A stretch of 64,000 nt of DNA, from NCBI GenBank assembly GCA_005503215.1, contig SCNS01000002.1, forward strand, positions 124,001 to 188,000, given 5' to 3'. Source of the stretch: Sphingomonadaceae bacterium 3R27C6 (GTDB lineage Bacteria > Pseudomonadota > Alphaproteobacteria > Sphingomonadales > Sphingomonadaceae). Shown piece by piece: positions 1 through 64,000 of the stretch. Positions within the stretch are counted from its first letter, which is position 1, and each line of letters starts with the position of its first letter. A program made the translations under genes and the position numbers. The notes beneath the pieces were generated by a model that saw only the letters and a list, made by a program, of their open reading frames with translations, made no database searches and was not told the DNA's origin.

Positions 1-42
1 CGACGGCGGGTCGATGCCGGGAGAGGAGACGGATTCACTCAT
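1..42 (-). CDS. 5' end of an unidentified gene cut by the window edge
   Basis: An ATG at 42 on the minus strand opens a frame that stays open to base 1 and gives 14 residues, MSESVSSPGIDPPS. A second in-frame ATG lies two codons upstream at 48. There is no clear Shine-Dalgarno sequence. The serine- and proline-rich start looks like a normal flexible N terminus but does not identify a family. It would be the gene downstream of, and co-oriented with, the membrane protein at 101-1330. Confidence 0.35.
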   Translation of the reverse strand, partial: MSESVSSPGIDPPS

Positions 43-100
43 GCGCATCCGCCAATAACAGCATGGCGTTAATAGGCCTTAAACCTTCAAGGCCATTGTT

Positions 101-1330
101 CTAGCGCCCTTCCGGGCGCCGCGCGAGCCGCAGCCAGAGCAATATCTGGAGCAGCGCGAGCAGCGGCAGGATAGCGAACATCAAGGGCGCGACCCCGAAC
201 AACAGCGCGGGGGCAAGCATGATCCACGCCTGATCGGCGTCGGGCAGCAGCCAGTGGAACCGGCGGCGCTCGCCCGAATCCTCGTAAAGCCAACGTGCAA
301 GCAGGATGGTTGCGGCGAGGCACGGCGCGAGCGCGGCCTCCGAAAACGGCGGCATCTTGTGCGCCGGCCCCGCAAGCGACAGCAGCCACGGGAAAATCGC
401 GAGCAGCACCCATGCAAAGGTACGGATCACCTCGCGGGTCCGGTCCTGCGCCGCGCTTTCGGCGCGAAAGGCCGACAGGAAGCGCATCGCGGCCAGGCCG
501 AGCCCGCCGAAGATCGCTACCAAAGCGCCTGCGGCGGCAAGCCCGGTCGCCGCCAGCAACCCGACGATCACCCATAGCAACGCGGTGACATAGGGCAGGT
601 AGCGCGCGGTGGCGGGCGATTTGACCAGCAACGGTCCGGCAAGCCGGATCAGCGGCATCATGATCGCCGAACGGCCGAGCCCCATGCCGCCATATTCGAC
701 CTGTTGCAGGCTCGACTGCTCGATCAGCGCCGCGGTGGGGCGATCGGCGACGATCGCGATCTCGCCCTGTTCGAACAGCGCGGGCTCGCAGTAAAGCCGC
801 CGTGCGCCCGATTGCACCGCGAGGCGCAGCAGCGTCAGCATCATGTCCCACTCGCCCGGCATCGCCGCGAGTTCGGCGACCATCGGTTCCGAAATACACG
901 CGAGCCCGCCCCAGCGGCGGGTCGCGTCGATGCGCTCGAACCCCTGCGTCAGCGGGGTATCGCCGGTCACGAGGATTGCCGGCGACCCGGGCCGAGCGAT
1001 CGCCGCATAATGCGTCCCGCCCGCGCGAAGGCCGTCGGCGACGAGGATGATGCGATCGTCGGGCTCGACCAGCCCCATCAGGTCGGCTGCGGCCCGTACC
1101 GCCGTCACCTTCAGCCCACGGCGGCGGATGCGGTCGCACGTGGCCAGCAATTCGGCGGGGACCGCGCCGACCGCAACCGCGATATGCGTCACGCCGACGT
1201 CGGAAAGGCGCGCCGCCTGCCGCTCGATCAGCGTCTCGCCCGCCACGGTGACGAGCGCGCGGAGCGACCCGTCGGGCAGCGTTTCGCTGGCGCCGACCAG
1301 CGCAATCAGGGCCATCGGCGCCGAGGGCAT
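101..1330 (-). CDS. Conserved membrane protein with N-terminal nucleotidyltransferase-like domain
   Basis: 409 residues from the ATG at 1330 (MPSAPMAL); a second ATG at 1315 is also possible. The frame is open further upstream to 1609, but that part overlaps gyrA and reads as non-coding. Residues 1 to about 230 alternate hydrophobic strands and helices, with ALIALVGAS at the start, as in sugar-phosphate nucleotidyltransferase folds, although I see no intact nucleotide-binding signature. From about residue 245 there are several hydrophobic segments, including YVTALLWVIVGLLA, FAWVLLAIFPWLL and LLFGVAPLMFAILPLLALL, so the C-terminal half is a polytopic membrane domain. The gene is divergent from gyrA across about 220 bp. 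Function is not known; a role in envelope lipid or polysaccharide synthesis is only a guess. Confidence 0.75.
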   Translation of the reverse strand: MPSAPMALIALVGASETLPDGSLRALVTVAGETLIERQAARLSDVGVTHIAVAVGAVPAELLATCDRIRRRGLKVTAVRAAADLMGLVEPDDRIILVADGLRAGGTHYAAIARPGSPAILVTGDTPLTQGFERIDATRRWGGLACISEPMVAELAAMPGEWDMMLTLLRLAVQSGARRLYCEPALFEQGEIAIVADRPTAALIEQSSLQQVEYGGMGLGRSAIMMPLIRLAGPLLVKSPATARYLPYVTALLWVIVGLLAATGLAAAGALVAIFGGLGLAAMRFLSAFRAESAAQDRTREVIRTFAWVLLAIFPWLLSLAGPAHKMPPFSEAALAPCLAATILLARWLYEDSGERRRFHWLLPDADQAWIMLAPALLFGVAPLMFAILPLLALLQILLWLRLARRPEGR

Positions 1331-1550
1331 ATAACAGCGGTCATCGGCGCGCAGCTTTAGGGACGACGAAGCGATTGGCAAGCCCCGCGATGACGCTCGA
1401 TGACGCCACGCCTTCACCCCGTTTTCCCGCACTTTACGCGCCATTTCTGCGCGCAAAAAAATAGCGGAAAAATGACCGAATCGCTGGTCTTTCCACCCAC
1501 CATCGGCTAGGAAAAAATCATCTCCCGAAAAGCAGAAAAAAGGCCGGGTC

Positions 1551-4298
1551 TTGACCGAAGAAAATACGCCTACGCCGCCGTCCGAGGATGGCGTTTCGCC
1601 GATCAACATCGTCGACGAAATGAAGACCTCGTACCTCGATTACGCGATGAGCGTGATCGTCAGCCGCGCGCTGCCCGACGTGCGCGACGGACTGAAACCG
1701 GTGCATCGCCGCATCCTTTACGCGGCGCAGGAAGGCGGCTTCATCCCGGGCCGCCCGTACAAGAAATCGGCGAAGATCGTCGGCGACGTGATGGGTAACT
1801 ATCACCCGCATGGCGACAGCGCGATTTACGACGCGCTCGCGCGCATGACGCAGGACTGGTCGCTGCGCGTGCCGCTGATCGACGGTCAGGGCAATTTCGG
1901 CTCGATGGACCCCGATCCGCCAGCATCGATGCGTTACACCGAAGCGCGCCTCGCCAAGACCGCGATGGTGCTGCTGAACGATCTCGACAAGGATACGGTC
2001 GACTTCCAGCCCAACTATGACGCCAGCCGCGACGAGCCGACGGTGCTCCCGGCGCGCTTCCCGAACCTGCTCGTCAACGGCGCGGGCGGCATCGCGGTCG
2101 GCATGGCGACCAATATCCCGCCGCATAACCTCGGCGAAATCATCGACGCGACGCTCGCGATGATCGACCGCCAGCTCGAAGGCGGCGAACCCGTCACGCT
2201 CGAGGAATTGATGGCGATCGTCCCCGGTCCCGATTTCCCGACCGGCGCGATGATGCTCGGCCAGGGCGGCGCGCGCAACGCTTATGCCACGGGCCGCGGC
2301 TCGATCATGATGCGCGCGACGCATATCATCGAGGAAGGCCGGAACGACCGCCAATCGATTGTTCTGACGTCGATTCCTTTCCAGGTCGGCAAGTCGGGGC
2401 TCGTCGAGAAGATCGCCGAGGCGGCGCGCGACAAGCGCATCGAGGGCGTCGCCGACATCCGCGACGAATCGAACCGCGAGGGCGTACGCGTCGTCATCGA
2501 GCTGAAGCGCGATGCGACCGCCGAGGTCGTGCTCAACCAGCTCTGGCGCCACACCCCGGCGCAGTCGAGCTTCCCCGCGAACATGCTCGCGATCCGCGGC
2601 GGACGCCCCGAAATGATGGGGCTGAAGGACATTCTTTCGGCCTTTATCGCCTTCCGCGAGGAAGTGATCACCCGCCGCTGCAAGTTCGAACTCGCCAAGG
2701 CGCGCGACCGCGCGCACATCTTGCTCGGCCTCGTCGTCGCGGTCAGCAATCTCGACGAAGTCGTCCGCATCATCCGCGGCTCGAACTCGCCCGCCGCCGC
2801 CCGCGAAGCGCTGCTCGCGCGCGAATGGCCGATCGGCGAAATCGCCCCTTACATCCGCCTCGTCGAAGCGATCGAGGGCGAGATGGAGGAAAGCGCCACC
2901 TATCGCCTTTCCGAAGTGCAGGTGAAGGCGATCCTCGACCTCCGCCTCCACCGCCTGACCGCGCTCGGCCGCGATGAAATCGGCAAGGAACTCGGTGAGT
3001 TGGCGACCGAGATTGAGGAGCTGCTTTCGATCCTCGCCGACCGCGTCAAACTCTATGGCGTGATGCGCGAAGAGCTCGTCGCGGTACGCGAGGAATTCGC
3101 GACCCCGCGCCGCACCCTCCTCGCTCCCGCCGCCGACGGCATCGACGACGAGGATCTGATCGAGCGCGAGGAGATGGTCGTCACCGTCACCCTCGACGGC
3201 TATATCAAGCGCACTCCGCTCGACACTTTCCGCGCCCAGCGCCGCGGCGGCAAGGGCCGCGCCGGTATGGCGACGAAGGACGAGGATGTCGTCACCGAGC
3301 TGTTCGTCACCTCGACGCACACGCCGGTGCTCTTCTTCTCGACCGCGGGCAAGGTGTACCGCATGAAGGTGTGGCGCCTGCCCGAAGGCGGGCCCGCGAC
3401 GCGCGGCCGCCCGATGATCAACCTGCTGCCGCTCGCGCAGGGCGAGACGATCTCGACCGTGCTGCCGCTTCCCGAGGACGAGGCCGAATGGGGCAAGCTG
3501 CACGTCATGTTCGCAACCGCGAAGGGCAGCGTGCGTCGTAACAGCATGGACGCTTTCACCAACGTGCCCTCGAACGGCAAGATTGCGATGAAGTTCGAGG
3601 GCGAGGATGAGGACGATCGCCTGATCGGCGTCGCGCTCCTCGACGAGAGCGACGATGTCCTGCTCGCGACGCGCCAGGGCAAGGCGATCCGCTTCGCCGG
3701 CGACGATGTCCGCGAATTCCAGAGCCGCAATTCGACCGGCGTGCGCGGCATGCGGCTGGCAGAGGGCGACGAGGTGATCTCGCTCTCGATCCTGCACCGC
3801 GTCGGCACCACCGGCGACGAGCGCGAAGCCTATCTGCGCGCCGCACCGTGGAAGGATAACGAGAATGAACCGACGCTCGACGGCGAGCGCATGGCCGAGC
3901 TGGCCGCGCGCGAACAGTTCATCCTCACCGTCTGCGCCAACGGCTATGGCAAATTGTCGTCGGCTTATGAATATCGGCGCACGGGCCGCGGCGGTCAGGG
4001 CATCACCAATATCGACAATATCGCGCGCAACGGCCTTGTCGTTGCCAGCTTCCCCGCGACCAAGGTGCATCAGCTGATGCTGGTGACCGACCAGGCAAAG
4101 CTGATCCGCATGGGCCTCGATTCGATGCGCGTCATCGGCCGCGGATCGGCGGGCGTACGCCTGTTCGACGTCGCGAAGGACGAGCATGTCGTCTCGGCGG
4201 CACTCATCGAGGAAAGCGACGAGGAAGAAGTCGAAGGCGCTGAAGGCGAAGCAACGGCACCCGAGGCCGAAACTCCGACCGAGGCGGCGCCCGAATGA
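1551..4298 (+). CDS. gyrA: DNA gyrase subunit A
   Basis: 915 residues, a normal length for GyrA. It is the breakage-reunion subunit that, with GyrB, introduces negative supercoils using ATP. The start is a TTG at 1551 giving [10 protein letters not shown], preceded by a weak purine-rich AAAAAAGG. The active-site tyrosine is Y129 in SMRYTEARL. The quinolone-resistance region reads [10 protein letters not shown], with Ser90 and Asp94 at the places of E. coli Ser83 and Asp87, so both carry the wild-type, drug-sensitive residues. The GyrA box QRRGGKG opens the C-terminal pinwheel domain near residue 560. The tail is acidic and rich in Glu and Ala. A DUF952 gene overlaps its stop codon by ATGA. 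Confidence 0.98.
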
Positions 4299-4606
4299 CA
4301 ACCGCGACGGCCTTCAAAGTGCTGACCCAGCAGCAATGGGCCGATTTCGAGCGCGAACGCGTGTTCCGCGGCGCCCCGGTGGATATCGCCGACGGCTATA
4401 TCCACCTGTCGACCGCCGAGCAGCTTGAAACGACCATCGCCAAATATTTCGCCGGGCAAAGCTGCCTGATGATCGCCGAGGTGGACCTGATCTGCCTCGG
4501 CGACGCGATCCGCTGGGAACCGGCGCGCGGCGGCGAACTGTTCCCGCATATCTATGCCGAGCTGCCGATCCACGCGGTGGTGGGGTTGCAGAAACGCGAC
4601 CAATAA
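4295..4606 (+). CDS. DUF952 family protein
   Basis: 103 residues. The ATG overlaps the gyrA stop (ATGA at 4295-4298), so it is probably translated by coupling from the gyrA transcript. The sequence has the DUF952 pattern: an early FKVLTQQQW, the central DGYIHLST, the hydrophobic strand CLMIAEVDL, then LFPHIYAELP near the end. The family is small, cytoplasmic and without an established biochemical role. Length is normal for the family. A hairpin followed by four T lies 12 bp past the stop and probably ends this transcript. Confidence 0.9.
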   Translation: MTTATAFKVLTQQQWADFERERVFRGAPVDIADGYIHLSTAEQLETTIAKYFAGQSCLMIAEVDLICLGDAIRWEPARGGELFPHIYAELPIHAVVGLQKRDQ

Positions 4607-4618
4607 TCCCCCGCTGAT

Positions 4619-4652
4619 GGGTGCGACTGCTAGAACGCGAGCGCACCCTTTT
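4619..4652 (+). terminator. Rho-independent terminator after gyrA-DUF952
   Basis: GGGTGCG (4619-4625) pairs perfectly with CGCACCC (4642-4648) across a 16-nt loop and is followed by TTTT (4649-4652). It sits 12 bp after the DUF952 stop. The loop is longer than ideal, which lowers confidence. Confidence 0.55.
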
Positions 4653-4752
4653 GATCGAACGCTCGTCGGCGTTGGTCGCATCTTGCTTCGCACACCGAAA
4701 AACTCCTACCAGTGTCGGGCTTTGCACCGTCCGTGCATGGGGGAGATAAAAG

Positions 4753-6822
4753 ATGCGCCTCGTTTTGATTGCCGCCCTGCTGGCCTCGGCCGCATCCGGT
4801 CCGGTTTATGCGCATGAAACCGCCGCCCCCGTCGCACAATCGAAACCCGTCCCCAAGGAACAGTTGCTGAAGCCGCCCGCCGACGCGGTGCAATATATGG
4901 TCGTGTCCGAAGCCGGCCAGCACGGCAGCCAGTGGCGCTGGCAACTCCCCGACGGCCGCACCGCCTATCGCTGGTCGCAGGAGCTGCGCGGCTGGATCAC
5001 CGAGATGGATCAGGTCACGACCTTTGGCCCCGGCGGCAAGATCGACGCGCTGACCGTCCGCGGCGTCACGACCTCGGGCGACGCCGCCGAGGAGTTTCGC
5101 GTCGCGAACGGCCGCGCGAACTGGAAAACGGCAAATGATTCAGGCGAGGCGCCCTCCGGTGGCTGGTATATCCCCGCCGGCGGGGTCGGCATCGCGAATG
5201 CCCCGTTGATGGACGCGCTCGCCGCGGCGGGCGACGCCGGGCTGAATTTCCTGCCGAGCGGCAAGGGGCGAATGACTTTCGGCCCGACACAGGTGATCCA
5301 GGGGCCCGGCGGCCCCAAAAAGGTTCAGCTCGCCTTCGTCAGCGGCATCCTGCCCTCGCCGCTCCCCGTCTGGCTCGACGAGAACAAGCGCTATTTCGCC
5401 GACATCAGCTATATCTCGGTGATCCCGGCGGGATATGAGGGCGCGCTGAAACAACTGCGCAACGCACAGGAAGCGGCGACCGCCGAAGCCGTCGCCGGCA
5501 TCGCCAAACGCTTCCTTGCGCCCGCCGCGAAAGCCCCAGTGCTTTTCGACAATGTCCAGTTGTTCGACGCTGACAAGGGCGTGTTTCTTCCCGCTCGCGC
5601 GGTGCTCGCGCAGGGCGGCAAGATCGCCGCCATCGGCGCCGCCGGATCGGTGAAGGCACCTGCGGGAGCGCAGGTCATCGACGGGCGTGGCAAGACGTTG
5701 GTGCCGGGCATCTGGGACAGCCATCTCCACATCGGCGACGATTGGGACGTGCTCTCGAACATGGCCAACGGGATCACCAGTTTCCGCAGCCCCGGAACGA
5801 CCTTCGACCGCGCGGTCGAGGCGACGAAGCGCCGCGCGGACGGTAGCCTGCTGATGGGCGAGCCCTTCATCTCGGTGATCATCGACAAGAAGGATCCGCT
5901 GGCCGCGCAGGGCGCCGAGGTGGTCAGCAGCGCCGAGGAGGCGGTCGCCGCGGTGCGGCGCGTGAAGGACGCCGGCCTCTGGGGCGTCAAATTCTACACC
6001 TCGATGAATCCGGCATGGATCGCGCCCGCCGCCGCCGAAGCCCACAAGCTCGGCCTGCACGTCCACGGCCATGTCCCCGCGACGATGAAGCCGAGCGAAG
6101 CCGTCGCCGCCGGCTATGACGAGCTCACCCACCTCAACTTCGTGGTTATGGAATCGATGCCGCGCGAGGTGATCGACAAGGCGAACACGCGGCAACGCGT
6201 GGAAGGACCCGCACGCTATTTCAAGGATGTCGATCTCGACGGACCCGTGATGTCGCGTTTCATCGCCGACCTTGCGGCCAGGAAAACGCTCGTCGATCCG
6301 ACGATCGTCATCTTCGAGGGCATGCTGACGCAGGACGGCGGGAAACCGCAACCCGCTTACGCACCCTATATGGGCATCATCTCCCCCGTCCTCGAACGCT
6401 CGGTGTTCACCGCCGGCGGCTATCCGCTGGTCGAAGGGCTGACGCGCGACGATTACCGCAAGAGCTATGCGAAAATGGTCCAGTTGGTCGGAAAGCTGCA
6501 CAAGGCGGGCGTGCCCATCGTCGCCGGCACCGACGGCTGGGGGATCGAGCTGATCCGCGAACTCGAAATCTACAAGCAGGCCGGCTTCAGCCCCGCCGAA
6601 GCCATCCAGAGCGCGACCATCGTCCCCGCGCGCGTCGTGGGCGCCGACAAGCGCACCGGCTCGATCGCGGTGGGCAAGGAGGCCGATCTGGTTTTAGTCG
6701 ACGGCGACCCCTCGACCGACCTCGGCGCGCTCCGCCGCGTGGTGACGGTCGTCAGCGACGGCTATGTGATGGATGCGAACGAACTGCGGAAAGCCGCGGG
6801 TTACAGCGGAACGCCGAAGTAG
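4753..6822 (+). CDS. Secreted metal-dependent amidohydrolase with extra N-terminal domain
   Basis: 689 residues. A Sec signal peptide (MRLVLIAALLASAASGPVYA) ends near residue 20. The C-terminal part, from about residue 262, is an amidohydrolase-superfamily TIM barrel with its small beta-sandwich. Metal-ligand motifs are visible in order: HLH at 324-326 (WDSHLHIGDD), the bridging lysine region GVKFYT near 412, HVHGHVP near 436, THLNF, and the aspartate in GTDGWG near 594. Residues 25 to about 255 form a separate region rich in Trp, Gly and Tyr that is not part of the catalytic domain. The family includes imidazolonepropionase-like and prolidase-like enzymes; the substrate cannot be told, but a periplasmic peptide or amide is likely. 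It follows the terminator at 4619-4652 and looks monocistronic. Confidence 0.85.
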   Translation: MRLVLIAALLASAASGPVYAHETAAPVAQSKPVPKEQLLKPPADAVQYMVVSEAGQHGSQWRWQLPDGRTAYRWSQELRGWITEMDQVTTFGPGGKIDALTVRGVTTSGDAAEEFRVANGRANWKTANDSGEAPSGGWYIPAGGVGIANAPLMDALAAAGDAGLNFLPSGKGRMTFGPTQVIQGPGGPKKVQLAFVSGILPSPLPVWLDENKRYFADISYISVIPAGYEGALKQLRNAQEAATAEAVAGIAKRFLAPAAKAPVLFDNVQLFDADKGVFLPARAVLAQGGKIAAIGAAGSVKAPAGAQVIDGRGKTLVPGIWDSHLHIGDDWDVLSNMANGITSFRSPGTTFDRAVEATKRRADGSLLMGEPFISVIIDKKDPLAAQGAEVVSSAEEAVAAVRRVKDAGLWGVKFYTSMNPAWIAPAAAEAHKLGLHVHGHVPATMKPSEAVAAGYDELTHLNFVVMESMPREVIDKANTRQRVEGPARYFKDVDLDGPVMSRFIADLAARKTLVDPTIVIFEGMLTQDGGKPQPAYAPYMGIISPVLERSVFTAGGYPLVEGLTRDDYRKSYAKMVQLVGKLHKAGVPIVAGTDGWGIELIRELEIYKQAGFSPAEAIQSATIVPARVVGADKRTGSIAVGKEADLVLVDGDPSTDLGALRRVVTVVSDGYVMDANELRKAAGYSGTPK

Positions 6823-6853
6823 CGGTCGACCGCTATCGACACCCGAACCCAAA

Positions 6854-7414
6854 TCAGCGCTGCCGGGCCTTCCACGCGCGAACGGCCGCCATCGTCTTTT
6901 CGACATGCGCCTGCGGCTTGCTGTCGGTGTAGCTTAGCAGGATCGTTCCGTTCGGCGCGATGACATAGGATGTCCGGTTGGAGAGCGTCGTGCCGTCGGG
7001 GCGCCGCATCGTTGAATCATATTTCGCGGCGATCTTCGCACCCGGGTCGGCGGCGACGGCGAATTTGTCGCGGCATTCGGATTTGGAAAATTCCGCGACG
7101 CGTTCGATGTTGCCGGCGGTGACGCCAACCACGCGGGCGCCCAGCCGGTTGAAGTCGTCGCTCGATTCGGCAAACAGATGCGCTTCCATCGTGCAGCCCG
7201 GCGTAAAGGCAGCAGGGAAGAAATAGAGCACGACGGGTCCTTTCTTCAGCGTCTGCTTCAAGGACAGGACGAAGGGTTTGCCGCCTTGCGCAGCGTTCAG
7301 CGTGAAGTCGGGCGCCTTCGCGCCCTGCTGGAGGGCGGCGATACCCTGCGCCGGAATAGCCGCGAGCGACAGGCCAAGGCCAAACGACATCGCAATCTTC
7401 ATCAGGGTTTTCAT
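6854..7414 (-). CDS. Periplasmic peroxiredoxin (AhpC/TSA, Bcp-like)
   Basis: 186 residues from the ATG at 7414, chosen because GGAGAA precedes it at good spacing and a signal peptide follows (KIAMSFGLGLSLAAIPAQG). The thioredoxin-like fold is clear: APDFTLNAAQGG, then VVLYFFPAAFTPGCTMEA, where the Cys of TPGCT is the peroxidatic cysteine with the conserved Pro and Thr. A second cysteine in SECRDKF about 50 residues later may be resolving. RTSYVIAPNGTI matches the family's C-terminal strand. It would reduce peroxides in the periplasm using thiols. It is convergent with the amidohydrolase (31 bp gap). Confidence 0.88.
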   Translation of the reverse strand: MKTLMKIAMSFGLGLSLAAIPAQGIAALQQGAKAPDFTLNAAQGGKPFVLSLKQTLKKGPVVLYFFPAAFTPGCTMEAHLFAESSDDFNRLGARVVGVTAGNIERVAEFSKSECRDKFAVAADPGAKIAAKYDSTMRRPDGTTLSNRTSYVIAPNGTILLSYTDSKPQAHVEKTMAAVRAWKARQR

Positions 7415-7641
7415 CTGCGGTTCTCCAGCTTGGACATGGAGCATGTCCATATTCGCCGGCATCGGGCAAAAGTTGCGGCGCCGGATCAAGATGATGAAAA
7501 AATATGGCGGCGTCTACATCGATCGTCCGCGCTGCGCGGCCGCGCCAAAAGCGGCCTGCCCGCGGCTGGCCAATTTAGCCTTGGCCGCGGCACGCCAATC
7601 GCGTTACCGATGATTCTGAAAATAACAGAGAAAGGGGTCCG

Positions 7642-9459
7642 GTGCGGCTATCACGACGGGAATTTTCATGGGCGCTGGGGGCCAGCCTGGTTGCGGCACC
7701 GGCGGCACGCGCGGCGATCCAGGGCGGTACGAGCGACGCGGCGCTCACCGCCTTTCTCGACGCGGCCTTCGAGGCTGAGCTGGCGCTCGACCCCGAACAG
7801 CTGACCCAACTCGGCCGTAAGGAACAGCAGGACCGGCTCACCGACCCCAGCGATGCGGCGGCGGCGGCGCGGCTCAAGTGGCGCCGGGACAATGTTGCCG
7901 CGATGAAGCGGCAATTCGATCGCGCGAAACTCGGCGAGGACGCGCGGGTCTCCTACGACATGTGGGTGCTCGAGCTCGAGCGTGCCGAGGCGTCGACGAA
8001 ATGGCGCGGGCATAATTACATCTTCGACCGCAACGGGCCGCATACCGGTCTGCCCAATTTCCTGATCAACCAGCACCGCGTCGACACGGCGGCGGATATG
8101 GAGGCCTATATCGCCCGGGTCACCGCGCTCGGCCCGACGCTCGACGCCTACCTCGAACGCGCCAAGGCGTCGGCGGCGAAGGGCGTACGCATGCCCGGCT
8201 TCGCCTATGACCAGTCGATCGAACTCGTCGGGCGTCTTATCGCCGGGGCGCCGTTCGGCGATGGTCCGGACAATGCGCTGTTCGCCGATGCCAAAACGAA
8301 GGCGACGGGTCTCGTGACCGCCGGAAAGATCGACGCCGCCGCGGCCGATCGCTACATCGCACGCGCGGTCGCGGCGATGACCGGGTCGATGAAGCCCGCT
8401 TACGACCGGCTCAGCGCATGGCTCACCGCCGACCGGTCCAGGGCGTCGGCCGAGCCGCGCGGCGCGGGCTCGCTTCCCGATGGCGTGGCTTATTATAACG
8501 CGATGCTGCGCCTGCAGACGACGACCGACATGACCGCCGACGAAATCCACGCGCTCGGCCTGTCCGAAGTCGCGCGCATCCGCGCCGAGATGGAGGCGCT
8601 GAAGGCGAAGATCGGATTTGAAGGAAAGCTCGAGGATTTCTTCGTCTTCTTGCGCAGCGACGACCGCTTTTACGTCGCGAACGACGACGCGGGCCGCGCG
8701 ATCTATCTCAAGAAGGCTGAAGACTATCTCGCCGGCATGCGCGCGCGGCTGCCCGAACAATTCGGGCGGCTGCCCAAGGCCGACCTGATCGTCAAGCGCG
8801 TCGAGGCGTTTCGCGAGGAGCCGGGTGGCGCGGCGCATTATTCACCCGCGGCGCTCGACGGGTCGCGGCCGGGCATCTTCTATGTCCACCTCGCCGACAC
8901 GCGCGCGACGCCGACCTATGAAATCGAAGGCACCGTCTATCACGAAGGCCACCCCGGCCATCATATGCAGATCGCGCTCGCGCAGGAAATGACCGGCACG
9001 CCCGAGTTCCGGAAGAATTATTTTTACGGCGCCTATGGCGAGGGCTGGGCGCTCTATGTCGAACGGCTTGCGAAGGAGATGGGTTTCTACACCGATCCCT
9101 ACAGCGATTTCGGACGGCTGGGTCGCGAGATCTGGCGCGCCATACGCCTGGTGGTCGACACCGGAATCCACGCCAAGGGGTGGAGCGAGGCGGAGGCGCT
9201 GGCCTTTTACACCGCCAATTCGCCGCAGCCGATTGGCAAGATTCGCTCCGAAATTCGCCGCTATTTCGTCACCCCGGGTCAGGCGACCTCGTACAAGGTC
9301 GGAATGCAGCGCATCCTCGCACTGCGCGACCGGGCGCGGACGGCACTGGGCCCACGATACGACCAGCGCGTGTTTCACGAGATCATCCTCGGCCGGGGCT
9401 CGGTGCCGCTGCCGGTGCTCGAAGCGCAGATCGACCGCTGGATCGCCGCGCCCGATTGA
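7642..9459 (+). CDS. DUF885 family metallopeptidase-like protein, Tat-exported
   Basis: 605 residues from a GTG at 7642, preceded by GAAAGGGG. The N terminus RLSRREFSWALGASLVAAP with A-x-A at AARA is a twin-arginine signal peptide, so export would be as a folded protein. DUF885 proteins resemble gluzincin peptidases; the matching zinc motif is YHEGHPGHHMQ at about 433-443 (HExxH-like, here HEGHPGHH). GEGWALYVE, about 35 residues on, supplies the likely third ligand Glu. Length is usual for the family. The substrate is unknown, probably peptides. It is followed after 31 bp by the dioxygenase gene and may be co-transcribed with it. Confidence 0.88.
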   Translation: MRLSRREFSWALGASLVAAPAARAAIQGGTSDAALTAFLDAAFEAELALDPEQLTQLGRKEQQDRLTDPSDAAAAARLKWRRDNVAAMKRQFDRAKLGEDARVSYDMWVLELERAEASTKWRGHNYIFDRNGPHTGLPNFLINQHRVDTAADMEAYIARVTALGPTLDAYLERAKASAAKGVRMPGFAYDQSIELVGRLIAGAPFGDGPDNALFADAKTKATGLVTAGKIDAAAADRYIARAVAAMTGSMKPAYDRLSAWLTADRSRASAEPRGAGSLPDGVAYYNAMLRLQTTTDMTADEIHALGLSEVARIRAEMEALKAKIGFEGKLEDFFVFLRSDDRFYVANDDAGRAIYLKKAEDYLAGMRARLPEQFGRLPKADLIVKRVEAFREEPGGAAHYSPAALDGSRPGIFYVHLADTRATPTYEIEGTVYHEGHPGHHMQIALAQEMTGTPEFRKNYFYGAYGEGWALYVERLAKEMGFYTDPYSDFGRLGREIWRAIRLVVDTGIHAKGWSEAEALAFYTANSPQPIGKIRSEIRRYFVTPGQATSYKVGMQRILALRDRARTALGPRYDQRVFHEIILGRGSVPLPVLEAQIDRWIAAPD

Positions 9460-9490
9460 CCCCGCGCCCCGATCGGCGCAGCATCGTGTC

Positions 9491-10333
9491 ATGACGCTTA
9501 CCATCACCCCCAGCGGTCAGGCGTGCGGCGCGCGCGTAGCCGGCGTCGACCTGACGCAGCCGCTCGCTCCCGAAACCATTGCCGAAATCCGTTCGGCATG
9601 GCTCGACCATCACGTCCTGGCCTTTCCCGATCAGAAGATGAGCGGGGACGATCTTGAGCGTTTTACCGGCTATTTCGGCGGTTTCGGCGACGACCCGTTC
9701 ATCCGCCCGATCCCGGGCCACGAGCATATCATCGCGGTGAAACGAAAGGCGGACGAGACCGCACCGCTTTTCGCCGAGAACTGGCACAGCGACTGGAGTT
9801 TTCAGGCGCGGCCGCCCGCGGGAACCTGTCTGTTCGGAATCACCATCCCGCCCGTCGGCGGCAACACCGAATTTTCCAACCAGCACGCCGCACTCGACGC
9901 GATGCCCGCCGACCTTCGCGGGCGCATCGAGGAGCTGCAGGCGATCCACAGCGCCCGCGCCGGTTACGCCCCCTCGGGCATGTATGGCGCGAACGACAAG
10001 GATCGCAGCATGGATATCCGATCGGGAGACGAGGCCCTCGACACGCAGCTTCACCCGTTCGTCCGCGCGCATCCCGAGACGGGTCGCTTGGGGCTGTTCG
10101 GCTGCGCGGGCTATATCATCGGCTTCGACGGGGTCGACGATGCCGAGGGACTGCCCTTGCTCTACGAAATGATCCAGTGGCAGGGGCGCGAGGAATTTCG
10201 GTACAGCCACATATGGGAACCCGACATGCTGATCATGTGGGACAATCGTTCGGTGCTTCATCGCGCGACCGGCGGTTACGACGGCTACGACCGCCTGCTC
10301 CACCGCACGACGATCGCGGCATGGGAAGGATAG
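9491..10333 (+). CDS. TauD/TfdA-family Fe(II)/2-oxoglutarate dioxygenase
   Basis: 280 residues from the ATG at 9491. The open frame continues upstream into the DUF885 gene, but homology to TauD begins at MTLTITPSGQACGARV. The iron triad is visible: H99 and D101 in NWHSDW and the distal H257 in SVLHRATGG. The 2-oxoglutarate-binding arginine is R268 in YDRLLHRTT. Members hydroxylate taurine, alkyl sulfonates, phenoxyacetates or amino acids and consume 2-oxoglutarate. With no sulfur or transporter genes nearby the substrate is open; I would not call it tauD. It is cytoplasmic. Confidence 0.88.
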   Translation: MTLTITPSGQACGARVAGVDLTQPLAPETIAEIRSAWLDHHVLAFPDQKMSGDDLERFTGYFGGFGDDPFIRPIPGHEHIIAVKRKADETAPLFAENWHSDWSFQARPPAGTCLFGITIPPVGGNTEFSNQHAALDAMPADLRGRIEELQAIHSARAGYAPSGMYGANDKDRSMDIRSGDEALDTQLHPFVRAHPETGRLGLFGCAGYIIGFDGVDDAEGLPLLYEMIQWQGREEFRYSHIWEPDMLIMWDNRSVLHRATGGYDGYDRLLHRTTIAAWEG

Positions 10334-10385
10334 CGAAACTTCCGCGATAGCCCATGCGTTGCTGCCTTGAAGAAGGAGCAACAGC

Positions 10386-10847
10386 ATGACCCTCGCCCCC
10401 AACACCCTCGTCCTCGTCGCCGATGGCCGCAAGGCTCTGTTCCTGCGCAATGAAGGCGACGCGCGGCAGATCGACCTGCGCACGACATCGCATCAGGAAC
10501 GCGAAGACCGCAAGGACAGCGACATCAAGACCGACGCTTCGGGCCAGTCGCCCGCCCCTGCCGGAACCGGCCTGCCCGGCGGCACGATGGGCGAGCCCGA
10601 TTTCCACCAGCAGGAGGAAGACCGCTTCGCACGCGACCTTGCCGAAAAGATCAACGCGATGGCGCTCGCGGGCAAGTTCGACGCGCTGGTCGTGATCGCG
10701 CCCGCGCGTACGATGGGCGAATTACGCCCGCTCTGGCACAAGGAGGTGAGCGCCCGCCTCGTCGGCGAGCATGTCAAGGCCATGACCGACCGACCCGTCG
10801 CGGACATCGAAGCGTTGCTCGTCGGCGAAGCGGCGCCGCCCTCCTGA
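10386..10847 (+). CDS. Host attachment family protein (PF10116 type)
   Basis: 153 residues, preceded by GAAGGAGC with correct spacing. The family was named from an Agrobacterium gene linked to plant attachment. Matching features are the opening NTLVLVADGRKALFLRN, the polar middle TTSHQEREDRK, and DALVVIAPARTMGELRPLW followed by a strand and helix ending in VADIEALL. The fold resembles an eRF1 domain 1 or actin-like small domain. No signal peptide is present, so the product is cytoplasmic, and its biochemical role is unknown despite the name. It lies 52 bp after the dioxygenase gene. Confidence 0.85.
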   Translation: MTLAPNTLVLVADGRKALFLRNEGDARQIDLRTTSHQEREDRKDSDIKTDASGQSPAPAGTGLPGGTMGEPDFHQQEEDRFARDLAEKINAMALAGKFDALVVIAPARTMGELRPLWHKEVSARLVGEHVKAMTDRPVADIEALLVGEAAPPS

Positions 10848-11516
10848 TCAGCCGCGCGCTTCCTTCGCGAGCGTGCTGACCACACCCCATGCGATCAACG
10901 CCTGCCCCGCGAAATAGAGCGGCCAGACGAGCCACATCGTCACGTCCTTGGGCAGCACCCCGCCCTCGCCCGCAAAGATGAAGAGGTCGCTGGCTAGAAA
11001 CATCATCGCGCCGATCCCGGTGCGATAACGCGGAAAGCGGCTGGTCCAGGCGGCCGCCGCCATCGCGGCGACGAACAGTGAATAGACCGCGGCATGCCAC
11101 CAGCCCGGCGCGGGGCTCAGCATCGCCCAGACGATCACCAGCGTCGCGGGCATGGTCAGCCAGCCCAGCAGGCGCTGCGACAACGTCGTCTGCGCGCGCC
11201 GGTTCATCAGATAGAGGGTGATCGCGATGACATGCCCCACCACGAACGCCACGGCACCCACCTCGAGCCCCTTCGCATCGAGCAGATAGTCGCCAAGCGC
11301 ACCAAAACCGAGGGCAGCCGCGATCAGCCAGCCGTTCTTCTCGCGTGCATTCGCCGCCGCCCAAACCGCCAGCAAGCCGACGCCGCTCGTCTTCCACGCC
11401 CATATCGCGGGCCCGTCGAGCCGTAGATAAACGGCCACGAAAAAGCTGATCCCGCCGGCCAGTGCCAACAGCCACAACCAGCGCGCCCGATCCCAGCCCT
11501 GTTCCCCGCTCATCAT
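10848..11516 (-). CDS. Lysoplasmalogenase, YhhN family membrane protein
   Basis: 222 residues with about eight hydrophobic segments and short loops, as in YhhN/TMEM86 proteins, which hydrolyse the vinyl-ether bond of lysoplasmalogens. The conserved patterns GFGALGDYLLD (acidic residue after a helix), VVGHVIAITLY and FLASDLFIF are present and correspond to the family's conserved Asp/His positions. Two adjacent ATGs (11516, 11513) follow AAAGGGGCGG; the second has better spacing. It is convergent with the host-attachment gene with no gap and divergent from trmFO. The enzymatic activity is inferred from the family only. Confidence 0.85.
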   Translation of the reverse strand: MMSGEQGWDRARWLWLLALAGGISFFVAVYLRLDGPAIWAWKTSGVGLLAVWAAANAREKNGWLIAAALGFGALGDYLLDAKGLEVGAVAFVVGHVIAITLYLMNRRAQTTLSQRLLGWLTMPATLVIVWAMLSPAPGWWHAAVYSLFVAAMAAAAWTSRFPRYRTGIGAMMFLASDLFIFAGEGGVLPKDVTMWLVWPLYFAGQALIAWGVVSTLAKEARG

Positions 11517-11621
11517 CCGCCCCTTTGCATCTTGTCTTCAACCGGCCTAGTGCGCGGCGAACGCAGCGCAAGCCCAAACAACGCGCGCGGCGCACGCAGG
11601 GCAAGTCAACGGATACGGTAA

Positions 11622-12968
11622 ATGACATACGATATTCACATCATCGGCGGCGGCCTCGCCGGATCCGAAGCCGCGTGGCAGCTTGCCGAGGCGGGTATTC
11701 GCGTGCGTTTGTCGGAGATGCGCGGGGGCGGCGACATGACCCCGGCGCATCAGGGCGACGCGCTCGCCGAAATGGTGTGCTCGAACAGCTTTCGCAGCGA
11801 CGATGGGGACAGCAATGCGGTCGGCCTGCTCCACCGCGAAATGCGCACGCTCGGATCGATCATCATGCGCGAGGCCGATGTCCACAAGGTGCCCGCGGGC
11901 TCGGCGCTCGCGGTCGATCGTGACCTCTTCTCGGGCGGCGTCACCCACGCGCTCGAAAATCACCCGAACGTCACCATCGTGCGCGAACGCATCGATACGC
12001 TGCCGAGCGAAGGCCTGACGATCGTCGCCACCGGCCCGCTCACCGCGGCGGGCCTTGCCTCGAGCATCGGCACGGCGACCGGCAAGGACGCCCTCGCCTT
12101 CTTCGACGCGATCGCCCCCATCGTCTACCGCGACAGCATCGACATGGACGTCGCGTGGATGGCGAGCCGTTGGGACAAGGTCGGGCCGATCGGCGACGGC
12201 AAGGATTATATCAACTGCCCGATGGACAAGGACCAATATCACGCCTTCGTCCAGGGACTCGTCGACGGCGACAAGACCGAGTTCAAGGACTGGGAAAAGG
12301 ACACCCCCTATTTCGAAGGCTGCATGCCGATCGAGGTGATGGCCGAGCGCGGTCCCGAAACCTTGCGGTTCGGCCCGATGAAGGGCGTCGGCCTCGACAA
12401 TCCGCGCACCGGGCGCTGGCCCTATGCCGTCGTGCAGCTGCGCCAGGACAATGCGCTCGGCACGCTGTGGAACATGGTCGGTTTCCAGACGAAGCTCAAA
12501 CATGCCGCGCAGGTCGAGCTGTTCCGTACCATCCCCGGGCTCGAAAAAGCCGAGTTCGCGCGCCTCGGCGGCCTCCACCGTAATAGCTTCATCCGCTCGC
12601 CCGAATTGCTCGACGCGCAGCTCCGCCTCAAATCGGCGCCGCACATCCGCTTCGCGGGGCAGATTACGGGCTGCGAAGGCTATGTCGAAAGCGCCGCGAT
12701 CGGCCTGATTGCCGCGCGCTTCGCCGCTGCGGAGCTCGCCGGACGCGACCTCGCACCGCCGCCGCCCGAAACCGCACTCGGCGCGCTGCTCGGCCACATC
12801 ACCGGCGGCGCCGATGCCGCGAGCTATCAGCCGATGAACGTCAATTTTGGCCTCTTCCCGCCGCTTGCAGAGGACGTCCGCAAGAAGGACCGCAAGCTCG
12901 GCTATACCGCGCGCGCCGGTGCTTCACTCGCGGCGTGGATCAAGCAGGCCGACGGGGTCGCTGCCTAG
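11622..12968 (+). CDS. trmFO: Methylenetetrahydrofolate--tRNA (uracil-54-C5)-methyltransferase
   Basis: 448 residues. TrmFO makes ribothymidine-54 in the T-loop of tRNA using methylene-THF and FADH2. Evidence: the FAD-binding [13 protein letters not shown] at the N terminus, the GidA-related SEMR strand, the catalytic nucleophile Cys53 in [11 protein letters not shown], the second cysteine in [16 protein letters not shown] near residue 227, [16 protein letters not shown], and the C-terminal [16 protein letters not shown]. Length is typical. It is widespread in alphaproteobacteria in place of TrmA. The last four bases overlap the convergent EF-hand gene. Confidence 0.97.
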
Positions 12969-13432
12969 CAGCTGCACTTTGGCTTCGCCGCCTGCTTCGG
13001 CGCGGTCGTCGAAAACTCCGCGCGCGTCAGGTCGCCCGACTTGTCGCCGTCGGCCCCGGCAAAGCGCTGCCCCGTCGCCGCCGCCCATTCCTCGAAGGTC
13101 AGCAGATTATTGCCGTCCTTGTCGAGCTTGCGGAATGCCGCGGTGCGCGACGACATCAGCTCGACGCGGCTGATCCGGTCGTTGCGGTCGCGGTCGAAGC
13201 GGTTGAAACGCCGCTCCTCGCGCGACGCCTCCTTGGCGGCGGGCAGCGCCGGCGGCGCGGGCCCGCGCTTGGGCGCGCCGGCTGCAGCGACCGGAATCGC
13301 CGGCAAGGTGGGCGGCGGATCGGGCAACACCTCTTCCTCGGCGATCTGGGTATAGCCCTTCCACATGAAGAGCCCGCCGGTCAGCAACAGCGCGCTCGCC
13401 ACGCCGCCAATCAGAAAACGGGAAACTGCCAT
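12965..13432 (-). CDS. Membrane-anchored EF-hand calcium-binding protein
   Basis: 155 residues. An N-terminal hydrophobic segment ([19 protein letters not shown]) is followed by a proline-rich linker and three EF-hand loops: [24 protein letters not shown] and [12 protein letters not shown], each with acidic or Asn ligands at positions 1, 3, 5 and Glu at 12. The C terminus ends in KCSC. The product would be anchored in the inner membrane with a periplasmic calcium-binding domain. It is divergent from oxyR across 136 bp that holds a perfect palindrome only 18 bp from this start, so it could belong to the OxyR regulon. Molecular partner unknown. Confidence 0.85.
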
Positions 13433-13450
13433 ACGCCCCTCCGCGCCGGT

Positions 13451-13468
13451 TGATAGGACTGGCTATCA
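13451..13468. promoter_or_regulatory. Perfect palindrome TGATAG-N6-CTATCA between the EF-hand gene and oxyR
   Basis: TGATAG (13451-13456) and CTATCA (13463-13468) are perfect inverted arms with a 6-nt spacer, 101 bp upstream of oxyR and 18 bp upstream of the divergent gene. E. coli OxyR half-sites read ATAG-N7-CTAT, so this is close but one base shorter. LysR-type regulators usually bind their own divergent promoter. Confidence 0.5.
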
Positions 13469-13568
13469 CGACACGCCCGACAGCGACAATAAACGGCGCC
13501 ATATTGGCGGCGAATTTTTAATCGGTAAACTTGTTCAAAATCTCATCAATCATTGCTACATTCGATCA

Positions 13569-14474
13569 ATGCACAATTACCTCCCCTCGCTGAAACAGAT
13601 GCAATATCTCGTCGCGCTCCACGAGCATGGCCATTTCGGCCGCGCCGCCGACGGCTGCAACGTCACCCAGTCGACGCTGTCGGCGGGCATCCGCGAGCTT
13701 GAAACGCTGCTTGGTCAGACGCTCGTCGAACGCACCCGCCGCGTCGTCCGCTTTACCGGGCTCGGCAACGCGATCGTCGAAAAGGCGCACCGCGTGCTGC
13801 GCGAGGCTGAGGAACTCGCCGACATGGCCGCCGCCGCCGCCGCGCCGCTCGTCGGCGAACTCAGGATGAGCGTCATTCCGACGATCGCCCCCTTCCTCCT
13901 CCCCGGCCTGCTGCCGCGGCTCCGCAAGGAACGCCCGTCGCTCAAGCTTTTCCTGCGCGAGGAACCGAGCGCGCAAGCGTGCGAATCGCTGCACCATGGC
14001 ACCGTCGATTGCGTCCTGCTCGCGCTCCCCTACGCGTGCGGCGATGTCGAAGCCGAGAATTTGTTCGACGATGCGTTGTTCGTCGCTTTCCCCGGCGACC
14101 AGTCGGAGGACCTGCCCGCGATGGTCAGCGCCGACCAGATCGACCCGTCGCAGATGCTGATGCTCGAGGATGGCCATTGCCTGAAGGACCACGTCCTCGC
14201 CGCGTGCAACCGCCCCGAACTGCGCGCCGGCGCCCGGATGATGGGAACCTCGCTCCACACGCTGGTGCAGATGGTCGACAACGGCCTTGGCATCACGATG
14301 CTGCCGCAAATGGCCATCGAGGCCGGCATCCTCGACCACACCGACATCGACACCCGCCCGCTCGATTCGGAACATGACTGGCGTACGATCGCGCTGGTGT
14401 GGCGCAAGGGAAGCCCGCGCGCCGAGGAATTCCGGATGCTCGCGGACATTTTCCGCAAACATCAGGCGGATTAG
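13569..14474 (+). CDS. oxyR: Hydrogen peroxide-sensing LysR-type regulator OxyR
   Basis: 301 residues from the ATG at 13569. The N-terminal winged helix-turn-helix (LKQMQYLVALHEHGHFGRAA, then QSTLSAGIRELE) is LysR-type. The regulatory domain carries LMLEDGHCLKDHVLAACN, in which Cys204 and Cys213 have the same nine-residue spacing as the redox pair Cys199 and Cys208 of E. coli OxyR, so peroxide sensing by disulfide formation is well supported. The C-terminal NGLGITMLPQMA matches OxyR. No Shine-Dalgarno is evident close to the start (CATTCGATCAATG), so the messenger may be leaderless or weakly initiated. Targets would be catalase, peroxiredoxin and iron-storage genes; a candidate site lies just upstream. 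Confidence 0.93.
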   Translation: MHNYLPSLKQMQYLVALHEHGHFGRAADGCNVTQSTLSAGIRELETLLGQTLVERTRRVVRFTGLGNAIVEKAHRVLREAEELADMAAAAAAPLVGELRMSVIPTIAPFLLPGLLPRLRKERPSLKLFLREEPSAQACESLHHGTVDCVLLALPYACGDVEAENLFDDALFVAFPGDQSEDLPAMVSADQIDPSQMLMLEDGHCLKDHVLAACNRPELRAGARMMGTSLHTLVQMVDNGLGITMLPQMAIEAGILDHTDIDTRPLDSEHDWRTIALVWRKGSPRAEEFRMLADIFRKHQAD

Positions 14475-14490
14475 ACCGAACCGCTCCCGT

Positions 14491-14934
14491 TTACCGGGAC
14501 CATTTTTCCGCGCGCGCCTCATCGCCTTCGCGCGGTTCGACCCACTGGACGCGCCCGTCGGCGAAGGTTTCGCGCTTCCAAAGCATGACGTCGGTTTTCA
14601 GCCGGTCGATCAGGAACTCGCACGCCGCCAGCGCCTCGGCGCGGTGCGGACTGCTGGCGAGGATGAACACGATCGTCTCGCCCGGCGCCATCGCACCGAC
14701 GCGGTGGATCAAGGTCAGCGCCGAAAGGTGCCAGCGATCGGCTGCGGCGTGCGCCAGATCGGCCAGTCCCGCCGTGGTCATCGCGGGATGATGGTCGAGG
14801 AACAGCTCGGTCAGATCGCCGTCACCGCGCACTCGCCCGATAAAACTGGCGCTCGCGCCATGCCCGCCCGCGTCGTGCAGGTCGAGTTCGGCGGCGATGT
14901 CGATCGCCGCCGGCTGGACCGCGACGCGGATCAT
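14491..14934 (-). CDS. moaE: Molybdopterin synthase catalytic subunit MoaE
   Basis: 147 residues from the ATG at 14934, which overlaps the moaD stop by ATGA. MoaE binds cyclic pyranopterin monophosphate and receives sulfur from MoaD to form the dithiolene. Family marks include GASASFIGRVR near residue 30, LFLDHHPAM, ALTLIHRVGAMAPGE, the SPHRAEALAACEFLIDRLKTD helix region, and the KRE segment (LWKRETFADG) that contains the catalytic lysine. It forms a two-gene unit with moaD, transcribed leftward and convergent with oxyR. Confidence 0.96.
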   Translation of the reverse strand: MIRVAVQPAAIDIAAELDLHDAGGHGASASFIGRVRGDGDLTELFLDHHPAMTTAGLADLAHAAADRWHLSALTLIHRVGAMAPGETIVFILASSPHRAEALAACEFLIDRLKTDVMLWKRETFADGRVQWVEPREGDEARAEKWSR

Positions 14935-15188
14935 CCGCCTGTCACCGGCGGAAAAAGCGCGACCTCGCGCGCCCCGGCAAGCGGCGCGTCGTGGCCCATC
15001 ATCACGCCGTCGATTGCGGCGCGGATACGCTGCGGTTCGGCAAAGGCGACCTGTCCGCGCCCATCGCGCGCAGCAAGCCATGCGACCAGCGCGCCGACAT
15101 GCGTGACGTTCGCCGGGAGGTCGACCGTCTCGTCGGCGACTCCCATGCGGTCGCGTACCCAGGCGAAATAGGCGATCTCGAGTATCAT
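14931..15188 (-). CDS. moaD: Molybdopterin synthase sulfur carrier subunit MoaD
   Basis: 85 residues with a ubiquitin-like fold. The chain ends in FPPVTGG, whose C-terminal Gly-Gly is adenylated by MoeB and thiocarboxylated to deliver sulfur to MoaE. The early YFAWVRDRMGVADETVDLP and the helix THVGALVAWLAAR match the family. The stop codon overlaps the moaE start. It lies 7 bp after the pgsA stop on the same strand, so pgsA-moaD-moaE probably form one operon. Confidence 0.95.
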   Translation of the reverse strand: MILEIAYFAWVRDRMGVADETVDLPANVTHVGALVAWLAARDGRGQVAFAEPQRIRAAIDGVMMGHDAPLAGAREVALFPPVTGG

Positions 15189-15195
15189 CGGACGT

Positions 15196-15768
15196 TCAAT
15201 CCATATGCTTCAGGCCGACGCGCAGATAGTCCCAGCCGGTGATCAGCGTCAGCACTGCGGCGCCCCACAAGGAGGCAAGCCCGACGGTCTTGATCCACGC
15301 CATTTGGGGCAGCGCCCCCGCCAGGATCAGCGCGCCGAACGCGACGAGCTGAAACGTCGTCTTCCATTTGGCGAGCTGCGTCACGGGCATCGATACCTGC
15401 AGCGTCGCGAGGAATTCGCGGAGACCCGACACGATGATTTCGCGCAGCAGGATCATCAGCGCCGCGATGACATGATAGCCGGCGATGTCGCGGGTAAAAA
15501 CGAGCAGCAGGATCACCGCAGCGATCATGATCTTGTCGGCGATCGGGTCGAGAAAAGCCCCCAGCCGCGACACGATCCCCCGCGAGCGTGCAACATAGCC
15601 GTCAAAATAATCGGTAATGCCCATCAGGCAGTACAGGCCAAAGGCGAGCGCATAGTCGATCGGCTTCGGCTGGTGCGACCCTTCAACCACCCCGGGCCAC
15701 AGCAGGAACAGCAGGATCGGCACCGCCAGGATACGTGATAATGTCAGGATGTTGGGAAGGCTGAGCAT
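15196..15768 (-). CDS. pgsA: CDP-diacylglycerol--glycerol-3-phosphate 3-phosphatidyltransferase
   Basis: 190 residues from the ATG at 15768 (MLSLPNILTLSRI), chosen because it aligns with the N terminus of known PgsA; ATG 15783 and TTG 15792 in the same frame are alternatives. PgsA makes phosphatidylglycerol phosphate in the inner membrane. The CDP-alcohol phosphotransferase signature D-G-x2-A-R-x8-G-x3-D-x3-D is complete in DYFDGYVARSRG followed by LGAFLDPIADK. Several transmembrane helices flank it. It heads a leftward unit with moaD and moaE and is divergent from the MFS transporter gene. Confidence 0.95.
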   Translation of the reverse strand: MLSLPNILTLSRILAVPILLFLLWPGVVEGSHQPKPIDYALAFGLYCLMGITDYFDGYVARSRGIVSRLGAFLDPIADKIMIAAVILLLVFTRDIAGYHVIAALMILLREIIVSGLREFLATLQVSMPVTQLAKWKTTFQLVAFGALILAGALPQMAWIKTVGLASLWGAAVLTLITGWDYLRVGLKHMD

Positions 15769-15900
15769 GATCGCTGTCGGCATATCCTTCAAATGGGCTT
15801 TGACCCCGAATGCCCTAACCGATAAGCCCCCCCGGCGACAACCGAATTGCCTGACGCGGCAGCCGGTGTTGACATTTCGGGCTGTAAAAATGGATTTTCA

Positions 15901-17196
15901 ATGACCGGTTCCTTTGCGCTGCTGAAACAACGCAGGTTCCTTCCGCTCTTTGTCACGCAGCTCCTCGGCGCCTTCAACGACAATCTGTTCAAGAACGCGA
16001 TGGTGCTGTTCGTCGTTTACGGCGTGTTCAACGACGAAGCGTCCGAAACATTGTTCAGCGCGGTCGCAACCGGCCTGTTCATATTGCCCTTCTTCCTGCT
16101 CTCGGCGCTCGCCGGGCAACTCGCCGACACGCGCGACAAGGCGCGGATCATCCGCATCGTCAAATTCTGCGAAATATTGATCATGCTCGTCGGCGGCGCC
16201 GGGCTGGTGCTCGCCTGGCTGGGTTTCGCGGTCCACCTGATCGCGATCCCGCTGATGATGCTCGCGCTGTTCGCGATGGGCATCCACTCGACCTTCTTCG
16301 GCCCGATCAAATATGCGATCCTGCCCCAGCATCTGAAAAGCGACGAAGTCCTCGCGGGGACCGGGCTCGTCGAGGCGGGAACCTATATTGCGATCCTCGC
16401 CGGCACGATCCTCGCCGGGGTCATCGATGTCGAATGGGCCGCGCTCGGCGTCGTCCTCGTCGCCGCGATCGGCTATTGGACCGGTCGAAAGGTGCCTCCC
16501 GCGCCGCCCGAACATGAAGAAACCGGCATCGATTGGCATATCGTCCGCTCGTCGATCACGCTCGTCCGCGGCACGATGCATATCCCGCGCCTCTATCTCG
16601 CGATCCTGTCGATCAGCTTTTTCTGGACGATCGGCGCGGTGCTGTTCATCCAGTTCCCGCCGCTGGTGAAGAATATCCTGCACGCCGACAAGAGCGTCGC
16701 CAGCCTTTTCCTCGCGATCTTCTCGATCGGCATCGCGATCGGCTCGGTCGCGGTGAACCGGCTGCTGAAGGGGCAGGTATCGGCGCGATACAGCCCCGCG
16801 AGCGTTATCGTCATGGGCCTATTCGTCGTCGCCTTCTATTGGGTTTGCCGCAACTGGGAACATGATCCGTCGGGCGTGATGTACGGCATTTCGGGCTTCC
16901 TGAACCACGCCGACGTCATTCCGCTTCTGCTCAGCCTGCTTGGCATCGCGATCAGCGGCGGCATGTTCGTCGTGCCGCTCTATGCCTTCCTGACGACCAC
17001 CGTGCCCAAGGACCAGACCGCACGCACCGTTGCCGCGAATAATATCGTCAATTCGGGCGCGATGGTCGCGGGATCGCTGCTCGCGATGGGGCTGGGATTC
17101 GCCGGCGTGGGCGTCGTCGACCAGCTGCTGATGAGCGCCGCGATGTGCCTGGTGTCGGCATGGCTCGCGCAGAAGCTGCACCGCGCCTGCGATTGA
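15901..17196 (+). CDS. MFS transporter, LplT-like (lysophospholipid transporter family)
   Basis: 431 residues from the ATG at 15901; an upstream start at 15847 is less likely. The pattern FVTQLLGAFNDNLFKNAMV in the first helix is typical of LplT-type major facilitator proteins, which flip lysophospholipids inward for re-acylation. About twelve hydrophobic helices follow, with FFGPIKYAILPQHL in the loop after helix 4. In many bacteria this domain is fused to or next to an acyl-ACP synthetase/acyltransferase (Aas); here it stands alone beside the phospholipid gene pgsA, with which it shares a divergent 130-bp promoter region. Substrate assignment is inferred. Confidence 0.87.
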   Translation: MTGSFALLKQRRFLPLFVTQLLGAFNDNLFKNAMVLFVVYGVFNDEASETLFSAVATGLFILPFFLLSALAGQLADTRDKARIIRIVKFCEILIMLVGGAGLVLAWLGFAVHLIAIPLMMLALFAMGIHSTFFGPIKYAILPQHLKSDEVLAGTGLVEAGTYIAILAGTILAGVIDVEWAALGVVLVAAIGYWTGRKVPPAPPEHEETGIDWHIVRSSITLVRGTMHIPRLYLAILSISFFWTIGAVLFIQFPPLVKNILHADKSVASLFLAIFSIGIAIGSVAVNRLLKGQVSARYSPASVIVMGLFVVAFYWVCRNWEHDPSGVMYGISGFLNHADVIPLLLSLLGIAISGGMFVVPLYAFLTTTVPKDQTARTVAANNIVNSGAMVAGSLLAMGLGFAGVGVVDQLLMSAAMCLVSAWLAQKLHRACD

Positions 17197-17202
17197 TCGA
17201 AT

Positions 17203-17427
17203 TCAGAGCAGGAACATCATCGTCGCGGTGAAGAAGATCGCGAAGCTCTGAAGAAACAGACGGAAATCATTGGCCGAAAAGATCGTGACGGGCTCGCGAT
17301 GTGCCGCCAGCGCGGCGCGGAGCTCGCCCTGCCAGTCCGCCGGCGCGCTGAGCCGCGCGATGACCAGCTGCCGCTTGCCATGATCGCGAACGCGGCCGCG
17401 AATGTCGATCTGATCGCTCGAGTCCAT
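17203..17427 (-). CDS. Small hypothetical protein with C-terminal membrane segment
   Basis: 74 residues. The first 50 are soluble and charged (DIRGRVRDHGKRQLVIARL) and look like a small beta-strand domain. The last 20 (FLQSFAIFFTATMMFLL) are hydrophobic enough for a tail anchor. No family recognised. The gene is convergent with the MFS transporter, 6 bp apart. A competing frame overlaps on the same strand, but this one has the more protein-like composition. Confidence 0.55.
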   Translation of the reverse strand: MDSSDQIDIRGRVRDHGKRQLVIARLSAPADWQGELRAALAAHREPVTIFSANDFRLFLQSFAIFFTATMMFLL

Positions 17428-17521
17428 GCAGGCGAAGCTAGGGCCATGTTAACGAGTCGATAAGGTTAAAAGAGAGTTAACGCGGTGTCGTCCCGCACTG
17501 GCACGCTTTTCGGGATTCGCC

Positions 17522-18238
17522 CTAACGCGCGGGCATCGGTCGGACGCGGATCTGGCGGCCGTCTTTCGCCCCGGCCTGGAATGGCTTGCACCTAGTGGGC
17601 TTCATGCGCGGCCCCAGGCACAGCCGCACCTCGTCCAGCCATCCCTGCCGGTCGACCGACACGGCGATCATCGGCGCGGTCACGCCCGGATTGACAGCGG
17701 AAAAAGCGCGGCGAATGCTGGCAGCGGTTTGCGGTTTGGCGGCGAGCGCCTTCATATCGGGAAAGCGCACCGCGCCGAACAGGATTTCGGCCGAGCGAAA
17801 ATAGGCTGCGGGGTTCGGACTCATGCAGGTGCCGTGCTTCGCCCATTCGTGCTGGAGCAGCTGCGCCGACGGCGTCATGCACATATGCTTTTTCAGCACC
17901 GACTGCGGCACGATCTTCGCCGGGCGGCACCATTGCGGATAGCCCGGGCTGTCGGTTTCGGGCCACAACCCGTGCAGCACCCAGCCGAAACGGCCGTTCT
18001 CGCCCGAACATTGAAAGCGGTCACGCGCGTCGCGCGGATTGCGCAAGTCGGCGCAATGCTGCGGCGACCAGCTCATGGCCAATAGATAACCGGTGATCGC
18101 CGGATCGCGGATGGGTTCGCCGCGCTTCGGCTGTTCAAGGCGCGGAACCGGAATCCGGTCGGGCATCGAGCACGCGAGCGATTGCGCCTGCGCCGCGACC
18201 GGCATCAACGCCAGCGCGGCGGCGCTAAGCCAGCGCAA
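17522..18238 (-). CDS. Secreted ribonuclease T2
   Basis: 238 residues. A signal peptide (MRWLSAAALALMPVAAQAQ) precedes a T2-type ribonuclease, which cleaves single-stranded RNA through 2',3'-cyclic phosphates. Both active-site motifs are intact: CAS I as WVLHGLWPE with the catalytic His, and CAS II as HEWAKHGTC with the second His and the Glu-Lys pair. Several cysteines suggest disulfides and a periplasmic location. The start overlaps the 3' end of nadC by 14 bp, so it is probably translated from the nadC transcript. The pairing with NAD synthesis is unusual but may reflect nucleotide scavenging. Confidence 0.93.
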   Translation of the reverse strand: MRWLSAAALALMPVAAQAQSLACSMPDRIPVPRLEQPKRGEPIRDPAITGYLLAMSWSPQHCADLRNPRDARDRFQCSGENGRFGWVLHGLWPETDSPGYPQWCRPAKIVPQSVLKKHMCMTPSAQLLQHEWAKHGTCMSPNPAAYFRSAEILFGAVRFPDMKALAAKPQTAASIRRAFSAVNPGVTAPMIAVSVDRQGWLDEVRLCLGPRMKPTRCKPFQAGAKDGRQIRVRPMPAR

Positions 18239-19073
18239 AATCGAGCCCGATGTCCGCCGCCGGCGCCGACTGGGTCAGCCGCCCGACCGACACATAGGTC
18301 ACGCCGGTTTCGCCGATCGCCCGGATCGTATCGAGCCGCACCCCGCCCGACGCCTCGGTCGGCACCTTGCCGCCGACCAGCGCCACGCATTCGCGAAGCT
18401 CGTCGAGCGTCATATTGTCCAGCAACAGGTGCGTCGCTCCGGCGCTCAGCGCGGGTCCGACCTGCGCGACACGGTCGACCTCAACGATGATGCTTTCGAT
18501 CCCGGCGGCGACCGCGCGGCGCACCGCTTCCTCGACCGAGCCCGCGACCGCGACATGATTGTCCTTGATCATCGCCGCGTCCCACAGGCCCATACGGTGG
18601 TTGGTCGCCCCGCCCATCCGCGTCGCATATTTCTCCAACACGCGCAGGCCCGGGATCGTCTTGCGCGTATCGAGCAAGGTCGCGCCGGTTCCGGCGAGTG
18701 CGTCGACATATTGGCGAGTCATCGTCGCGATACCCGACAGATGCTGGACGGTATTGAGCGCCGACCGTTCCGCCGTCAGCATCGCGCGCGCGTTGCCCGA
18801 CAGGCGCATCAGGTCGCTGCCCGAAGCGACCTGCGCGCCCTCCTCGACCAGTATCTCGATCTCCATGGCGGGTTCGAGCGCACGAAAGAATCGCTCGGCA
18901 ATCGGCAAGCCCGCGACGGTAATCGCGTCGCGACTGTCCATCACCCCGCCAAAGCGCGCGTCGGCGGGAATCGTCGCCATCGAGGTAATATCGCCCCCCG
19001 ACCCCAAATCCTCAGCCAAAGTGGCGCGGACGAAGGCATCGAGGTCGAAATCGGGCAGAGAAAATTGGGTCAT
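18225..19073 (-). CDS. nadC: Nicotinate-nucleotide pyrophosphorylase (carboxylating)
   Basis: 282 residues. NadC converts quinolinate and PRPP to nicotinate mononucleotide, CO2 and pyrophosphate in de novo NAD synthesis. Family motifs in order: LAEDLGSGGDIT, the substrate-binding NTVQHLSGIAT, LDTRKTIPGLR, GGATNHRMGLWDA, IKDNHVAVAG, LLLDNM and EASGGV. Length is normal. It is divergent from the nitronate monooxygenase gene; the 96-bp gap contains a 16-bp palindrome. The RNase T2 gene overlaps its end. Confidence 0.97.
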   Translation of the reverse strand: MTQFSLPDFDLDAFVRATLAEDLGSGGDITSMATIPADARFGGVMDSRDAITVAGLPIAERFFRALEPAMEIEILVEEGAQVASGSDLMRLSGNARAMLTAERSALNTVQHLSGIATMTRQYVDALAGTGATLLDTRKTIPGLRVLEKYATRMGGATNHRMGLWDAAMIKDNHVAVAGSVEEAVRRAVAAGIESIIVEVDRVAQVGPALSAGATHLLLDNMTLDELRECVALVGGKVPTEASGGVRLDTIRAIGETGVTYVSVGRLTQSAPAADIGLDFALA

Positions 19074-19108
19074 TGGTCCGCGATAATCCGCCCGCCCAGC
19101 AAATCAAC

Positions 19109-19124
19109 TTGACGTTTACGTCAA
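19109..19124. promoter_or_regulatory. Palindromic operator TTGACG-TTTA-CGTCAA
   Basis: Perfect 6-bp arms around a 4-bp centre, 35 bp upstream of nadC (minus) and 45 bp upstream of the monooxygenase start (plus). The shape resembles MerR-family LiuR-type sites in proteobacterial acyl-CoA catabolic genes (TTTACG/CGTAAA-like). The regulator is not in the window; placement suggests control of the plus-strand gene. Confidence 0.45.
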
Positions 19125-19169
19125 CTGGCGCTGACATGCGTGCAAATAAACAAATTGGAGAGGTTCCCC

Positions 19170-20306
19170 ATGCAATCCCCGATCTGCGCAATGCTCGGCA
19201 TCGAATTTCCGTTGCTCGCCTTTTCGCACTGCCGCGACGTCATCGTCGCGGTGTCGAAGGCGGGGGGCATGGGCGTCTTTGGCGCGGCCGCACTGCCGCC
19301 CGAGCGGCTCGAGGAAGAGCTCGCATGGATCGACGCGCACATTGGCGGCAAGCCTTATGGCGTCGACTTGATCGTCCCTAACAGCTTCGTCGGCAAGGGT
19401 GAGGCGCCTTCCTCCGCCACCGCGAAAGTGCCGGAGACGCATCTGAGCTTTGCCGCCGACCTGCTCGAAAAACATGGTGTCGATCCGACGGGCTTGTCCG
19501 AGGCGATGGCAGGCCGGCAGAGTTTCGGCGATAACATGCATGAGGACGGCGCCGGCAGGTTGCTCGAGGTCGCGTTCCGTCACCCGATCGCGCTGATCGC
19601 CAATGCGCTGGGCGTGCCCCCGCCGTTGATGCTGGAACTCGGCAAGCGCCACGGCGTACCCGTCGCGGCGCTCGTCGGGACGCGCGATCATGCGCTGACC
19701 CAGGTGCGCGCCGGGGTCGATATCCTCGTCGTCGCGGGCGGCGAAGCTGGCGGACATTGCGGCGAAGTCGCAACCATGGTGCTGGTGCCCGAAGTCGCCG
19801 CGGCGGTCGAAGCCGTCGGCGCGAACACGCCGATCCTCGCCGCGGGCGGTATCGTCACCGGGCGCCAGATGGCGGCGGCGATGGCAATGGGCGCGCATGG
19901 CGCCTGGACCGGTTCGGTGTGGCTCACCACCGCCGAAGCCGAAACCAACCCGGTCGTGAAGGAAAAGATGCTCGCAGCGTCGTCGCGCGACACGGTGCGG
20001 TCGAAGAGCCGCACCGGCAAACCCTCACGCCAGCTCCGCTCGCCATGGACCGACGCATGGGAAGCCGAAGACGCGCCGAAGCCACTACCGATGCCGCTGC
20101 AATCGCTGGTCAGCGAACCGGCGCTGCGCAAGGTCGATAAATTATCCGAAGGCGGCCACGAAGGCGCGAAGGCGCTCGCGACCTATTGGGTCGGCCAAGG
20201 CGTCGGCCTGATGAACGAAGCGATGGGCGCCGGGCAGGTCGTGCAGGAGTTCAAGGAAGACTGGGTCGCGGCCTGCGAACGGCTGAATGGTTTTCTGGGG
20301 GAATGA
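19170..20306 (+). CDS. Nitronate monooxygenase family flavoprotein (NPD-like)
   Basis: 378 residues from the ATG at 19170, preceded by GGAGAGG; an upstream in-frame ATG at 19140 lacks a ribosome site. The FMN-binding TIM barrel is shown by FPLLAFSHCRDVIVAVSKAGGMGVFG at the N terminus, VVAGGEAGGHCGE, and TPILAAGGIVTGRQMAAAMAMGAHGAWTGS for the phosphate-binding part. The family oxidises nitronates, and some members act as 2-nitropropane dioxygenases or enoyl reductases. Here the C-terminal half departs from classical enzymes (AASSRDTVRSKSRTGK), as in actinobacterial and sphingomonad homologues of unknown substrate. Confidence 0.85.
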   Translation: MQSPICAMLGIEFPLLAFSHCRDVIVAVSKAGGMGVFGAAALPPERLEEELAWIDAHIGGKPYGVDLIVPNSFVGKGEAPSSATAKVPETHLSFAADLLEKHGVDPTGLSEAMAGRQSFGDNMHEDGAGRLLEVAFRHPIALIANALGVPPPLMLELGKRHGVPVAALVGTRDHALTQVRAGVDILVVAGGEAGGHCGEVATMVLVPEVAAAVEAVGANTPILAAGGIVTGRQMAAAMAMGAHGAWTGSVWLTTAEAETNPVVKEKMLAASSRDTVRSKSRTGKPSRQLRSPWTDAWEAEDAPKPLPMPLQSLVSEPALRKVDKLSEGGHEGAKALATYWVGQGVGLMNEAMGAGQVVQEFKEDWVAACERLNGFLGE

Positions 20307-20310
20307 ACGC

Positions 20311-20490
20311 AACCCCTCCCCCTTGATGGGGAGGCAGCGAAACTTGCCAGCTTGCTGGCTAGTTGCAGCGGTGGGGGTGCGCTCTCAGTCTCAAGCGGCG
20401 GTCGAAGGACGCACCGTCACCCCCATCCAACTTCGCCCAACCGCCTGCGGCGATAAGGCTCTGTATCCTTCCCCCATCAAGGGGGAAGGG
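20311..20490. repeat. MITE-like inverted repeat element
   Basis: The element is bounded by two similar 23-bp ends in inverted orientation, AACCCCTCCCCCTTGATGG at 20311 and its counterpart ending CCATCAAGGGGGAAGGG at 20490. Each end is itself nearly palindromic. The interior carries GCGGTGGGGGTGCG and CGCACCGTCACCCCCATCC, also inverted. No coding potential. Elements of this appearance are common between genes in sphingomonads; copy number here is unknown. It lies between two convergent genes and could act as a bidirectional terminator. Confidence 0.75.
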
Positions 20491-20499
20491 ATTATCAGA

Positions 20500-20946
20500 T
20501 CAGCTAACGGTCGCCTTGACGATCTTGCCGGGCTCGCGCGGCGGCTCGCCCTTGGGCAGCGCGTCGACATTGTCCATGCCTTCGATCACTTCGCCCCACA
20601 CGGTGTACTGCTTGTCGAGGAAGCGCGCATCGTCGAAGCAGATGAAGAACTGGCTGTTCGCGCTGTTCGGGTTCTGCGCGCGCGCCATCGAGCAAACGCC
20701 GCGAACATGCGGTTCGCTGCTGAATTCCTGCGGCAGGTCGGGAAGCTCGCTGCCGCCCATGCCGGTGCCCGTCGGGTCGCCGCCCTGTGCCATGAAGCCC
20801 GGAATCACGCGGTGGAACACGACGCCGTCGTAAAAGCCTTCGCTGGCAAGACCAGTGATGCGCTCGACATGCTGCGGCGCAAGGTCGGGACGAAGGCGGA
20901 TGACAACATCGCCGGTCGACAGCGAAAGGGTGAGAGTGTCGGACAT
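20500..20946 (-). CDS. Peptidyl-prolyl cis-trans isomerase, cyclophilin type
   Basis: 148 residues from the ATG at 20946, preceded by AGGAGTTCT. No signal peptide, so the enzyme is cytoplasmic (PpiB-like). Cyclophilin active-site patterns are present: YDGVVFHRVIPGFMAQGGDPTGTG with the catalytic Arg, MARAQNPNSANSQFFI, and the KQYTVWGEVIEGMD strand. It accelerates proline isomerisation during folding. Convergent with the nitronate monooxygenase gene across the repeat element. Confidence 0.95.
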   Translation of the reverse strand: MSDTLTLSLSTGDVVIRLRPDLAPQHVERITGLASEGFYDGVVFHRVIPGFMAQGGDPTGTGMGGSELPDLPQEFSSEPHVRGVCSMARAQNPNSANSQFFICFDDARFLDKQYTVWGEVIEGMDNVDALPKGEPPREPGKIVKATVS

Positions 20947-21102
20947 GGTAGAACTCCTGCGGTCTGTGTTGGCGGTCCCATAGCCGGGGCGGCGGCCAAA
21001 GCCACGCATTAAATCGCGAAAAGGCGTTCGCGGCGTTGCTATCCGCGGGCCGCAGCACTAGGGGAAAGCTCGAACGCCGCAACTTTCAGGGAGGACCGCG
21101 CG

Positions 21103-22554
21103 ATGGACAAACGCGAAGAATCCCTGCCGCCGGAAGATGTTGTCATCACCGATGACCGCGACCGCGAACAACCGGCACGCGAAACCGACACCGAACTCGA
21201 CGAAGACGACCGGCTGAGGCCCGAATTCGTACGCGACGTGATCGAGTTGGCCGAAGCCGGCGAAGGCGAAGCCGCGCGCGAACGGATCGGCCGCCTCCAC
21301 CCCGCCGACATCGCCGACCTGTTCGAGCTGGCGCGCGCCGACGAGCGCCCGATGCTCGCGGCGGTGCTCGGCGACATGCTGTCCGCCGACGTGCTGGCGG
21401 AAATGAACGATTATGTTCGCGAGGAACTGATCGATCTTCTCGCGCCCGAGCAAGTGGCCGAACTCGCGTCCGAACTCGATACCGACGACGCCGTCGCGAT
21501 CATCGAGGATATGGAGGAGGACGAGCAGCAGGCCGTTCTCCAGGCGATGGAGCCCGAAGATCGCGCCGCGATCGAGGACGCCCTCTCCTTCCCCGAGGAA
21601 TCCGCCGGGCGTCTGATGCAGCGCGATCTGGTCGCGGTGCCCGAACATGTGACCGTCGGCGACGTGATCGACCGGCTGCGCGAAGAGGCTGACCTCACCA
21701 GCGACTTCTGGGAAATTTACGTCGTCGACCCCCGACACCGCCCGGTCGGCACGTGCCAGCTGAGCTGGATCCTCCGCACCCCGCGCGACATCGCGATCAG
21801 CGACGTGATGAAACGCGAGCAGACGCTGATCCCGGTCGACATGGATCAGGAAGAGGTCGCGCTGCGCTTCCAGAAATATGCGCTGATCTCCGCCGCGGTC
21901 GTCGATAAGGGCGGCAGGCTCGTCGGCATGATCACGGTCGACGATGTCGTCCACATCATTCAGGAAGAGGCGGGCGAGGACATTTTGCGCCTGTCGGGCG
22001 CCGGCGACGGCGACATCAACGAACCGATCCGCGAGACGTACAGCGCGCGGGTGCGCTGGCTGATCGCCAACCTTGGCACCGCGCTGCTCGCTTCGTCGAT
22101 CGTTGGATTTTTCGGCGGCGCGATCGAGCATATGGTCGCGCTGGCGGCATTGATGCCGATCGTCGCGGGCGTCGGCGGCAATGCGGGCACGCAGACGCTG
22201 GCGGTCACCGTGCGCGCGCTCGCGATGAACCAGCTGACCGATTCGAACAGCTGGCGTGCGATCTGGCGCGAAATGAAGATCGCTTTGCTCAACGGCGGCA
22301 CGATCGCGCTGATCGCGGGGACCGCGACCGCGCTGTGGTTCGGCAATCCGCAGCTTGGCGCCGTCATCGCGGCGGCGATGATCGTGAATATCTTCGTTGC
22401 CGGTGTCGCCGGGGTCGCGATCCCGCTGCTGCTCGATCGGCTCGATCAGGATCCCGCGGTCGCGAGTTCGATATTCGTCACGATGACGACCGATTCCATG
22501 GGATTTTTGGCCTTCCTGGGCCTCGCGGTGCTCAGCGGATTGACCACGCTCTGA
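21103..22554 (+). CDS. mgtE: Magnesium transporter MgtE
   Basis: 483 residues. MgtE is a homodimeric Mg2+ channel gated by its cytosolic magnesium sensor. Domain order: acidic N-terminal extension (1-45), the superhelical N domain with HPADIADLFE (about 65-165), two CBS domains (about 175-300, with VTVGDVIDRLRE and MITVDDVVHII), then five membrane helices from about 330. The pore region reads MPIVAGVGGNAGTQTL, the family signature. GGGAGGACC precedes the ATG. It is monocistronic, upstream of the entericidin-like gene. Confidence 0.96.
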   Translation: MDKREESLPPEDVVITDDRDREQPARETDTELDEDDRLRPEFVRDVIELAEAGEGEAARERIGRLHPADIADLFELARADERPMLAAVLGDMLSADVLAEMNDYVREELIDLLAPEQVAELASELDTDDAVAIIEDMEEDEQQAVLQAMEPEDRAAIEDALSFPEESAGRLMQRDLVAVPEHVTVGDVIDRLREEADLTSDFWEIYVVDPRHRPVGTCQLSWILRTPRDIAISDVMKREQTLIPVDMDQEEVALRFQKYALISAAVVDKGGRLVGMITVDDVVHIIQEEAGEDILRLSGAGDGDINEPIRETYSARVRWLIANLGTALLASSIVGFFGGAIEHMVALAALMPIVAGVGGNAGTQTLAVTVRALAMNQLTDSNSWRAIWREMKIALLNGGTIALIAGTATALWFGNPQLGAVIAAAMIVNIFVAGVAGVAIPLLLDRLDQDPAVASSIFVTMTTDSMGFLAFLGLAVLSGLTTL

Positions 22555-22776
22555 AGGCAAGTCGCTGAAATTCAAGCGATTCAAAAGGCCTCGAAAAAAA
22601 ATTCATTATCGCAATTTTTTTTCGGAACTTATCCTCCGCTTTGGTCGTTTCCCATTCGAGCAGCGGTCATCGCCCCCCCGCAGCGCTGCTCAGCAACATT
22701 GGCCCGGCCCGCATTCCCTCCCCCCCCTCGAAAGCGTGCCGGGCCATTTTGCACCCCCATCCTGAGAGGTAGAAAT

Positions 22777-22905
22777 ATGACGAGTTACCGCGCAATCCTT
22801 CTCGCCCTGATGGCAAGCTTTCTGGTCGCTGGCTGTAACACGGTAAAGGGTGCCGGTCGCGACATCGAATCTGTCGGTCAAGCTGGCAGCGATGCCATCG
22901 ACTAA
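22777..22905 (+). CDS. Entericidin-like small lipoprotein
   Basis: 42 residues: a lipoprotein signal peptide (SYRAILLALMASFLVAGC) with lipobox LVAGC, then a short Gly/Asp-rich mature part (NTVKGAGRDIESVGQAG) that matches the entericidin A/B family (N-T-V-x-G-x-G-x-D). Entericidin B is a membrane-active lipoprotein linked to stationary phase lysis and entericidin A is its antidote; only one copy is present here. AGAGGTAG precedes the ATG. The 222 bp before it include an AT-rich tract around 22595-22630. A terminator hairpin follows inside tatC. Confidence 0.9.
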   Translation: MTSYRAILLALMASFLVAGCNTVKGAGRDIESVGQAGSDAID

Positions 22906-22927
22906 TCGGGACTGAGACTAACTTACC

Positions 22928-23728
22928 CTAAGCCTCTTCGAGAGGCTCGACAGGCGCCTCTCCGGCGCCTGTTTTGCGTCGGCGCTGGGTAAACCAGATC
23001 GCGAGCAGCGACATTTCGTACAGGAACACCAAAGGCACCGCGAGCAGCAGCTGGCTCAAAATATCGGGCGGCGTGAACACCGCGGCGATCGCAAAGGCCG
23101 CAACGATCATATAGCGGCGCGCCGAAACCAGTTGCTCGCGCGTAACCAGCCCCGACCGCTCGATCAGCATCAACAGGATCGGCAGCAGAAACGCGATGCC
23201 GAATGCCATGATGAACTGCATCGTGAAGCTCAGGTAATTGCCGACCGAAGGCAGCGCTTCCTGCGTAATCCCGCCAATGTCGCCCTGATATCCGAGCAGG
23301 AATTTGAGCGCGATCGGGATGGTGATGAAATAGGCGAAGCTGGCGCCGATTGCGAACAACACCGGTGTTGCGAGCAGGAAGGGCAGCAGCGCGCGCTTTT
23401 CCTGCTTGAACAGCCCCGGCGCAATGAATTTCCACAGCTGGTTCGCGATCACCGGAAACGCGATCATCATCGCTGCGAACAGCGCGACCTTGATCTCGAC
23501 GAAAAACGCCTCGAACAGCTGGGTATAGATTAGCTTCCCCTGCCCCGCACGAACGAGCGGCTGGACGAGAATGCCGAAAATCGGCTTGGCATAATAAAGG
23601 CATATGCCAAAGGCGAGGCCGATCGCGATCAGCGATTTCAGCAAGCGCGAACGCAGTTCGATCAGATGATCGAGCAGCGGCATCTTGCCGCCGGCACCAT
23701 CCTCTTCCGTCGTCGTCTCTTCGGTCAC
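22928..23728 (-). CDS. tatC: Sec-independent protein translocase subunit TatC
   Basis: 266 residues with six transmembrane helices. TatC recognises twin-arginine signal peptides. The family signature near the N terminus, PLLDHLIELRSRLLKSLIA, contains the conserved Glu for signal binding, and FTPPDILSQLLLAVPLVFLYEMS is the conserved end. The gene overlaps tatB by 4 bp and is the last of the operon tatA-tatB-tatC. Several probable Tat substrates occur in this window (7642, 42541, 52478). Confidence 0.97.
   Translation of the reverse strand: MTEETTTEEDGAGGKMPLLDHLIELRSRLLKSLIAIGLAFGICLYYAKPIFGILVQPLVRAGQGKLIYTQLFEAFFVEIKVALFAAMMIAFPVIANQLWKFIAPGLFKQEKRALLPFLLATPVLFAIGASFAYFITIPIALKFLLGYQGDIGGITQEALPSVGNYLSFTMQFIMAFGIAFLLPILLMLIERSGLVTREQLVSARRYMIVAAFAIAAVFTPPDILSQLLLAVPLVFLYEMSLLAIWFTQRRRKTGAGEAPVEPLEEA
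22951..22975 (+). terminator. Terminator for the entericidin-like gene, lying inside tatC
   Basis: CAGGCGCC (22951-22958), loop TCTCC, GGCGCCTG (22964-22971), then TTTT: a perfect 8-bp GC stem with a T run on the plus strand. A second hairpin, AGCCTCT-TCG-AGAGGCT, lies just before it at 22931-22947. Both are encoded within the antisense of the last tatC codons. Confidence 0.55.
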
Positions 23729-24123
23729 GGCAGCGGGCCGTCCTTCGGCGGTATCGCATGCGTTTCGGGCGGGTTGGCCGCGGCGGCCTCGTCGACCTCG
23801 GCCTCTGTCACGGGTTCGGTCTTCGCCGGTTCGGTCGATCCTGCGTTCGCCGAGGGCGTCGCGGTCGATGCGTTCACATCGTCGATACGCGGGAATTCGC
23901 GCATGATCGCGTCATTCTGCTCGCGCCACTGCTTTTCAAGCTCTTCGAGTTCGGCTTCGCGCATCATCGTATCGAGCCCGGAGCGGAAATGGCGCGCCAT
24001 GCCGCGCGCCTTTGCCATCCATTTGCCGACAAAGCGCATCGCCTTGGGCAGGTCCTTGGGGCCGATAACCACCAAGGCCACCACCACGACGAGCAGCAAC
24101 TCGGTGGGCGCAACATCGAACAT
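23725..24123 (-). CDS. tatB: Sec-independent protein translocase subunit TatB
   Basis: 132 residues. A short N-terminal membrane helix (LLLVVVVALVVIGP) with the conserved Glu before it (APTELLLV) and the GPKDLPKAMR hinge leads into an amphipathic helix, then a charged coil (MMREAELEELEKQWREQ), and a Pro/Glu/Ala-rich disordered tail. TatB docks with TatC to form the signal-peptide receptor. It overlaps tatC by 4 bp and follows tatA by 30 bp. Confidence 0.95.
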   Translation of the reverse strand: MFDVAPTELLLVVVVALVVIGPKDLPKAMRFVGKWMAKARGMARHFRSGLDTMMREAELEELEKQWREQNDAIMREFPRIDDVNASTATPSANAGSTEPAKTEPVTEAEVDEAAAANPPETHAIPPKDGPLP

Positions 24124-24153
24124 CGCTTAAAATTCCCCGCCGGCGAGTGGCGA

Positions 24154-24390
24154 TCAGAGCTTGTCGTGCTCGGCCGTCGGCGTCGACATCGGAGTGGCAT
24201 CGGGCGCGCGCTGGCCCTCGATGTGCTTGGGTGCGGGCGTCGTCGGCGCGTCGTCTTCCGACATACCCTTCTTGAAGCTTTTGATACCCTTGGCGACATC
24301 GCCCATCATGTCCGAAAAACGGCCCTTGCCGAACAGCAGCAGGACGAGAATCCCGACCACGAGCCAGTGCCAGATGCTGAAGCTACCCAT
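24154..24390 (-). CDS. tatA: Sec-independent protein translocase subunit TatA
   Basis: 78 residues. One membrane helix ([16 protein letters not shown]) followed by the [23 protein letters not shown] amphipathic helix pattern, where F-G-x-G and F-K-K-G mark the TatA family. TatA assembles into the pore. The C-terminal tail is Pro/Thr-rich. AAGGAGAA precedes the ATG. It follows scpB by 25 bp in the same leftward operon. Confidence 0.96.
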
Positions 24391-24415
24391 CTTAAATTCT
24401 CCTTGAGGCCGTCAT

Positions 24416-25009
24416 CTAAGCCTCTTCGCCGTCTTTTACTAGGTCCAGTTCGCCCATCGCTTCCTCGAAAGCGAGATCGACCGGGTCGAGCAGCCCTGCC
24501 GCACGCAAATCCTCGATTCCCGGCAGGTCCTTGCGGCTCGTGAGGCCGAAATGTTGCAGGAACGCGTCGGTCGTCTTGTAAATCAGTGGCCGCCCCGGCA
24601 CCTCGCGCCGCCCGGCGGGTACGACCCATTCGGCCTCCATCAGCACGTCGAGCGTTCCCTTCGAGGTTTGGACGCCCCGGATCGCCTCGATTTCGGCGCG
24701 GCTGACGGGCTCGTGATAAGCGACGATGGCGAGCACTTCGGCCGCCGCGCGCGACAATTTGCGCGGATCGTCGCGTTCGCGGCGGAGCAGATGCGCGAGA
24801 TCGGCAGGCGTCTGGAAATGCCAATGCCCGCCGCGATCGACAAGTTCGATTCCGCTTCCGGCATGGCGCGCGGCGATCGTCTGGATGATTGCGCGAACCT
24901 CGCCCGGCGTCATTTCGTCGCCCAGCCGCCCCGCAACCTGCCGCGCGTCGAGCGGCGTGTCGCTCGCGAAGAGCATCGCTTCTATCGCGCGTTCGAGATC
25001 GTCGATCAT
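24416..25009 (-). CDS. scpB: Segregation and condensation protein B
   Basis: 197 residues. ScpB forms the condensin complex with SMC and ScpA and carries two winged-helix domains. Visible marks are AIEAMLFASDTPLD at the N terminus, LSRAAAEVLAIVAYHEPVSRAEIEAIRGV (the conserved second-domain pattern) and GRPLIYKTTDAFLQHFGL. It overlaps scpA by 4 bp (ATGA), so the two are translationally coupled. Confidence 0.96.
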   Translation of the reverse strand: MIDDLERAIEAMLFASDTPLDARQVAGRLGDEMTPGEVRAIIQTIAARHAGSGIELVDRGGHWHFQTPADLAHLLRRERDDPRKLSRAAAEVLAIVAYHEPVSRAEIEAIRGVQTSKGTLDVLMEAEWVVPAGRREVPGRPLIYKTTDAFLQHFGLTSRKDLPGIEDLRAAGLLDPVDLAFEEAMGELDLVKDGEEA

Positions 25010-25779
25010 GCCCCAGCTGCTTTCAAATAGAGAGGTTCGAATGCGCCTTCCTGCTTCAGGTCGACGCGGCCCTGCCGCGCGAGTTCAAGCGCCGCGACAA
25101 AGCTCGACGCGATCGCCGACCGGCGCAGCGGCCCGTCATAGTCTGCTGGCAGAAAGTCGGAGAGTTCGGCCCAGTCGAGCTTTACGCCGATCATCCGCTG
25201 GAGGTGGTGGAGCGCCGCGTCGAGCGTGATCACCGGGCGCCGCGACACCATATGCACGACGGGTTCGGAGCGCAGCTTGACCTGTCCATAGGCCGACAGG
25301 AGGTCATAAAGGCTGGCGTCCCAGCGCCGCACCTTGATGTCGCGCAGCCCCTCGGGCTTCGTGCGCAGAAAGACGTCGCGACCAACGCGGTCGCGCGCGA
25401 GCAGCCGCGCCGCGGCCTCGCGCATCGCCGCCAGCCGTTGCAACCGCAATTGCAGACGCAGCGCCAGCTCGTCGGGCGACGGATCCTCGAGCGGATCCTT
25501 CGGAAGCAAAAGCGCCGATTTGAGATAGGCAAGCCACGCCGCCATCACGAGATAATCGGCCGCGACCTCGAGCTTCAGCTCGCGCGCCTCGGCGATGAAA
25601 GTCAGATATTGCTCGACCAGCCCGAGAATCGAAATCTGCTTGAGATCGACCTTCTGGCTGCGCGCGAGCGTGAGCAAAAGGTCGAGCGGGCCCTCCCAGC
25701 TTTCGAACGAGAGCTGCAAGGCATCGTCGCGCTCGGGCGCTGCCGGTACGATTTCGAAATCGAGCGGCAGTTCCTCCAT
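25006..25779 (-). CDS. scpA: Segregation and condensation protein A
   Basis: 257 residues. ScpA is the kleisin that bridges the SMC heads. The conserved N-terminal SMC-binding part reads SWEGPLDLLLTLARSQKVDL, followed by YLVMAAWLAYLKSALLLP. The C-terminal winged helix ends with ASSFVAALELARQGRVDLKQ. The gene starts 6 bp after nagZ and overlaps scpB. Confidence 0.96.
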   Translation of the reverse strand: MEELPLDFEIVPAAPERDDALQLSFESWEGPLDLLLTLARSQKVDLKQISILGLVEQYLTFIAEARELKLEVAADYLVMAAWLAYLKSALLLPKDPLEDPSPDELALRLQLRLQRLAAMREAAARLLARDRVGRDVFLRTKPEGLRDIKVRRWDASLYDLLSAYGQVKLRSEPVVHMVSRRPVITLDAALHHLQRMIGVKLDWAELSDFLPADYDGPLRRSAIASSFVAALELARQGRVDLKQEGAFEPLYLKAAGA

Positions 25780-25785
25780 CGGCGA

Positions 25786-26793
25786 TCAGGCCGTCGCCAG
25801 CAGCGCGTCGCGCTGATCGACGAGCGTTGCGAACGCGCGCGCGTCGCTGTCGCCCGAAATCCGGTCCATCGCGCCTTCGAGCCGCGCGCGCGACACGGTG
25901 CTGATCGGGTCGAGCGCGTTGGCGATGCCGACCATATCGTCCATCTTCGCCCAGCAGTTGAGCGCGATGTCACAGCCAGCGGCAATCGCATCGGCGGCGC
26001 GCGACGGTACGTCGCCCGACAATGCCTTCATGTCGAGATCGTCGGTCATCAGCAGCCCGTGAAAGCCGATACGCTGGCGGATGACGCTGTCGATGACGAT
26101 CGGCGATAGCGTCGCGGGGCGGTCGGGGTCCCACGCTTCGAAGATAACGTGACAGGTCATCGCCATCGCCGCGTCGCGGAGCGCCGCAAAGGGTGCGAGA
26201 TCGGTCTGAAGATCGCGGTCGGGCGCGGCGACAATCGGCAAGGCTTCATGCGTGTCGAGCAGCGCGCGGCCGTGGCCGGGAATATGCTTGACGATGCCGA
26301 CGACGCCGCCGGCCTGCAACCCGCCGAGGATCGCGCGGCCGAGCGCGGCAACGCGCATTGGCTCGCTGCCGAGCGCGCGGTCGCCGATGACATCGCTCGC
26401 ACCCGGCTGGCGCACGTCGAGCAGCGGCAGGCAGTCGACGGTAATCCCGACCTCGGACAGCATCGCCGCAAGCGCCATCGCGTTCAGCCGCGCCGCCTCG
26501 ATCGCGCTGGCGGGCGCGCGGTCATACAGCGCATCGAACGCCGCGCCGCTCGGGAAAAGCGGCCATTCGGGCGATCGCATGCGCGCGACACGCCCGCCCT
26601 CCTGATCAATCAGGATCGGCAGATTGGCGCGCCCGTCGAGATCGCGCAGTTCATCGGTCAGCCGCCGCAGCTGCTCCCGATTTTCGATGTTGCGTCCGAA
26701 CAGGATATAGCCCGCAGGATCGCTATCGCGAAAGAAAGCGCGCTCGTCGTCGGTGAGGGTCAGGCCCGACAGGCCGAAAATTGCCGGTATCAT
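25786..26793 (-). CDS. nagZ: Beta-N-acetylhexosaminidase NagZ
   Basis: 335 residues, glycoside hydrolase family 3, single domain without signal peptide, hence cytosolic. NagZ removes GlcNAc from anhydro-muropeptides in peptidoglycan recycling and so affects beta-lactamase induction where AmpR exists. Motifs: LPILIDQEGGRVARM for substrate binding, the KHIPGHG loop that carries the catalytic His-Asp pair, and LLMTDDLDMKAL with the Asp nucleophile. Part of the conserved argS-SPOR-nagZ-scpAB-tat block. Confidence 0.95.
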   Translation of the reverse strand: MIPAIFGLSGLTLTDDERAFFRDSDPAGYILFGRNIENREQLRRLTDELRDLDGRANLPILIDQEGGRVARMRSPEWPLFPSGAAFDALYDRAPASAIEAARLNAMALAAMLSEVGITVDCLPLLDVRQPGASDVIGDRALGSEPMRVAALGRAILGGLQAGGVVGIVKHIPGHGRALLDTHEALPIVAAPDRDLQTDLAPFAALRDAAMAMTCHVIFEAWDPDRPATLSPIVIDSVIRQRIGFHGLLMTDDLDMKALSGDVPSRAADAIAAGCDIALNCWAKMDDMVGIANALDPISTVSRARLEGAMDRISGDSDARAFATLVDQRDALLATA

Positions 26794-26900
26794 CGTGCAT
26801 CAAACTCCATCGATCGCCGACCCCTCAGGCGATGACCAAGCGGCAACCATGCCATGGCGGCGGATTTGCACCAACAGAGTCTGCGGCCAAACGGGCCGAA

Positions 26901-27668
26901 TCAGCGAACGACGACGCAATTTTCACCGGCAACGCGCAATTTTCCGCACAAATTCTTGGCATTGGCGGCTGTCCCTGCCGAGACGCGCAGCCGGTAAACG
27001 GTGCCGTCGCCGACTTTCGCGGGCGACACCGATTTATTGAGCTCAGCCAGATAGGCAAAGCGCTTCGACAGGTTCGTCCATGCCTTCGCCGCCGCGGCGT
27101 CGCTGCTGAACGCGCCGAGCTGAATCATCGCAGAACCCGATGCCGGCGCGGCCTTGGGAGCGTCGGCGGTCTTCACCGGAGCCGCGGCGGGCTTCGCCTT
27201 GTCCGCCGGCACCGCCTTTGTAGCAGCCGCTTTCGTTGCGGCGGCCTTGTCCGCTGCGACCTTCTTTACAGCAGCCTCGCGTTCTGCCGGAGTCACTGCG
27301 GGTTCTTCGGGCATACGCGTCGGGTCGACCCGGCCCGCCGGTTCGGCGCCTTCGCTGGCGGAGAAGCTGGCATCGCCCTCGCCCTCGAACGCCTTGGCGC
27401 CGTCATTTTTGGGTGCAACCTTATAGTCGCCCTGCTGTGCCGCGATCAGTTCGCCCTTCCCGCGGGCACCGCCGTTCTGGACCCACCAAAGGCCGCCGAG
27501 AACCACGCCGATCAGCAGCAGCCCACCAAGCACCATCACGAGCAGGCGCGCCGGCGAAACTTCGCCATCCTCCTCGAACCCGTCGGCGGCTTCGAGCCAG
27601 GGCAGACGATCCTCGTCATCGAGACCGAGACCTGCATCCCCCTGCTCTGCGTTCCTGTCGCCCGCCAT
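26901..27668 (-). CDS. SPOR domain protein (peptidoglycan-binding, membrane anchored)
   Basis: 255 residues from the ATG at 27668, which shares its A with the argS stop (TGATG). A cytosolic acidic start is followed by one membrane helix (LLVMVLGGLLLIGVVLGGLWW, about 45-65), a long Ala/Lys/Pro-rich periplasmic linker with repeated KAAATKA-like runs, and a C-terminal SPOR domain (IQLGAFSSDAAAAKAWTNL to NLCGKLRVAGENC). SPOR domains bind glycan strands lacking stem peptides at the septum, so the protein is expected at the division site. Confidence 0.92.
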   Translation of the reverse strand: MAGDRNAEQGDAGLGLDDEDRLPWLEAADGFEEDGEVSPARLLVMVLGGLLLIGVVLGGLWWVQNGGARGKGELIAAQQGDYKVAPKNDGAKAFEGEGDASFSASEGAEPAGRVDPTRMPEEPAVTPAEREAAVKKVAADKAAATKAAATKAVPADKAKPAAAPVKTADAPKAAPASGSAMIQLGAFSSDAAAAKAWTNLSKRFAYLAELNKSVSPAKVGDGTVYRLRVSAGTAANAKNLCGKLRVAGENCVVVR

Positions 27669-29395
27669 CAATTCATCTCCTCGAGCGCCTCTACCCCCAT
27701 CAGGGACAGCCCGTTGCGGATGACTTGCCCGATTCCGTCGGCCAAATAAAGTCGCGTCGCGGTCAATTCGGGGTCATTGTCGAGAACGATGCGCAAACTG
27801 GGGTCGTCGTTGCCGAGATTGTACCAGGCGTGGAATGCCGCGGCGACATCGGCAAGGTAAAAGGCGATCCGGTGCGGTTCGCGCGCCGACGCGGCGGCTT
27901 CGACGATCCGCGGGAATTGCGCGAGCAGTTTTACCAGCCCCAGCTCATGCGCATTGAGCCGCGCAGGCAAAGGCGCAGGCAGCACAATCCCCGCATCGGC
28001 GGCCTTTTTGCGCAGCCGCGAAATTCGGGCATTGGCATATTGCAGATACCAGACGGGGTTGTCGCGCGACGCTTCGACGACCTTGGCGAAGTCGAAATCC
28101 ATCTGCGCGTCAGCCTTGCGCGTCAGCATCGTGAAGCGCACCGCATCCTTGCCGACCTCGTCGACGACATCGGCGAGCGTGACGAAATTGCCCGCGCGCT
28201 TCGACATTTTGAACGGCTCGCCATTCTTGAGCAGCCGCACCATCTGCACCAGTTTGACGTCGAAACGCGTCTTGCCGCCCGTGAGCGCCGCGACCGCGGC
28301 CTTGATCCGCTTGACCGTCCCCGCGTGGTCGGCGCCCCAGATGTCGATCAGCTCGTCGGCATTCTGGCTTTTCTGGAAATGATAGGCGAGGTCGGCGCCG
28401 AAATAGGTCCAACTGCCGTCCGACTTCTTGATCGGGCGATCCTGATCGTCGCCGAACTGCGTCGAGCGGAACAGCGGCAGTTCGACTGGTTCCCAATCCT
28501 CGGGCGTCTCGCCCTTCGGCGCCTCGAGCTGGCCGTCGTAGACGAGGTCATGGTCACGCAGCCATTTTTCGGCGGCGGCGGGTTTGCCCTCGGCCTGCAA
28601 TTCGGCTTCGGACGAGAAAAGGTCGTGATGGATGCCAAGCTTGGCGAGGTCGGCGCGGATCATGTCCATCATCGCGCTGACCGCCTCGGCGCGGAACAGG
28701 CCAAGCCACGCGCTTTCGGGCGCGCCGACGAAGCGGTCGCCATATTCGGCCGCGAGCTTGCCCGCGATCGGCATCAGATAATCGCCCGGATACAGCCCCT
28801 CGGGGATCGCGCCGACGTCCTCGCCGAGCGCCTCGCGATACCGCATATGCACCGAGCGCGCGAGTACATCGACCTGCGCACCAGCGTCGTTCACATAATA
28901 TTCGCGGATCACCTCGTGCCCCGCATATTCGAGCAGCGCGGCGAGCGCATCGCCGACAACCGCACCGCGGCAATGGCCAACGTGCATCGGGCCGGTCGGG
29001 TTCGCCGAGACATATTCAACGTTGACGCGCCGCCCCTGCCCCATCGTCGAACGGCCATAGTCGCCGCCCTCGCTGAAGATCAGCGCGAGTTCGTCGCGCC
29101 AGCTGTCGTCGGCGAGGCGCAGGTTGATGAAGCCGGGGCCGGCGACGCTCGCCTCGGTCACTTCATCGAGCGCGCCGAGCTCGGCGACGAGCAGGTCGGC
29201 AAGTGCGCGCGGGTTCATACCCGCGGGCTTGGCGAGCACCATCGCGGCGTTGGTGGCGACGTCGCCATGCGCGGGATCGCGCGGCGGCTCGACGCTGATC
29301 GCGCCGCGGTCGAGGCCGTCCGGCAGGGCATCGCGGGCGGCAAGCGCATCGAGCGCGGCGCCGATATGGTCGGAAAAGCGGCTGAACAGAGTCAC
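27668..29395 (-). CDS. argS: Arginyl-tRNA synthetase
   Basis: 575 residues, class I synthetase. The N-terminal additional domain is followed by the HIGH motif in the form HVGHCRG within NPTGPMHVGHCRGAVVGD, and the KMSKS loop in the form KMSKRAGN. The DALR anticodon-binding domain closes the protein (AFHAWYN, then LYLADGIGQVIRNGLSLMG). The gene heads the leftward block that continues with the SPOR gene, nagZ, scpA, scpB and tatABC. Confidence 0.97.
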   Translation of the reverse strand: MTLFSRFSDHIGAALDALAARDALPDGLDRGAISVEPPRDPAHGDVATNAAMVLAKPAGMNPRALADLLVAELGALDEVTEASVAGPGFINLRLADDSWRDELALIFSEGGDYGRSTMGQGRRVNVEYVSANPTGPMHVGHCRGAVVGDALAALLEYAGHEVIREYYVNDAGAQVDVLARSVHMRYREALGEDVGAIPEGLYPGDYLMPIAGKLAAEYGDRFVGAPESAWLGLFRAEAVSAMMDMIRADLAKLGIHHDLFSSEAELQAEGKPAAAEKWLRDHDLVYDGQLEAPKGETPEDWEPVELPLFRSTQFGDDQDRPIKKSDGSWTYFGADLAYHFQKSQNADELIDIWGADHAGTVKRIKAAVAALTGGKTRFDVKLVQMVRLLKNGEPFKMSKRAGNFVTLADVVDEVGKDAVRFTMLTRKADAQMDFDFAKVVEASRDNPVWYLQYANARISRLRKKAADAGIVLPAPLPARLNAHELGLVKLLAQFPRIVEAAASAREPHRIAFYLADVAAAFHAWYNLGNDDPSLRIVLDNDPELTATRLYLADGIGQVIRNGLSLMGVEALEEMN

Positions 29396-29458
29396 GGGGC
29401 TGGCCTATCTTCGATCAGGAAAGTCTTGCGCGCGCCCTATAACAGCTGGGCGGGCGCG

Positions 29459-29491
29459 AAAAGCCCCGCGTCGCCGATCGGCGCGCGGGGC
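29459..29491 (-). terminator. Rho-independent terminator downstream of the lipoprotein gene
   Basis: Read on the minus strand, GCCCCGCG (29491-29484) and CGCGGGGC (29470-29463) form a perfect 8-bp stem around a 13-nt loop, followed by TTTT (29462-29459). It separates the lipoprotein gene from argS. Confidence 0.7.
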
Positions 29492-29528
29492 GTGAAGATG
29501 CGAACGGCGCCGCAGCGCCGCCGCGGTC

Positions 29529-30200
29529 CTATCGTCGGACGTTATATTCGAGCTGTTCCTGCGTCAGCTGGAAGCCGACGAGCAGTTCGAAGCTCGCACG
29601 CTGCACCGCGGCGCGCACTTCGGGAAGGCTGAGCGGATCGATCGCGGCGTCCTGATCGCCCGCCTTGCGCTTGCGGGTGATGCGTTCCTGGATATCGGCG
29701 GGCAGCGTTGCCGCGGCGCGATCGACATAGGCCGACGCCTGCGCCCGGCCGGTGCCGCGCACCTGCCCTTCGGCAAAGGTCACGGCGACATTGCCCAGCC
29801 GTTTCGCGACAACCGCGGTGCCGCCCTGCAGCACGGTGGCGTAATAGGGCAAGGTCACGGTGCGCGCGGGTCCGGCATCGCGGCGCGTCGCGACCACGTC
29901 GAAGCTCGCGAGTTGGTAAACCTTTTCCGCGGCGTCGTTGCATACCGGCGTCACATTGGTGATCGCGGCGACGACATCGACCGCGCGCGCATCACGGCTC
30001 GTTGCGGGGTCGAACAGCGTGATGTCGCCGGTGTGCAGCGGCACCGCGACCGCGGGACATGCGGTGCGGGTGGAGGTGATGCCAACGCCGCCGGCGAGGT
30101 CGATTTCATTGTCCTTCGCGCAGCCCGCCACCGTCGCCATGGCCGCCGTGCCGCACAGCACGGTCAGGAACTTACGGGACGGAAACGAAATGGACATCAT
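29529..30200 (-). CDS. Hypothetical lipoprotein
   Basis: 223 residues from the ATG at 30200, with GGAAAG 10 bp upstream; ATG 30197 and a TTG at 30218 are alternatives. The signal peptide ends in the lipobox TVAGC. The mature part is rich in beta strands (SFDVVATRRDAGPARTVTLPYYATVLQGG) and ends with a helix (EVRAAVQRASFELLVGFQLTQEQLEYN). I do not recognise a named family, though the type is common in sphingomonads. It is probably attached to the outer membrane, and a terminator follows, so it is likely monocistronic. Confidence 0.8.
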   Translation of the reverse strand: MMSISFPSRKFLTVLCGTAAMATVAGCAKDNEIDLAGGVGITSTRTACPAVAVPLHTGDITLFDPATSRDARAVDVVAAITNVTPVCNDAAEKVYQLASFDVVATRRDAGPARTVTLPYYATVLQGGTAVVAKRLGNVAVTFAEGQVRGTGRAQASAYVDRAAATLPADIQERITRKRKAGDQDAAIDPLSLPEVRAAVQRASFELLVGFQLTQEQLEYNVRR

Positions 30201-30374
30201 GATAAACGGGCTTTCCAAACAGGCGCTTTGACAGGCGTCGGGACAGTTGATCCCGCTTCATGCGCGCCGCTTCTTATCGGTGCGATGAACGCGGCGCAAC
30301 AAAGAGAACAAGAATGCGAAGGGGGATGAAGCGGCTTTACCCCGGATGGCTTGCTGCGCTAGAGCGCGCGCATC

Positions 30375-31355
30375 ATGAACGCTCCCCATCCGATGACGCA
30401 AGCTGAAGGCAGCGAAGCGGCAGAACTCAAGGTTTTGATCGCGGCGCCGCGCGGCTTCTGCGCCGGGGTCGACCGCGCCATCCGCATCGTCGAACTGGCG
30501 CTGCAGAAATATGGCGCGCCGGTCTATGTCCGGCACGAAATCGTCCACAACCGCTATGTCGTCGACTCGTTGAAGGCCAAGGGCGCGATTTTCGTCGAAT
30601 CGCTCGACCAGGTTCCGGACGGCGTGCCCGTCGTGTTCAGCGCGCACGGCGTGCCCAAGGCGGTGCCGGCGAAAGCCGAAATGCGCGGGCTCGACTATAT
30701 CGACGCGACCTGCCCGCTGGTGTCGAAAGTCCACCGACAGGCCGAGCGCGCGCACGAGACGGGACGTCATATCGTCTTTGTCGGCCATGCCGGCCATCCC
30801 GAGGTCATCGGGACGCTGGGCCAGCTTCCCGAAGGCGCGATGACGCTGGTCGAATCGGTCGACGACGTCGCGGCGCTGTGGCCGCCCGATCCCGGGATGC
30901 TGTCCTTCCTGACGCAAACAACGTTGTCGGTCGACGATACGCGCGACATCATCGCGGCGCTCCAGCATCGTTTTCCCGCCATCTCGGGTCCGCGCGGCGA
31001 GGATATTTGTTATGCGACGTCGAACCGACAGGATGCGGTGAAGGCGATCGCCGGACAGTGCGACCGGATGATCGTGATCGGCGCGCCCAACAGCTCGAAC
31101 AGCCTGCGGCTCGTCGAAGTCGCCGAACGGCTGGGAACCCCAGCGCATCTCGTCCAGCGCGGCACCGACATCGATCCGGCGTGGCTGCTCGATATCGCCA
31201 CGCTGGGCATCACGGCCGGCGCCAGCGCCCCGGAAACGCTGGTCCGCGAAGTAATCGACGCCGTCGCCGCGGTTCGTCCGATCGTCGAGGATATCGTGGT
31301 GACGGCCGAGGAGCATATGGTGTTCAAATTGCCGCGCGGGCTCGAAGCCGCCTGA
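30375..31355 (+). CDS. ispH: 4-hydroxy-3-methylbut-2-enyl diphosphate reductase
   Basis: 326 residues. IspH makes IPP and DMAPP in the last step of the MEP pathway with a [4Fe-4S] cluster. The three cluster cysteines are in [21 protein letters not shown] and [12 protein letters not shown]. Substrate-binding patterns [16 protein letters not shown] and [10 protein letters not shown] are intact. The stop overlaps the thrB start (TGATG), and rnhA follows, forming a three-gene unit ispH-thrB-rnhA. In carotenoid-forming sphingomonads IspH also feeds pigment and quinone synthesis. Confidence 0.97.
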
Positions 31356-32317
31356 TGGCCGTCTACACGCACGTCGAGCCCGGCGATCTTGCCGCCCTCG
31401 TCGCACGATACGACATCGGAACCGTCGTATCGTGCAAAGGGATCGCCGAGGGCGTCGAGAACAGCAATTTCCTGCTCGAAACGACGGGCGGGCGCTTCAT
31501 CCTGACGCTCTATGAAAAGCGGGTGAGCGAGGGCGACCTGCCCTTCTTCGTCGACCTGCTGAACCACCTCGCCAGCCAGAACTGCCCGGTCCCGGCGATG
31601 ATCCGCGACCGGAGCGGCGTCGCGATCCAGCAGGTTTCGGGCCGCGCGGCGTGCGTCATCCAGTTTCTGCCCGGCATTTCGCTGACGCAGCCGACCCCGG
31701 CCCAGTGCGAAGCCGCAGGCGCCGCGCTCGGCGCGATGCACCGTGCGCTCGAGGGCTATATTGGTGCGCGCGCGAACAGCATGGGCCATACTCACTGGCG
31801 CGCCGTTGCCGAAGCGACCGGCGACCTGGATGTGGTGCTGCCGGGGCTTCAGTCGATCGTCGACGCGGAGCTGGCGTACCTCGATGTCCATTGGCCGAGC
31901 GACCTGCCCGCGCATGTCATCCACGCCGACCTGTTTCCCGACAATGTGCTGATGCTCGGCGACCGGGTCACCGGCCTTATCGACTTCTATTTCGCCGCGA
32001 GCGATTTCCGCGCCTACGACCTCGTCATCACGCACGCATCCTGGGCCTTTTCTGCCGACGGAAAGCAATGCGATCCCGCGCGTGCCGAGGCGCTGATGCG
32101 CGGCTATGCGCGCGAAATCACGCTGTCGGACGCCGAAGTCGCTGCGTTGCCGCTGCTGGCGCGCGGCGCATCGCTGCGCTTCCTGCTGACGCGCGCGCAT
32201 GACTGGGTGCATACGCCTGCCGACGCGCTCGTCACCCGTAAGGACCCGTCGCCCTTCCTCGCCCGCTTGCAGCGCTATAGCGCCCCCGACGCCGCCAGCC
32301 TGTTCGCAGTCGCATGA
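31355..32317 (+). CDS. thrB: Homoserine kinase type II (APH fold)
   Basis: 320 residues. It phosphorylates homoserine for threonine synthesis. It belongs to the aminoglycoside-phosphotransferase-like ThrB group found in alphaproteobacteria and Pseudomonas, not the GHMP kinases. Evidence: the opening [42 protein letters not shown], the catalytic loop [10 protein letters not shown] with Asp and Asn, and the metal Asp in [10 protein letters not shown]. It shares one base with the ispH stop and overlaps rnhA by 4 bp, so translation of the three genes is coupled. Confidence 0.94.
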
Positions 32318-32787
32318 GCGAAAACACCGGCAAGACCGTGATCGTCGCTACCGACGGCGCGTGCAAGGGCAACCCCGGCCCCGGTGGTTGGGGCGCCGTG
32401 CTGCGCTGGGGCGACGTCGTGAAAAAGCTGTCGGGCGGCGAGCCCGACACGACGAACAACCGCATGGAATTGATGGCCGCGATCGAAGCGCTCGCCGCAC
32501 TCAAGCGCAGCTGCAACGTCGAGCTGTCGACCGACAGCGTCTATGTCCGCGACGGCATCACCAAATGGATTTTCGGCTGGCAAAAGAACGGCTGGAAAAC
32601 TGCGGCGAAAAAGCCGGTCGCCAATGCCGATCTGTGGCAGCGTCTGGTCAAGGAAAACGCACGTCACAAGGTCGAGTGGATTTGGGTCAAGGGCCATGCG
32701 GGTCACGGCGACAATGAACTGGCCGACCAGCTCGCGAGCGACGCCGCTCTCGAAGTCGCGCGGGCGCGCAGGGCACCCGCGCGCTAA
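32314..32787 (+). CDS. rnhA: Ribonuclease HI
   Basis: 157 residues. RNase HI cuts the RNA strand of RNA-DNA hybrids. Active-site carboxylates can be seen: Asp in [15 protein letters not shown], Glu in [13 protein letters not shown], Asp in LSTDSVYV and the final Asp in [12 protein letters not shown]. The conserved histidine is in VKGHAGHGD. Overlaps thrB by ATGA. The C terminus is slightly basic (ARARRAPAR). Confidence 0.97.
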
Positions 32788-32790
32788 GAA

Positions 32791-32967
32791 TCATTCGGTT
32801 TCGCGGACTTCGGCGCCCGGGCCGTTCTTCAGGATCGAGTCGATGGCATTCTGTGCGGAGGCCTTGCTGCTATAGCCCTCGGTCCAGAAGATAGGTTCGC
32901 TATTATATTTGAAATAGGCGACAAATTCGCCGGCCTTGTTCTTCTTGATCTCGAAATAATGGGCCAT
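32791..32967 (-). CDS. DUF1508 (YegP-like) small protein
   Basis: 58 residues from the ATG at 32967. One DUF1508 repeat is visible: AHYFEIKKNKAGEFVAYFKYNSEPIFWTEGY with S-K-A-S-A-Q-N-A-I-D-S-I after it. E. coli YegP has two such repeats; single-repeat versions are common. Function unknown, cytoplasmic. It is convergent with rnhA with a 3-bp gap. Confidence 0.88.
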   Translation of the reverse strand: MAHYFEIKKNKAGEFVAYFKYNSEPIFWTEGYSSKASAQNAIDSILKNGPGAEVRETE

Positions 32968-33056
32968 GCCATCCTCCACAGGTCGGGCCGTGCCGGGGGC
33001 GACACAGCCAAGCCCATGTTAATGCGGTCATTTCGCCGCGCAAGCGGTCAGATGGT

Positions 33057-34187
33057 TCAGGCGAAGCGCGATGGCGCGAAGGGCGTCGGATCGACGCGGC
33101 CGATGGCGCCGCCGGGCGGCGGGGCGCCAAGCTCGGCCGCAAGCAAGGCGGCGATCGCCGGCGCGGTCTGGATGCCGAAGCCCCCCTGCCCTGCGCACCA
33201 GATGAAGGCGCGCTCATGCCGATCGGCGCCAAAAACCGGGATGCGATCGGGCGCGAAGCTGCGCAGCCCCGCCCATTTGCGCTCGACCGCAACGACCGGC
33301 CAGTCGACCACCGACTGCATCCGGTCGATCGCGAGCGCGACGTCCAACTCCTCCGGCGCCGCGTCGTGCGGGGCGGTCGGCGTCTCGTCGTGAGGGGTCA
33401 GCCAGACGCGCCCCTCGCTCTGACCCTTGAAATAGAATTCGCCGCCGACGTGGATGACGAGCGGAAGGTCGGCGGGAACTGGAACGCCCAGCCGAACCTG
33501 CATCACCGTGCGGCGATAGGGCTGGATGCCGACCGGCGCGATGCCGCACGCGGCCGCGACCTCGTCCGCCCATGCCCCGGCGGCATTGACGATCAGCGCC
33601 GCACGGACCCGTCCGCTGCCCAGTTCGACGTCCCAGCCGTCGCTGACACGGCGTGCCCGCCGCAACGGCGCGCGCGTGACCAGCGTCGCGCCGGCGCGCT
33701 TTGCCGCGCGAAGATAGGCCGCATGCAAGCCCCCGACATCGATGTCGCGGCACGCCGCCTCATAGGCGGCTTCGCTCCATTCGGGGCGAAGGCCCGGAAC
33801 CATGCGCGCAACCGCCTCCCCCGACATTCTTGCGACATCGACGCCTTGCGCCGCGAATTCGGCCGCGAAAGCGTCGACCGCCGCCGCCTCGGACCGCTGG
33901 CCCAGCGTCAGTGCGCCGCGCGGTGACAGAAAGCCATGATCCGAAAATTCGGGCGGCGGGTCGTTCAACATCTCCAGCGATGCGTGGGTCAGGGGTTGCA
34001 CCCCCACCCCGCCATAGCTTTCGTGCCAGAAGGCGGCCGACCGGCCCGTCGCGTGATAGCCCGGCGCGTCCTCGGCCTCGACCATCAGGACGCGGCGCCA
34101 GGGGGCCAGCGCCGCCGCGAGGCTCGCACCCGCGATTCCGGCGCCGACAATCAGCACATCGGTGGCGGAAGGCGGCGCGTCGGTCAT
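33057..34187 (-). CDS. FAD-dependent oxidoreductase, DAO family (glycine/D-amino acid oxidase-like)
   Basis: 376 residues from the ATG at 34187. The frame stays open far upstream to 36062, but that stretch is antisense to the Tad genes and is rejected. The FAD Rossmann motif is VLIVGAGIAGASLAAAL, with the second nucleotide motif ATGRSAAFWHESY and the C-terminal GQGGFGIQTAPA that closes on FAD. INAAGAWADEVA matches the DAO family. Substrate unknown; the D-arginine dehydrogenase-like subgroup is a possibility. It is divergent from cpaA, with 96 bp between them. Confidence 0.88.
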   Translation of the reverse strand: MTDAPPSATDVLIVGAGIAGASLAAALAPWRRVLMVEAEDAPGYHATGRSAAFWHESYGGVGVQPLTHASLEMLNDPPPEFSDHGFLSPRGALTLGQRSEAAAVDAFAAEFAAQGVDVARMSGEAVARMVPGLRPEWSEAAYEAACRDIDVGGLHAAYLRAAKRAGATLVTRAPLRRARRVSDGWDVELGSGRVRAALIVNAAGAWADEVAAACGIAPVGIQPYRRTVMQVRLGVPVPADLPLVIHVGGEFYFKGQSEGRVWLTPHDETPTAPHDAAPEELDVALAIDRMQSVVDWPVVAVERKWAGLRSFAPDRIPVFGADRHERAFIWCAGQGGFGIQTAPAIAALLAAELGAPPPGGAIGRVDPTPFAPSRFA

Positions 34188-34283
34188 GCCCGCCGCATAT
34201 CGGCTGGACCGCGGAATGCAAGCCGCGGCGTCCACGCCGACATGGTTACGCTTTAGTAAGCCATGTTGGGTAGGAGAAAACCG

Positions 34284-34766
34284 ATGGATAGCGGCACAAT
34301 CTCGCTCGGCCTGATGGCTATACTCGGCCTGTTGATGATTGCCGCGGCAATCAGCGACGTCCGGTCGCGCACCATTTCCAACGAGCTCAACGCCGCGATG
34401 GCGCTGCTCGCAATCCCCTTCTGGATCGCCAGCGGCCTCGCCCTCTGGCCCGACGTGCCGCTTCAGTTCGGCGCCGCCTTCGCGGTCTTTCTTGTCTTTG
34501 CCGGCCTGTTCGCGATCGGCGCGATGGGCGGCGGCGATGTCAAGATGATCGGCGCGGTGATGCTGTGGATCCCGCTTCCGCTGTTCATGCCGACCCTGAT
34601 GGTCATGGCCATTGGGGGTGGCATCCTGTCGGCTGCGATGCTTATCCATATGAAATTGCGCCCTTCGGACAAACCGGTCGAGGTTCCCTATGGGGTTGCC
34701 ATCGCCGCTGCGGGCCTTTGGGCGCTTCACCAACAATATCTTAACCAGTTTCAGGTTATCGGATGA
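34284..34766 (+). CDS. cpaA: Prepilin peptidase CpaA/TadV
   Basis: 160 residues from the ATG at 34284, preceded by TAGGAG. It is a short A24 aspartyl peptidase that processes Flp prepilin and pseudopilins. The two catalytic aspartates are in AAISDVRSRTIS and GGGDVKMIGA (the GxGD motif). About five to six membrane helices. First gene of the Tad locus; no flp pilin gene lies in the 96 bp before it, where it would often be. Confidence 0.93.
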   Translation: MDSGTISLGLMAILGLLMIAAAISDVRSRTISNELNAAMALLAIPFWIASGLALWPDVPLQFGAAFAVFLVFAGLFAIGAMGGGDVKMIGAVMLWIPLPLFMPTLMVMAIGGGILSAAMLIHMKLRPSDKPVEVPYGVAIAAAGLWALHQQYLNQFQVIG

Positions 34767-34820
34767 CCTGAGGGAAAAGCACGACCGTCTCTGGTGGGTG
34801 CAGGAGGGCGACAAATCGTC

Positions 34821-35858
34821 ATGGATACGCGAAAGATTATGCTGATCGTCGGCGCGCTGGTGATTGCCATCAGCGCAGCGTTCGGGGTCAACCAGATGAT
34901 GCGCGGAGCAGCCACTCCGCAAGCGCGTGCAGCGGCGGCGCCGGACATTACCGGTCCGATGATCCTTGTCGCGACGCGGCAACTGCCCGTCGGCACGATT
35001 GTCGGCCCGGACAGCTTCCGCTTCCAGCCCTGGCCCAAGGAATTGGTCGAAAAGGCCTATTTCATGAAGGACAAGACCGACGTGAACACGTTGGTCGGCA
35101 CCGTCGTGCGCTATCCGATCACCGCCGGCCAGCCGCTGACACAAGGCGCACTCGTCCATCCCGACGATCGCGGCTTCCTCGCCGCGGCGCTTGGCCCGGG
35201 CATGCGTGCCGTTACCGTAAAGGTCAGCCAAGAACAGGGCGTCGCCGGTTTCGTCTTTCCGGGCGACCGCGTCGATGTGGTGCTGGCTCAGACGATCTCG
35301 GTCGAGGAAGGCAGCAGCTTTCCCGACAAGCAGATATTCACGGCCGAGACGATCGTTCGCAATGTCCGCATATTGGCGACCGATCAGCGTTATGACGCCG
35401 AGGATGAAACCGGGAAGACCCCGGTTCGCACCTTTGGCTCGGTGACGCTCGAAGCCACGCCGGAAATCGCCGAGAAGATCGCCGTCGCGCAGGACATGGG
35501 CAAATTGTCGCTCGCACTGCGTCCGCTGGCCGAAAGCGCCGGCGAACTCGATGCGGCCATCGCGTCGGGCGACATCAATGTGCCGGCCAAGGGCGGCTCC
35601 GTGGCGGAAAAACGGATGCTCGCCGAAGCCGCCGCACGTCCGGTTGCCAGCCGCTCGACGGTGACCACGGGCGGCGACGTGTCGCGCTTCTGGATCCCGG
35701 TGCGCGGCCGCGTGAACTCCGCGCGGGCGCCGCAGGCTGCAACGAATGGCGGCGGCTTCATGCCGTCTAATGGGGGCGCCGTGTCCGTTCCGACCGGTCC
35801 GGTCGTGCGCGTGACCCGCGGCGACAAGATGACCGAAGTTCCGGTTGGGGGTAAGTAA
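34821..35858 (+). CDS. cpaB: Flp pilus assembly protein CpaB/RcpC
   Basis: 345 residues from the ATG at 34821; CAGGAGG lies 13 bp upstream. One N-terminal membrane helix (IMLIVGALVIAISAAFGVNQM) and then a SAF domain (LVATRQLPVGTIVGPDSFRF), followed by the RcpC/CpaB domain with VTVKVSQEQGVAGFVFPGDRVDVV. It is a periplasmic component linking the secretin to the inner-membrane machine. The C-terminal 60 residues are Gly/Ser/Val-rich and low in complexity. cpaC starts 1 bp after the stop. Confidence 0.93.
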   Translation: MDTRKIMLIVGALVIAISAAFGVNQMMRGAATPQARAAAAPDITGPMILVATRQLPVGTIVGPDSFRFQPWPKELVEKAYFMKDKTDVNTLVGTVVRYPITAGQPLTQGALVHPDDRGFLAAALGPGMRAVTVKVSQEQGVAGFVFPGDRVDVVLAQTISVEEGSSFPDKQIFTAETIVRNVRILATDQRYDAEDETGKTPVRTFGSVTLEATPEIAEKIAVAQDMGKLSLALRPLAESAGELDAAIASGDINVPAKGGSVAEKRMLAEAAARPVASRSTVTTGGDVSRFWIPVRGRVNSARAPQAATNGGGFMPSNGGAVSVPTGPVVRVTRGDKMTEVPVGGK

Positions 35859-35859
35859 G

Positions 35860-37404
35860 ATGAACAGCACAGCCAAATTCAAGGCGGCGGCTCTGGCCCG
35901 CACCCTGGCCATCGGCCTGGTGGCAGCCACGCTGGCAGCGGCACCTTCGGCGCCCGCCATCGCCCAGGCCGTCCAGAATGCCAGCAGCAGCATCGAACTC
36001 TCGGTGGGCCGTGGCCGCCTGGTCAGCCTTCCGGCCTCGATGTCCGACGTCTTTGTCGCCAATGACGAAGTCGCCGACGTCCAGGTGCGTTCGGGCCGCC
36101 AGCTCTATATCTTTGGCAAGAAGCCGGGCGAAACCAGCATCTATGCCACCGACGCCAGCGGCCGTGTCGTTTTCTCGACCGTCGCCCGCGTCGGCAACAA
36201 TATCGAGACGATCGACCAGATGCTGTCGCTCGCCATGCCCGACGCCAGCATTTCGGCAAATACGATGAACGGCTTCGTGCTGCTCACCGGTACGGTCCAG
36301 TCACCCGACGATGCCGCCGAAGCCGAACGGCTCGTCCAGGCGTTCGTCGGCGAGCCGACCAAGGTCTTGTCGCGTCTTCGCACGGCCACGCCGCTACAGG
36401 TCAACCTGCAGGTCCGCATCGCCGAAGTGAACCGCTCGCTGGTCAAGGAAATCAGCGGCAACTTGAAGACCCTCGACTCGACCGGCGGTTTTCTCGGCGG
36501 AGTCTTTGGTGGCCGGAATCCCGGCACGATCACTCGCATCCCTGCACCGACCGCCGTGTTTCCCGGGAGCCCGGCGCCGCGCCCATATGATCCTGTCACG
36601 GGCCAGCCGATCAATTCGCCGTTTCTCGGCACCTCCTATGAGGTCGTTACGCCCTCCGGCACGCGCAGCCTTGCCGGTGCCGGCCGCCTGTTCGGGCTCG
36701 ACCTGATCGCCTCACTCGATATCGGCGAACGATCGGGCTTGGTCGCAACGCTGGCGCAGCCCAATTTGACCGCCATTTCCGGCGAAACCGCTGACTTCCT
36801 TGCCGGCGGCGAGTTCCCGGTTCCGGTCCCCGGCAATTTTGCCGGCACGACGATCGAATATCGCAAATATGGCGTCAGCCTCGCCTACACGCCGACCGTG
36901 CTGTCGAATGGCCGGATCAGCCTGCGCGTTCGCCCCGAAGTATCCGAACTGTCGACCGAAGGCGCGATCGTGATGCAGGGGTTCCAGGTTCCCGCCTTGA
37001 CGATTCGCCGCGCCGAAACGACGGTCGAACTCGGCTCGGGCGAAAGCTTCATGATCGCGGGGTTGATGAACAATCGTTCGATCGGCGCGATCGACAAGAT
37101 GCCCGGCCTCGGCGACGTTCCGCTACTCGGCATGCTGTTCAAATCGGACAGCTTCCGCCGCGGCGAAACCGAACTCGTCATCGTCGTGACGCCCTATCTG
37201 GTCCAGCCGGTGTCGGCGAACGACATCAAACTGCCCACCGACGCCTTCCAGGATTCCGACGACCTGCAGCGGCTTCTGCTCAACCAGACGAGCAACGGCG
37301 TGACGGGGGGGGACCGGCCGAAACCGCGGCTCGACACCTCGATCGGCGACGCCGATCGCCCGCGGGGCAGCGGCGACGCGTCGCCCGGCTTCAGCATCAA
37401 GTGA
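35860..37404 (+). CDS. cpaC: Tad pilus outer-membrane secretin CpaC/RcpA
   Basis: 514 residues from the ATG at 35860, preceded by GGGGGTAAG. A signal peptide (cleavage near APAIAQA) is followed by the pilus secretin N domain (SIELSVGRGRLVSLP), a BON-like segment, and the secretin domain with LAQPNLTAISGETADFLAGGEFPVPVP and the terminal VIVVTPYLVQPV. It forms the outer-membrane channel for the Flp pilus. Its middle includes a Pro/Gly-rich insertion around residues 215-245. Confidence 0.95.
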   Translation: MNSTAKFKAAALARTLAIGLVAATLAAAPSAPAIAQAVQNASSSIELSVGRGRLVSLPASMSDVFVANDEVADVQVRSGRQLYIFGKKPGETSIYATDASGRVVFSTVARVGNNIETIDQMLSLAMPDASISANTMNGFVLLTGTVQSPDDAAEAERLVQAFVGEPTKVLSRLRTATPLQVNLQVRIAEVNRSLVKEISGNLKTLDSTGGFLGGVFGGRNPGTITRIPAPTAVFPGSPAPRPYDPVTGQPINSPFLGTSYEVVTPSGTRSLAGAGRLFGLDLIASLDIGERSGLVATLAQPNLTAISGETADFLAGGEFPVPVPGNFAGTTIEYRKYGVSLAYTPTVLSNGRISLRVRPEVSELSTEGAIVMQGFQVPALTIRRAETTVELGSGESFMIAGLMNNRSIGAIDKMPGLGDVPLLGMLFKSDSFRRGETELVIVVTPYLVQPVSANDIKLPTDAFQDSDDLQRLLLNQTSNGVTGGDRPKPRLDTSIGDADRPRGSGDASPGFSIK

Positions 37405-37429
37405 CGCGCTGGATTTCAGGAGCAAAGTG

Positions 37430-38071
37430 ATGAAAAAAATCGCAACTTGGACGGTCCTGGCTCTGGCCACGTCGCTCGCCGGCTGCACTGGCGCGGCGGT
37501 CAGCAACCGCAGCCTCGAGTCGGTCCACCAGCCTGTCGTGCGCAACGCCATCTATCAATTCGATGTTGCCGCTTCGAACGGCGAACTGCCGCCCAGCGAA
37601 CAGGGCCGCCTGCAAGGCTGGCTCGATTCGATGGGGGTTCGTTATGGCGACCGCGTCGCGATCGAGGATCCGTCGGCCTATGGCGCCGGCTCAGCACTGG
37701 CGACCGTCCGGTCGATGATCGAACGCCGCGGGCTGCTGCTCAGCAGGGATGTCCCGGTAACGACCGGCGCGGTGCCGCAGGACCACCTGCGCGTCGTCGT
37801 GACGCGGGCGACGGCATCCGTGCCCGGCTGCCCCAATTGGGAGAGCAAATCGTCGATCAACCCGACCAACTCGACATCGTCGAACTATGGCTGCGCGATC
37901 AACAGCAATCTTGCCTCGATGGTCGCCGATCCGAACGACCTGATCAAGGGCGCCAGCAATACGGGCAGCGATCCGACGGCGGCGACGCGTGCGATCCAAA
38001 CCTATCGTACCAAACCCCAAACCGGTGCCGGCGAACTGACCAAGACACCTACCAGCGGAGGCAGCCAATGA
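37430..38071 (+). CDS. cpaD: Tad pilus assembly lipoprotein CpaD
   Basis: 213 residues from the ATG at 37430, preceded by AGGAGC. Lipoprotein signal with lipobox SLAGC. The CpaD domain is marked by YQFDVAASNGELPPSEQGRL, the VRVVVTRA-like strand HLRVVVTRATASVPGCPNW, and FGCA-like NYGCAINSNLASMVADPNDL. CpaD helps place the secretin in the outer membrane. The stop overlaps cpaE by ATGA. Confidence 0.92.
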   Translation: MKKIATWTVLALATSLAGCTGAAVSNRSLESVHQPVVRNAIYQFDVAASNGELPPSEQGRLQGWLDSMGVRYGDRVAIEDPSAYGAGSALATVRSMIERRGLLLSRDVPVTTGAVPQDHLRVVVTRATASVPGCPNWESKSSINPTNSTSSNYGCAINSNLASMVADPNDLIKGASNTGSDPTAATRAIQTYRTKPQTGAGELTKTPTSGGSQ

Positions 38072-39339
38072 ACGCTCCTTTCAAATCAGCAGGCGCGCGT
38101 GACCCCTTCAACGCCTTCGTTTGCGACGACGATACGCTGGAGCTGATCCGCGCCGCGGTCAACGACATGGGCTGGCCGATCGAAAAATGTAACAAGGGCG
38201 GACTGCGCAACGCTGTGCAATCGCTTTCGGTCTCCGCCAGCCCGAACATCCTGTTCGTCGACATGTCGGAATCGGGCGATCCGATCAACGACATCAATGC
38301 GCTGGCCGAAGTCTGCGAGCCGGGCACTGTCGTGATCGCCGCGGGCCAGGTGAACGACGTTCGCCTGTACCGCGACCTCCTGTCCAGCGGCATCCAGGAT
38401 TATCTGCTGAAGCCGCTGTCGCTCGACCAGGTCCGCGAATCGTTCACCATGGCGCAGGCCATGCTGTCGGCTCCGAAACATGCCGACATGCACGACGACA
38501 AGCCGCATCATATGATGGGCGTTGTCGGTGTACGCGGCGGCGTCGGGGCGTCGCTGGTGGCGACCTCGCTCGCCTGGGCGATCAGCGAACAGGCGGGCCG
38601 CCAGACGGCGCTGCTCGATCTTGACATCCATTTCGGCACGGGCGCGCTGACGCTCGACCTCGAACCGGGGCGCGGCCTGATCGACGCGATCGACAATCCC
38701 AGCCGCATCGACGGGCTGTTCATCGAACGCGCGATGGTGCGAGCGTCGGACAAGCTTAGCCTGCTGTCAGCCGAAGCGCCGATCCATCAGCCGGTGATGA
38801 CCGACGGTTCGGCCTTTTTCCAGCTGGAAGAAGAGCTGCGTTCCGCCTTCGAGATGACGATTGTCGACATCCCGCGCCAGGTGTTGATCCCCTTCCCGCA
38901 CCTCGTGTCGGAAGCCGGCACGATCCTGCTCGTCAGCGATGTGACGCTCGCCGCCGCGCGCGACACGATCCGCCTCCTGTCCTGGTTCAAACAGAACATC
39001 CCGGGCGCGCGTGTCGTGCTCGTCGCGAACAAGTTCCAGAACGCCATCGGCGAGCTGTCGCGCAAGGAATTCGAATCGTCGATCGAACGACCGATCGACA
39101 TCGTCATCCCGTTCGATCCGAAGCTGGTCGCCCAATCGGCAAAGCTCGGCAAATCCTATGCCGAAACCTGCAAGGGCACCAAGTCGGCGCAGGTGTGGAG
39201 CAACCTGATGCGCATCATCCTCGACGGCGCCGATGTCGAAGCCGAGGAAGCGCAGATCGTCACCGCAAAGAGCAAATCGGGCGGCTCGCTGCTCGGCAAG
39301 CTCGGGCTGACCAAAAAGGGCGTGAAACAGGCGGCGTGA
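38068..39339 (+). CDS. cpaE: Tad pilus localisation ATPase-like protein CpaE/TadZ
   Basis: 423 residues from the ATG at 38068. An N-terminal receiver-like domain (FVCDDDTLELIRAAV, ILFVDMSESGD, then IQDYLLKPLSLDQV) precedes a MinD/ParA-type ATPase domain with the degenerate Walker A GVRGGVGASLVATSLAWA, lacking the usual Lys-Thr pair as in other CpaE proteins, and ALLDLDIHFGTGALTLDLEPG. TadZ/CpaE directs the pilus machine to the cell pole. In most Tad loci the next gene is cpaF; here tadB follows after 57 bp. Confidence 0.93.
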   Translation: MNAPFKSAGARDPFNAFVCDDDTLELIRAAVNDMGWPIEKCNKGGLRNAVQSLSVSASPNILFVDMSESGDPINDINALAEVCEPGTVVIAAGQVNDVRLYRDLLSSGIQDYLLKPLSLDQVRESFTMAQAMLSAPKHADMHDDKPHHMMGVVGVRGGVGASLVATSLAWAISEQAGRQTALLDLDIHFGTGALTLDLEPGRGLIDAIDNPSRIDGLFIERAMVRASDKLSLLSAEAPIHQPVMTDGSAFFQLEEELRSAFEMTIVDIPRQVLIPFPHLVSEAGTILLVSDVTLAAARDTIRLLSWFKQNIPGARVVLVANKFQNAIGELSRKEFESSIERPIDIVIPFDPKLVAQSAKLGKSYAETCKGTKSAQVWSNLMRIILDGADVEAEEAQIVTAKSKSGGSLLGKLGLTKKGVKQAA

Positions 39340-39396
39340 CGGCGCGCCTGACGGGCCGTCACCACCTCCAGCGATAGAAGCGGACATCAGCTGACC

Positions 39397-40365
39397 ATGA
39401 ATCTGCCAGTCATCCTTATCATCGCGGGGGCCTTCCTGGCCTTTGCCCTCCTCGTGATCTTGCTTGGCGGGCCTTCGTCCGGCAAGGCAAAGACGCGGCG
39501 ACTGGCGATGGTCAAGGACCGCCACGCCGCCTCGACCGAAGCGGTGGTGGCGGCACAGATGCGCAAGACGATCCAGTCGGGCCGCAACGGCGATTCATCG
39601 CTGATCGCTTTGTTGCCGCGCAGGGACGAGCTGGAAAAGCGCATCCGCCGGACCGGCAAAAACTGGTCGCTTACACAATATATGTTCGCGTCGATGATCG
39701 TGTTTGTCGTGGCAACCGGCGGCATGCTCATCGTGCGCGCGCCGTTCCTGATGGCCGCGTTGGTTGGATTGCTCCTCGGGCTCGGCTTGCCCTATCTGAT
39801 CGTCGGCATGACGATCAACAGGCGTGTCAAGGCGTTCAACGCCCGCTTTCCCGACGCTATCGATCTGCTGGTACGTGGCCTGAAATCCGGTCTGCCGGTC
39901 ACCGAAACCTTTCAAGTGGTGAGCCAGGAACTTCCCGGGCCGGTCGGGGAGGAATTCAAGGGCGTCGTCGAACGCATCCGTATCGGCAACACGATGGAAG
40001 CGGCGTTGCAGGAAACGGCCGAAATGCTCGGCACGCCCGAATTCCAATTCTTCTGCATCACGATCCAGATCCAGCGCGAAACGGGTGGCAACCTCGCGGA
40101 AACGCTGGCCAACCTGTCCGACGTTTTGCGCAAGCGGGCGCAAATGAAGCTCAAGATCCGCGCGATGTCGTCCGAAGCAAAAGCTTCCGCCTATATCGTC
40201 GGCGCACTGCCCTTCTTTGTGTTCGGCGTCGTCTGGACAGTGAACCCCGGTTATCTGGCGGGCTTTTTTGTCGAAGAGCGCCTCATCATTGCGGGGATAG
40301 GCGGCCTGATCTGGATGAGCATCGGCGCCGGCATCATGGCCAAAATGGTCAACTTCGAAATCTGA
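39397..40365 (+). CDS. tadB: Tad inner-membrane platform protein TadB
   Basis: 322 residues. An N-terminal membrane helix (ILIIAGAFLAFALLVILLGG) is followed by two more helices and the type II secretion F domain (FPDAIDLLVRGLKSGLPVTETFQVVSQE, then GTPEFQFFCITIQIQRETGGNLAETLANLSDVLR). It forms the platform with TadC on which the ATPase CpaF would act. A convincing ribosome site is not visible, so translation may depend on cpaE or on a weak signal. Confidence 0.93.
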   Translation: MNLPVILIIAGAFLAFALLVILLGGPSSGKAKTRRLAMVKDRHAASTEAVVAAQMRKTIQSGRNGDSSLIALLPRRDELEKRIRRTGKNWSLTQYMFASMIVFVVATGGMLIVRAPFLMAALVGLLLGLGLPYLIVGMTINRRVKAFNARFPDAIDLLVRGLKSGLPVTETFQVVSQELPGPVGEEFKGVVERIRIGNTMEAALQETAEMLGTPEFQFFCITIQIQRETGGNLAETLANLSDVLRKRAQMKLKIRAMSSEAKASAYIVGALPFFVFGVVWTVNPGYLAGFFVEERLIIAGIGGLIWMSIGAGIMAKMVNFEI

Positions 40366-40378
40366 CGGGGGCATAGAA

Positions 40379-41422
40379 ATGAACAGCGGCCTCCTTCTCT
40401 CTTCGGCTTTCTCTGGCGCACAAGCCGGACCGAAGATCCTTGGTATCGACGTCGTATGGGCCGGCACGATGCTTGCGGCGGTCGGCGTCTTTGCCGTCCT
40501 GTTCGCGATCTACAACGCGCTGACCGTTCGCAACCCGATGACCAAGCGCGTCAAGGCGCTGAACGATCGGCGCGAGCAGTTGAAGGCGGGCATCACCGCC
40601 TCGACCGCGAAACGCCGCGCACGGCTCGTCCGCAAGAACCAGACCGCCGACAAGATGCGGACCTTCCTGGGCCGGCTCCAGGTGCTGCAGGAAGAACAGG
40701 TCAAGGAGGTTCAGCAAAAGCTGGCGCAGGCCGGTATCCGGTCGAAGGATCTCGCCGTGGCGGTCATTTTCGGCCGCATGGTCCTGCCGATCATCTTCGG
40801 CGGCCTCGCTCTTTTCCTGATCTATTGGGTCGATATGTGGCCCGACCTGACGTCGTTCAAGCGCTCCATGTATACGATGGGCGCCTTGATACTCGGCTAC
40901 AAGGCACCCGACCTTTTCGTGGATAATAAGCGCCAGAAGCGTACCCACGCGATCCGCAAAGGCCTGCCCGACGCGCTCGACCTGCTCGTCATCTGCGCCG
41001 AAGCCGGTTTGACGGTCGACTCCGCCTTTTCACGCGTCTCTAAGGAGCTGGGCCGGGCGTATCCCGAGCTCGGCGAAGAGTTCGCGCTGACGTCGATCGA
41101 GCTCGGCTTTCTGACCGAACGCCGGCAGGCTTTCGAAAACTTCGCCTATCGCGTGAATCTGGAATCGGTGAAGGGCGTGGTCACGACCATGATCCAGACC
41201 GAGAAATACGGCACGCCGCTCGCCAGCGCGCTTCGGGTCCTGTCGGCCGAATTCCGCAACGAGCGCATGATGCGCGCCGAGGAAAAGGCCGCGCGCCTGC
41301 CCGCTATCATGACGGTGCCGCTCATTCTGTTCATTCTGCCGGTGCTGTTCGTCGTCATTCTTGGCCCGGCGGCCTGTTCGCTGAGCGACGCCATGGCGGG
41401 CGGCAGCCTCGGCGCCAAATAG
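40379..41422 (+). CDS. tadC: Tad inner-membrane platform protein TadC
   Basis: 347 residues with a type II secretion F domain: GLPDALDLLVICAEAGLTVDSAFSRVS, YPELGEEFALTSIELGFLTERRQAFENF and GVVTTMIQTEKYGTPLASALRVLS. Three to four membrane helices, the last near residue 310. It is the last gene of the locus; a very strong terminator begins 26 bp after its stop. No tadD, tadE, tadF or tadG follows. Confidence 0.93.
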   Translation: MNSGLLLSSAFSGAQAGPKILGIDVVWAGTMLAAVGVFAVLFAIYNALTVRNPMTKRVKALNDRREQLKAGITASTAKRRARLVRKNQTADKMRTFLGRLQVLQEEQVKEVQQKLAQAGIRSKDLAVAVIFGRMVLPIIFGGLALFLIYWVDMWPDLTSFKRSMYTMGALILGYKAPDLFVDNKRQKRTHAIRKGLPDALDLLVICAEAGLTVDSAFSRVSKELGRAYPELGEEFALTSIELGFLTERRQAFENFAYRVNLESVKGVVTTMIQTEKYGTPLASALRVLSAEFRNERMMRAEEKAARLPAIMTVPLILFILPVLFVVILGPAACSLSDAMAGGSLGAK

Positions 41423-41448
41423 CCCGGCAACACCGGCACGAAATCGGG

Positions 41449-41477
41449 AGAGGGCGGAAGCAGTTCCGCCCTCTTTT
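41449..41477 (+). terminator. Strong terminator closing the Tad locus
   Basis: AGAGGGCGGAA (41449-41459) pairs perfectly over 11 bp with TTCCGCCCTCT (41464-41474) around the loop GCAG, followed by a T run to 41477. It lies between tadC and the convergent fumarylacetoacetase-family gene. Confidence 0.85.
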
Positions 41478-41481
41478 GCTA

Positions 41482-42483
41482 TCAGCCCACGCTCTGTTCG
41501 ATTGCGCCGAAGATGCTGTGATGCCGGTCGTCATCCATCCAGATGCGGACCGTGTCGCCCTTTTGCATGAACGGAGTCTTGGGCTCGCCCTGCTGGATCG
41601 TTTCGACCGTACGCACTTCGGCGAGGCAGCTATAACCGAGGCCGCCGGCGGCGATCGGCTTGCCCGGCCCGCCATCGGCATCGCGGTTCGACACCGTGCC
41701 CGACCCGATGATCGTGCCCGCACCCAGGTCGCGCGTCTTTGCCGCATGCGCGATCAGCGCGCCGAAATCGAACGTCATGTCGACGCCGGCGTCGGCGCGG
41801 CCGAGCGGCTGGCCGTTGAGGTCGACCGACAATGTGCCGTGCAGCTTGCCGTCCTTCCAGCGATCGCCCAGCGCTTCGGGGGTCACGAACACGGGCGACA
41901 TCGCGCTCGACGGCTTCGACTGAAAAAAGCCGAAGCCCTTGGCGAGCTCCGCCGGGATCAGGCCGCGCAGCGACACGTCGTTGGTCAGACCGACAAGCAG
42001 GATCGTCTCGCGCGCCGCGGTGGCATCGATACCCTTGGGCACGTCGCCCGTCACGACGATCACTTCGGCCTCCATATCGCAGCCCCAGTCGGGGTCGCCG
42101 AGGGGGATCGGATCGCGCGGCCCCAGGAAGGCGTCGCTGCCGCCCTGATACATCAGCGGATCGTGCCAAAAGCTGTCGGGCATTTCGGCGCCGCGCGCCT
42201 GCCGCACCAGCGCGACATGGTTCACATAGGCGCTGCCGTCGGCCCACTGATAGGCACGCGGCAACGGCGACGCGGCGTCATGTTCGTGAAAGCGGTCTTT
42301 CGGGATCGCGTGGTGATTGAGATCCTCTGCCAGCGCCGCGAGGCGGGGAGCGGCATAGGCCCAATTGTCGAGCGCCGCCTGCATCGTCGGGACGATCTGA
42401 CCGGCGTCGGCGTACCAGGCAAGGTCGTCCGAAACGACGACCAGGCGTCCGTCGCGGCCCTGTTTGAGCGAAGCTAGTTTCAC
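41482..42483 (-). CDS. Fumarylacetoacetate hydrolase family protein
   Basis: 333 residues from a GTG at 42483, preceded by AAAGGAG. FAH-fold enzymes cleave C-C bonds or decarboxylate in aromatic and sugar-acid breakdown with Mg2+ or Ca2+. Metal-site patterns are visible: MEAEVIVVTGDVPKG (Glu-x-Glu type), LVGLTNDVSLR (Asp), and GSGTVSNRDADGG with the family Gly-Ser-Gly-Thr. Length and the N-terminal WAYAAPRLAALAEDLN region match bacterial fumarylacetoacetases used in tyrosine or homogentisate breakdown, but no hmgA or maiA neighbour confirms this. Confidence 0.88.
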   Translation of the reverse strand: MKLASLKQGRDGRLVVVSDDLAWYADAGQIVPTMQAALDNWAYAAPRLAALAEDLNHHAIPKDRFHEHDAASPLPRAYQWADGSAYVNHVALVRQARGAEMPDSFWHDPLMYQGGSDAFLGPRDPIPLGDPDWGCDMEAEVIVVTGDVPKGIDATAARETILLVGLTNDVSLRGLIPAELAKGFGFFQSKPSSAMSPVFVTPEALGDRWKDGKLHGTLSVDLNGQPLGRADAGVDMTFDFGALIAHAAKTRDLGAGTIIGSGTVSNRDADGGPGKPIAAGGLGYSCLAEVRTVETIQQGEPKTPFMQKGDTVRIWMDDDRHHSIFGAIEQSVG

Positions 42484-42540
42484 GGGAACTCCTTTGGCTG
42501 ACGATGCGGCTGAACCGACATCGCCTCAAAGGAGCGAAAA

Positions 42541-42954
42541 TCAGCGCGTCATCGTGATCGATGCGAAACAGGTAAAGCCGCTCTGCCCCGCCTGCAAGCG
42601 CCGGATATATTGGAGATAGGCTTGCGACTGGTTGTACGTCGTACCGGGCAGCGTCTGCCCGCGGAATGCCCGCTTTACTTCCTCGCCCGTGAATGGGCGG
42701 ACCGAGCCCGGAAACGCGCCCTTGGTGCCCGGTGGGACCAGTTTGCCCGCGGTGCTGATATATTTGCCGGCGCCCGTCGGGCCGGGAACGGGAATCTGGC
42801 AATTCATCACCGACACCGCGGTCTGCGCAAAGGCGGGACGGATCGTCAGCGCGGCGGATACGCCGACGGCGCCGAGCGCGAGCATCTTGCGCCGCGACGG
42901 AATGGCTTCGTCCGTCTCCACGGGGTTTTCGGCGGGAATGTCGCTATTTTCCAT
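42541..42954 (-). CDS. Unknown Tat-exported protein
   Basis: 137 residues from the ATG at 42954; a longer version from 43032 is possible but adds a second, unrelated hydrophobic stretch. The N terminus has a twin-arginine signal (SRRKMLALGAVGVSAALTIRPAFA). The mature part of about 95 residues is polar with two cysteines (VMNCQIPVPGPTGAG and SGFTCFASITMTR), which could form a disulfide. No family recognised. It is divergent from the sensor kinase gene, and a short gap separates it from the fumarylacetoacetase-family gene on the same strand. Confidence 0.7.
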   Translation of the reverse strand: MENSDIPAENPVETDEAIPSRRKMLALGAVGVSAALTIRPAFAQTAVSVMNCQIPVPGPTGAGKYISTAGKLVPPGTKGAFPGSVRPFTGEEVKRAFRGQTLPGTTYNQSQAYLQYIRRLQAGQSGFTCFASITMTR

Positions 42955-43103
42955 ATCGCGCGCATAACCCAATGAAGCACCAAGGAAAAGCAAAAGACGG
43001 GTCGCGGCCCTGCCCTTCCCGCTTTGGGACATTCGCGGCCAAGACGTTAATTGCGGTAAACATCCTTGCGCATCGTCACCGCTTCGTGCGAGGCGCAGCG
43101 ACG

Positions 43104-44336
43104 ATGTTCGATCGCCTTTCCAGCCTGGTCATCGCTTTGACGCTGGTCGCCATCGCAGCGATTTTCGCCACGCTGACGGGCGGCGATCCGCTGTCGATCG
43201 CCATCATGCTACTCGCGGGCTTCCTCGCCGCCGCGACAGTCTACGGCGCGCTTCCCGTCGCCTTGCCCGACACGAAGGGCGCCGGGCCCGAACCCGCGGC
43301 CGCCCTGCCCGTCTCCTTGCTCCGCCATCCCGATTTTGCCCATTGGGTCGATCAGGAAAAGGAGCCCTTGATCGGCACCGCCGACAATATCGTCACCATC
43401 GCCAACGACGCCGCGATCCGGCTGCTGGGCCGGCATATCGTCGGCGCCGACGTCCGCACCGCGATCCGCCATCCCGCGGCGACCGACTGGCTGTCGCGGA
43501 TCGACGGGCAAGATCCGCTCGAAACGGTCAATCTGATCGATTTTCCACGCCCCGGCCAGCGTTGGACGATGCGCATCGCGGCGCTGTCGGGCAGCGAATA
43601 TATCATCTTCCTGTCCGACCGGTCGGCGATCGATGCCGCAGACCGCATGCGATCCGACTTCGTCGCCAACGCCAGCCACGAACTGCGCACGCCGCTCGCC
43701 GCGATTCTCGGCTATGTCGAAACGCTCCAGGAAATGAATGGCGAGGCCGACGCGCCGACGCGCAATCGCTTCCTTTCGATCATCGATCGCGAGGCGCGGC
43801 GGATGCAGCAACTCGTCATCGACCTTTTGTCGATTTCACGCGTCGAGGCCGACCGCTTTCGTCGCCCGACCACCCCGGTCGACCTTGCCGTCATCGTCCA
43901 GACCACGATCGCGCAGCTGCGCGATAGCGAACAGCCGCGCACCAAAGACATCGTCGCGCGGCTGGGCGGCGATCCACAGCCGGTGCTGGGCGACGAGGCG
44001 CAGCTGGGGCAGCTCGCAAACAACATCATTGCGAACGCGATGAAATACGGCCACGCGGGAACGCCGGTGACGGTTGAACTGGTGCGCGAGGGCCGCCGCG
44101 TACGGCTTTCGGTCAGCGACGAGGGCGACGGCATCGCGCCCGATCATCTGCCGCGCCTGACCGAACGCTTTTATCGTGTCGACGAGGCGCGCAGCCGCTC
44201 GGTCGGCGGCACCGGCCTCGGCCTGGCGATCGTCAAACACATCAGCGAGCGTCATCAAGGACAGCTCGATATCGACAGCGAAGTCGGCAAAGGTACCCGC
44301 GTTTCGGTCACTTTTCCGCTGCTCGCACAGGCATGA
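43104..44336 (+). CDS. phoR: PhoR-like sensor histidine kinase
   Basis: 410 residues from the ATG at 43104. The two N-terminal membrane helices (SSLVIALTLVAIAAIFATL and LSIAIMLLAGFLAAATVY) have almost no periplasmic loop, as in PhoR. A PAS-like domain (about 100-200) follows. The kinase core has the H box ASHELRTPLAAILGYVETL, N box NNIIANAMKYG, G1 SDEGDGIA and G2 GGTGLGLAIVKHI. PhoR senses phosphate through PstSCAB/PhoU. Neither the response regulator phoB nor pst genes are adjacent, so the name is by resemblance. Confidence 0.85.
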   Translation: MFDRLSSLVIALTLVAIAAIFATLTGGDPLSIAIMLLAGFLAAATVYGALPVALPDTKGAGPEPAAALPVSLLRHPDFAHWVDQEKEPLIGTADNIVTIANDAAIRLLGRHIVGADVRTAIRHPAATDWLSRIDGQDPLETVNLIDFPRPGQRWTMRIAALSGSEYIIFLSDRSAIDAADRMRSDFVANASHELRTPLAAILGYVETLQEMNGEADAPTRNRFLSIIDREARRMQQLVIDLLSISRVEADRFRRPTTPVDLAVIVQTTIAQLRDSEQPRTKDIVARLGGDPQPVLGDEAQLGQLANNIIANAMKYGHAGTPVTVELVREGRRVRLSVSDEGDGIAPDHLPRLTERFYRVDEARSRSVGGTGLGLAIVKHISERHQGQLDIDSEVGKGTRVSVTFPLLAQA

Positions 44337-44462
44337 CGGCGCGCGACTCCGGGCCTATCCTTGACTTTTCATAGCTCAAGGCCCATCTTCAGCAGGCTAT
44401 CGTCGCCTACGACGGATTTTTTTGCCTGCTTGGCGGACACTTCCATCCTCACGCTACCTGGC

Positions 44463-44485
44463 GCCATCGGCATATGGCCGATGGC
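44463..44485 (+). promoter_or_regulatory. Perfect hairpin in the cspA leader
   Basis: GCCATCGGC (44463-44471) and GCCGATGGC (44477-44485) pair perfectly across ATATG, 29 bp before the cspA start. Cold-shock mRNAs often carry structured leaders that control translation by temperature. Confidence 0.45.
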
Positions 44486-44514
44486 AACTCCGCTTCCGTG
44501 AAAGGAACGACCCC

Positions 44515-44721
44515 ATGCCCATCGGCACCGTAAAATTCTTCAACACCGAAAAAGGTTATGGCTTCATCGCGAACGAAGACGGTTCGGGCGACAATTTCGT
44601 CCACATCACCGCCCTCGAACGCGCCGGGATGACGACGCTGAACAAGGATCAGCGCGTTTCCTATGATCTGGAAACCGACCAGCGCGGCAAGACCGCCGCC
44701 GTCAACATCCAGCAGGCCTGA
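44515..44721 (+). CDS. cspA: Cold-shock protein, CspA family
   Basis: 68 residues from the ATG at 44515, preceded by AAAGGAACG. A single OB-fold domain with RNP1 [10 protein letters not shown] and RNP2 NFVHIT; starts [17 protein letters not shown]. It binds single-stranded RNA as a chaperone. It is followed after 4 bp by an IF-1 gene, suggesting a joint response of RNA structure and translation initiation. Confidence 0.95.
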
Positions 44722-44725
44722 TCTT

Positions 44726-44989
44726 TTGGCCAAAGAGGAACTACTGACCCTCGACGGCCAGATCGATGAAATCCTTCCCGATGGACGCTTTGGCGTCGTT
44801 CTGGAAAATGATCATCGGATCATCGCTTACACGGCAGGCCGGATGCGACGTTTTCGCATCCGGTCGGTCGTCGGCGACGCCGTACGCGTCGAAATGACGC
44901 CCTATGACCTGACCAAGGGCCGCATCGTTTATCGCGATCGCGGCGCCGGTCCGGCCGGAGGCGGCCCACGCAAGGGCAATCGACGCTGA
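44726..44989 (+). CDS. infA: Translation initiation factor IF-1 (possibly a second, cold-shock-linked copy)
   Basis: 87 residues from a TTG at 44726, four bases after cspA; an ATG at 44663 would overlap cspA and is rejected. The S1-like OB fold is clear: [41 protein letters not shown] and [18 protein letters not shown]-1 binds the ribosomal A site with IF-2 and IF-3. The chain has a 15-residue tail ([15 protein letters not shown]) absent from standard IF-1 and an arginine-rich middle. Alphaproteobacteria usually carry infA near maf, so this may be a paralogue; that gene is outside the window. Confidence 0.9.
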
Positions 44990-45026
44990 ATACCCAACCA
45001 GAACAAAACAATGATTACAGGATATT

Positions 45027-45167
45027 ATGAACTTTAATTTGAATGCATTTCCTTCCCTTCTTCGGCCCTATTCCGCGATCGATGCGCGGGCCGATAAGCC
45101 AGCCCGGCGATCGCCGACGCTGACGCGGCGCGAACTTCGCCGCCTGATCGCCCAAATGGTCGACTGA
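45027..45167 (+). CDS. Small basic protein of unknown function
   Basis: 46 residues, MNFNLNAFPSLLRP at the start and a basic end SPTLTRRELRRLIAQMVD that looks like an amphipathic helix. ACAGGATATT precedes the ATG with an acceptable ribosome site. It lies between IF-1 and the 70-residue gene, on the same strand. No family recognised. The ending, an Arg-rich helix, resembles other short sphingomonad proteins. Confidence 0.5.
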   Translation: MNFNLNAFPSLLRPYSAIDARADKPARRSPTLTRRELRRLIAQMVD

Positions 45168-45218
45168 CCTCTCCGGTTCAAACCGACCTTCAACACCCCA
45201 ACCCTAAGGATTTCCGCC

Positions 45219-45431
45219 ATGTCGAACACCAGCGATTTCTACCTGATCCAGGCGGACAAATGCGCGGCCGACGCGGCGGAAAGCACGCTGTCGCAGGTCC
45301 GCGACCGCAATCTGCGCGCCGAACAGGCGTGGCGCACGATGGCCGAGCGCCTGATCCAGACCGAAGCCACGCGCGCTCGGCAAGTCGCTGCGGCCGCCGC
45401 CAAGGCGGAAGCCAACGTCGCCGCCGACTGA
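45219..45431 (+). CDS. Small helical protein of unknown function
   Basis: 70 residues: MSNTSDFYLIQADKCAADAAESTL, then a long amphipathic helix rich in Ala, Arg and Glu (RNLRAEQAWRTMAERLIQTE) ending in an Ala-Lys repeat. AAGGA precedes the ATG at good spacing. Such short helical proteins with F-Y-L-x-x-A-D-x-C-A are frequent in sphingomonads, function unknown. It may be part of the cspA-infA transcript. Convergent with the aminotransferase gene by 12 bp. Confidence 0.75.
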   Translation: MSNTSDFYLIQADKCAADAAESTLSQVRDRNLRAEQAWRTMAERLIQTEATRARQVAAAAAKAEANVAAD

Positions 45432-45443
45432 CGGCTATTCCCC

Positions 45444-46760
45444 TCAGTCGATGCGGCCCAGCAATTCGACAATCTTCCCGAACATCTCGTCAATCTGCGC
45501 CTTTTCGACGATCAGCGGCGGCGACAGCGCAATGATGTCGCCCGTCGCGCGAACAAGCAAACCATTGTCGAAGCAGGCGTGGAACAATTCCATCGCGCGC
45601 GCGGTCGGTGCTCCCGCACGCGGCTCGAGTTCGATGCCCGCGACCAGCCCGATCGTGCGAATATCGATGACATGGCGCGCGCCTTTCAGGCCGTGCGCCG
45701 CGTCCTCCCAGTAGGTGCCGAGTTCGGTCGCGCGGTCGAACAGGCCATCGCGCGCATAAAGATCGAGCGTCGCAAGCCCTGCGGCGCTCGCAAGCGGATG
45801 CCCCGAATAGGTGTAGCCGTGGAACAGCTCGATCCCACCGGGCACGCTTTCGATCACCGCATCGTGGAGGTCGCGTTTCACCGCGACCGCGCCCATCGGC
45901 ACCGCCGCGTTGGTCAGCCCCTTTGCCATGGTTATGATGTCGGGCGTCACACCCCAGGTCCCCGCCGCGGTCGCGCCGCCTACTCGGCCGAACGCGGTTA
46001 TGACCTCGTCAAAGATCAGGATGATACCATGCTTGTCGCAGATTTCGCGGAGGCGCCGAAGATAGCCGACCGGCGGGACGAGCACACCGGTCGAGCCCGC
46101 CATCGGTTCGACGATCACCGCCGCAATGGTGTCGGCACCATGCAGGTCGACGAGCCGCTGGAGGTCGTCCGCCAGTTCCGCGCCATGCTGCGGAAAACCG
46201 CGCGTGAAGGCGTTGCGTTCGACGTCGTGCGTGTGACGAATATGGTCGACCCCGGGCAGCCCGCCGCCGAACGCGCGGCGGTTGTTCACAAGGCCGCCGA
46301 CGCTGATCCCGCCAAAGCCGGTGCCGTGATAGCCACGCTCGCGCCCGATCAGCCGCGTGCGTGTTCCCTGCCCCTTGGCACGCTGGATGTTCAGCGCAAT
46401 TTTCAGCGCTGTATCAACCGATTCTGAGCCGCTGTTGGTAAAGAATATCCGGTCGAGTCCATCGGGCATCAGCGCCGCTAGGCGTTGCGCGAGCTCGAAT
46501 GGCAGCGGATGGCCGAGCTGGAAGGTGGGTGCGAAATCGAGTGTCGCTGCGGCATTGGCGATCGCTTCGGTGATTTCGGGACGGCAATGGCCCGCGTTGC
46601 TGCACCAGAGGCCCGACGTGCCGTCGAGAACCTGCCGCCCGTCGCCCGACTGGTAATACATGCCATTCGCCGACACGAGTTGCCGCGGATGCGCCTTGTA
46701 CGATCGATTGGCGGTAAACGGCATCCAGAAAGAGGCCAGCTGGTCGTTTTCACCCCTCAT
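45444..46760 (-). CDS. Beta-alanine (omega-amino acid):pyruvate aminotransferase
   Basis: 438 residues from the ATG at 46760, preceded by AAAGGAG. PLP-dependent class III aminotransferase. The N-terminal FWMPFTANRSYKAHPRQLV matches beta-alanine:pyruvate enzymes closely, followed by LDGTSGLWCSNAGH, FFTNSGSESVDTALKIAL, the PLP Asp in LIFDEVITAFGRVG and the Schiff-base lysine in ITMAKGLTNAAVPMG. It converts beta-alanine and other omega-amines with pyruvate to malonate semialdehyde and alanine. It lies divergent to the polyamine genes, which fits breakdown of beta-alanine or aminopropyl products of spermidine. Confidence 0.9.
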   Translation of the reverse strand: MRGENDQLASFWMPFTANRSYKAHPRQLVSANGMYYQSGDGRQVLDGTSGLWCSNAGHCRPEITEAIANAAATLDFAPTFQLGHPLPFELAQRLAALMPDGLDRIFFTNSGSESVDTALKIALNIQRAKGQGTRTRLIGRERGYHGTGFGGISVGGLVNNRRAFGGGLPGVDHIRHTHDVERNAFTRGFPQHGAELADDLQRLVDLHGADTIAAVIVEPMAGSTGVLVPPVGYLRRLREICDKHGIILIFDEVITAFGRVGGATAAGTWGVTPDIITMAKGLTNAAVPMGAVAVKRDLHDAVIESVPGGIELFHGYTYSGHPLASAAGLATLDLYARDGLFDRATELGTYWEDAAHGLKGARHVIDIRTIGLVAGIELEPRAGAPTARAMELFHACFDNGLLVRATGDIIALSPPLIVEKAQIDEMFGKIVELLGRID

Positions 46761-46778
46761 TCCGATCTCCTTTAATCC

Positions 46779-46874
46779 TGTCATTGCGAGGAGCGCAGCG
46801 ATGAAGCAATCTCCAGCTATCGGCCTTGGGAATGGCCGATAGCTGGAGATTGCTTCGCTTCGCTCGCAATGACA
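46779..46874. repeat. Near-perfect palindromic repeat (GTCATTGCGAG type)
   Basis: The left arm runs TGTCATTGCGAGGAGCG onward through AATCTCCAGCTATCGGCC, the right arm reads back as GGCCGATAGCTGGAGATT to CGCTCGCAATGACA, with a short centre TTGGGAAT. The arms pair over about 40 bp. The outer GTCATTGCGAG/CTCGCAATGAC ends are known from short repeats in many proteobacteria. It separates the two divergent aminotransferase and puuA promoters. Confidence 0.8.
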
Positions 46875-46972
46875 ACCGGCTTTCGAGCAAGCAAAGAATC
46901 CAGCATATAATCATGCCGAAAATGGCCGAATAGCGGCCCCCTCTGGCGCTCCCCCAAAGCTTGCGATACGCT

Positions 46973-46990
46973 GCCCGTTCCACAACGGGC
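46973..46990 (+). promoter_or_regulatory. Perfect inverted repeat upstream of the first puuA-like gene
   Basis: GCCCGTT (46973-46979), CCAC, AACGGGC (46984-46990), ending 26 bp before the start codon at 47017. It could be an operator for a polyamine-responsive repressor or an mRNA hairpin close to the ribosome site. No regulator gene is nearby. Confidence 0.4.
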
Positions 46991-47016
46991 CGACTCCTCG
47001 GCCCAATCGGGGGCTC

Positions 47017-48363
47017 ATGTCAGTCAATCTGGAACAATGGATCAGCGACCATAAAATCGACGAAGTCGAATGCATCGTCCCCGACATCAACGGGGTCCAG
47101 CGCGGCAAGGTGCTGCCGGCCAAGAAGTTCCTCTCCTCGGTCAAAGACAAGTCGCTCCGCATCCCGGGCAGCGTCTTCATCTGCACGATCGACGGCCATT
47201 ATCCCGAGGATATTGACGATATCTGGGACAAGGATCCCGACAAGATATTGATCGCCGATCCGAGCACGATCTGCGTCGCGCCCGGCTTCACCTCGCCCAC
47301 CGCCTTCGTGATCGCCGACGCCTATAATGGCGACGGGACCGAGGTCGACATCGCCCCGCGCACGATCCTCAAGAAGGTGCTCGGCCTCTACGCCGAAAAG
47401 GGCTGGAAACCGATCATCGCGCCCGAGGTCGAATTCTACCTCGTCTCGCAGAACGCCGACCCCGATTTCCCGCTGACCCCGCCGGTCGGCCAGTCGGGAC
47501 GGAGCGAAACCGCGAGCCAGCCCTACGGGCTCGAGGCGATGAACGAATATGAGGATATCATCGATCATATCTATGACGATTGCGAGCTTATGGGGCTCGA
47601 TATCGACACGATGATCCACGAAATGGGCGCCGCGCAGCTCGAGGTCAATTTCGAGCATGGCGACCCGCTGCGGCTCGCCGACGAGGTGTTCCTGTTCAAA
47701 CGCGTCGTGCGCAACGTCGCGAAGCAGCACAATGTCTATGCGACCTTCATGGCGAACCCGATGGCGGGCCAGCCGGGAAGCGCGATGCATATCCACCAGT
47801 CGGTGGTCGATGCGGCGACGGGCAAGAACCTGTTTTCGGTCGCCAATGGCCGCGATAGCGCGATGTTCCGCAGCTATATCGCCGGGCTTGTGCGCTACAT
47901 GCCGCAAATCTCGCCGCTGTGGGCGCCGAATGTGAACAGCTTCCGCCGTATGCGCCCCGACAGCGCGGCGCCCATCAATGTCCAGTGGGGCGAGGACAAC
48001 CGCTCGTGCGGCTTTCGCGTTCCGATCTCCGACAAGAATAACCGCCGCGTCGAAAACCGCCTGCCGGGCGCCGACAGCAACCCCTATCTCGCAATCTCCG
48101 CCTCGCTGATCTGCGGCTATATCGGCATGGTCGACCGCATGGTGCCCGCCAAGCCGATCGCCGGCAGCGCCTACAACCGCGCCCGCACCCTGCCGCGCAC
48201 GCTCGAGGCGGCGCTCGACCGCTTCGCTTCGTGCAAGAAGGTTCGCAACCTGCTCGGCGACGACTTTTTCGAAATCTTCTTCGCGGTGAAGGATTATGAG
48301 CTCTTCAACTACCAGTCGGTCGTGTCGAGCTGGGAGCGCGAACATCTGTTGATGCGGGTCTGA
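47017..48363 (+). CDS. puuA: Glutamine synthetase-like gamma-glutamylpolyamine synthetase (PuuA type)
   Basis: 448 residues. It resembles glutamine synthetase but belongs to the group that joins glutamate to putrescine or other amines with ATP. Shown by PDINGVQRGKVLPAKKF at the N terminus, EVEFYLVSQNADPDF with metal ligands, FMANPMAGQPGSAMHIHQSV, and the Arg-rich NRSCGFRVPIS and RVENRLPGADSNPYLAISAS. First gene of a unit with puuB, an aminotransferase and a second GS-like gene. E. coli PuuA is 472 residues. Substrate is inferred from the neighbours. Confidence 0.88.
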   Translation: MSVNLEQWISDHKIDEVECIVPDINGVQRGKVLPAKKFLSSVKDKSLRIPGSVFICTIDGHYPEDIDDIWDKDPDKILIADPSTICVAPGFTSPTAFVIADAYNGDGTEVDIAPRTILKKVLGLYAEKGWKPIIAPEVEFYLVSQNADPDFPLTPPVGQSGRSETASQPYGLEAMNEYEDIIDHIYDDCELMGLDIDTMIHEMGAAQLEVNFEHGDPLRLADEVFLFKRVVRNVAKQHNVYATFMANPMAGQPGSAMHIHQSVVDAATGKNLFSVANGRDSAMFRSYIAGLVRYMPQISPLWAPNVNSFRRMRPDSAAPINVQWGEDNRSCGFRVPISDKNNRRVENRLPGADSNPYLAISASLICGYIGMVDRMVPAKPIAGSAYNRARTLPRTLEAALDRFASCKKVRNLLGDDFFEIFFAVKDYELFNYQSVVSSWEREHLLMRV

Positions 48364-48377
48364 CTCGCGGCGCGAAC

Positions 48378-49646
48378 ATGACCGACCCGCTCGCCAACAG
48401 CTATTATGCCGCAACCGCGCATCGGTGGCGTTCGGCATATGAAATGGGCGAAGAGCTTTCGTTCGATGTCGCAATCATCGGCGGCGGCTTCACTGGTCTG
48501 TCCGCTGCCCTCGCCTGTGCCGAGCGCGGTTTCTCGGTGATCCTGATCGAGCGCGAACATGTCGGCTTCGGCGCGTCGGGCCGAAACGGCGGACAGTTGA
48601 TCCCTGGCCTTCGCTGGTCAGCGTCCGAGCTTGAGGGCGAATTCGGTCGCGAGCGCGCCGAGGCGCTGTTCGACCTGTGCTGGCGCGCGAATCCGGTGAA
48701 AGCGCGCATCGAAAAACACGGCATCGATTGTGATCTCAAGACCGGGCATCTTGAGGCCGCGTGGACGCCGAAGGATTTCGACGCAATGAAGCGCGAGGCC
48801 GAGTTTCTGGCGACGCGCTTTGCCTACCAGAGCCAAGTCATCGAGAAGAGCGACATGGGCGCGCATATCGCCAGCCCGCTTTACCACGGCGGCATCCAGG
48901 ATCCGCAGGGCGGGCATTTCCATCCGCTGAACTATGCGATCGGCCTTGCGTACGCCGCCGAGGCCGCGGGCGTTTGCATCTGGGAAGATCAACGCGCCCA
49001 CAGGATCACCGACACGCCGGATGGACTGGGCGTGATGACCGATCGCGCGCACGTCGCCGCGCGCTATGTCATCGACGCCACCGACAGCTGGATCGGCGAC
49101 GTCGAACCCGACCTCGGCCGCTACACCGTGCCGATCATGAACTATAATATCGCGACCGCGCCACTAGCGAACGCCGACGCGCTGCTGCCCAGCGACGCAG
49201 CGGTTGCCGACAGCCGCTTCGTTCTCAACTATTTCCGCCTCTCGGCCGACAAGCGGCTCATCTTCGGCGGTGGCGAGCGCTATTCGCAGACGCCGCCACG
49301 CGATATCGCCGCCTTTGTTCGCCCCTTCATGGCAGAGGTGTTCCCGCAAATCGCCGATGCGCAGATCGACTATGGCTGGGGCGGCGCGGTCGCGGTGACG
49401 ATGAACCGGCTGCCGCATATCGGACGGCGCGGGAACGTCTTTTATGCGCATGGCTTTTCGGGGCACGGTGCGCTGGTTACGACGCTCGCCGGCGAATTGA
49501 TCGCCGAGGCGATGGCCGGGACCGCCGAACGCTTCGATGTGCTCGCAAATCTGCCGTCCAAGCCCTTCCCCGGCGGCAAATGGCTGCGCCAGCCGCTCGC
49601 GACGCTCGGGCTGCTCTACTATGCGATGAAGGACAAGCTCGGGTGA
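48378..49646 (+). CDS. puuB: Gamma-glutamylputrescine oxidoreductase-like FAD protein (PuuB type)
   Basis: 422 residues. DAO-family flavoenzyme: FAD motif VAIIGGGFTGLSAALACAERG, the PuuB-like FGASGRNGGQLIPG, and the C-terminal HGFSGHGALVTTLAGELIAEA. PuuB oxidises gamma-glutamylputrescine to the aldehyde with H2O2 release. It starts 14 bp after puuA. Its stop TGA is overlapped by the GTG start of the next gene. Assignment rests on family resemblance plus position next to puuA. Confidence 0.88.
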   Translation: MTDPLANSYYAATAHRWRSAYEMGEELSFDVAIIGGGFTGLSAALACAERGFSVILIEREHVGFGASGRNGGQLIPGLRWSASELEGEFGRERAEALFDLCWRANPVKARIEKHGIDCDLKTGHLEAAWTPKDFDAMKREAEFLATRFAYQSQVIEKSDMGAHIASPLYHGGIQDPQGGHFHPLNYAIGLAYAAEAAGVCIWEDQRAHRITDTPDGLGVMTDRAHVAARYVIDATDSWIGDVEPDLGRYTVPIMNYNIATAPLANADALLPSDAAVADSRFVLNYFRLSADKRLIFGGGERYSQTPPRDIAAFVRPFMAEVFPQIADAQIDYGWGGAVAVTMNRLPHIGRRGNVFYAHGFSGHGALVTTLAGELIAEAMAGTAERFDVLANLPSKPFPGGKWLRQPLATLGLLYYAMKDKLG

Positions 49647-50986
49647 TATCGGGCGCCGCCATCGCGCGCGTCGCGAGCCGCGAGGCAGAGCGTTTCCGCG
49701 CCGCCAACCCGCGCGCTTTCGCGCATCACGCGGCCGCGAGGGGCTGGTTTCAGTCGGTTCCGTTCCACTGGATGCGCGACTGGCCCAGCCCCGTGCCGAT
49801 CGTCGCCGCATCGGCGAAAGACGCGACGCTGACCAGCATCGACGGGCAGCGCTACGACGATTTCTGCCTCGGCGACACGGCGAGCCTGTTCGGCCATTCG
49901 CCGCCAGCACTCGCCGCAGCGCTGGCGAAGCAGGCGACCGAAGGGCTGAGCTACATGCTGCCGACCGAGCGCGGCGCGGCGCTGTCACAGCGGCTCGCGG
50001 CGATGTTTGGCCTGCCTTTGTGGCAGGTCACGACGACCGCCAGCGAAGCCAATCGCGCCGTGATCCGCTGGTGCCGCGGGATCAGCGGACGGCCGAGAAT
50101 CCTGACGTTTACTGGCGCCTATCATGGCGCGGTCGACGATGCCTTTGTCGACCTGAAAGGCGGCGCGCCGGTCATGCGGGCGAGCTTGGTCGGACAGGTC
50201 CACGACTTATGCGACACCACCACGGTGATTGAGTTCAATGACGAAGCAGCGCTGGCGACGGCGCTCCTCGGCGGCGATATCGCGTGCGTACTCGCCGAGC
50301 CGGTGATGACCAACGTCGGCATGGTGCGCGATGCGCCCGGCTTTCTGGCGACGCTCCGCCGGCTTTGCGACGAGACCGGCACTTTGCTGATCTTCGACGA
50401 AACGCACACCATCTCGTCGGGATATGGCGGCCATGGCGTCACGCACGGCCCCACCCCAGACCTTATCGTCGTCGGCAAGTCGATCGGCGGCGGCGTTCCC
50501 TGTGCGGTCTATGGATTTTCGGCCGCTGTCGCGGAACGCATGGCAGCACTCAATGCTACGCGCCCTTCGGGGCATAGCGGCATCGGAACCACGCTATCCG
50601 CCAACGCGCTCGCGATCACGGCGATGGATGCGATGCTGTCCGACGTCATCACGCCCGCCGCCTATGATCACATGCTGCGCGGAGCGGCGCGGCTCGTCGC
50701 CGGGCTGGAACAGGAAATCGCCGCCGCCGGTCTCGACTGGCACGTCACGCAGGTCAACGCCCGCGTCGAATTCCTGACCTGCCCGACCCCACCGCGTAAC
50801 GGCGGCGAGGCGAAGGCGGCGATGCATCCCGAGCTGGAGGCGGCGATCCACCTGTTCCTCGCAACGCGCGGGATTTTGCTGGCGCCGTTCCACAATATGA
50901 TGTTGGTGAGCCCGGTTACCGCGGGCGACCAGATCGACCGGCTGGTCGGCGCTTTCGCCGACTGCGTGCGTGCATTGAAGGAGTAG
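49643..50986 (+). CDS. Class III aminotransferase, glutamate-1-semialdehyde aminotransferase-like
   Basis: 447 residues from a GTG at 49643 that overlaps the puuB stop (GTGA); an upstream ATG at 49580 would overlap puuB by 67 bases and is less likely. PLP motifs: TTTASEANRAVIRWCRGISGR, LTFTGAYHG, LLIFDETHTISSGYGG (Asp for PLP N1) and the lysine in VVGKSIGGGVPCAVYG. The LIVVGKSIGGGVP-type lysine site is that of glutamate-1-semialdehyde-type enzymes, not of the SpuC group. In this setting it may transaminate an omega-amino acid such as GABA or glutamylated product; exact reaction unknown. Confidence 0.85.
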   Translation: MISGAAIARVASREAERFRAANPRAFAHHAAARGWFQSVPFHWMRDWPSPVPIVAASAKDATLTSIDGQRYDDFCLGDTASLFGHSPPALAAALAKQATEGLSYMLPTERGAALSQRLAAMFGLPLWQVTTTASEANRAVIRWCRGISGRPRILTFTGAYHGAVDDAFVDLKGGAPVMRASLVGQVHDLCDTTTVIEFNDEAALATALLGGDIACVLAEPVMTNVGMVRDAPGFLATLRRLCDETGTLLIFDETHTISSGYGGHGVTHGPTPDLIVVGKSIGGGVPCAVYGFSAAVAERMAALNATRPSGHSGIGTTLSANALAITAMDAMLSDVITPAAYDHMLRGAARLVAGLEQEIAAAGLDWHVTQVNARVEFLTCPTPPRNGGEAKAAMHPELEAAIHLFLATRGILLAPFHNMMLVSPVTAGDQIDRLVGAFADCVRALKE

Positions 50987-50993
50987 TGGGGCG

Positions 50994-52385
50994 ATGTCGA
51001 AGTCATCGGGCGTGATCGCGCCGCGTTCGGAGGCCGAGGCCTTTTTCAAGGCCAATCCCGACGTCGATTCGATCGAGATGATCTACACCGACTTTGGCGG
51101 TGTGCCGCGCGGCAAGCGGCTGCGCCAGCATGAGGTGCTTGCCGTCTACGAAAGCGGGCGCATGTTCCCCGGTTCGATCACCGTCGTCGACATCACCGGG
51201 CAGGACACCGTCGAAACCGGTCTCGTGTGGGAGGATGGCGACGCCGACCGGTCGATGAAGCCGATCCCCGGAACGCTTGTCCGCACCCCATGGGGCGGTG
51301 ACCATGCCGCGCAATTCCTTGTCGATTTCTACGAACTCGACGGCACCCCGCACGATCTCGATCCCCGCCATGTGCTCGGCGGCGTGATCGACCGCTTTAC
51401 CGCCGACGGGCTAACTCCTGTGCTCGCGGTCGAGCTTGAATTCTACCTCGTCGACCCGCGCCGCGCGCGCGATGGCGCCATCCGCCCCGCCCGCCCCGGC
51501 TACAGCCGCGACACCCCGCGCAACGTCGAGGTTTACGGCCTGCGCGAACTCGACGACTTCCGCCCCTTCTTCGACGCGCTTTACGCCGCGACCGATGTGC
51601 AGGACCTGCCACTCGAAAGCGCAATCTCCGAATTCGCGCCCGGCCAGTTCGAACTGACATTGCGCCACAAGCCCGATGCGCTGCGGGCGTGCGACGATGC
51701 GATCATGTACAAAAGGCTCGTCAAGGCGATCGCGCAGCAACATGGCCTCGAGGCCACCTTCATGGCCAAACCCTTCGCCGAGCAGGCGGGCAGCGGCATG
51801 CACATCCATGTGTCGGTCAACGACAGCAAGGACACCAACATCTTCGCCAGCGACGATCCCGAAGGCACCCCCGCGCTCCGCCATGCGATCGGCGGGATGA
51901 TCGGCAGCGTCGGTGACGCCTTCGCGCTCTTTGCGCCGCACGCGAACAGCTATCGCCGCTTCAAGGCGAACAGCTATGCGCCCGTCGCGCCGACCTGGGG
52001 CGTCAACAACCGCACCGTATCGTTCCGCATCCCCGCCGGCCCTCCGCCGAGCCGCCATGTCGAGCATCGCGCGTGCGGCGCCGACGCGAACCCCTATCTC
52101 GCGGTCGCGGCGGTCCTCGCGGGCATGCACCACGGCATGACGAACAAGATCGATCCGGGCACCGCGGTGGTCGGCAACGGCTACGACCGCGACAACAGCG
52201 GCGACGACAAGCCGCCCTCGAACTGGTTCGCCGCGGTCGACCGGTTCCATGCATCGGCGCTGATGCGCGACTATCTCGGCGCGCGGTTCGTCGACATGTT
52301 CAGCATCGTGAAGCGCGTCGAGCAGGACCGCTATTTCGGTGTGGTTCCGACGCTCGATTACGATTGGTATCTGCGCAACGCATGA
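50994..52385 (+). CDS. Second glutamine synthetase-like gamma-glutamylamine synthetase
   Basis: 463 residues. Same family as the gene at 47017 but diverged: EMIYTDFGGVPRGKRL at the N terminus, VELEFYLVDPRRARDG, FMAKPFAEQAGSGMHIHVSVN, GVNNRTVSFRIPAG and RHVEHRACGADANPYLAVAAV. Glutamine synthetase proper would show a tyrosine adenylylation site near the C terminus, which is not evident here. Two copies suggest different amine substrates, for example putrescine and ethanolamine or spermidine. It starts 7 bp after the aminotransferase gene. Confidence 0.87.
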   Translation: MSKSSGVIAPRSEAEAFFKANPDVDSIEMIYTDFGGVPRGKRLRQHEVLAVYESGRMFPGSITVVDITGQDTVETGLVWEDGDADRSMKPIPGTLVRTPWGGDHAAQFLVDFYELDGTPHDLDPRHVLGGVIDRFTADGLTPVLAVELEFYLVDPRRARDGAIRPARPGYSRDTPRNVEVYGLRELDDFRPFFDALYAATDVQDLPLESAISEFAPGQFELTLRHKPDALRACDDAIMYKRLVKAIAQQHGLEATFMAKPFAEQAGSGMHIHVSVNDSKDTNIFASDDPEGTPALRHAIGGMIGSVGDAFALFAPHANSYRRFKANSYAPVAPTWGVNNRTVSFRIPAGPPPSRHVEHRACGADANPYLAVAAVLAGMHHGMTNKIDPGTAVVGNGYDRDNSGDDKPPSNWFAAVDRFHASALMRDYLGARFVDMFSIVKRVEQDRYFGVVPTLDYDWYLRNA

Positions 52386-52477
52386 AAGTTTCAAAGAAAC
52401 TTGGTGCGGCGCAAAAAAGCTCTTTTCAAGCCGACTTTATTGAGTCAGCTTGACGTCACATACAGGGAGGCTGCGAC

Positions 52478-53584
52478 ATGGATCCGTTCGAACTGATCAA
52501 GCAAACCCGCGGGCGCCGCTCGCTTCTGCAAGCGATGGGAGTCGCGGCCATCGGCATCAGCTTCGGCGGCCTCGCGGCGTGCAGCAAGGAGGGTGGCAAG
52601 AAGCTCTCCAACGGCGAGGAAGCCAAGCTCAACTTCTACAACTGGGATACCTATATCGGCGAGAATACGCTCGACAATTTCAAGGAAGCGACCGGCGTCG
52701 ACGTCACGATGGACCTGTTCGACAGCAACGACGTGCTGTTCGCGAAATTCAAGGCGGGCAACCCCGGCTACGACGTGATCGTGCCCTCGAACGACTTTGT
52801 CGAGCGGATGAGCAAGGCCGGCATGTTGCTGCCGCTCGACCATGCGCAAATCCCGAACAAGAAAAATATCGACCCGGCCTACATCAACGTCGAATATGAC
52901 CTGCAGCGCAAATTTTCGATGCCCTACACCTGGCTCGCGCTCGGCATCGGCTATCGCAAGTCGAAAGTGTCGGCAAAGCCCGACAGCTGGAAAGTGCTGT
53001 TCGACAGCCCCGAATATGCGGGCCGCATCGCCTGGCTGTCGGAAGCCGGCGACATGTTCCGCCTTTACGGCAAGTATCTCGGCAAATCGGTCAATGCGCT
53101 GACCCCCGCGGACATCGCGACGATCGAAAAGATGATGATCAAGCAAAAGCCCAATGTGAAAAAATTCCACGAAGATGACGGGCAGGATTTGCTGCTCAAG
53201 GGCGACGTTGACGTCGTGCTCGAATATAATGGCGACATCGCGCAGGCGATGGTCGAGGACGCCGACATCGATTTCGTCATCCCCAAGGAAGGCAGCCAGC
53301 TCAATTCGGACAATCTGTGCATCCCGAAAGGCGCGCCGCATCCGAAGAACGCCCACGCCTTCATAAACTATATCCTCGATGCCAACGTCGACAAGGAAAT
53401 TACCGAGACGATCCTCTACCCCACGCCCAATGCCGCCGCGAAGAAGCTGATGCCCGACAGCTACAAGAATAATCCGGTGATCTTCCCGCCTCCCGAAGCG
53501 CTCGCGAAATGCGAATATGCGCGCTTCAATCCCGAGTTGCAGCCGCTGTACGAGGAAGCCTTCACGCGGGTCCGGGCGGCCTGA
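52478..53584 (+). CDS. potF: Polyamine ABC transporter substrate-binding lipoprotein (PotF type)
   Basis: 368 residues. The signal combines twin arginines (TRGRRSLLQAMG) with a lipobox (LAAC), so the protein is probably Tat-exported and lipidated. The mature protein opens LNFYNWDTYIGENTLDNFKEATGVDV, the typical PotD/PotF start with the amine-binding Trp, followed by YDVIVPSNDF and PYTWLALGIGY. Binds putrescine or spermidine in the periplasm. AGGGAGG lies upstream. A TGACGTCA octamer lies 19 bp before the start. Confidence 0.93.
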   Translation: MDPFELIKQTRGRRSLLQAMGVAAIGISFGGLAACSKEGGKKLSNGEEAKLNFYNWDTYIGENTLDNFKEATGVDVTMDLFDSNDVLFAKFKAGNPGYDVIVPSNDFVERMSKAGMLLPLDHAQIPNKKNIDPAYINVEYDLQRKFSMPYTWLALGIGYRKSKVSAKPDSWKVLFDSPEYAGRIAWLSEAGDMFRLYGKYLGKSVNALTPADIATIEKMMIKQKPNVKKFHEDDGQDLLLKGDVDVVLEYNGDIAQAMVEDADIDFVIPKEGSQLNSDNLCIPKGAPHPKNAHAFINYILDANVDKEITETILYPTPNAAAKKLMPDSYKNNPVIFPPPEALAKCEYARFNPELQPLYEEAFTRVRAA

Positions 53585-53607
53585 CGGTCTGAAGGGGGCA
53601 TCGGGGG

Positions 53608-54513
53608 GTGGCCGAACAGGACTGGAAAACGAACAAGGGGGTCTTTGCGGCGGTATCGCTACCGACGCTGTTCTGGATCATCCTTTTCTTCCTCGTCCCC
53701 ATGGCCATCGTCTGGCTCTACAGCTTTGGCGAGAATAAGGGGCTGACCGAAATCGACATTTCGGGGACGCTCGACAATTACAAGCGCGCGACCGAATGGC
53801 TGTACCTGACCATTTTCGGCAAGAGTTTCGCGGTCGCCGCGCTCGTCACCTTGATCTGCCTGATCGTCGGCTTTCCCGTTGCGATGGCGATCACTTTCGC
53901 CAGCGAAAAATGGCGGCCGTGGCTGCTGCTCGGCATCATGCTGCCCTTCTGGACGAACCTCCTCATCCGCACTTACGCGCTGATGATGCTCCTCGGGACG
54001 CAGGGGTTCGCGAACAAGGGGCTCGGCGCGCTCTGGGAAGGGACGAGCTGGATCAAGACGCTCGTCGGGCTCCAGCCGCTCCCGACGTGGGAGCCGGTGC
54101 AGCTACTCTTCAACAATTTCGCGGTCGTGTTCGGGCTTGTGTACGTCCATCTGCCCTTCATGGTCCTGCCGCTCTACGCCGCGCTCGACCGCCTCGACCG
54201 CAGCCTGATCGAGGCGAGCCTTGATCTCGGTGCCGGGCATTTCCGCACGATCATGCGCATCGTCGTGCCGCTCGCCGCGCCGGGCATCGTCGCGGGGGTG
54301 ATGATCACGCTGATCCCCGCGCTCGGCGCATACCTCACGCCCGACCTGATGGGCGGGACCGACAGCCAGATGATCGCCAACGTCATCGAGCGCCAGTTCA
54401 AGAAGGCCAATGACTGGCCGTTCGGCGCCGCCCTCTCCTTCCTGCTCATCTATGCGATGTTCGCGCTGATCGCGATTCAGTCGATGCGCAAAAAAGTGCC
54501 GGAAGTCGGCTGA
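53608..54513 (+). CDS. potH: Polyamine ABC transporter permease (PotH type)
   Basis: 301 residues from a GTG at 53608. Six membrane helices; the first is LPTLFWIILFFLVPMAIVWLY. The EAA loop reads EASLDLGAGHFRTIMRIVVPLAAPG, which contacts the ATPase. PotH-like by size and position. The stop shares a base with the next start (TGATG). Confidence 0.93.
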   Translation: MAEQDWKTNKGVFAAVSLPTLFWIILFFLVPMAIVWLYSFGENKGLTEIDISGTLDNYKRATEWLYLTIFGKSFAVAALVTLICLIVGFPVAMAITFASEKWRPWLLLGIMLPFWTNLLIRTYALMMLLGTQGFANKGLGALWEGTSWIKTLVGLQPLPTWEPVQLLFNNFAVVFGLVYVHLPFMVLPLYAALDRLDRSLIEASLDLGAGHFRTIMRIVVPLAAPGIVAGVMITLIPALGAYLTPDLMGGTDSQMIANVIERQFKKANDWPFGAALSFLLIYAMFALIAIQSMRKKVPEVG

Positions 54514-55355
54514 TGGCCCTCTTCGCCCGTACACCCGTAGCGCCGCTCGAATATAGCCGTACCTTGTGGATGCGCCTCTGGGTCGGCGCGGTGATGATCT
54601 TCCTCTATGCGCCGCTCGTCGTGCTGGTGATCTTCAGTTTCAACGACAGCAAGCGCAACGTCGTGTGGCGCGGTTTCACGACCAAATATTACGAGAAAGC
54701 GATGGGCAATGACCAGCTCGTCGAGGCTTTGCTCAACTCGCTGACCATCGCGGCGCTGGCGACTATCGTCAGTCTCGTTCTCGGCGCGGTCGCCGCGGTG
54801 ATGCTGTGGCGCTTCCGCTTCCCGCTCAAAAGCGCGATCGACGGCACGATCTCGCTGCCGATCATCGTTCCCGAAATCTGCCTCGGCGTCGCTTTCCTGA
54901 TGTTTTTCGCCGCGGTGAACTGGCCGACTGACCTCATCTGGCCGTTCAACCTCGGCGCGATCACCATCGCGCACATCACCTTCTGCTTTCCCTTCGTGAC
55001 GATGGTCGTGCGCTCGCGGCTCGCGACTTTCAACCGCGAGCAGGAGGAAGCGGCCAAGGATCTCGGCGCGAGCGAATGGCAGGTGTTCCGCGACGTGCTG
55101 ATCCCGCACATCAAGCCCGCGCTCGTCGCCGGCGCGCTCTTGTCCTTCACGCTCAGCCTCGACGATTTCGTCATCACCTATTTCACCAGCGGCCCCGATA
55201 CGATCACCTTCCCGGTGAAGGTCTATTCGATGGTCCGCTTCTCGGTGACGCCCGAGGTCAACGCCGCCTCGACGCTGCTCATCGTCCTTACCGTCGCCCT
55301 GACCTTCGTCGCGCTCAAGCTTCAGGGCGTAAAAGCCATTGCGGAAACCCACTGA
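54513..55355 (+). CDS. potI: Polyamine ABC transporter permease (PotI type)
   Basis: 280 residues, six membrane helices. The N-terminal LVVLVIFSFNDSKRNVVWRGFT is typical of PotC/PotI. The EAA loop is EEAAKDLGASEWQVFRDVLIPHIKPA and SLDDFVITYFTSGP marks the polyamine group. Shares one base with potH and lies 2 bp from potG. Confidence 0.93.
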   Translation: MALFARTPVAPLEYSRTLWMRLWVGAVMIFLYAPLVVLVIFSFNDSKRNVVWRGFTTKYYEKAMGNDQLVEALLNSLTIAALATIVSLVLGAVAAVMLWRFRFPLKSAIDGTISLPIIVPEICLGVAFLMFFAAVNWPTDLIWPFNLGAITIAHITFCFPFVTMVVRSRLATFNREQEEAAKDLGASEWQVFRDVLIPHIKPALVAGALLSFTLSLDDFVITYFTSGPDTITFPVKVYSMVRFSVTPEVNAASTLLIVLTVALTFVALKLQGVKAIAETH

Positions 55356-55357
55356 CC

Positions 55358-56488
55358 ATGACCGAAACCGCACGCCCGATCATCCAGATCCAGAACGTCT
55401 CGAAACGCTTCGGCAAGGTGACCGCGGTCGACAACGTCACCCTCGACATCAATGCGGGTGAATTCTTCGTACTGCTTGGCCCGTCAGGGTGCGGTAAAAC
55501 CACGCTGCTGCGGATGATCGCGGGCTTCGAGCTGCCAAGCGAGGGCCAGATATTGATCGACGGGCAGGATATGGCGGGCATCCCGCCGAACAAGCGCCCG
55601 GTGAACATGGTGTTCCAGAGCTATGCCGTGTTCCCGCACATGAGCGTCGCCGACAATGTCGCTTATGGCCTCAAAATTGCGGGCGTGAAGGGCGGCGAGA
55701 TCAAGGACCGTGTCGCCGAGGCGCTCGAGCTGGTCAAGCTCGGCGGGTTCGAAACGCGGATGCCCGACCAGATGTCGGGTGGCCAGCGCCAGCGCGTCGC
55801 GCTCGCGCGCAGCCTGGTGATGCGGCCCAAGGTGCTGCTGCTCGACGAGCCGCTGTCGGCGCTCGATGCCAAGCTGCGCGCGCAAATGCAGTTCGAGCTG
55901 TCGGACCTGCAGGAAAAGGTCGGCATCACCTTCGTCACCGTCACCCACGATCAGGACGAGGCGCTGTCGATGGCGTGCCGGATCGGCGTGATCAACAAGG
56001 GCGAGGTCGCGCAGCTCGCAACGCCGTCGGATCTCTACGAATATCCCGCCAACCGCTTCGTCGCCGATTTCGTTGGATCGGTGAACATCTTCGAAGGCAA
56101 GCTGACGCTCGACGATCCCGACAAGGCTGCGGTCGATTGCCCCGGGCTTGGCAAAGTCTACCTCAACCACGGCGTCACCGGACCGCACGGCGCCGATGTG
56201 TGGATCGCGCTGCGCCCCGAGAAAATCTACCTCCACGTCCCGGGCGAGGGCAAGGCGGTCAAGGCCGCTGCGCAGGACGCGCCTGACGGCTTTAATTTTG
56301 CGCGCGGCAAGATCAAAGGCATGAGCTATCTCGGCGACATCACCCTATTCGAGATCGAGCTGGAATCGGGCGCGTGCCTGCGCGTGTCGCGCCCGAACCT
56401 GTCGCGCCACGACCAGGACGATTTCACCTGGGGCGACAAAGTGAGCATGCACTGGCGCGCCGATAGCCCGGTGGTGTTGCTGGGCTGA
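55358..56488 (+). CDS. potG: Polyamine ABC transporter ATP-binding protein (PotG type)
   Basis: 376 residues from the ATG at 55358; E. coli PotG has 377. Walker A GPSGCGKTTLLRM, Q loop NMVFQSYAVFPHMSV, signature MSGGQRQRVALARS, Walker B VLLLDEPLSALD, H loop TVTHDQDEAL. A C-terminal TOBE-like regulatory domain begins near residue 280. Last gene of the rightward island; a weak hairpin follows. Confidence 0.95.
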   Translation: MTETARPIIQIQNVSKRFGKVTAVDNVTLDINAGEFFVLLGPSGCGKTTLLRMIAGFELPSEGQILIDGQDMAGIPPNKRPVNMVFQSYAVFPHMSVADNVAYGLKIAGVKGGEIKDRVAEALELVKLGGFETRMPDQMSGGQRQRVALARSLVMRPKVLLLDEPLSALDAKLRAQMQFELSDLQEKVGITFVTVTHDQDEALSMACRIGVINKGEVAQLATPSDLYEYPANRFVADFVGSVNIFEGKLTLDDPDKAAVDCPGLGKVYLNHGVTGPHGADVWIALRPEKIYLHVPGEGKAVKAAAQDAPDGFNFARGKIKGMSYLGDITLFEIELESGACLRVSRPNLSRHDQDDFTWGDKVSMHWRADSPVVLLG

Positions 56489-56529
56489 CAGCCGACTAAT
56501 ATAGGACTTTCCTACATTACTTCGGTGTG

Positions 56530-56553
56530 AGAGCCTTCGGCTTGGCTCTTTCT
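56530..56553 (+). terminator. Possible terminator after the transporter genes
   Basis: AGAGCC (56530-56535) pairs with GGCTCT (56544-56549) across TTCGGCTT and is followed by TTCT. The stem is short and the T run is broken, so this is tentative. Confidence 0.35.
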
Positions 56554-56707
56554 CTTCGTCTAGTTGGTCCGCATCGCCCATCGGCTTAAAGCGACAAAGG
56601 AGACAATATCGACGTGCGCGTCCGTATCCTTTGTCTCCTTAAGGCCGCAAAGGGCGCAGTTTCGATACGCGCATGCGGGTCTTTGTGGCTTTAGCGATAG
56701 CGGCGCC

Positions 56708-56780
56708 GTGCACCCCGGCGAAAGCCGGGGCCCAGATCGGGATGCAAGGGAAATAGACCCCGGCTTTCGCCAGGGTGCAC
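56708..56780. repeat. Palindromic repeat with CCCCGGCGAAAGCCGGGG core
   Basis: Begins GTGCACCCCGGCGAAAGCCG and ends CCCCGGCTTTCGCCAGGGTGCAC, so the two ends are inverted copies of each other with one mismatch. The left end also has its own small hairpin. This form is common in sphingomonad intergenic regions. It sits between convergent genes. Confidence 0.7.
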
Positions 56781-56797
56781 CGAACTGGATGACGCGA

Positions 56798-57736
56798 TTA
56801 ATGCGCCGCTTTCTTTCCCGGCAGCAAGTGAAGCACGCCGACGATCACGCCGCCCAGCAACAGGCCGAACACGCCCGCACCGGCGGCATTGATCAGCCAT
56901 TCCCAAACGCCGGCTCCCGGCAGGTTGCCCGCGACGGATTTGGCGAATGCATCGAGCCCTTCGGCAATGCCTCCGATATGATATTCGTGCAGCCCGTGAA
57001 GGAAAATCTGCCCGCCGACCCATAGCATCGCCGCGGTGCCGATCAGCGCGAGCGCCGAGAGCAGCTTCGGCATGAAAGCAACCAGCCCGCGCCCGATCGA
57101 CCTTCGCGCCGCATTGCCCTCTTTCGCCATATGCAGGCCGATATCGTCCATCTTCACGATCAGCCCGACGACGCCATAGACCGCGACTGTGATCGCGATC
57201 GCAACCACCGCGAGCGTCGCGGCGCGCATCGCGAAATGCTCGTCGAGCACTTCGTTGAGCGCGATGACCATGATTTCGGCCGAGAGGATGAAGTCGGTGC
57301 GCACCGCGCCTTTCACCATCGCCTCTTCATGGTCCTGATCGGCGACGATCGCGGCGTCCTCGGCGAGGCTCGTCTTATCCTTCTGTAACGAGTGCAGCAC
57401 CTTTTCGGCGCCTTCGAAGCAAAGATAGGCGCCACCAATCATCAATAGCGGCGTGATCGCCCATGGCACGAAGGTCGACAGCAGCAGCAGCGCCGGCAGG
57501 ATCAGCACCAGCTTGTTGAAGATCGATCCCTTGGTGATCCGCCAGATGATCGGCAACTCGCGGTCGGGGGTGAAGCCGGTGACGTAGCGCGGGGTCACCG
57601 CGGTATCGTCGACCACCACCCCCGCCGCCTTGACCCCGGCCTTCGACGCCGCGGCGCCGATATCGTCGATGCTCGCCGCAGCGACCTTGGCGATCGTCGC
57701 AATATCGTCGAGCAGGGCAAAAAGGCCGGAGGGCAT
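56798..57736 (-). CDS. DUF808 family inner-membrane protein (YedI-like)
   Basis: 312 residues. The N terminus PSGLFALLDDIATIAKVAAASIDD and KAAGVVVDDTAVTPRYVTGF, followed by RELPIIWRITKGSIFNKLVLILPALLLL, define the DUF808/YedI family. About six membrane helices. Function unknown. It lies 20 bp downstream of spuC on the same strand and may be part of that transcript, though no functional link with polyamines is known. Confidence 0.9.
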   Translation of the reverse strand: MPSGLFALLDDIATIAKVAAASIDDIGAAASKAGVKAAGVVVDDTAVTPRYVTGFTPDRELPIIWRITKGSIFNKLVLILPALLLLSTFVPWAITPLLMIGGAYLCFEGAEKVLHSLQKDKTSLAEDAAIVADQDHEEAMVKGAVRTDFILSAEIMVIALNEVLDEHFAMRAATLAVVAIAITVAVYGVVGLIVKMDDIGLHMAKEGNAARRSIGRGLVAFMPKLLSALALIGTAAMLWVGGQIFLHGLHEYHIGGIAEGLDAFAKSVAGNLPGAGVWEWLINAAGAGVFGLLLGGVIVGVLHLLPGKKAAH

Positions 57737-57756
57737 AGGGTGTTGGTCTTTCCTGT

Positions 57757-59130
57757 TTAGAGCGCGCGGAGTTTCGGCATCACCTCATCGAGAGATTTGC
57801 GGATGATGGCAACCATCTCGTCGATCTGCTCGGTGGTGATGATCAGCGGCGGACACATGACGAGGCTGTCGCGGATGCCGCGCACCATCAGCCCGTTCGC
57901 GATGCACGCATCGCGCGCCATCGGCCCGGCGGTCCCCTCGGCTCCGCCAAAGCGGGCGCGCGTTTCCTTGTCGGCGACGATCTCGACCGCGCCGAGCAGG
58001 CCGATCGAGCGCGCTTCGCCGACCAGCGGATGATCGTTCAGCGTGGCGAGCGCTTTGGCTAGATGCGGGCCGGTGACGCTGCCGGTGCGCTCGACGAGGC
58101 CTTCACGCTCGATGATCTCGATATTCCTGAGCGCGACCGCCGCGGCGACCGGATGCCCCGAATAGGTGAAGCCGTGGACGAAATCGCCCCCGGTCTTCAG
58201 CACCTCGACGACATGCGCCGCAACCGCGGTGGCCGAGATCGGCAGGTAACCCGACGACAGCCCCTTTGCCATCGGCATCAGGTCGGGGGTGAAACCCATC
58301 GTCTCATGCCCCCACATCTTGCCTGTGCGCCCGAACCCGCAGATCACCTCGTCGGCAACGACGAGCAGGCCATATTTGCGCGCGACGGCCTCGACCTTGG
58401 GCCAATAGCCCTTGGGCGGAATGATCACGCCGCCCGCGCCCTGCACGGGCTCGCCAATGAAGGCGGCGCAATTTTCGGGGCCGACCTCGAGAATCTTGTC
58501 CTCGATCGCCTTCACGCAGGCATCGCAGAACTCCTCCTCGGTCATCCCCAGCCCTTCATTATAGGCGTAGGGCTGGCGGACATGTTCGACGCCCGGGATC
58601 GGCAAATCGCCCTGCGCGTGCATTGCCTTCATCCCGCCGAGCGAGACGCCCGCGACGGTCGAGCCGTGATAGGCGTTCCAGCGGCTGATAAAGACGGTGC
58701 GCTGGGGCTCGCCCTTCAGCTTCCAATAGTGGCGCACCATCCGGAAAACCGTATCGTTCGCCTCGCTGCCCGATGCGTTGAAGAAGATGTGCGGCAGGCG
58801 GTTACCCGTCAGGCTGGCAATCTTCGCCGCCAGCGTCACTGTCGGCGGCGTCGCGGTCTTGAAGAAGGTGTTGTAGAAAGGCAACTCGCGCATCTGTGCC
58901 GCCGCCGCCTCGACCAGTTCCTCGCGGCCGTAACCGACATTGACGCACCACAGGCCGGCCATCCCGTCGAGGATGCGGTGCCCGTCGCCGTCATGGATAT
59001 AACAGCCCTCGGCATGGGTGATGATCCGGCTGCCGCCGAGCTTTTCGATTTCGGCCCAGTCGGCCTGCGCGGGCAAGTGGTGCGCGACGTCGAGGCGGCG
59101 CAGTTCGGCGATGTCGTGATTGCGGGGCAT
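57757..59130 (-). CDS. spuC: Putrescine:pyruvate aminotransferase (SpuC type)
   Basis: 457 residues from the ATG at 59130, preceded by AGGAGTT. Class III PLP aminotransferase. It follows Pseudomonas SpuC closely: LDGMAGLWCVNVGYGREELVEAA, MRELPFYNTFF, FNASGSEANDTVFRMVRHYWK, YHGSTVAGVSLGGMKAMHAQGD, VADEVICGFGRTGKMWG and the Schiff-base lysine in LMPMAKGLSSGYLPISATAV. It converts putrescine to 4-aminobutanal, a route parallel to glutamylation. Transcribed leftward after puuD across a 184-bp gap with a repeat. Confidence 0.93.
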   Translation of the reverse strand: MPRNHDIAELRRLDVAHHLPAQADWAEIEKLGGSRIITHAEGCYIHDGDGHRILDGMAGLWCVNVGYGREELVEAAAAQMRELPFYNTFFKTATPPTVTLAAKIASLTGNRLPHIFFNASGSEANDTVFRMVRHYWKLKGEPQRTVFISRWNAYHGSTVAGVSLGGMKAMHAQGDLPIPGVEHVRQPYAYNEGLGMTEEEFCDACVKAIEDKILEVGPENCAAFIGEPVQGAGGVIIPPKGYWPKVEAVARKYGLLVVADEVICGFGRTGKMWGHETMGFTPDLMPMAKGLSSGYLPISATAVAAHVVEVLKTGGDFVHGFTYSGHPVAAAVALRNIEIIEREGLVERTGSVTGPHLAKALATLNDHPLVGEARSIGLLGAVEIVADKETRARFGGAEGTAGPMARDACIANGLMVRGIRDSLVMCPPLIITTEQIDEMVAIIRKSLDEVMPKLRAL

Positions 59131-59152
59131 GGGAAAACTCCTGAATTCGTAA

Positions 59153-59255
59153 AAACCGTTCGCATCGAGCGAAGTCGAGATGCTCCTCGATCTTGCGCTG
59201 CGACGATGGGTGTCTCGACTTCGCTCGACACGAGCGGAAACGAGCGTTCCGGTTT
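59153..59255. repeat. Inverted repeat element (CGAGCGAAGTCGAGA type)
   Basis: GAGCGAAGTCGAGA (59167-59180) and TCTCGACTTCGCTC (59213-59226) are perfect inverted arms with 32 bp between; outer flanks AAACCGTT and the right-hand CCGGTTT also match inversely. CGAGCGAAGTCGAG repeats are very common in sphingomonad intergenic DNA. It lies between puuD and spuC, upstream of the spuC ribosome site. Confidence 0.75.
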
Positions 59256-59314
59256 GAATCAGGGAGAGAAGCAGAGCCGCGCGAGATAGCGATCGTAACG
59301 GGTGACGCGCCGGT

Positions 59315-60055
59315 TCATAGCCCGCCCCGCAGCGCCTGTCCGAGCAGGCGGAAATAGGTCTGGCTTTCTTCGTTGCCGTCGACCGCCCATTCGGGGTGCC
59401 ATTGCACGGCGAGGAGCGGCGCACCGTTCGGCCGCGCGCTGAACGCTTCCACCAGTCCGTCGGGCGCACGCGCCTCGACCGCCAAGCCGTCGGCAAGCCG
59501 CCCGATGCCCTGATAGTGAACCGAATTCACGTCCAGCGCCGATGCCCCATAGGCCGACGCCAGCATACCGCCATCGACGAGGTCGACATGATGGCGATGA
59601 TCGAACATCGCATCGAACAGTGTCCCGTCAGGCGTATGGTGGCGCAGCAGTTCGCCGTTCGTCGCGGTGTCGCGGCGCAGCGTCCCGCCGAGCGCGACAT
59701 TGATGTCCTGGAACCCGCGGCAGATGCCGAACAGCGGCCTCTGCGCCGCAATCACCGCCTCGACCAGATCACGCATCATCCGATCGCGGTCGGGATCGAA
59801 CGGCCCCTCCCCTGCATCTTCCTCACCATAACGTGCCGGCTCGACGTTCGATGGCGAGCCGGTGAGCAAAACGCCGTCGAGCCGCCCGACGATCTCGTCG
59901 GCGCGCATATAGTCGGGAAGCGACGGAATGAGCAGCGCGGCACAGTCGGCATGGCGCATCGCGGCCTTCGCATAGCGGTTCATCACCGCCTGCGCATATT
60001 CGGAGCCGACCTGCCGGTTACAGGCGATGATGCCGAGGACGGGACGGGCGGACAC
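59315..60055 (-). CDS. puuD: Gamma-glutamyl-GABA hydrolase (PuuD type class I glutamine amidotransferase-like)
   Basis: 246 residues. The peptidase C26 fold has the nucleophile Cys in LFGICRGFQDINVALGG and the His-Glu pair in VQWHPEWAV. The opening PVLGIIACNRQVGSEYAQAV is PuuD-like. PuuD releases GABA from gamma-glutamyl-GABA, completing the glutamylated putrescine route that starts with PuuA and PuuB. E. coli PuuD has 254 residues. It precedes spuC on the same strand. Confidence 0.92.
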   Translation of the reverse strand: MSARPVLGIIACNRQVGSEYAQAVMNRYAKAAMRHADCAALLIPSLPDYMRADEIVGRLDGVLLTGSPSNVEPARYGEEDAGEGPFDPDRDRMMRDLVEAVIAAQRPLFGICRGFQDINVALGGTLRRDTATNGELLRHHTPDGTLFDAMFDHRHHVDLVDGGMLASAYGASALDVNSVHYQGIGRLADGLAVEARAPDGLVEAFSARPNGAPLLAVQWHPEWAVDGNEESQTYFRLLGQALRGGL

Positions 60056-60132
60056 GAGCGATGGAATCCTTCAAAAATCGAAGTTCCATTGCTGCCGATT
60101 TTCGCCGCCCGATGCCAGCGGAATTTACGGAT

Positions 60133-61104
60133 TCAGGCGTATTGGCGCGCGAACGCCGCCGCGGCACCAAACAGGCCGGGCTGTGGATGGGTGATGAGCT
60201 TTACCGGCAGCGCGGACATAAAGCCTTCGAAACGTCCCTTTTCGATAAAGCGTTCGGGGAAACCCGAACGCACCAGACTGTCGCGGATACGCAAGCCCAG
60301 CCCGCCCGCAACGACCACCCCACCGGCACCTTGCGCCAATGCAAGGTCGCCCGCGACGCTGCCGAGCGACAGGCAGAAGCGATCAACCGCCGCCGCCGCC
60401 AGGCTGTCCTCGCCGCTCAGCGCGTTGGTCCAGATCGCCTTGTCGTCGAGCCGCGGGATCGCGCGCCCTTCAAGCGCCGCCAGCGTTTCGTAGATGTCGA
60501 CGATTCCGGGTCCCGACACGATGCGTTCGATCGACACCCGCCGGTGGCGTTTGCGCAGCCGCGCGAGGATCGCATCCTCGATGCTGTCGAGCGGCGCGAA
60601 GTCGATATGTCCACCCTCGGTCGCCTGGACGCGATAGTCGGCACCGTCGCGCCAGACATGCGCAACGCCAAGGCCGGTGCCGGGGCCAATGATGGTGACC
60701 GTCCCGGTCGCGGGAAGCGGCTCGTCAGGACCCGTCAACCGCTCGAAATAGCTCTCGTCGGCCTGCGCGACGGCGTGGCCGACCGCCTCGAAATCGTTGA
60801 CCAGCGCATAACGATCGACGCCCAGCTTCTCGTTGATCAAAGCCGGGCGGATGATCCACGGGTTGTTCGTAAAGCGGATGATCTCGCCGCGCGTCGGCCC
60901 CGCGATGGCGATCGCAACCGCGCGCGGCAAAGTTCCGCCCTGCTGACGTTCGAAATCCTGCCAGGCGGTTTGGAAACTTGCGTGGTCCTTCGTATGGAGC
61001 GTCGTCGCCTCGCCAAGCGTCAGAACGCGCCCGCCTTCGATCTCGGCGATCGCAAAGCGCGCGTGCGTGCCGCCGATGTCCACCGTGACGATCTGTTCGC
61101 TCAT
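60133..61104 (-). CDS. glk: Glucokinase
   Basis: 323 residues from the ATG at 61104; the longer frame upstream overlaps the methyltransferase gene and is rejected. Proteobacterial Glk type: phosphate loop VDIGGTHARFAIAEI, VNDFEAVGHAVAQA (catalytic Asp), ATGTVTIIGPGTGLGVAHV, and EGGHIDFAP with the sugar-binding Glu-His pair. Uses ATP to phosphorylate glucose in the cytosol. It is 77 bp upstream of puuD on the same strand and divergent from the methyltransferase. Confidence 0.95.
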   Translation of the reverse strand: MSEQIVTVDIGGTHARFAIAEIEGGRVLTLGEATTLHTKDHASFQTAWQDFERQQGGTLPRAVAIAIAGPTRGEIIRFTNNPWIIRPALINEKLGVDRYALVNDFEAVGHAVAQADESYFERLTGPDEPLPATGTVTIIGPGTGLGVAHVWRDGADYRVQATEGGHIDFAPLDSIEDAILARLRKRHRRVSIERIVSGPGIVDIYETLAALEGRAIPRLDDKAIWTNALSGEDSLAAAAVDRFCLSLGSVAGDLALAQGAGGVVVAGGLGLRIRDSLVRSGFPERFIEKGRFEGFMSALPVKLITHPQPGLFGAAAAFARQYA

Positions 61105-61222
61105 GTCTCTCCCTTGCCGGTCCCACGCGGCCGGTCCTGCCCGTGGAATGTCGCATGGTCGGGGGCGATGCAACAGGGCATAGCTATTCGCCGCCCCTTG
61201 CGCTCCGCCGGAGACCGGCGTA

Positions 61223-61241
61223 GTTGCGAATAGTTCGCAAC
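61223..61241. promoter_or_regulatory. Perfect inverted repeat GTTGCGAA-TAG-TTCGCAAC
   Basis: Eight-base arms (61223-61230 and 61234-61241) around TAG, ending directly before AAAGGAG, 14 bp upstream of the methyltransferase start. The site would overlap transcription start or ribosome binding, as expected of a repressor operator. TTGCGAA/TTCGCAA arms recall iron- or metal-regulator boxes in alphaproteobacteria, but this is not proof. Confidence 0.5.
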
Positions 61242-61255
61242 AAAGGAGCAAGCGC

Positions 61256-62107
61256 ATGTCCGATGTCGAGACCATCCCGACGCACGACTGGAACGGCGAC
61301 AGCGGCAACCGCTGGGCCGCGAATCTGACGCGTCTGGATGTGATGCTCGAGGACTTCGGCAGGGCCGCGATCGCAGCGGCCGATGCGCGGCCCGGCGAAC
61401 AGATTCTCGATATCGGTTGCGGATCGGGCACCTCGACCTTTCCGCTTGCGGAGCAGGTCGGACCCAGCGGCCACGTCCTTGGCGTCGACATATCGGAACA
61501 GCTCGTCGAGATCGCCCGCGCCGCCGTATCCGCGGGCATGCCAGTTGAATTCCGATGCGCCGATGCCGCGACGGCACCGCTGGCCGCAGGAAATTTCGAT
61601 CTTCTCTTCTCGCGCTTCGGCGTGATGTTCTTCGATGCGCCCGTTGCGGCCTTCACGCATATGCGCCGGGCACTGAAACCCGGCGGACGGCTGGCGTTCG
61701 TGTGCTGGCGCGGGGCGCAGGAGAATGACTGGGTGCGGCTGCCCATGGCGGCGATCCGCGACATCGTGCAGCCGGCGCCCGCCGATCCAAATGCACCCGG
61801 ACCTTTCGCCTTTGGCGATCGGCAGAAGGTCGGGAATATTCTTTCGGCAGCGGGCTTTACCGCGATCGACATCACGCCGTTTGACACGAGTATTTCTTAT
61901 GGCCGCGGCGCAACGCGCGAAGAGGCGATCGACGACGCACTCGACATGGCGTTCCAGGCGGGTCCGCTGTCGCGCGCACTTGCCAACCAATCCGATGATG
62001 TTCGCGCGAAATCGGCGGCAGCTGTTCGCGCGGCGTTCGCGAAACGCCCCGGCGAGACGTCGGTGCAGATCGACGGCGCGGCGTGGATTGTGACCGCACG
62101 GAATTAG
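61256..62107 (+). CDS. Class I SAM-dependent methyltransferase
   Basis: 283 residues, preceded by AAAGGAG. SAM-binding motif I ILDIGCGSGTSTFPLAEQVGPSG, motif II HVLGVDIS, and post motifs FDLLFSRFGVMFFD and ALKPGGRLAFVCWRG place it among UbiE/Coq5-like methyltransferases. The substrate is unknown. The C-terminal 90 residues (VGNILSAAGFTAIDIT, then FQAGPLSRALANQ) resemble arsenite- or ubiquinone-type enzymes only loosely. It has its own palindromic operator candidate. Confidence 0.88.
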   Translation: MSDVETIPTHDWNGDSGNRWAANLTRLDVMLEDFGRAAIAAADARPGEQILDIGCGSGTSTFPLAEQVGPSGHVLGVDISEQLVEIARAAVSAGMPVEFRCADAATAPLAAGNFDLLFSRFGVMFFDAPVAAFTHMRRALKPGGRLAFVCWRGAQENDWVRLPMAAIRDIVQPAPADPNAPGPFAFGDRQKVGNILSAAGFTAIDITPFDTSISYGRGATREEAIDDALDMAFQAGPLSRALANQSDDVRAKSAAAVRAAFAKRPGETSVQIDGAAWIVTARN

Positions 62108-62223
62108 CTGCGCCCAGACCGCGCGCGACTGATCTGATTTTTTTTCCAAGGCTACGCCGGCACCGCTCCGTCTTGTGATTGTCGCCGGGAAGACATCCCG
62201 GCCCCGATCTCAAGAGGAACCCG

Positions 62224-64000
62224 ATGCGCAAAACCTTGCTGGCCTCCACCTGCCTGGCCACCCTCCTTTCGACCGCCGCCTATGCCGAGACGACGATCAG
62301 CACCGCCACCACGGCGCCGGTGCGCACGTCGACGATCAAATCGGGCGCCGCCGACGACATCAAGATCGTCGCAGCCGGCTCGATCAAGCCCACGGTCACC
62401 GGCCCTGCTGTCACCATCGACAGCAATCACAAGGTCGTCAACGAAGGCACGATCGAGTTCAGCAACGTCGACGGCGCCACGGGTATCCTCGCAAACGCCG
62501 GTACGTCGGGCGGGATCACCAACAGCGCGAGCGGCAAGATCACCATCGGCGAAACCTATGCGCCGACCGACATCGACAATGACGGCGACATCGACGGCGC
62601 GTTCGCCATCGGCAGCAACCGCGTCGGCATCGCGACGGCGGGCGCCTTTACCGGCAATATCGTCAATTCGGGCGCGATCGCGATCGAAGGCAATAATTCG
62701 GCGGGCATCCGCCTCGGCGGTCCGCTGACCGGAAATTTCACCAACGACGGCACCATCAGCGTCATCGGCGACCGCGCGCTCGGCGTCGGGTTGCAGGATG
62801 TGACGGGTAACGTCCGCCTGGCCGGCACGATCAGCGCGCAAGGCGTCGACGCGATCGGCGCACGGCTCGCCGGCAACATCAACGGCGCACTGGTCGTCCA
62901 GGGCAATCTGACCGCCACCGGCTACCGCTTCACGACGCCGCCTGCCGATCCCTCGAAGCTCGACGCCGATGACCTGCTGACCGGCGGCAACGCGCTGTCG
63001 ATCGAAGGCAATGTCACCGGCGGCATCGTCCTCGCCGTCGCGCCCAAGGATACGAAGCCCGACGACAAGGACGAGGACAAGGACGGCATCGACGACGACA
63101 AGGAAGGCAACGCCGTCGTGCGCTCCTTCGGTTCGGCCGCCGCGATCCGCATCGGATCGGCCGACCGCGCCGTCACGATCGGCCCGGTTGCCGGAACGGG
63201 CACCGGTCTCGGCCTCATCATCGATGGCGCAGTACTCGGCAACGGCCTCTACGCCGGCAAGGACGGCAACGGCATGCAGATTGGCGGCCTCGGCGGTGCG
63301 GTCACCATCGCGGGCGGTATCGGCATCGGCGCGACCGGCAGCGTAACGGCATTGTCGAAAGACACGGCGGCAACCGCCATCCGCATCGGCAGCGGCGCGA
63401 CCACCCCCGAACTTCGCAATGCGGGCAAGATCGAAGCGACGACCGGCGGCAACGCCGCGGGCGCGGTCGCAACCGCGGTGCTGGTCGAGGCCGGCGGCGA
63501 TGTCCCGCTGATCCGGAACAGCGGTTCGATCACGGCAAAGACCGGCGGCGACAACGGCACGGCACGCGCCATCGTCGATCTGTCGGGCAAGGTCGGTACG
63601 GTCGAAAACAGCGGCACAATCAGCGCCACCGGCGCGCTCGCCTCCTCCGACCGCAACATCGCGATCGACCTGTCGGCGAACAACAACGGCGCGACGGTCA
63701 AGCAGACCGCGGTCGCGGCAGGCATCACCGCCCCCAGCATCGTTGGCGACGTCCGTTTCGGCGGCGGCAACGACGTGTTCGACATCGCCGATGGCTCGGT
63801 AAAGGGGAATAGCTTCTTCGGCGCCGGCAACAACAAGCTCGCGCTGTCGGGTGACGCGACCTACGCCGGCAACGCCCGCTTTGGCGCTGGCAGCGACACG
63901 ATGACGCTGGCCGGCACCTCGAAGTTCACCGGCCTGGCGGACTTTGGCGGCGGTGCCGATACGCTGACGATCGGCGGCACCTCGATCTTCTCGGGCACGC
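62224..64000 (+). CDS. Large autotransporter-like surface protein, 5' part (runs off the window)
   Basis: 592 codons are present from the ATG at 62224 (AGAGGAACCCG before it), with no stop before the edge. A signal peptide (MRKTLLASTCLATLLSTAAYA) leads into a passenger built of beta-helix turns that repeat N-x-G-x-I motifs: VVNEGTIEF, IVNSGAIAI, FTNDGTISV, ELRNAGKIEA, LIRNSGSITA, VENSGTISA. An acidic insert near residue 280 (DTKPDDKDEDKDGIDDDKEG) and DIDNDGDIDGAF near 120 look like calcium-binding loops. The last 85 residues switch to about 21-residue repeats beginning FGGGNDVFDI or FGAGSDTMTL. A C-terminal beta-barrel is expected beyond 64000. Confidence 0.85.
   Translation, partial: MRKTLLASTCLATLLSTAAYAETTISTATTAPVRTSTIKSGAADDIKIVAAGSIKPTVTGPAVTIDSNHKVVNEGTIEFSNVDGATGILANAGTSGGITNSASGKITIGETYAPTDIDNDGDIDGAFAIGSNRVGIATAGAFTGNIVNSGAIAIEGNNSAGIRLGGPLTGNFTNDGTISVIGDRALGVGLQDVTGNVRLAGTISAQGVDAIGARLAGNINGALVVQGNLTATGYRFTTPPADPSKLDADDLLTGGNALSIEGNVTGGIVLAVAPKDTKPDDKDEDKDGIDDDKEGNAVVRSFGSAAAIRIGSADRAVTIGPVAGTGTGLGLIIDGAVLGNGLYAGKDGNGMQIGGLGGAVTIAGGIGIGATGSVTALSKDTAATAIRIGSGATTPELRNAGKIEATTGGNAAGAVATAVLVEAGGDVPLIRNSGSITAKTGGDNGTARAIVDLSGKVGTVENSGTISATGALASSDRNIAIDLSANNNGATVKQTAVAAGITAPSIVGDVRFGGGNDVFDIADGSVKGNSFFGAGNNKLALSGDATYAGNARFGAGSDTMTLAGTSKFTGLADFGGGADTLTIGGTSIFSGT

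Follow-up and report, generated by a model that had tools for sequence, protein, structure and literature searches.

Two described systems come closest to the locus reported here. For the motor ATPase CpaF of Caulobacter crescentus, the relevant passages of two papers (PMC11300603, PMC12019362) name the aspartate of Loop 8 and the E-G-x-G of the central loop as docking residues for TadB/TadC. For S. granuli TFA, the part of PMC6472365 that deals with these genes places a seven-gene cluster without cpaF, cpaABCDEtadBC, at 1907-1901 and cpaF at a distance from it, at 3775; the Flp pilin (3632) and tadGE1E2 (0765-0767) also occupy separate loci. Under anoxia the tad genes, the Flp pilin, tadGE1E2 and cpaF were all repressed, cpaF five-fold. 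Both the split arrangement and the co-regulation have already been published for S. granuli; that part of the paper lists the genes without remark on the split or on the origin of cpaF.

The locus studied here lies in a stretch of 64,000 nucleotides from Sphingomonadaceae bacterium 3R27C6 (genome G000), called the window below. The Tad/Flp genes cpaA, cpaB, cpaC, cpaD, cpaE, tadB and tadC are all present in the window, and all seven frames are open. The features, by position in the window, are as follows.

34241-34264, plus strand: palindrome-like element CATGGTTAC-N6-GTAAGCCAT directly upstream of cpaA, a sequence kept in the genus
34263-34766, plus strand: cpaA, prepilin peptidase A24 (Pfam PF01478, E=2.8e-14)
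34794-35858, plus strand: cpaB/rcpC (PF16976, E=2.9e-33; TIGR03177 above cut-off)
35845-37404, plus strand: cpaC, secretin (PF00263, E=2.2e-38; PF13629)
37427-38071, plus strand: cpaD (PF09476, E=2.5e-52)
38068-39339, plus strand: cpaE, ParA/MinD-like, 423 aa, with its start within a longer open reading frame from 37447
39340-39396, no strand: 57-bp junction, the site of cpaF in most examined tad loci of other families of the order and of the class
39397-40365, plus strand: tadB (cpaG), platform protein (PF00482, E=1.2e-26)
40379-41422, plus strand: tadC (cpaH), platform protein (PF00482, E=5.1e-19)
41446-41477, plus strand: hairpin terminator downstream of tadC (-23.6 kcal/mol, z -4.9, then T)

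The start of cpaE overlaps the stop of cpaD, and tadB opens with an ATG only 57 bp downstream of the end of cpaE, with no cpaF in between. For cpaA, the ATG at 34284 is the likelier start. CpaE was named partly by its position, as its matches to ParA/MinD/Ssd-type profiles were weak and under the cut-offs. The preliminary description of this DNA had stated that cpaF is absent from the gap between cpaE and tadB and that the rest of the locus is intact with a strong terminator. Both statements hold: the coordinates and the complete lack of T2SSE matches on the window's contig confirm the first, and the seven open tad genes and the hairpin after tadC, which was missing from a consensus terminator scan, agree with the second.

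Upstream of cpaA, CATGGTTAC-N6-GTAAGCCAT or a close variant was found in 20 of 21 Sphingopyxis regions, G017 giving no match. Judged from its sequence, the element is a possible regulator site of the tad operon; we take it to resemble a CtrA box, and it may be a CtrA-type site.

The preliminary description had left three readings of the gap, namely that cpaF lies elsewhere, that it was lost with silencing of the pilus, or that another ATPase serves, and had suggested a genome-wide T2SSE search. A search of the whole G000 genome with profile PF00437 (T2SSE) returned six matches, none of them on the window's contig. One was a CpaF, and the first reading proved right. The gene (G000:C49:265125-266612, minus strand) is uninterrupted, encodes 496 aa and lies on another contig directly after atpC; atpA, atpG, atpD and atpC of an F-ATPase lie on its 5' side on the same strand (subunits named from their sequences). 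The product matches the T2SSE domain PF00437 with E=1.6e-57 and contains the regions that we take to be the Walker A, Walker B and His motifs. The nearest solved structures were the CpaF entries 9e24, 8rkd and 8rjf (E ~1e-138), followed by 2oap, 'Type II secretion system protein', at E=1.4e-40. The score against TIGR03819 was 328.8 bits, under the cut-off of 373, but this cut-off does not discriminate here because both in-locus CpaFs that were tried also scored below it (346.1 and 340.7). Its gene lies outside the cpaE-tadB gap, a place that is frequent for cpaF but does not define the protein.

With an intact cpaF in G000, the reading of a lost motor and a silenced pilus was not supported. 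The other five T2SSE matches were one GspE and four TrbB, and their presence in G000 is what could be said for a GspE or TrbB as the driver of this pilus. However, each of the five passed its own NCBIfam cut-off, the GspE gene sits between gspD-like and gspF-like genes (neighbours named by eye), and the genome has a proper CpaF, so that we give a GspE- or TrbB-driven pilus next to no credence. The idea that another ATPase serves stands in part: the distant protein seems to be a paralogue of the in-locus CpaF, but it is still a CpaF and neither GspE nor TrbB. The four TrbB-type conjugation ATPases (L003, L004, L005 and L006) lie on four contigs, which suggests several conjugative elements in G000.

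The cpaF gene is under strong purifying selection, with dN/dS of 0.009-0.111 against eight relatives; for tadB the values were 0.072-0.101 (three of eight pairs). In G000, atpC and cpaF are separated by a hairpin of 14 pairs (-26.1 kcal/mol) that has a T run. It makes a joint transcript of the ATP-synthase genes and cpaF unlikely in this genome, and most likely cpaF has a promoter of its own. A consensus scan of the interval listed neither a hairpin terminator nor a sigma-70 promoter. Upstream of cpaF, the block CATTAGGACAATGTCAAAGTTT (G000:C49:266694-266715) was kept across most of the genus sample; in the alignment, which held 28 of the 29 Sphingopyxis upstream regions, about 40 bp were closely similar in 26 and partly similar in the other two (G015, G017). 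This stretch was also found in G013, in which atpC is not the neighbour, and the block occurred a single time in the G000 genome with up to three mismatches allowed. No regulatory motif common to cpaF and the tad operon was found: the conserved blocks upstream of cpaF and cpaA differ, and no counterpart of the CATGGTTAC-N6-GTAAGCCAT element of cpaA was seen upstream of cpaF.

The second suggested check, comparison of the junction in related sphingomonads, showed that the cpaF-less adjacency recurs across the genus and the family. In a genus sample of 30 Sphingopyxis genomes including G000, this type of CpaF was found in 29, with atpC within 1.5 kb of cpaF at 26 of the 29 loci. G022 is the one genome without it; a true absence of cpaF was rejected there, its contig stopping 493 bp after atpD. 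TadB was found in 29 of the 30 genomes, and the order cpaE-tadB-tadC without cpaF was present at 29 of 30 Sphingopyxis tadB loci, the thirtieth being part of an additional tad system in G008, which includes a cpaF. In a family sample of 39 Sphingomonadaceae genomes, two of them from Sphingopyxis, 32 carried the same type of CpaF at 70% identity or more (in G058 as a fragment at a contig start), four had only a CpaF of 49-58% identity and three had none. Outside Sphingopyxis, 27 of 28 fetched tadB loci of the family read cpaE-tadB-tadC, with G034 as the exception; the order in G064 is cpaE-cpaF-tadB-tadC. Altogether the cpaF-less order was seen at 56 of 58 family-type tad loci. As the direct cpaE-tadB adjacency recurs in Sphingopyxis and in other genera of the family, at 56 Sphingomonadaceae loci, an assembly error at the junction is very unlikely.

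Other families of the order were represented by 29 genomes, with G074 and G089 left out of the fetched loci. The order cpaE-cpaF-tadB was present in 23 of the 29, and G067 showed cpaF-tadB at a contig start; no match was obtained in G077 or G094, and G078 had only a cpaF lying away from any tad locus, hereafter a solo gene. In the class, 19 of 22 loci read cpaE-cpaF-tadB. The named relatives of the G000 protein (the best 80 of at least 511) were headed by Sphingopyxis, followed by Sphingorhabdus, Novosphingobium, Sphingobium, Erythrobacter and Qipengyuania among others. The flanks of these best 80 loci, which reach up to 8 kb and less where a contig ends, contained no tadB, and those of 43 loci contained atpC or atpD. 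The ATP-synthase neighbourhood is a common but not a universal address of solo cpaF.

The absence of cpaF had been presented as an anomaly, against which a distant cpaF throughout the genus would speak. A distant cpaF is the rule in the genus, and therefore the gap itself is ordinary for Sphingomonadaceae. This removes a false alarm: the locus alone would read as an incomplete Tad system, and its motor is a regular gene at a distance.

Solo CpaF and the family-type tad locus also go together. In the combined genus and family samples (67 genomes), both were present in 57 and both were missing in seven, four of which have another kind of tad locus that includes a cpaF; two had the solo CpaF only (G009 in 550 contigs, G049 in 380 contigs), and one, G022 with its contig end, had the tad locus only. 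Fisher's test gave p=3e-7 with the genomes counted as independent and kinship uncorrected. These counts bear on the possibility that the motor was simply lost, that the tad locus is motorless and decaying, and that the distant CpaF serves something else. Such another job is conceivable, since the old solo branch (described below) coexists elsewhere with an in-locus motor and adjoins a DUF6812 gene, and a broken solo copy is tolerated in G019. Against this, all seven tad genes in the window have open frames, the cpaF-less order persists at nearly all family-type loci, and seven genomes lack solo CpaF together with the family-type tad locus. The common repression of cpaF and the tad genes in S. 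granuli (in the part of PMC6472365 cited above) points the same way, and we regard loss as very improbable.

In G019, the solo cpaF is broken by an insertion of ~3.2 kb (L212 3400-7250; G019:C1:3710472-3715249) while the tad locus persists, so the motor is dispensable at least in this genome; this suggests that it can be lost from individual strains. The insertion holds transposase-like and alcohol-dehydrogenase-like open reading frames, both named by eye, the former presumably IS1380-like.

Conserved residues were compared with those of the Caulobacter motor. The G000 protein shares with C. crescentus CpaF the ATPase family, the Walker A motif and the docking loops, and the two align from residue 80 onwards (relevant passages of PMC11300603 and PMC12019362; 9e24 and 8rkd by sequence); before residue 80 there is no alignment. 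It differs in that its Loop 8 reads D-Q instead of D-E and in that its gene lies away from the tad locus. With the Loop 8 position mapped through alignment to C. crescentus D208/E209, the aspartate was kept in all 65 family solo loci and in all 80 named loci (the best 80 of at least 511), and the central-loop E-G-x-G in all 22 family solos examined. Residues D207, E330, G331 and G333 (numbered as in P0001) were invariant across a 13-row alignment and the same 22 solos. Conservation of the aspartate and of E-G-x-G is expected if the solos dock alone on TadB/TadC.

The residue that follows the aspartate was compared as well. It was Glu in 32 of 32 in-locus rows and Gln in 22 of 22 family solo rows of the 60-row tree described below. 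Over all fetched loci it was Gln in 65/65 family solos and in 80/80 named loci (again the best 80 of at least 511), and Glu in 18/18 order loci, 18/18 further in-locus copies and 18/22 class loci; the other four class CpaFs lack a D-E Loop 8. Solos of other families had Gln (G078, G072) or Met (G081, G085) at this position, and G083 and G082 had lost the aspartate too.

In a tree of 108 CpaF rows (L103, L035 and L067 removed by hand, L036 under the score limit), the family solos formed a single clade, separate from the order's in-locus CpaFs. A second tree was built from 60 hand-picked rows, which took in 22 of the 63 family solos, 13 of the 18 order rows and 11 of the 22 class rows, together with 14 other copies. 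Its 32 in-locus and 28 solo rows were split at 100/100, the solo side consisting of the 22 Sphingomonadaceae rows and one row each from G078, G072, G081, G082, G083 and G085. The duplication depth is less sure than this split because several solo rows are long-branched, the bootstrap was unsettled (correlation 0.930) and the rows were chosen by hand. The in-locus CpaF/TadA proteins of order and class are likewise T2SSE ATPases of Tad loci; they differ from the G000 protein in the place of their gene, between cpaE and tadB, and in forming a separate clade. Forcing the family solos into one clade with the two in-locus CpaFs of G034 and G064 cost 97.7 log units (AU p=2e-6, for a clade defined after the first tree had been viewed). 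Grouping of the G000-type CpaF with in-locus CpaF of the same family thus fails in both the 60-row tree and the AU test, and it is the latter that rejects a duplication within Sphingomonadaceae.

The distant CpaF therefore looks, from its sequence, like a paralogue of the ordinary in-locus protein and not like its relocated orthologue. A simple relocation would have carried the in-locus cpaF of the family ancestor to the ATP-synthase operon, where it evolved fast, with no paralogue swap. Such a history would fit what is seen in the family samples, one solo-type motor to a genome, and the long stem of the family solo clade, which rapid change after the transfer would produce. It is, however, at odds with the AU test and with the Loop 8 residue, Glu in every in-locus row of the tree and Gln in every family solo, as well as with the small downstream gene, mostly DUF6812, that solos share. 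It also does not fit the genomes that hold both types of CpaF. There are seven of these, G034 and G064 in Sphingomonadaceae and G072, G081, G082, G083 and G085 in other families, one of the latter with a split solo. Taken together, we consider relocation improbable. The split solo is that of G072 (L311 7323-8779; G072:C2), in which cpaF forms two overlapping frames beside an open DUF6812 gene; the split reflects either decay of the copy or an error in sequencing.

Two further trees bear on G034 and G064. In a TadB tree (Sphingopyxis rows thinned to nine; without class rows L127-L143, L067 and L168), the TadBs of both genomes joined the family's cpaF-less TadBs, apart from the in-locus TadBs of other families (98/98), and G034 fell, weakly supported (89/76 and 95/80), among the core genomes. 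In a species tree from ATP-synthase proteins, without G043 and G049, which had no AtpA at the cut-off, G064 was the first branch of Sphingomonadaceae. The second was a group of G032, G045, G054 and G062, without solo CpaF or family-type tad locus, and G034 was sister to the core clade (88.5/84; core clade 100/94). Relations outside the family were poorly resolved, and G103 of another family fell among the order. Given these tree positions and the genomes with both genes, a single in-locus loss on the core branch takes the fewest steps. Later motor replacements occur: the only CpaF of G039, a genome nested within the core clade, is an in-locus protein of another type.

The solos of other families (G081, G083, G085, G072 and G078, with G149 by neighbourhood only) resemble the family solos in belonging to the solo branch and in that tadB or cpaE was not seen adjacent. 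They differ in having a DUF6812 gene next to them and, in G072, G081, G082, G083 and G085, an in-locus CpaF as well. At six of the eight solo loci outside the core family with genes listed, a small gene of 81-105 aa lies directly 3' of cpaF; it matched DUF6812 above the cut-off in four, below it in G034 (19.5 bits) and not at all in G082. At the remaining two loci (G078, G081), a DUF6812 match follows directly after the solo gene. Over 60 genomes of the order, DUF6812 was present in nine and adjoined a CpaF gene in seven, including G149, whose CpaF was assigned by neighbourhood only and is outside the tree; in G076 and G092 it did not adjoin one. Among 17 searched Sphingomonadaceae genomes it was missing from 16 and present only in G064. 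Both in other families and in G064, an early branch, the DUF6812 gene often overlaps the stop codon of the solo cpaF. Examples after solo cpaF are L320 7927-8184, L323 7387-7632, L210 9585-9830 and L311 7078-7323.

We consider it likely that the tad motor of the window is supplied in trans by an ancient solo paralogue, which replaced the lost in-locus CpaF. The tad locus would be complete save for its motor, which the single intact CpaF beside the F-ATPase operon would supply. The solo protein would represent an old branch of the CpaF family that formerly coexisted with ordinary in-locus CpaF, as two family members outside the core clade, G034 and G064, would still reflect by retaining both. 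The ancestor of core Sphingomonadaceae would have lost the in-locus gene, leaving the solo paralogue as the only motor, and the DUF6812 partner gene would have been lost as well. We infer that the solo CpaF powers the pilus of the window. By analogy with Caulobacter CpaF, its hexamer would dock on TadB/TadC through Loop 8 and the central loop, and its ATP hydrolysis would drive pilin assembly and retraction. As a more tentative elaboration, which we think possible but somewhat doubtful, early relatives may have used two CpaFs, one in-locus and one solo with DUF6812, before the solo took over and DUF6812 became needless. With two such motors, the job of the solo was perhaps retraction, surface response or another filament.

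In the open-access PMC literature we found no paper on a CpaF swap, no experiment on a solo motor, no paper on DUF6812, and none on solo CpaF and DUF6812 as a pair that accompanies ordinary Tad motors in related bacteria; pilus terms are absent from the main text of PMC4741004. If the replacement by a solo paralogue is true, the Tad pili of most of a large environmental family are powered by a paralogue whose docking loop has changed, and the family offers a natural experiment on the CpaF residues that matter for TadB/TadC.

Additional tad loci were also noticed. They are more distant in type and include an in-locus cpaF; the loci are L216 (G008:C5), L315, L316, L317, L318, L325 and L326. One such locus accompanies the family-type system in G008, G041 and G055, and two do so in G059. 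In G093 and G102 a locus of this kind occurs along with a solo CpaF.
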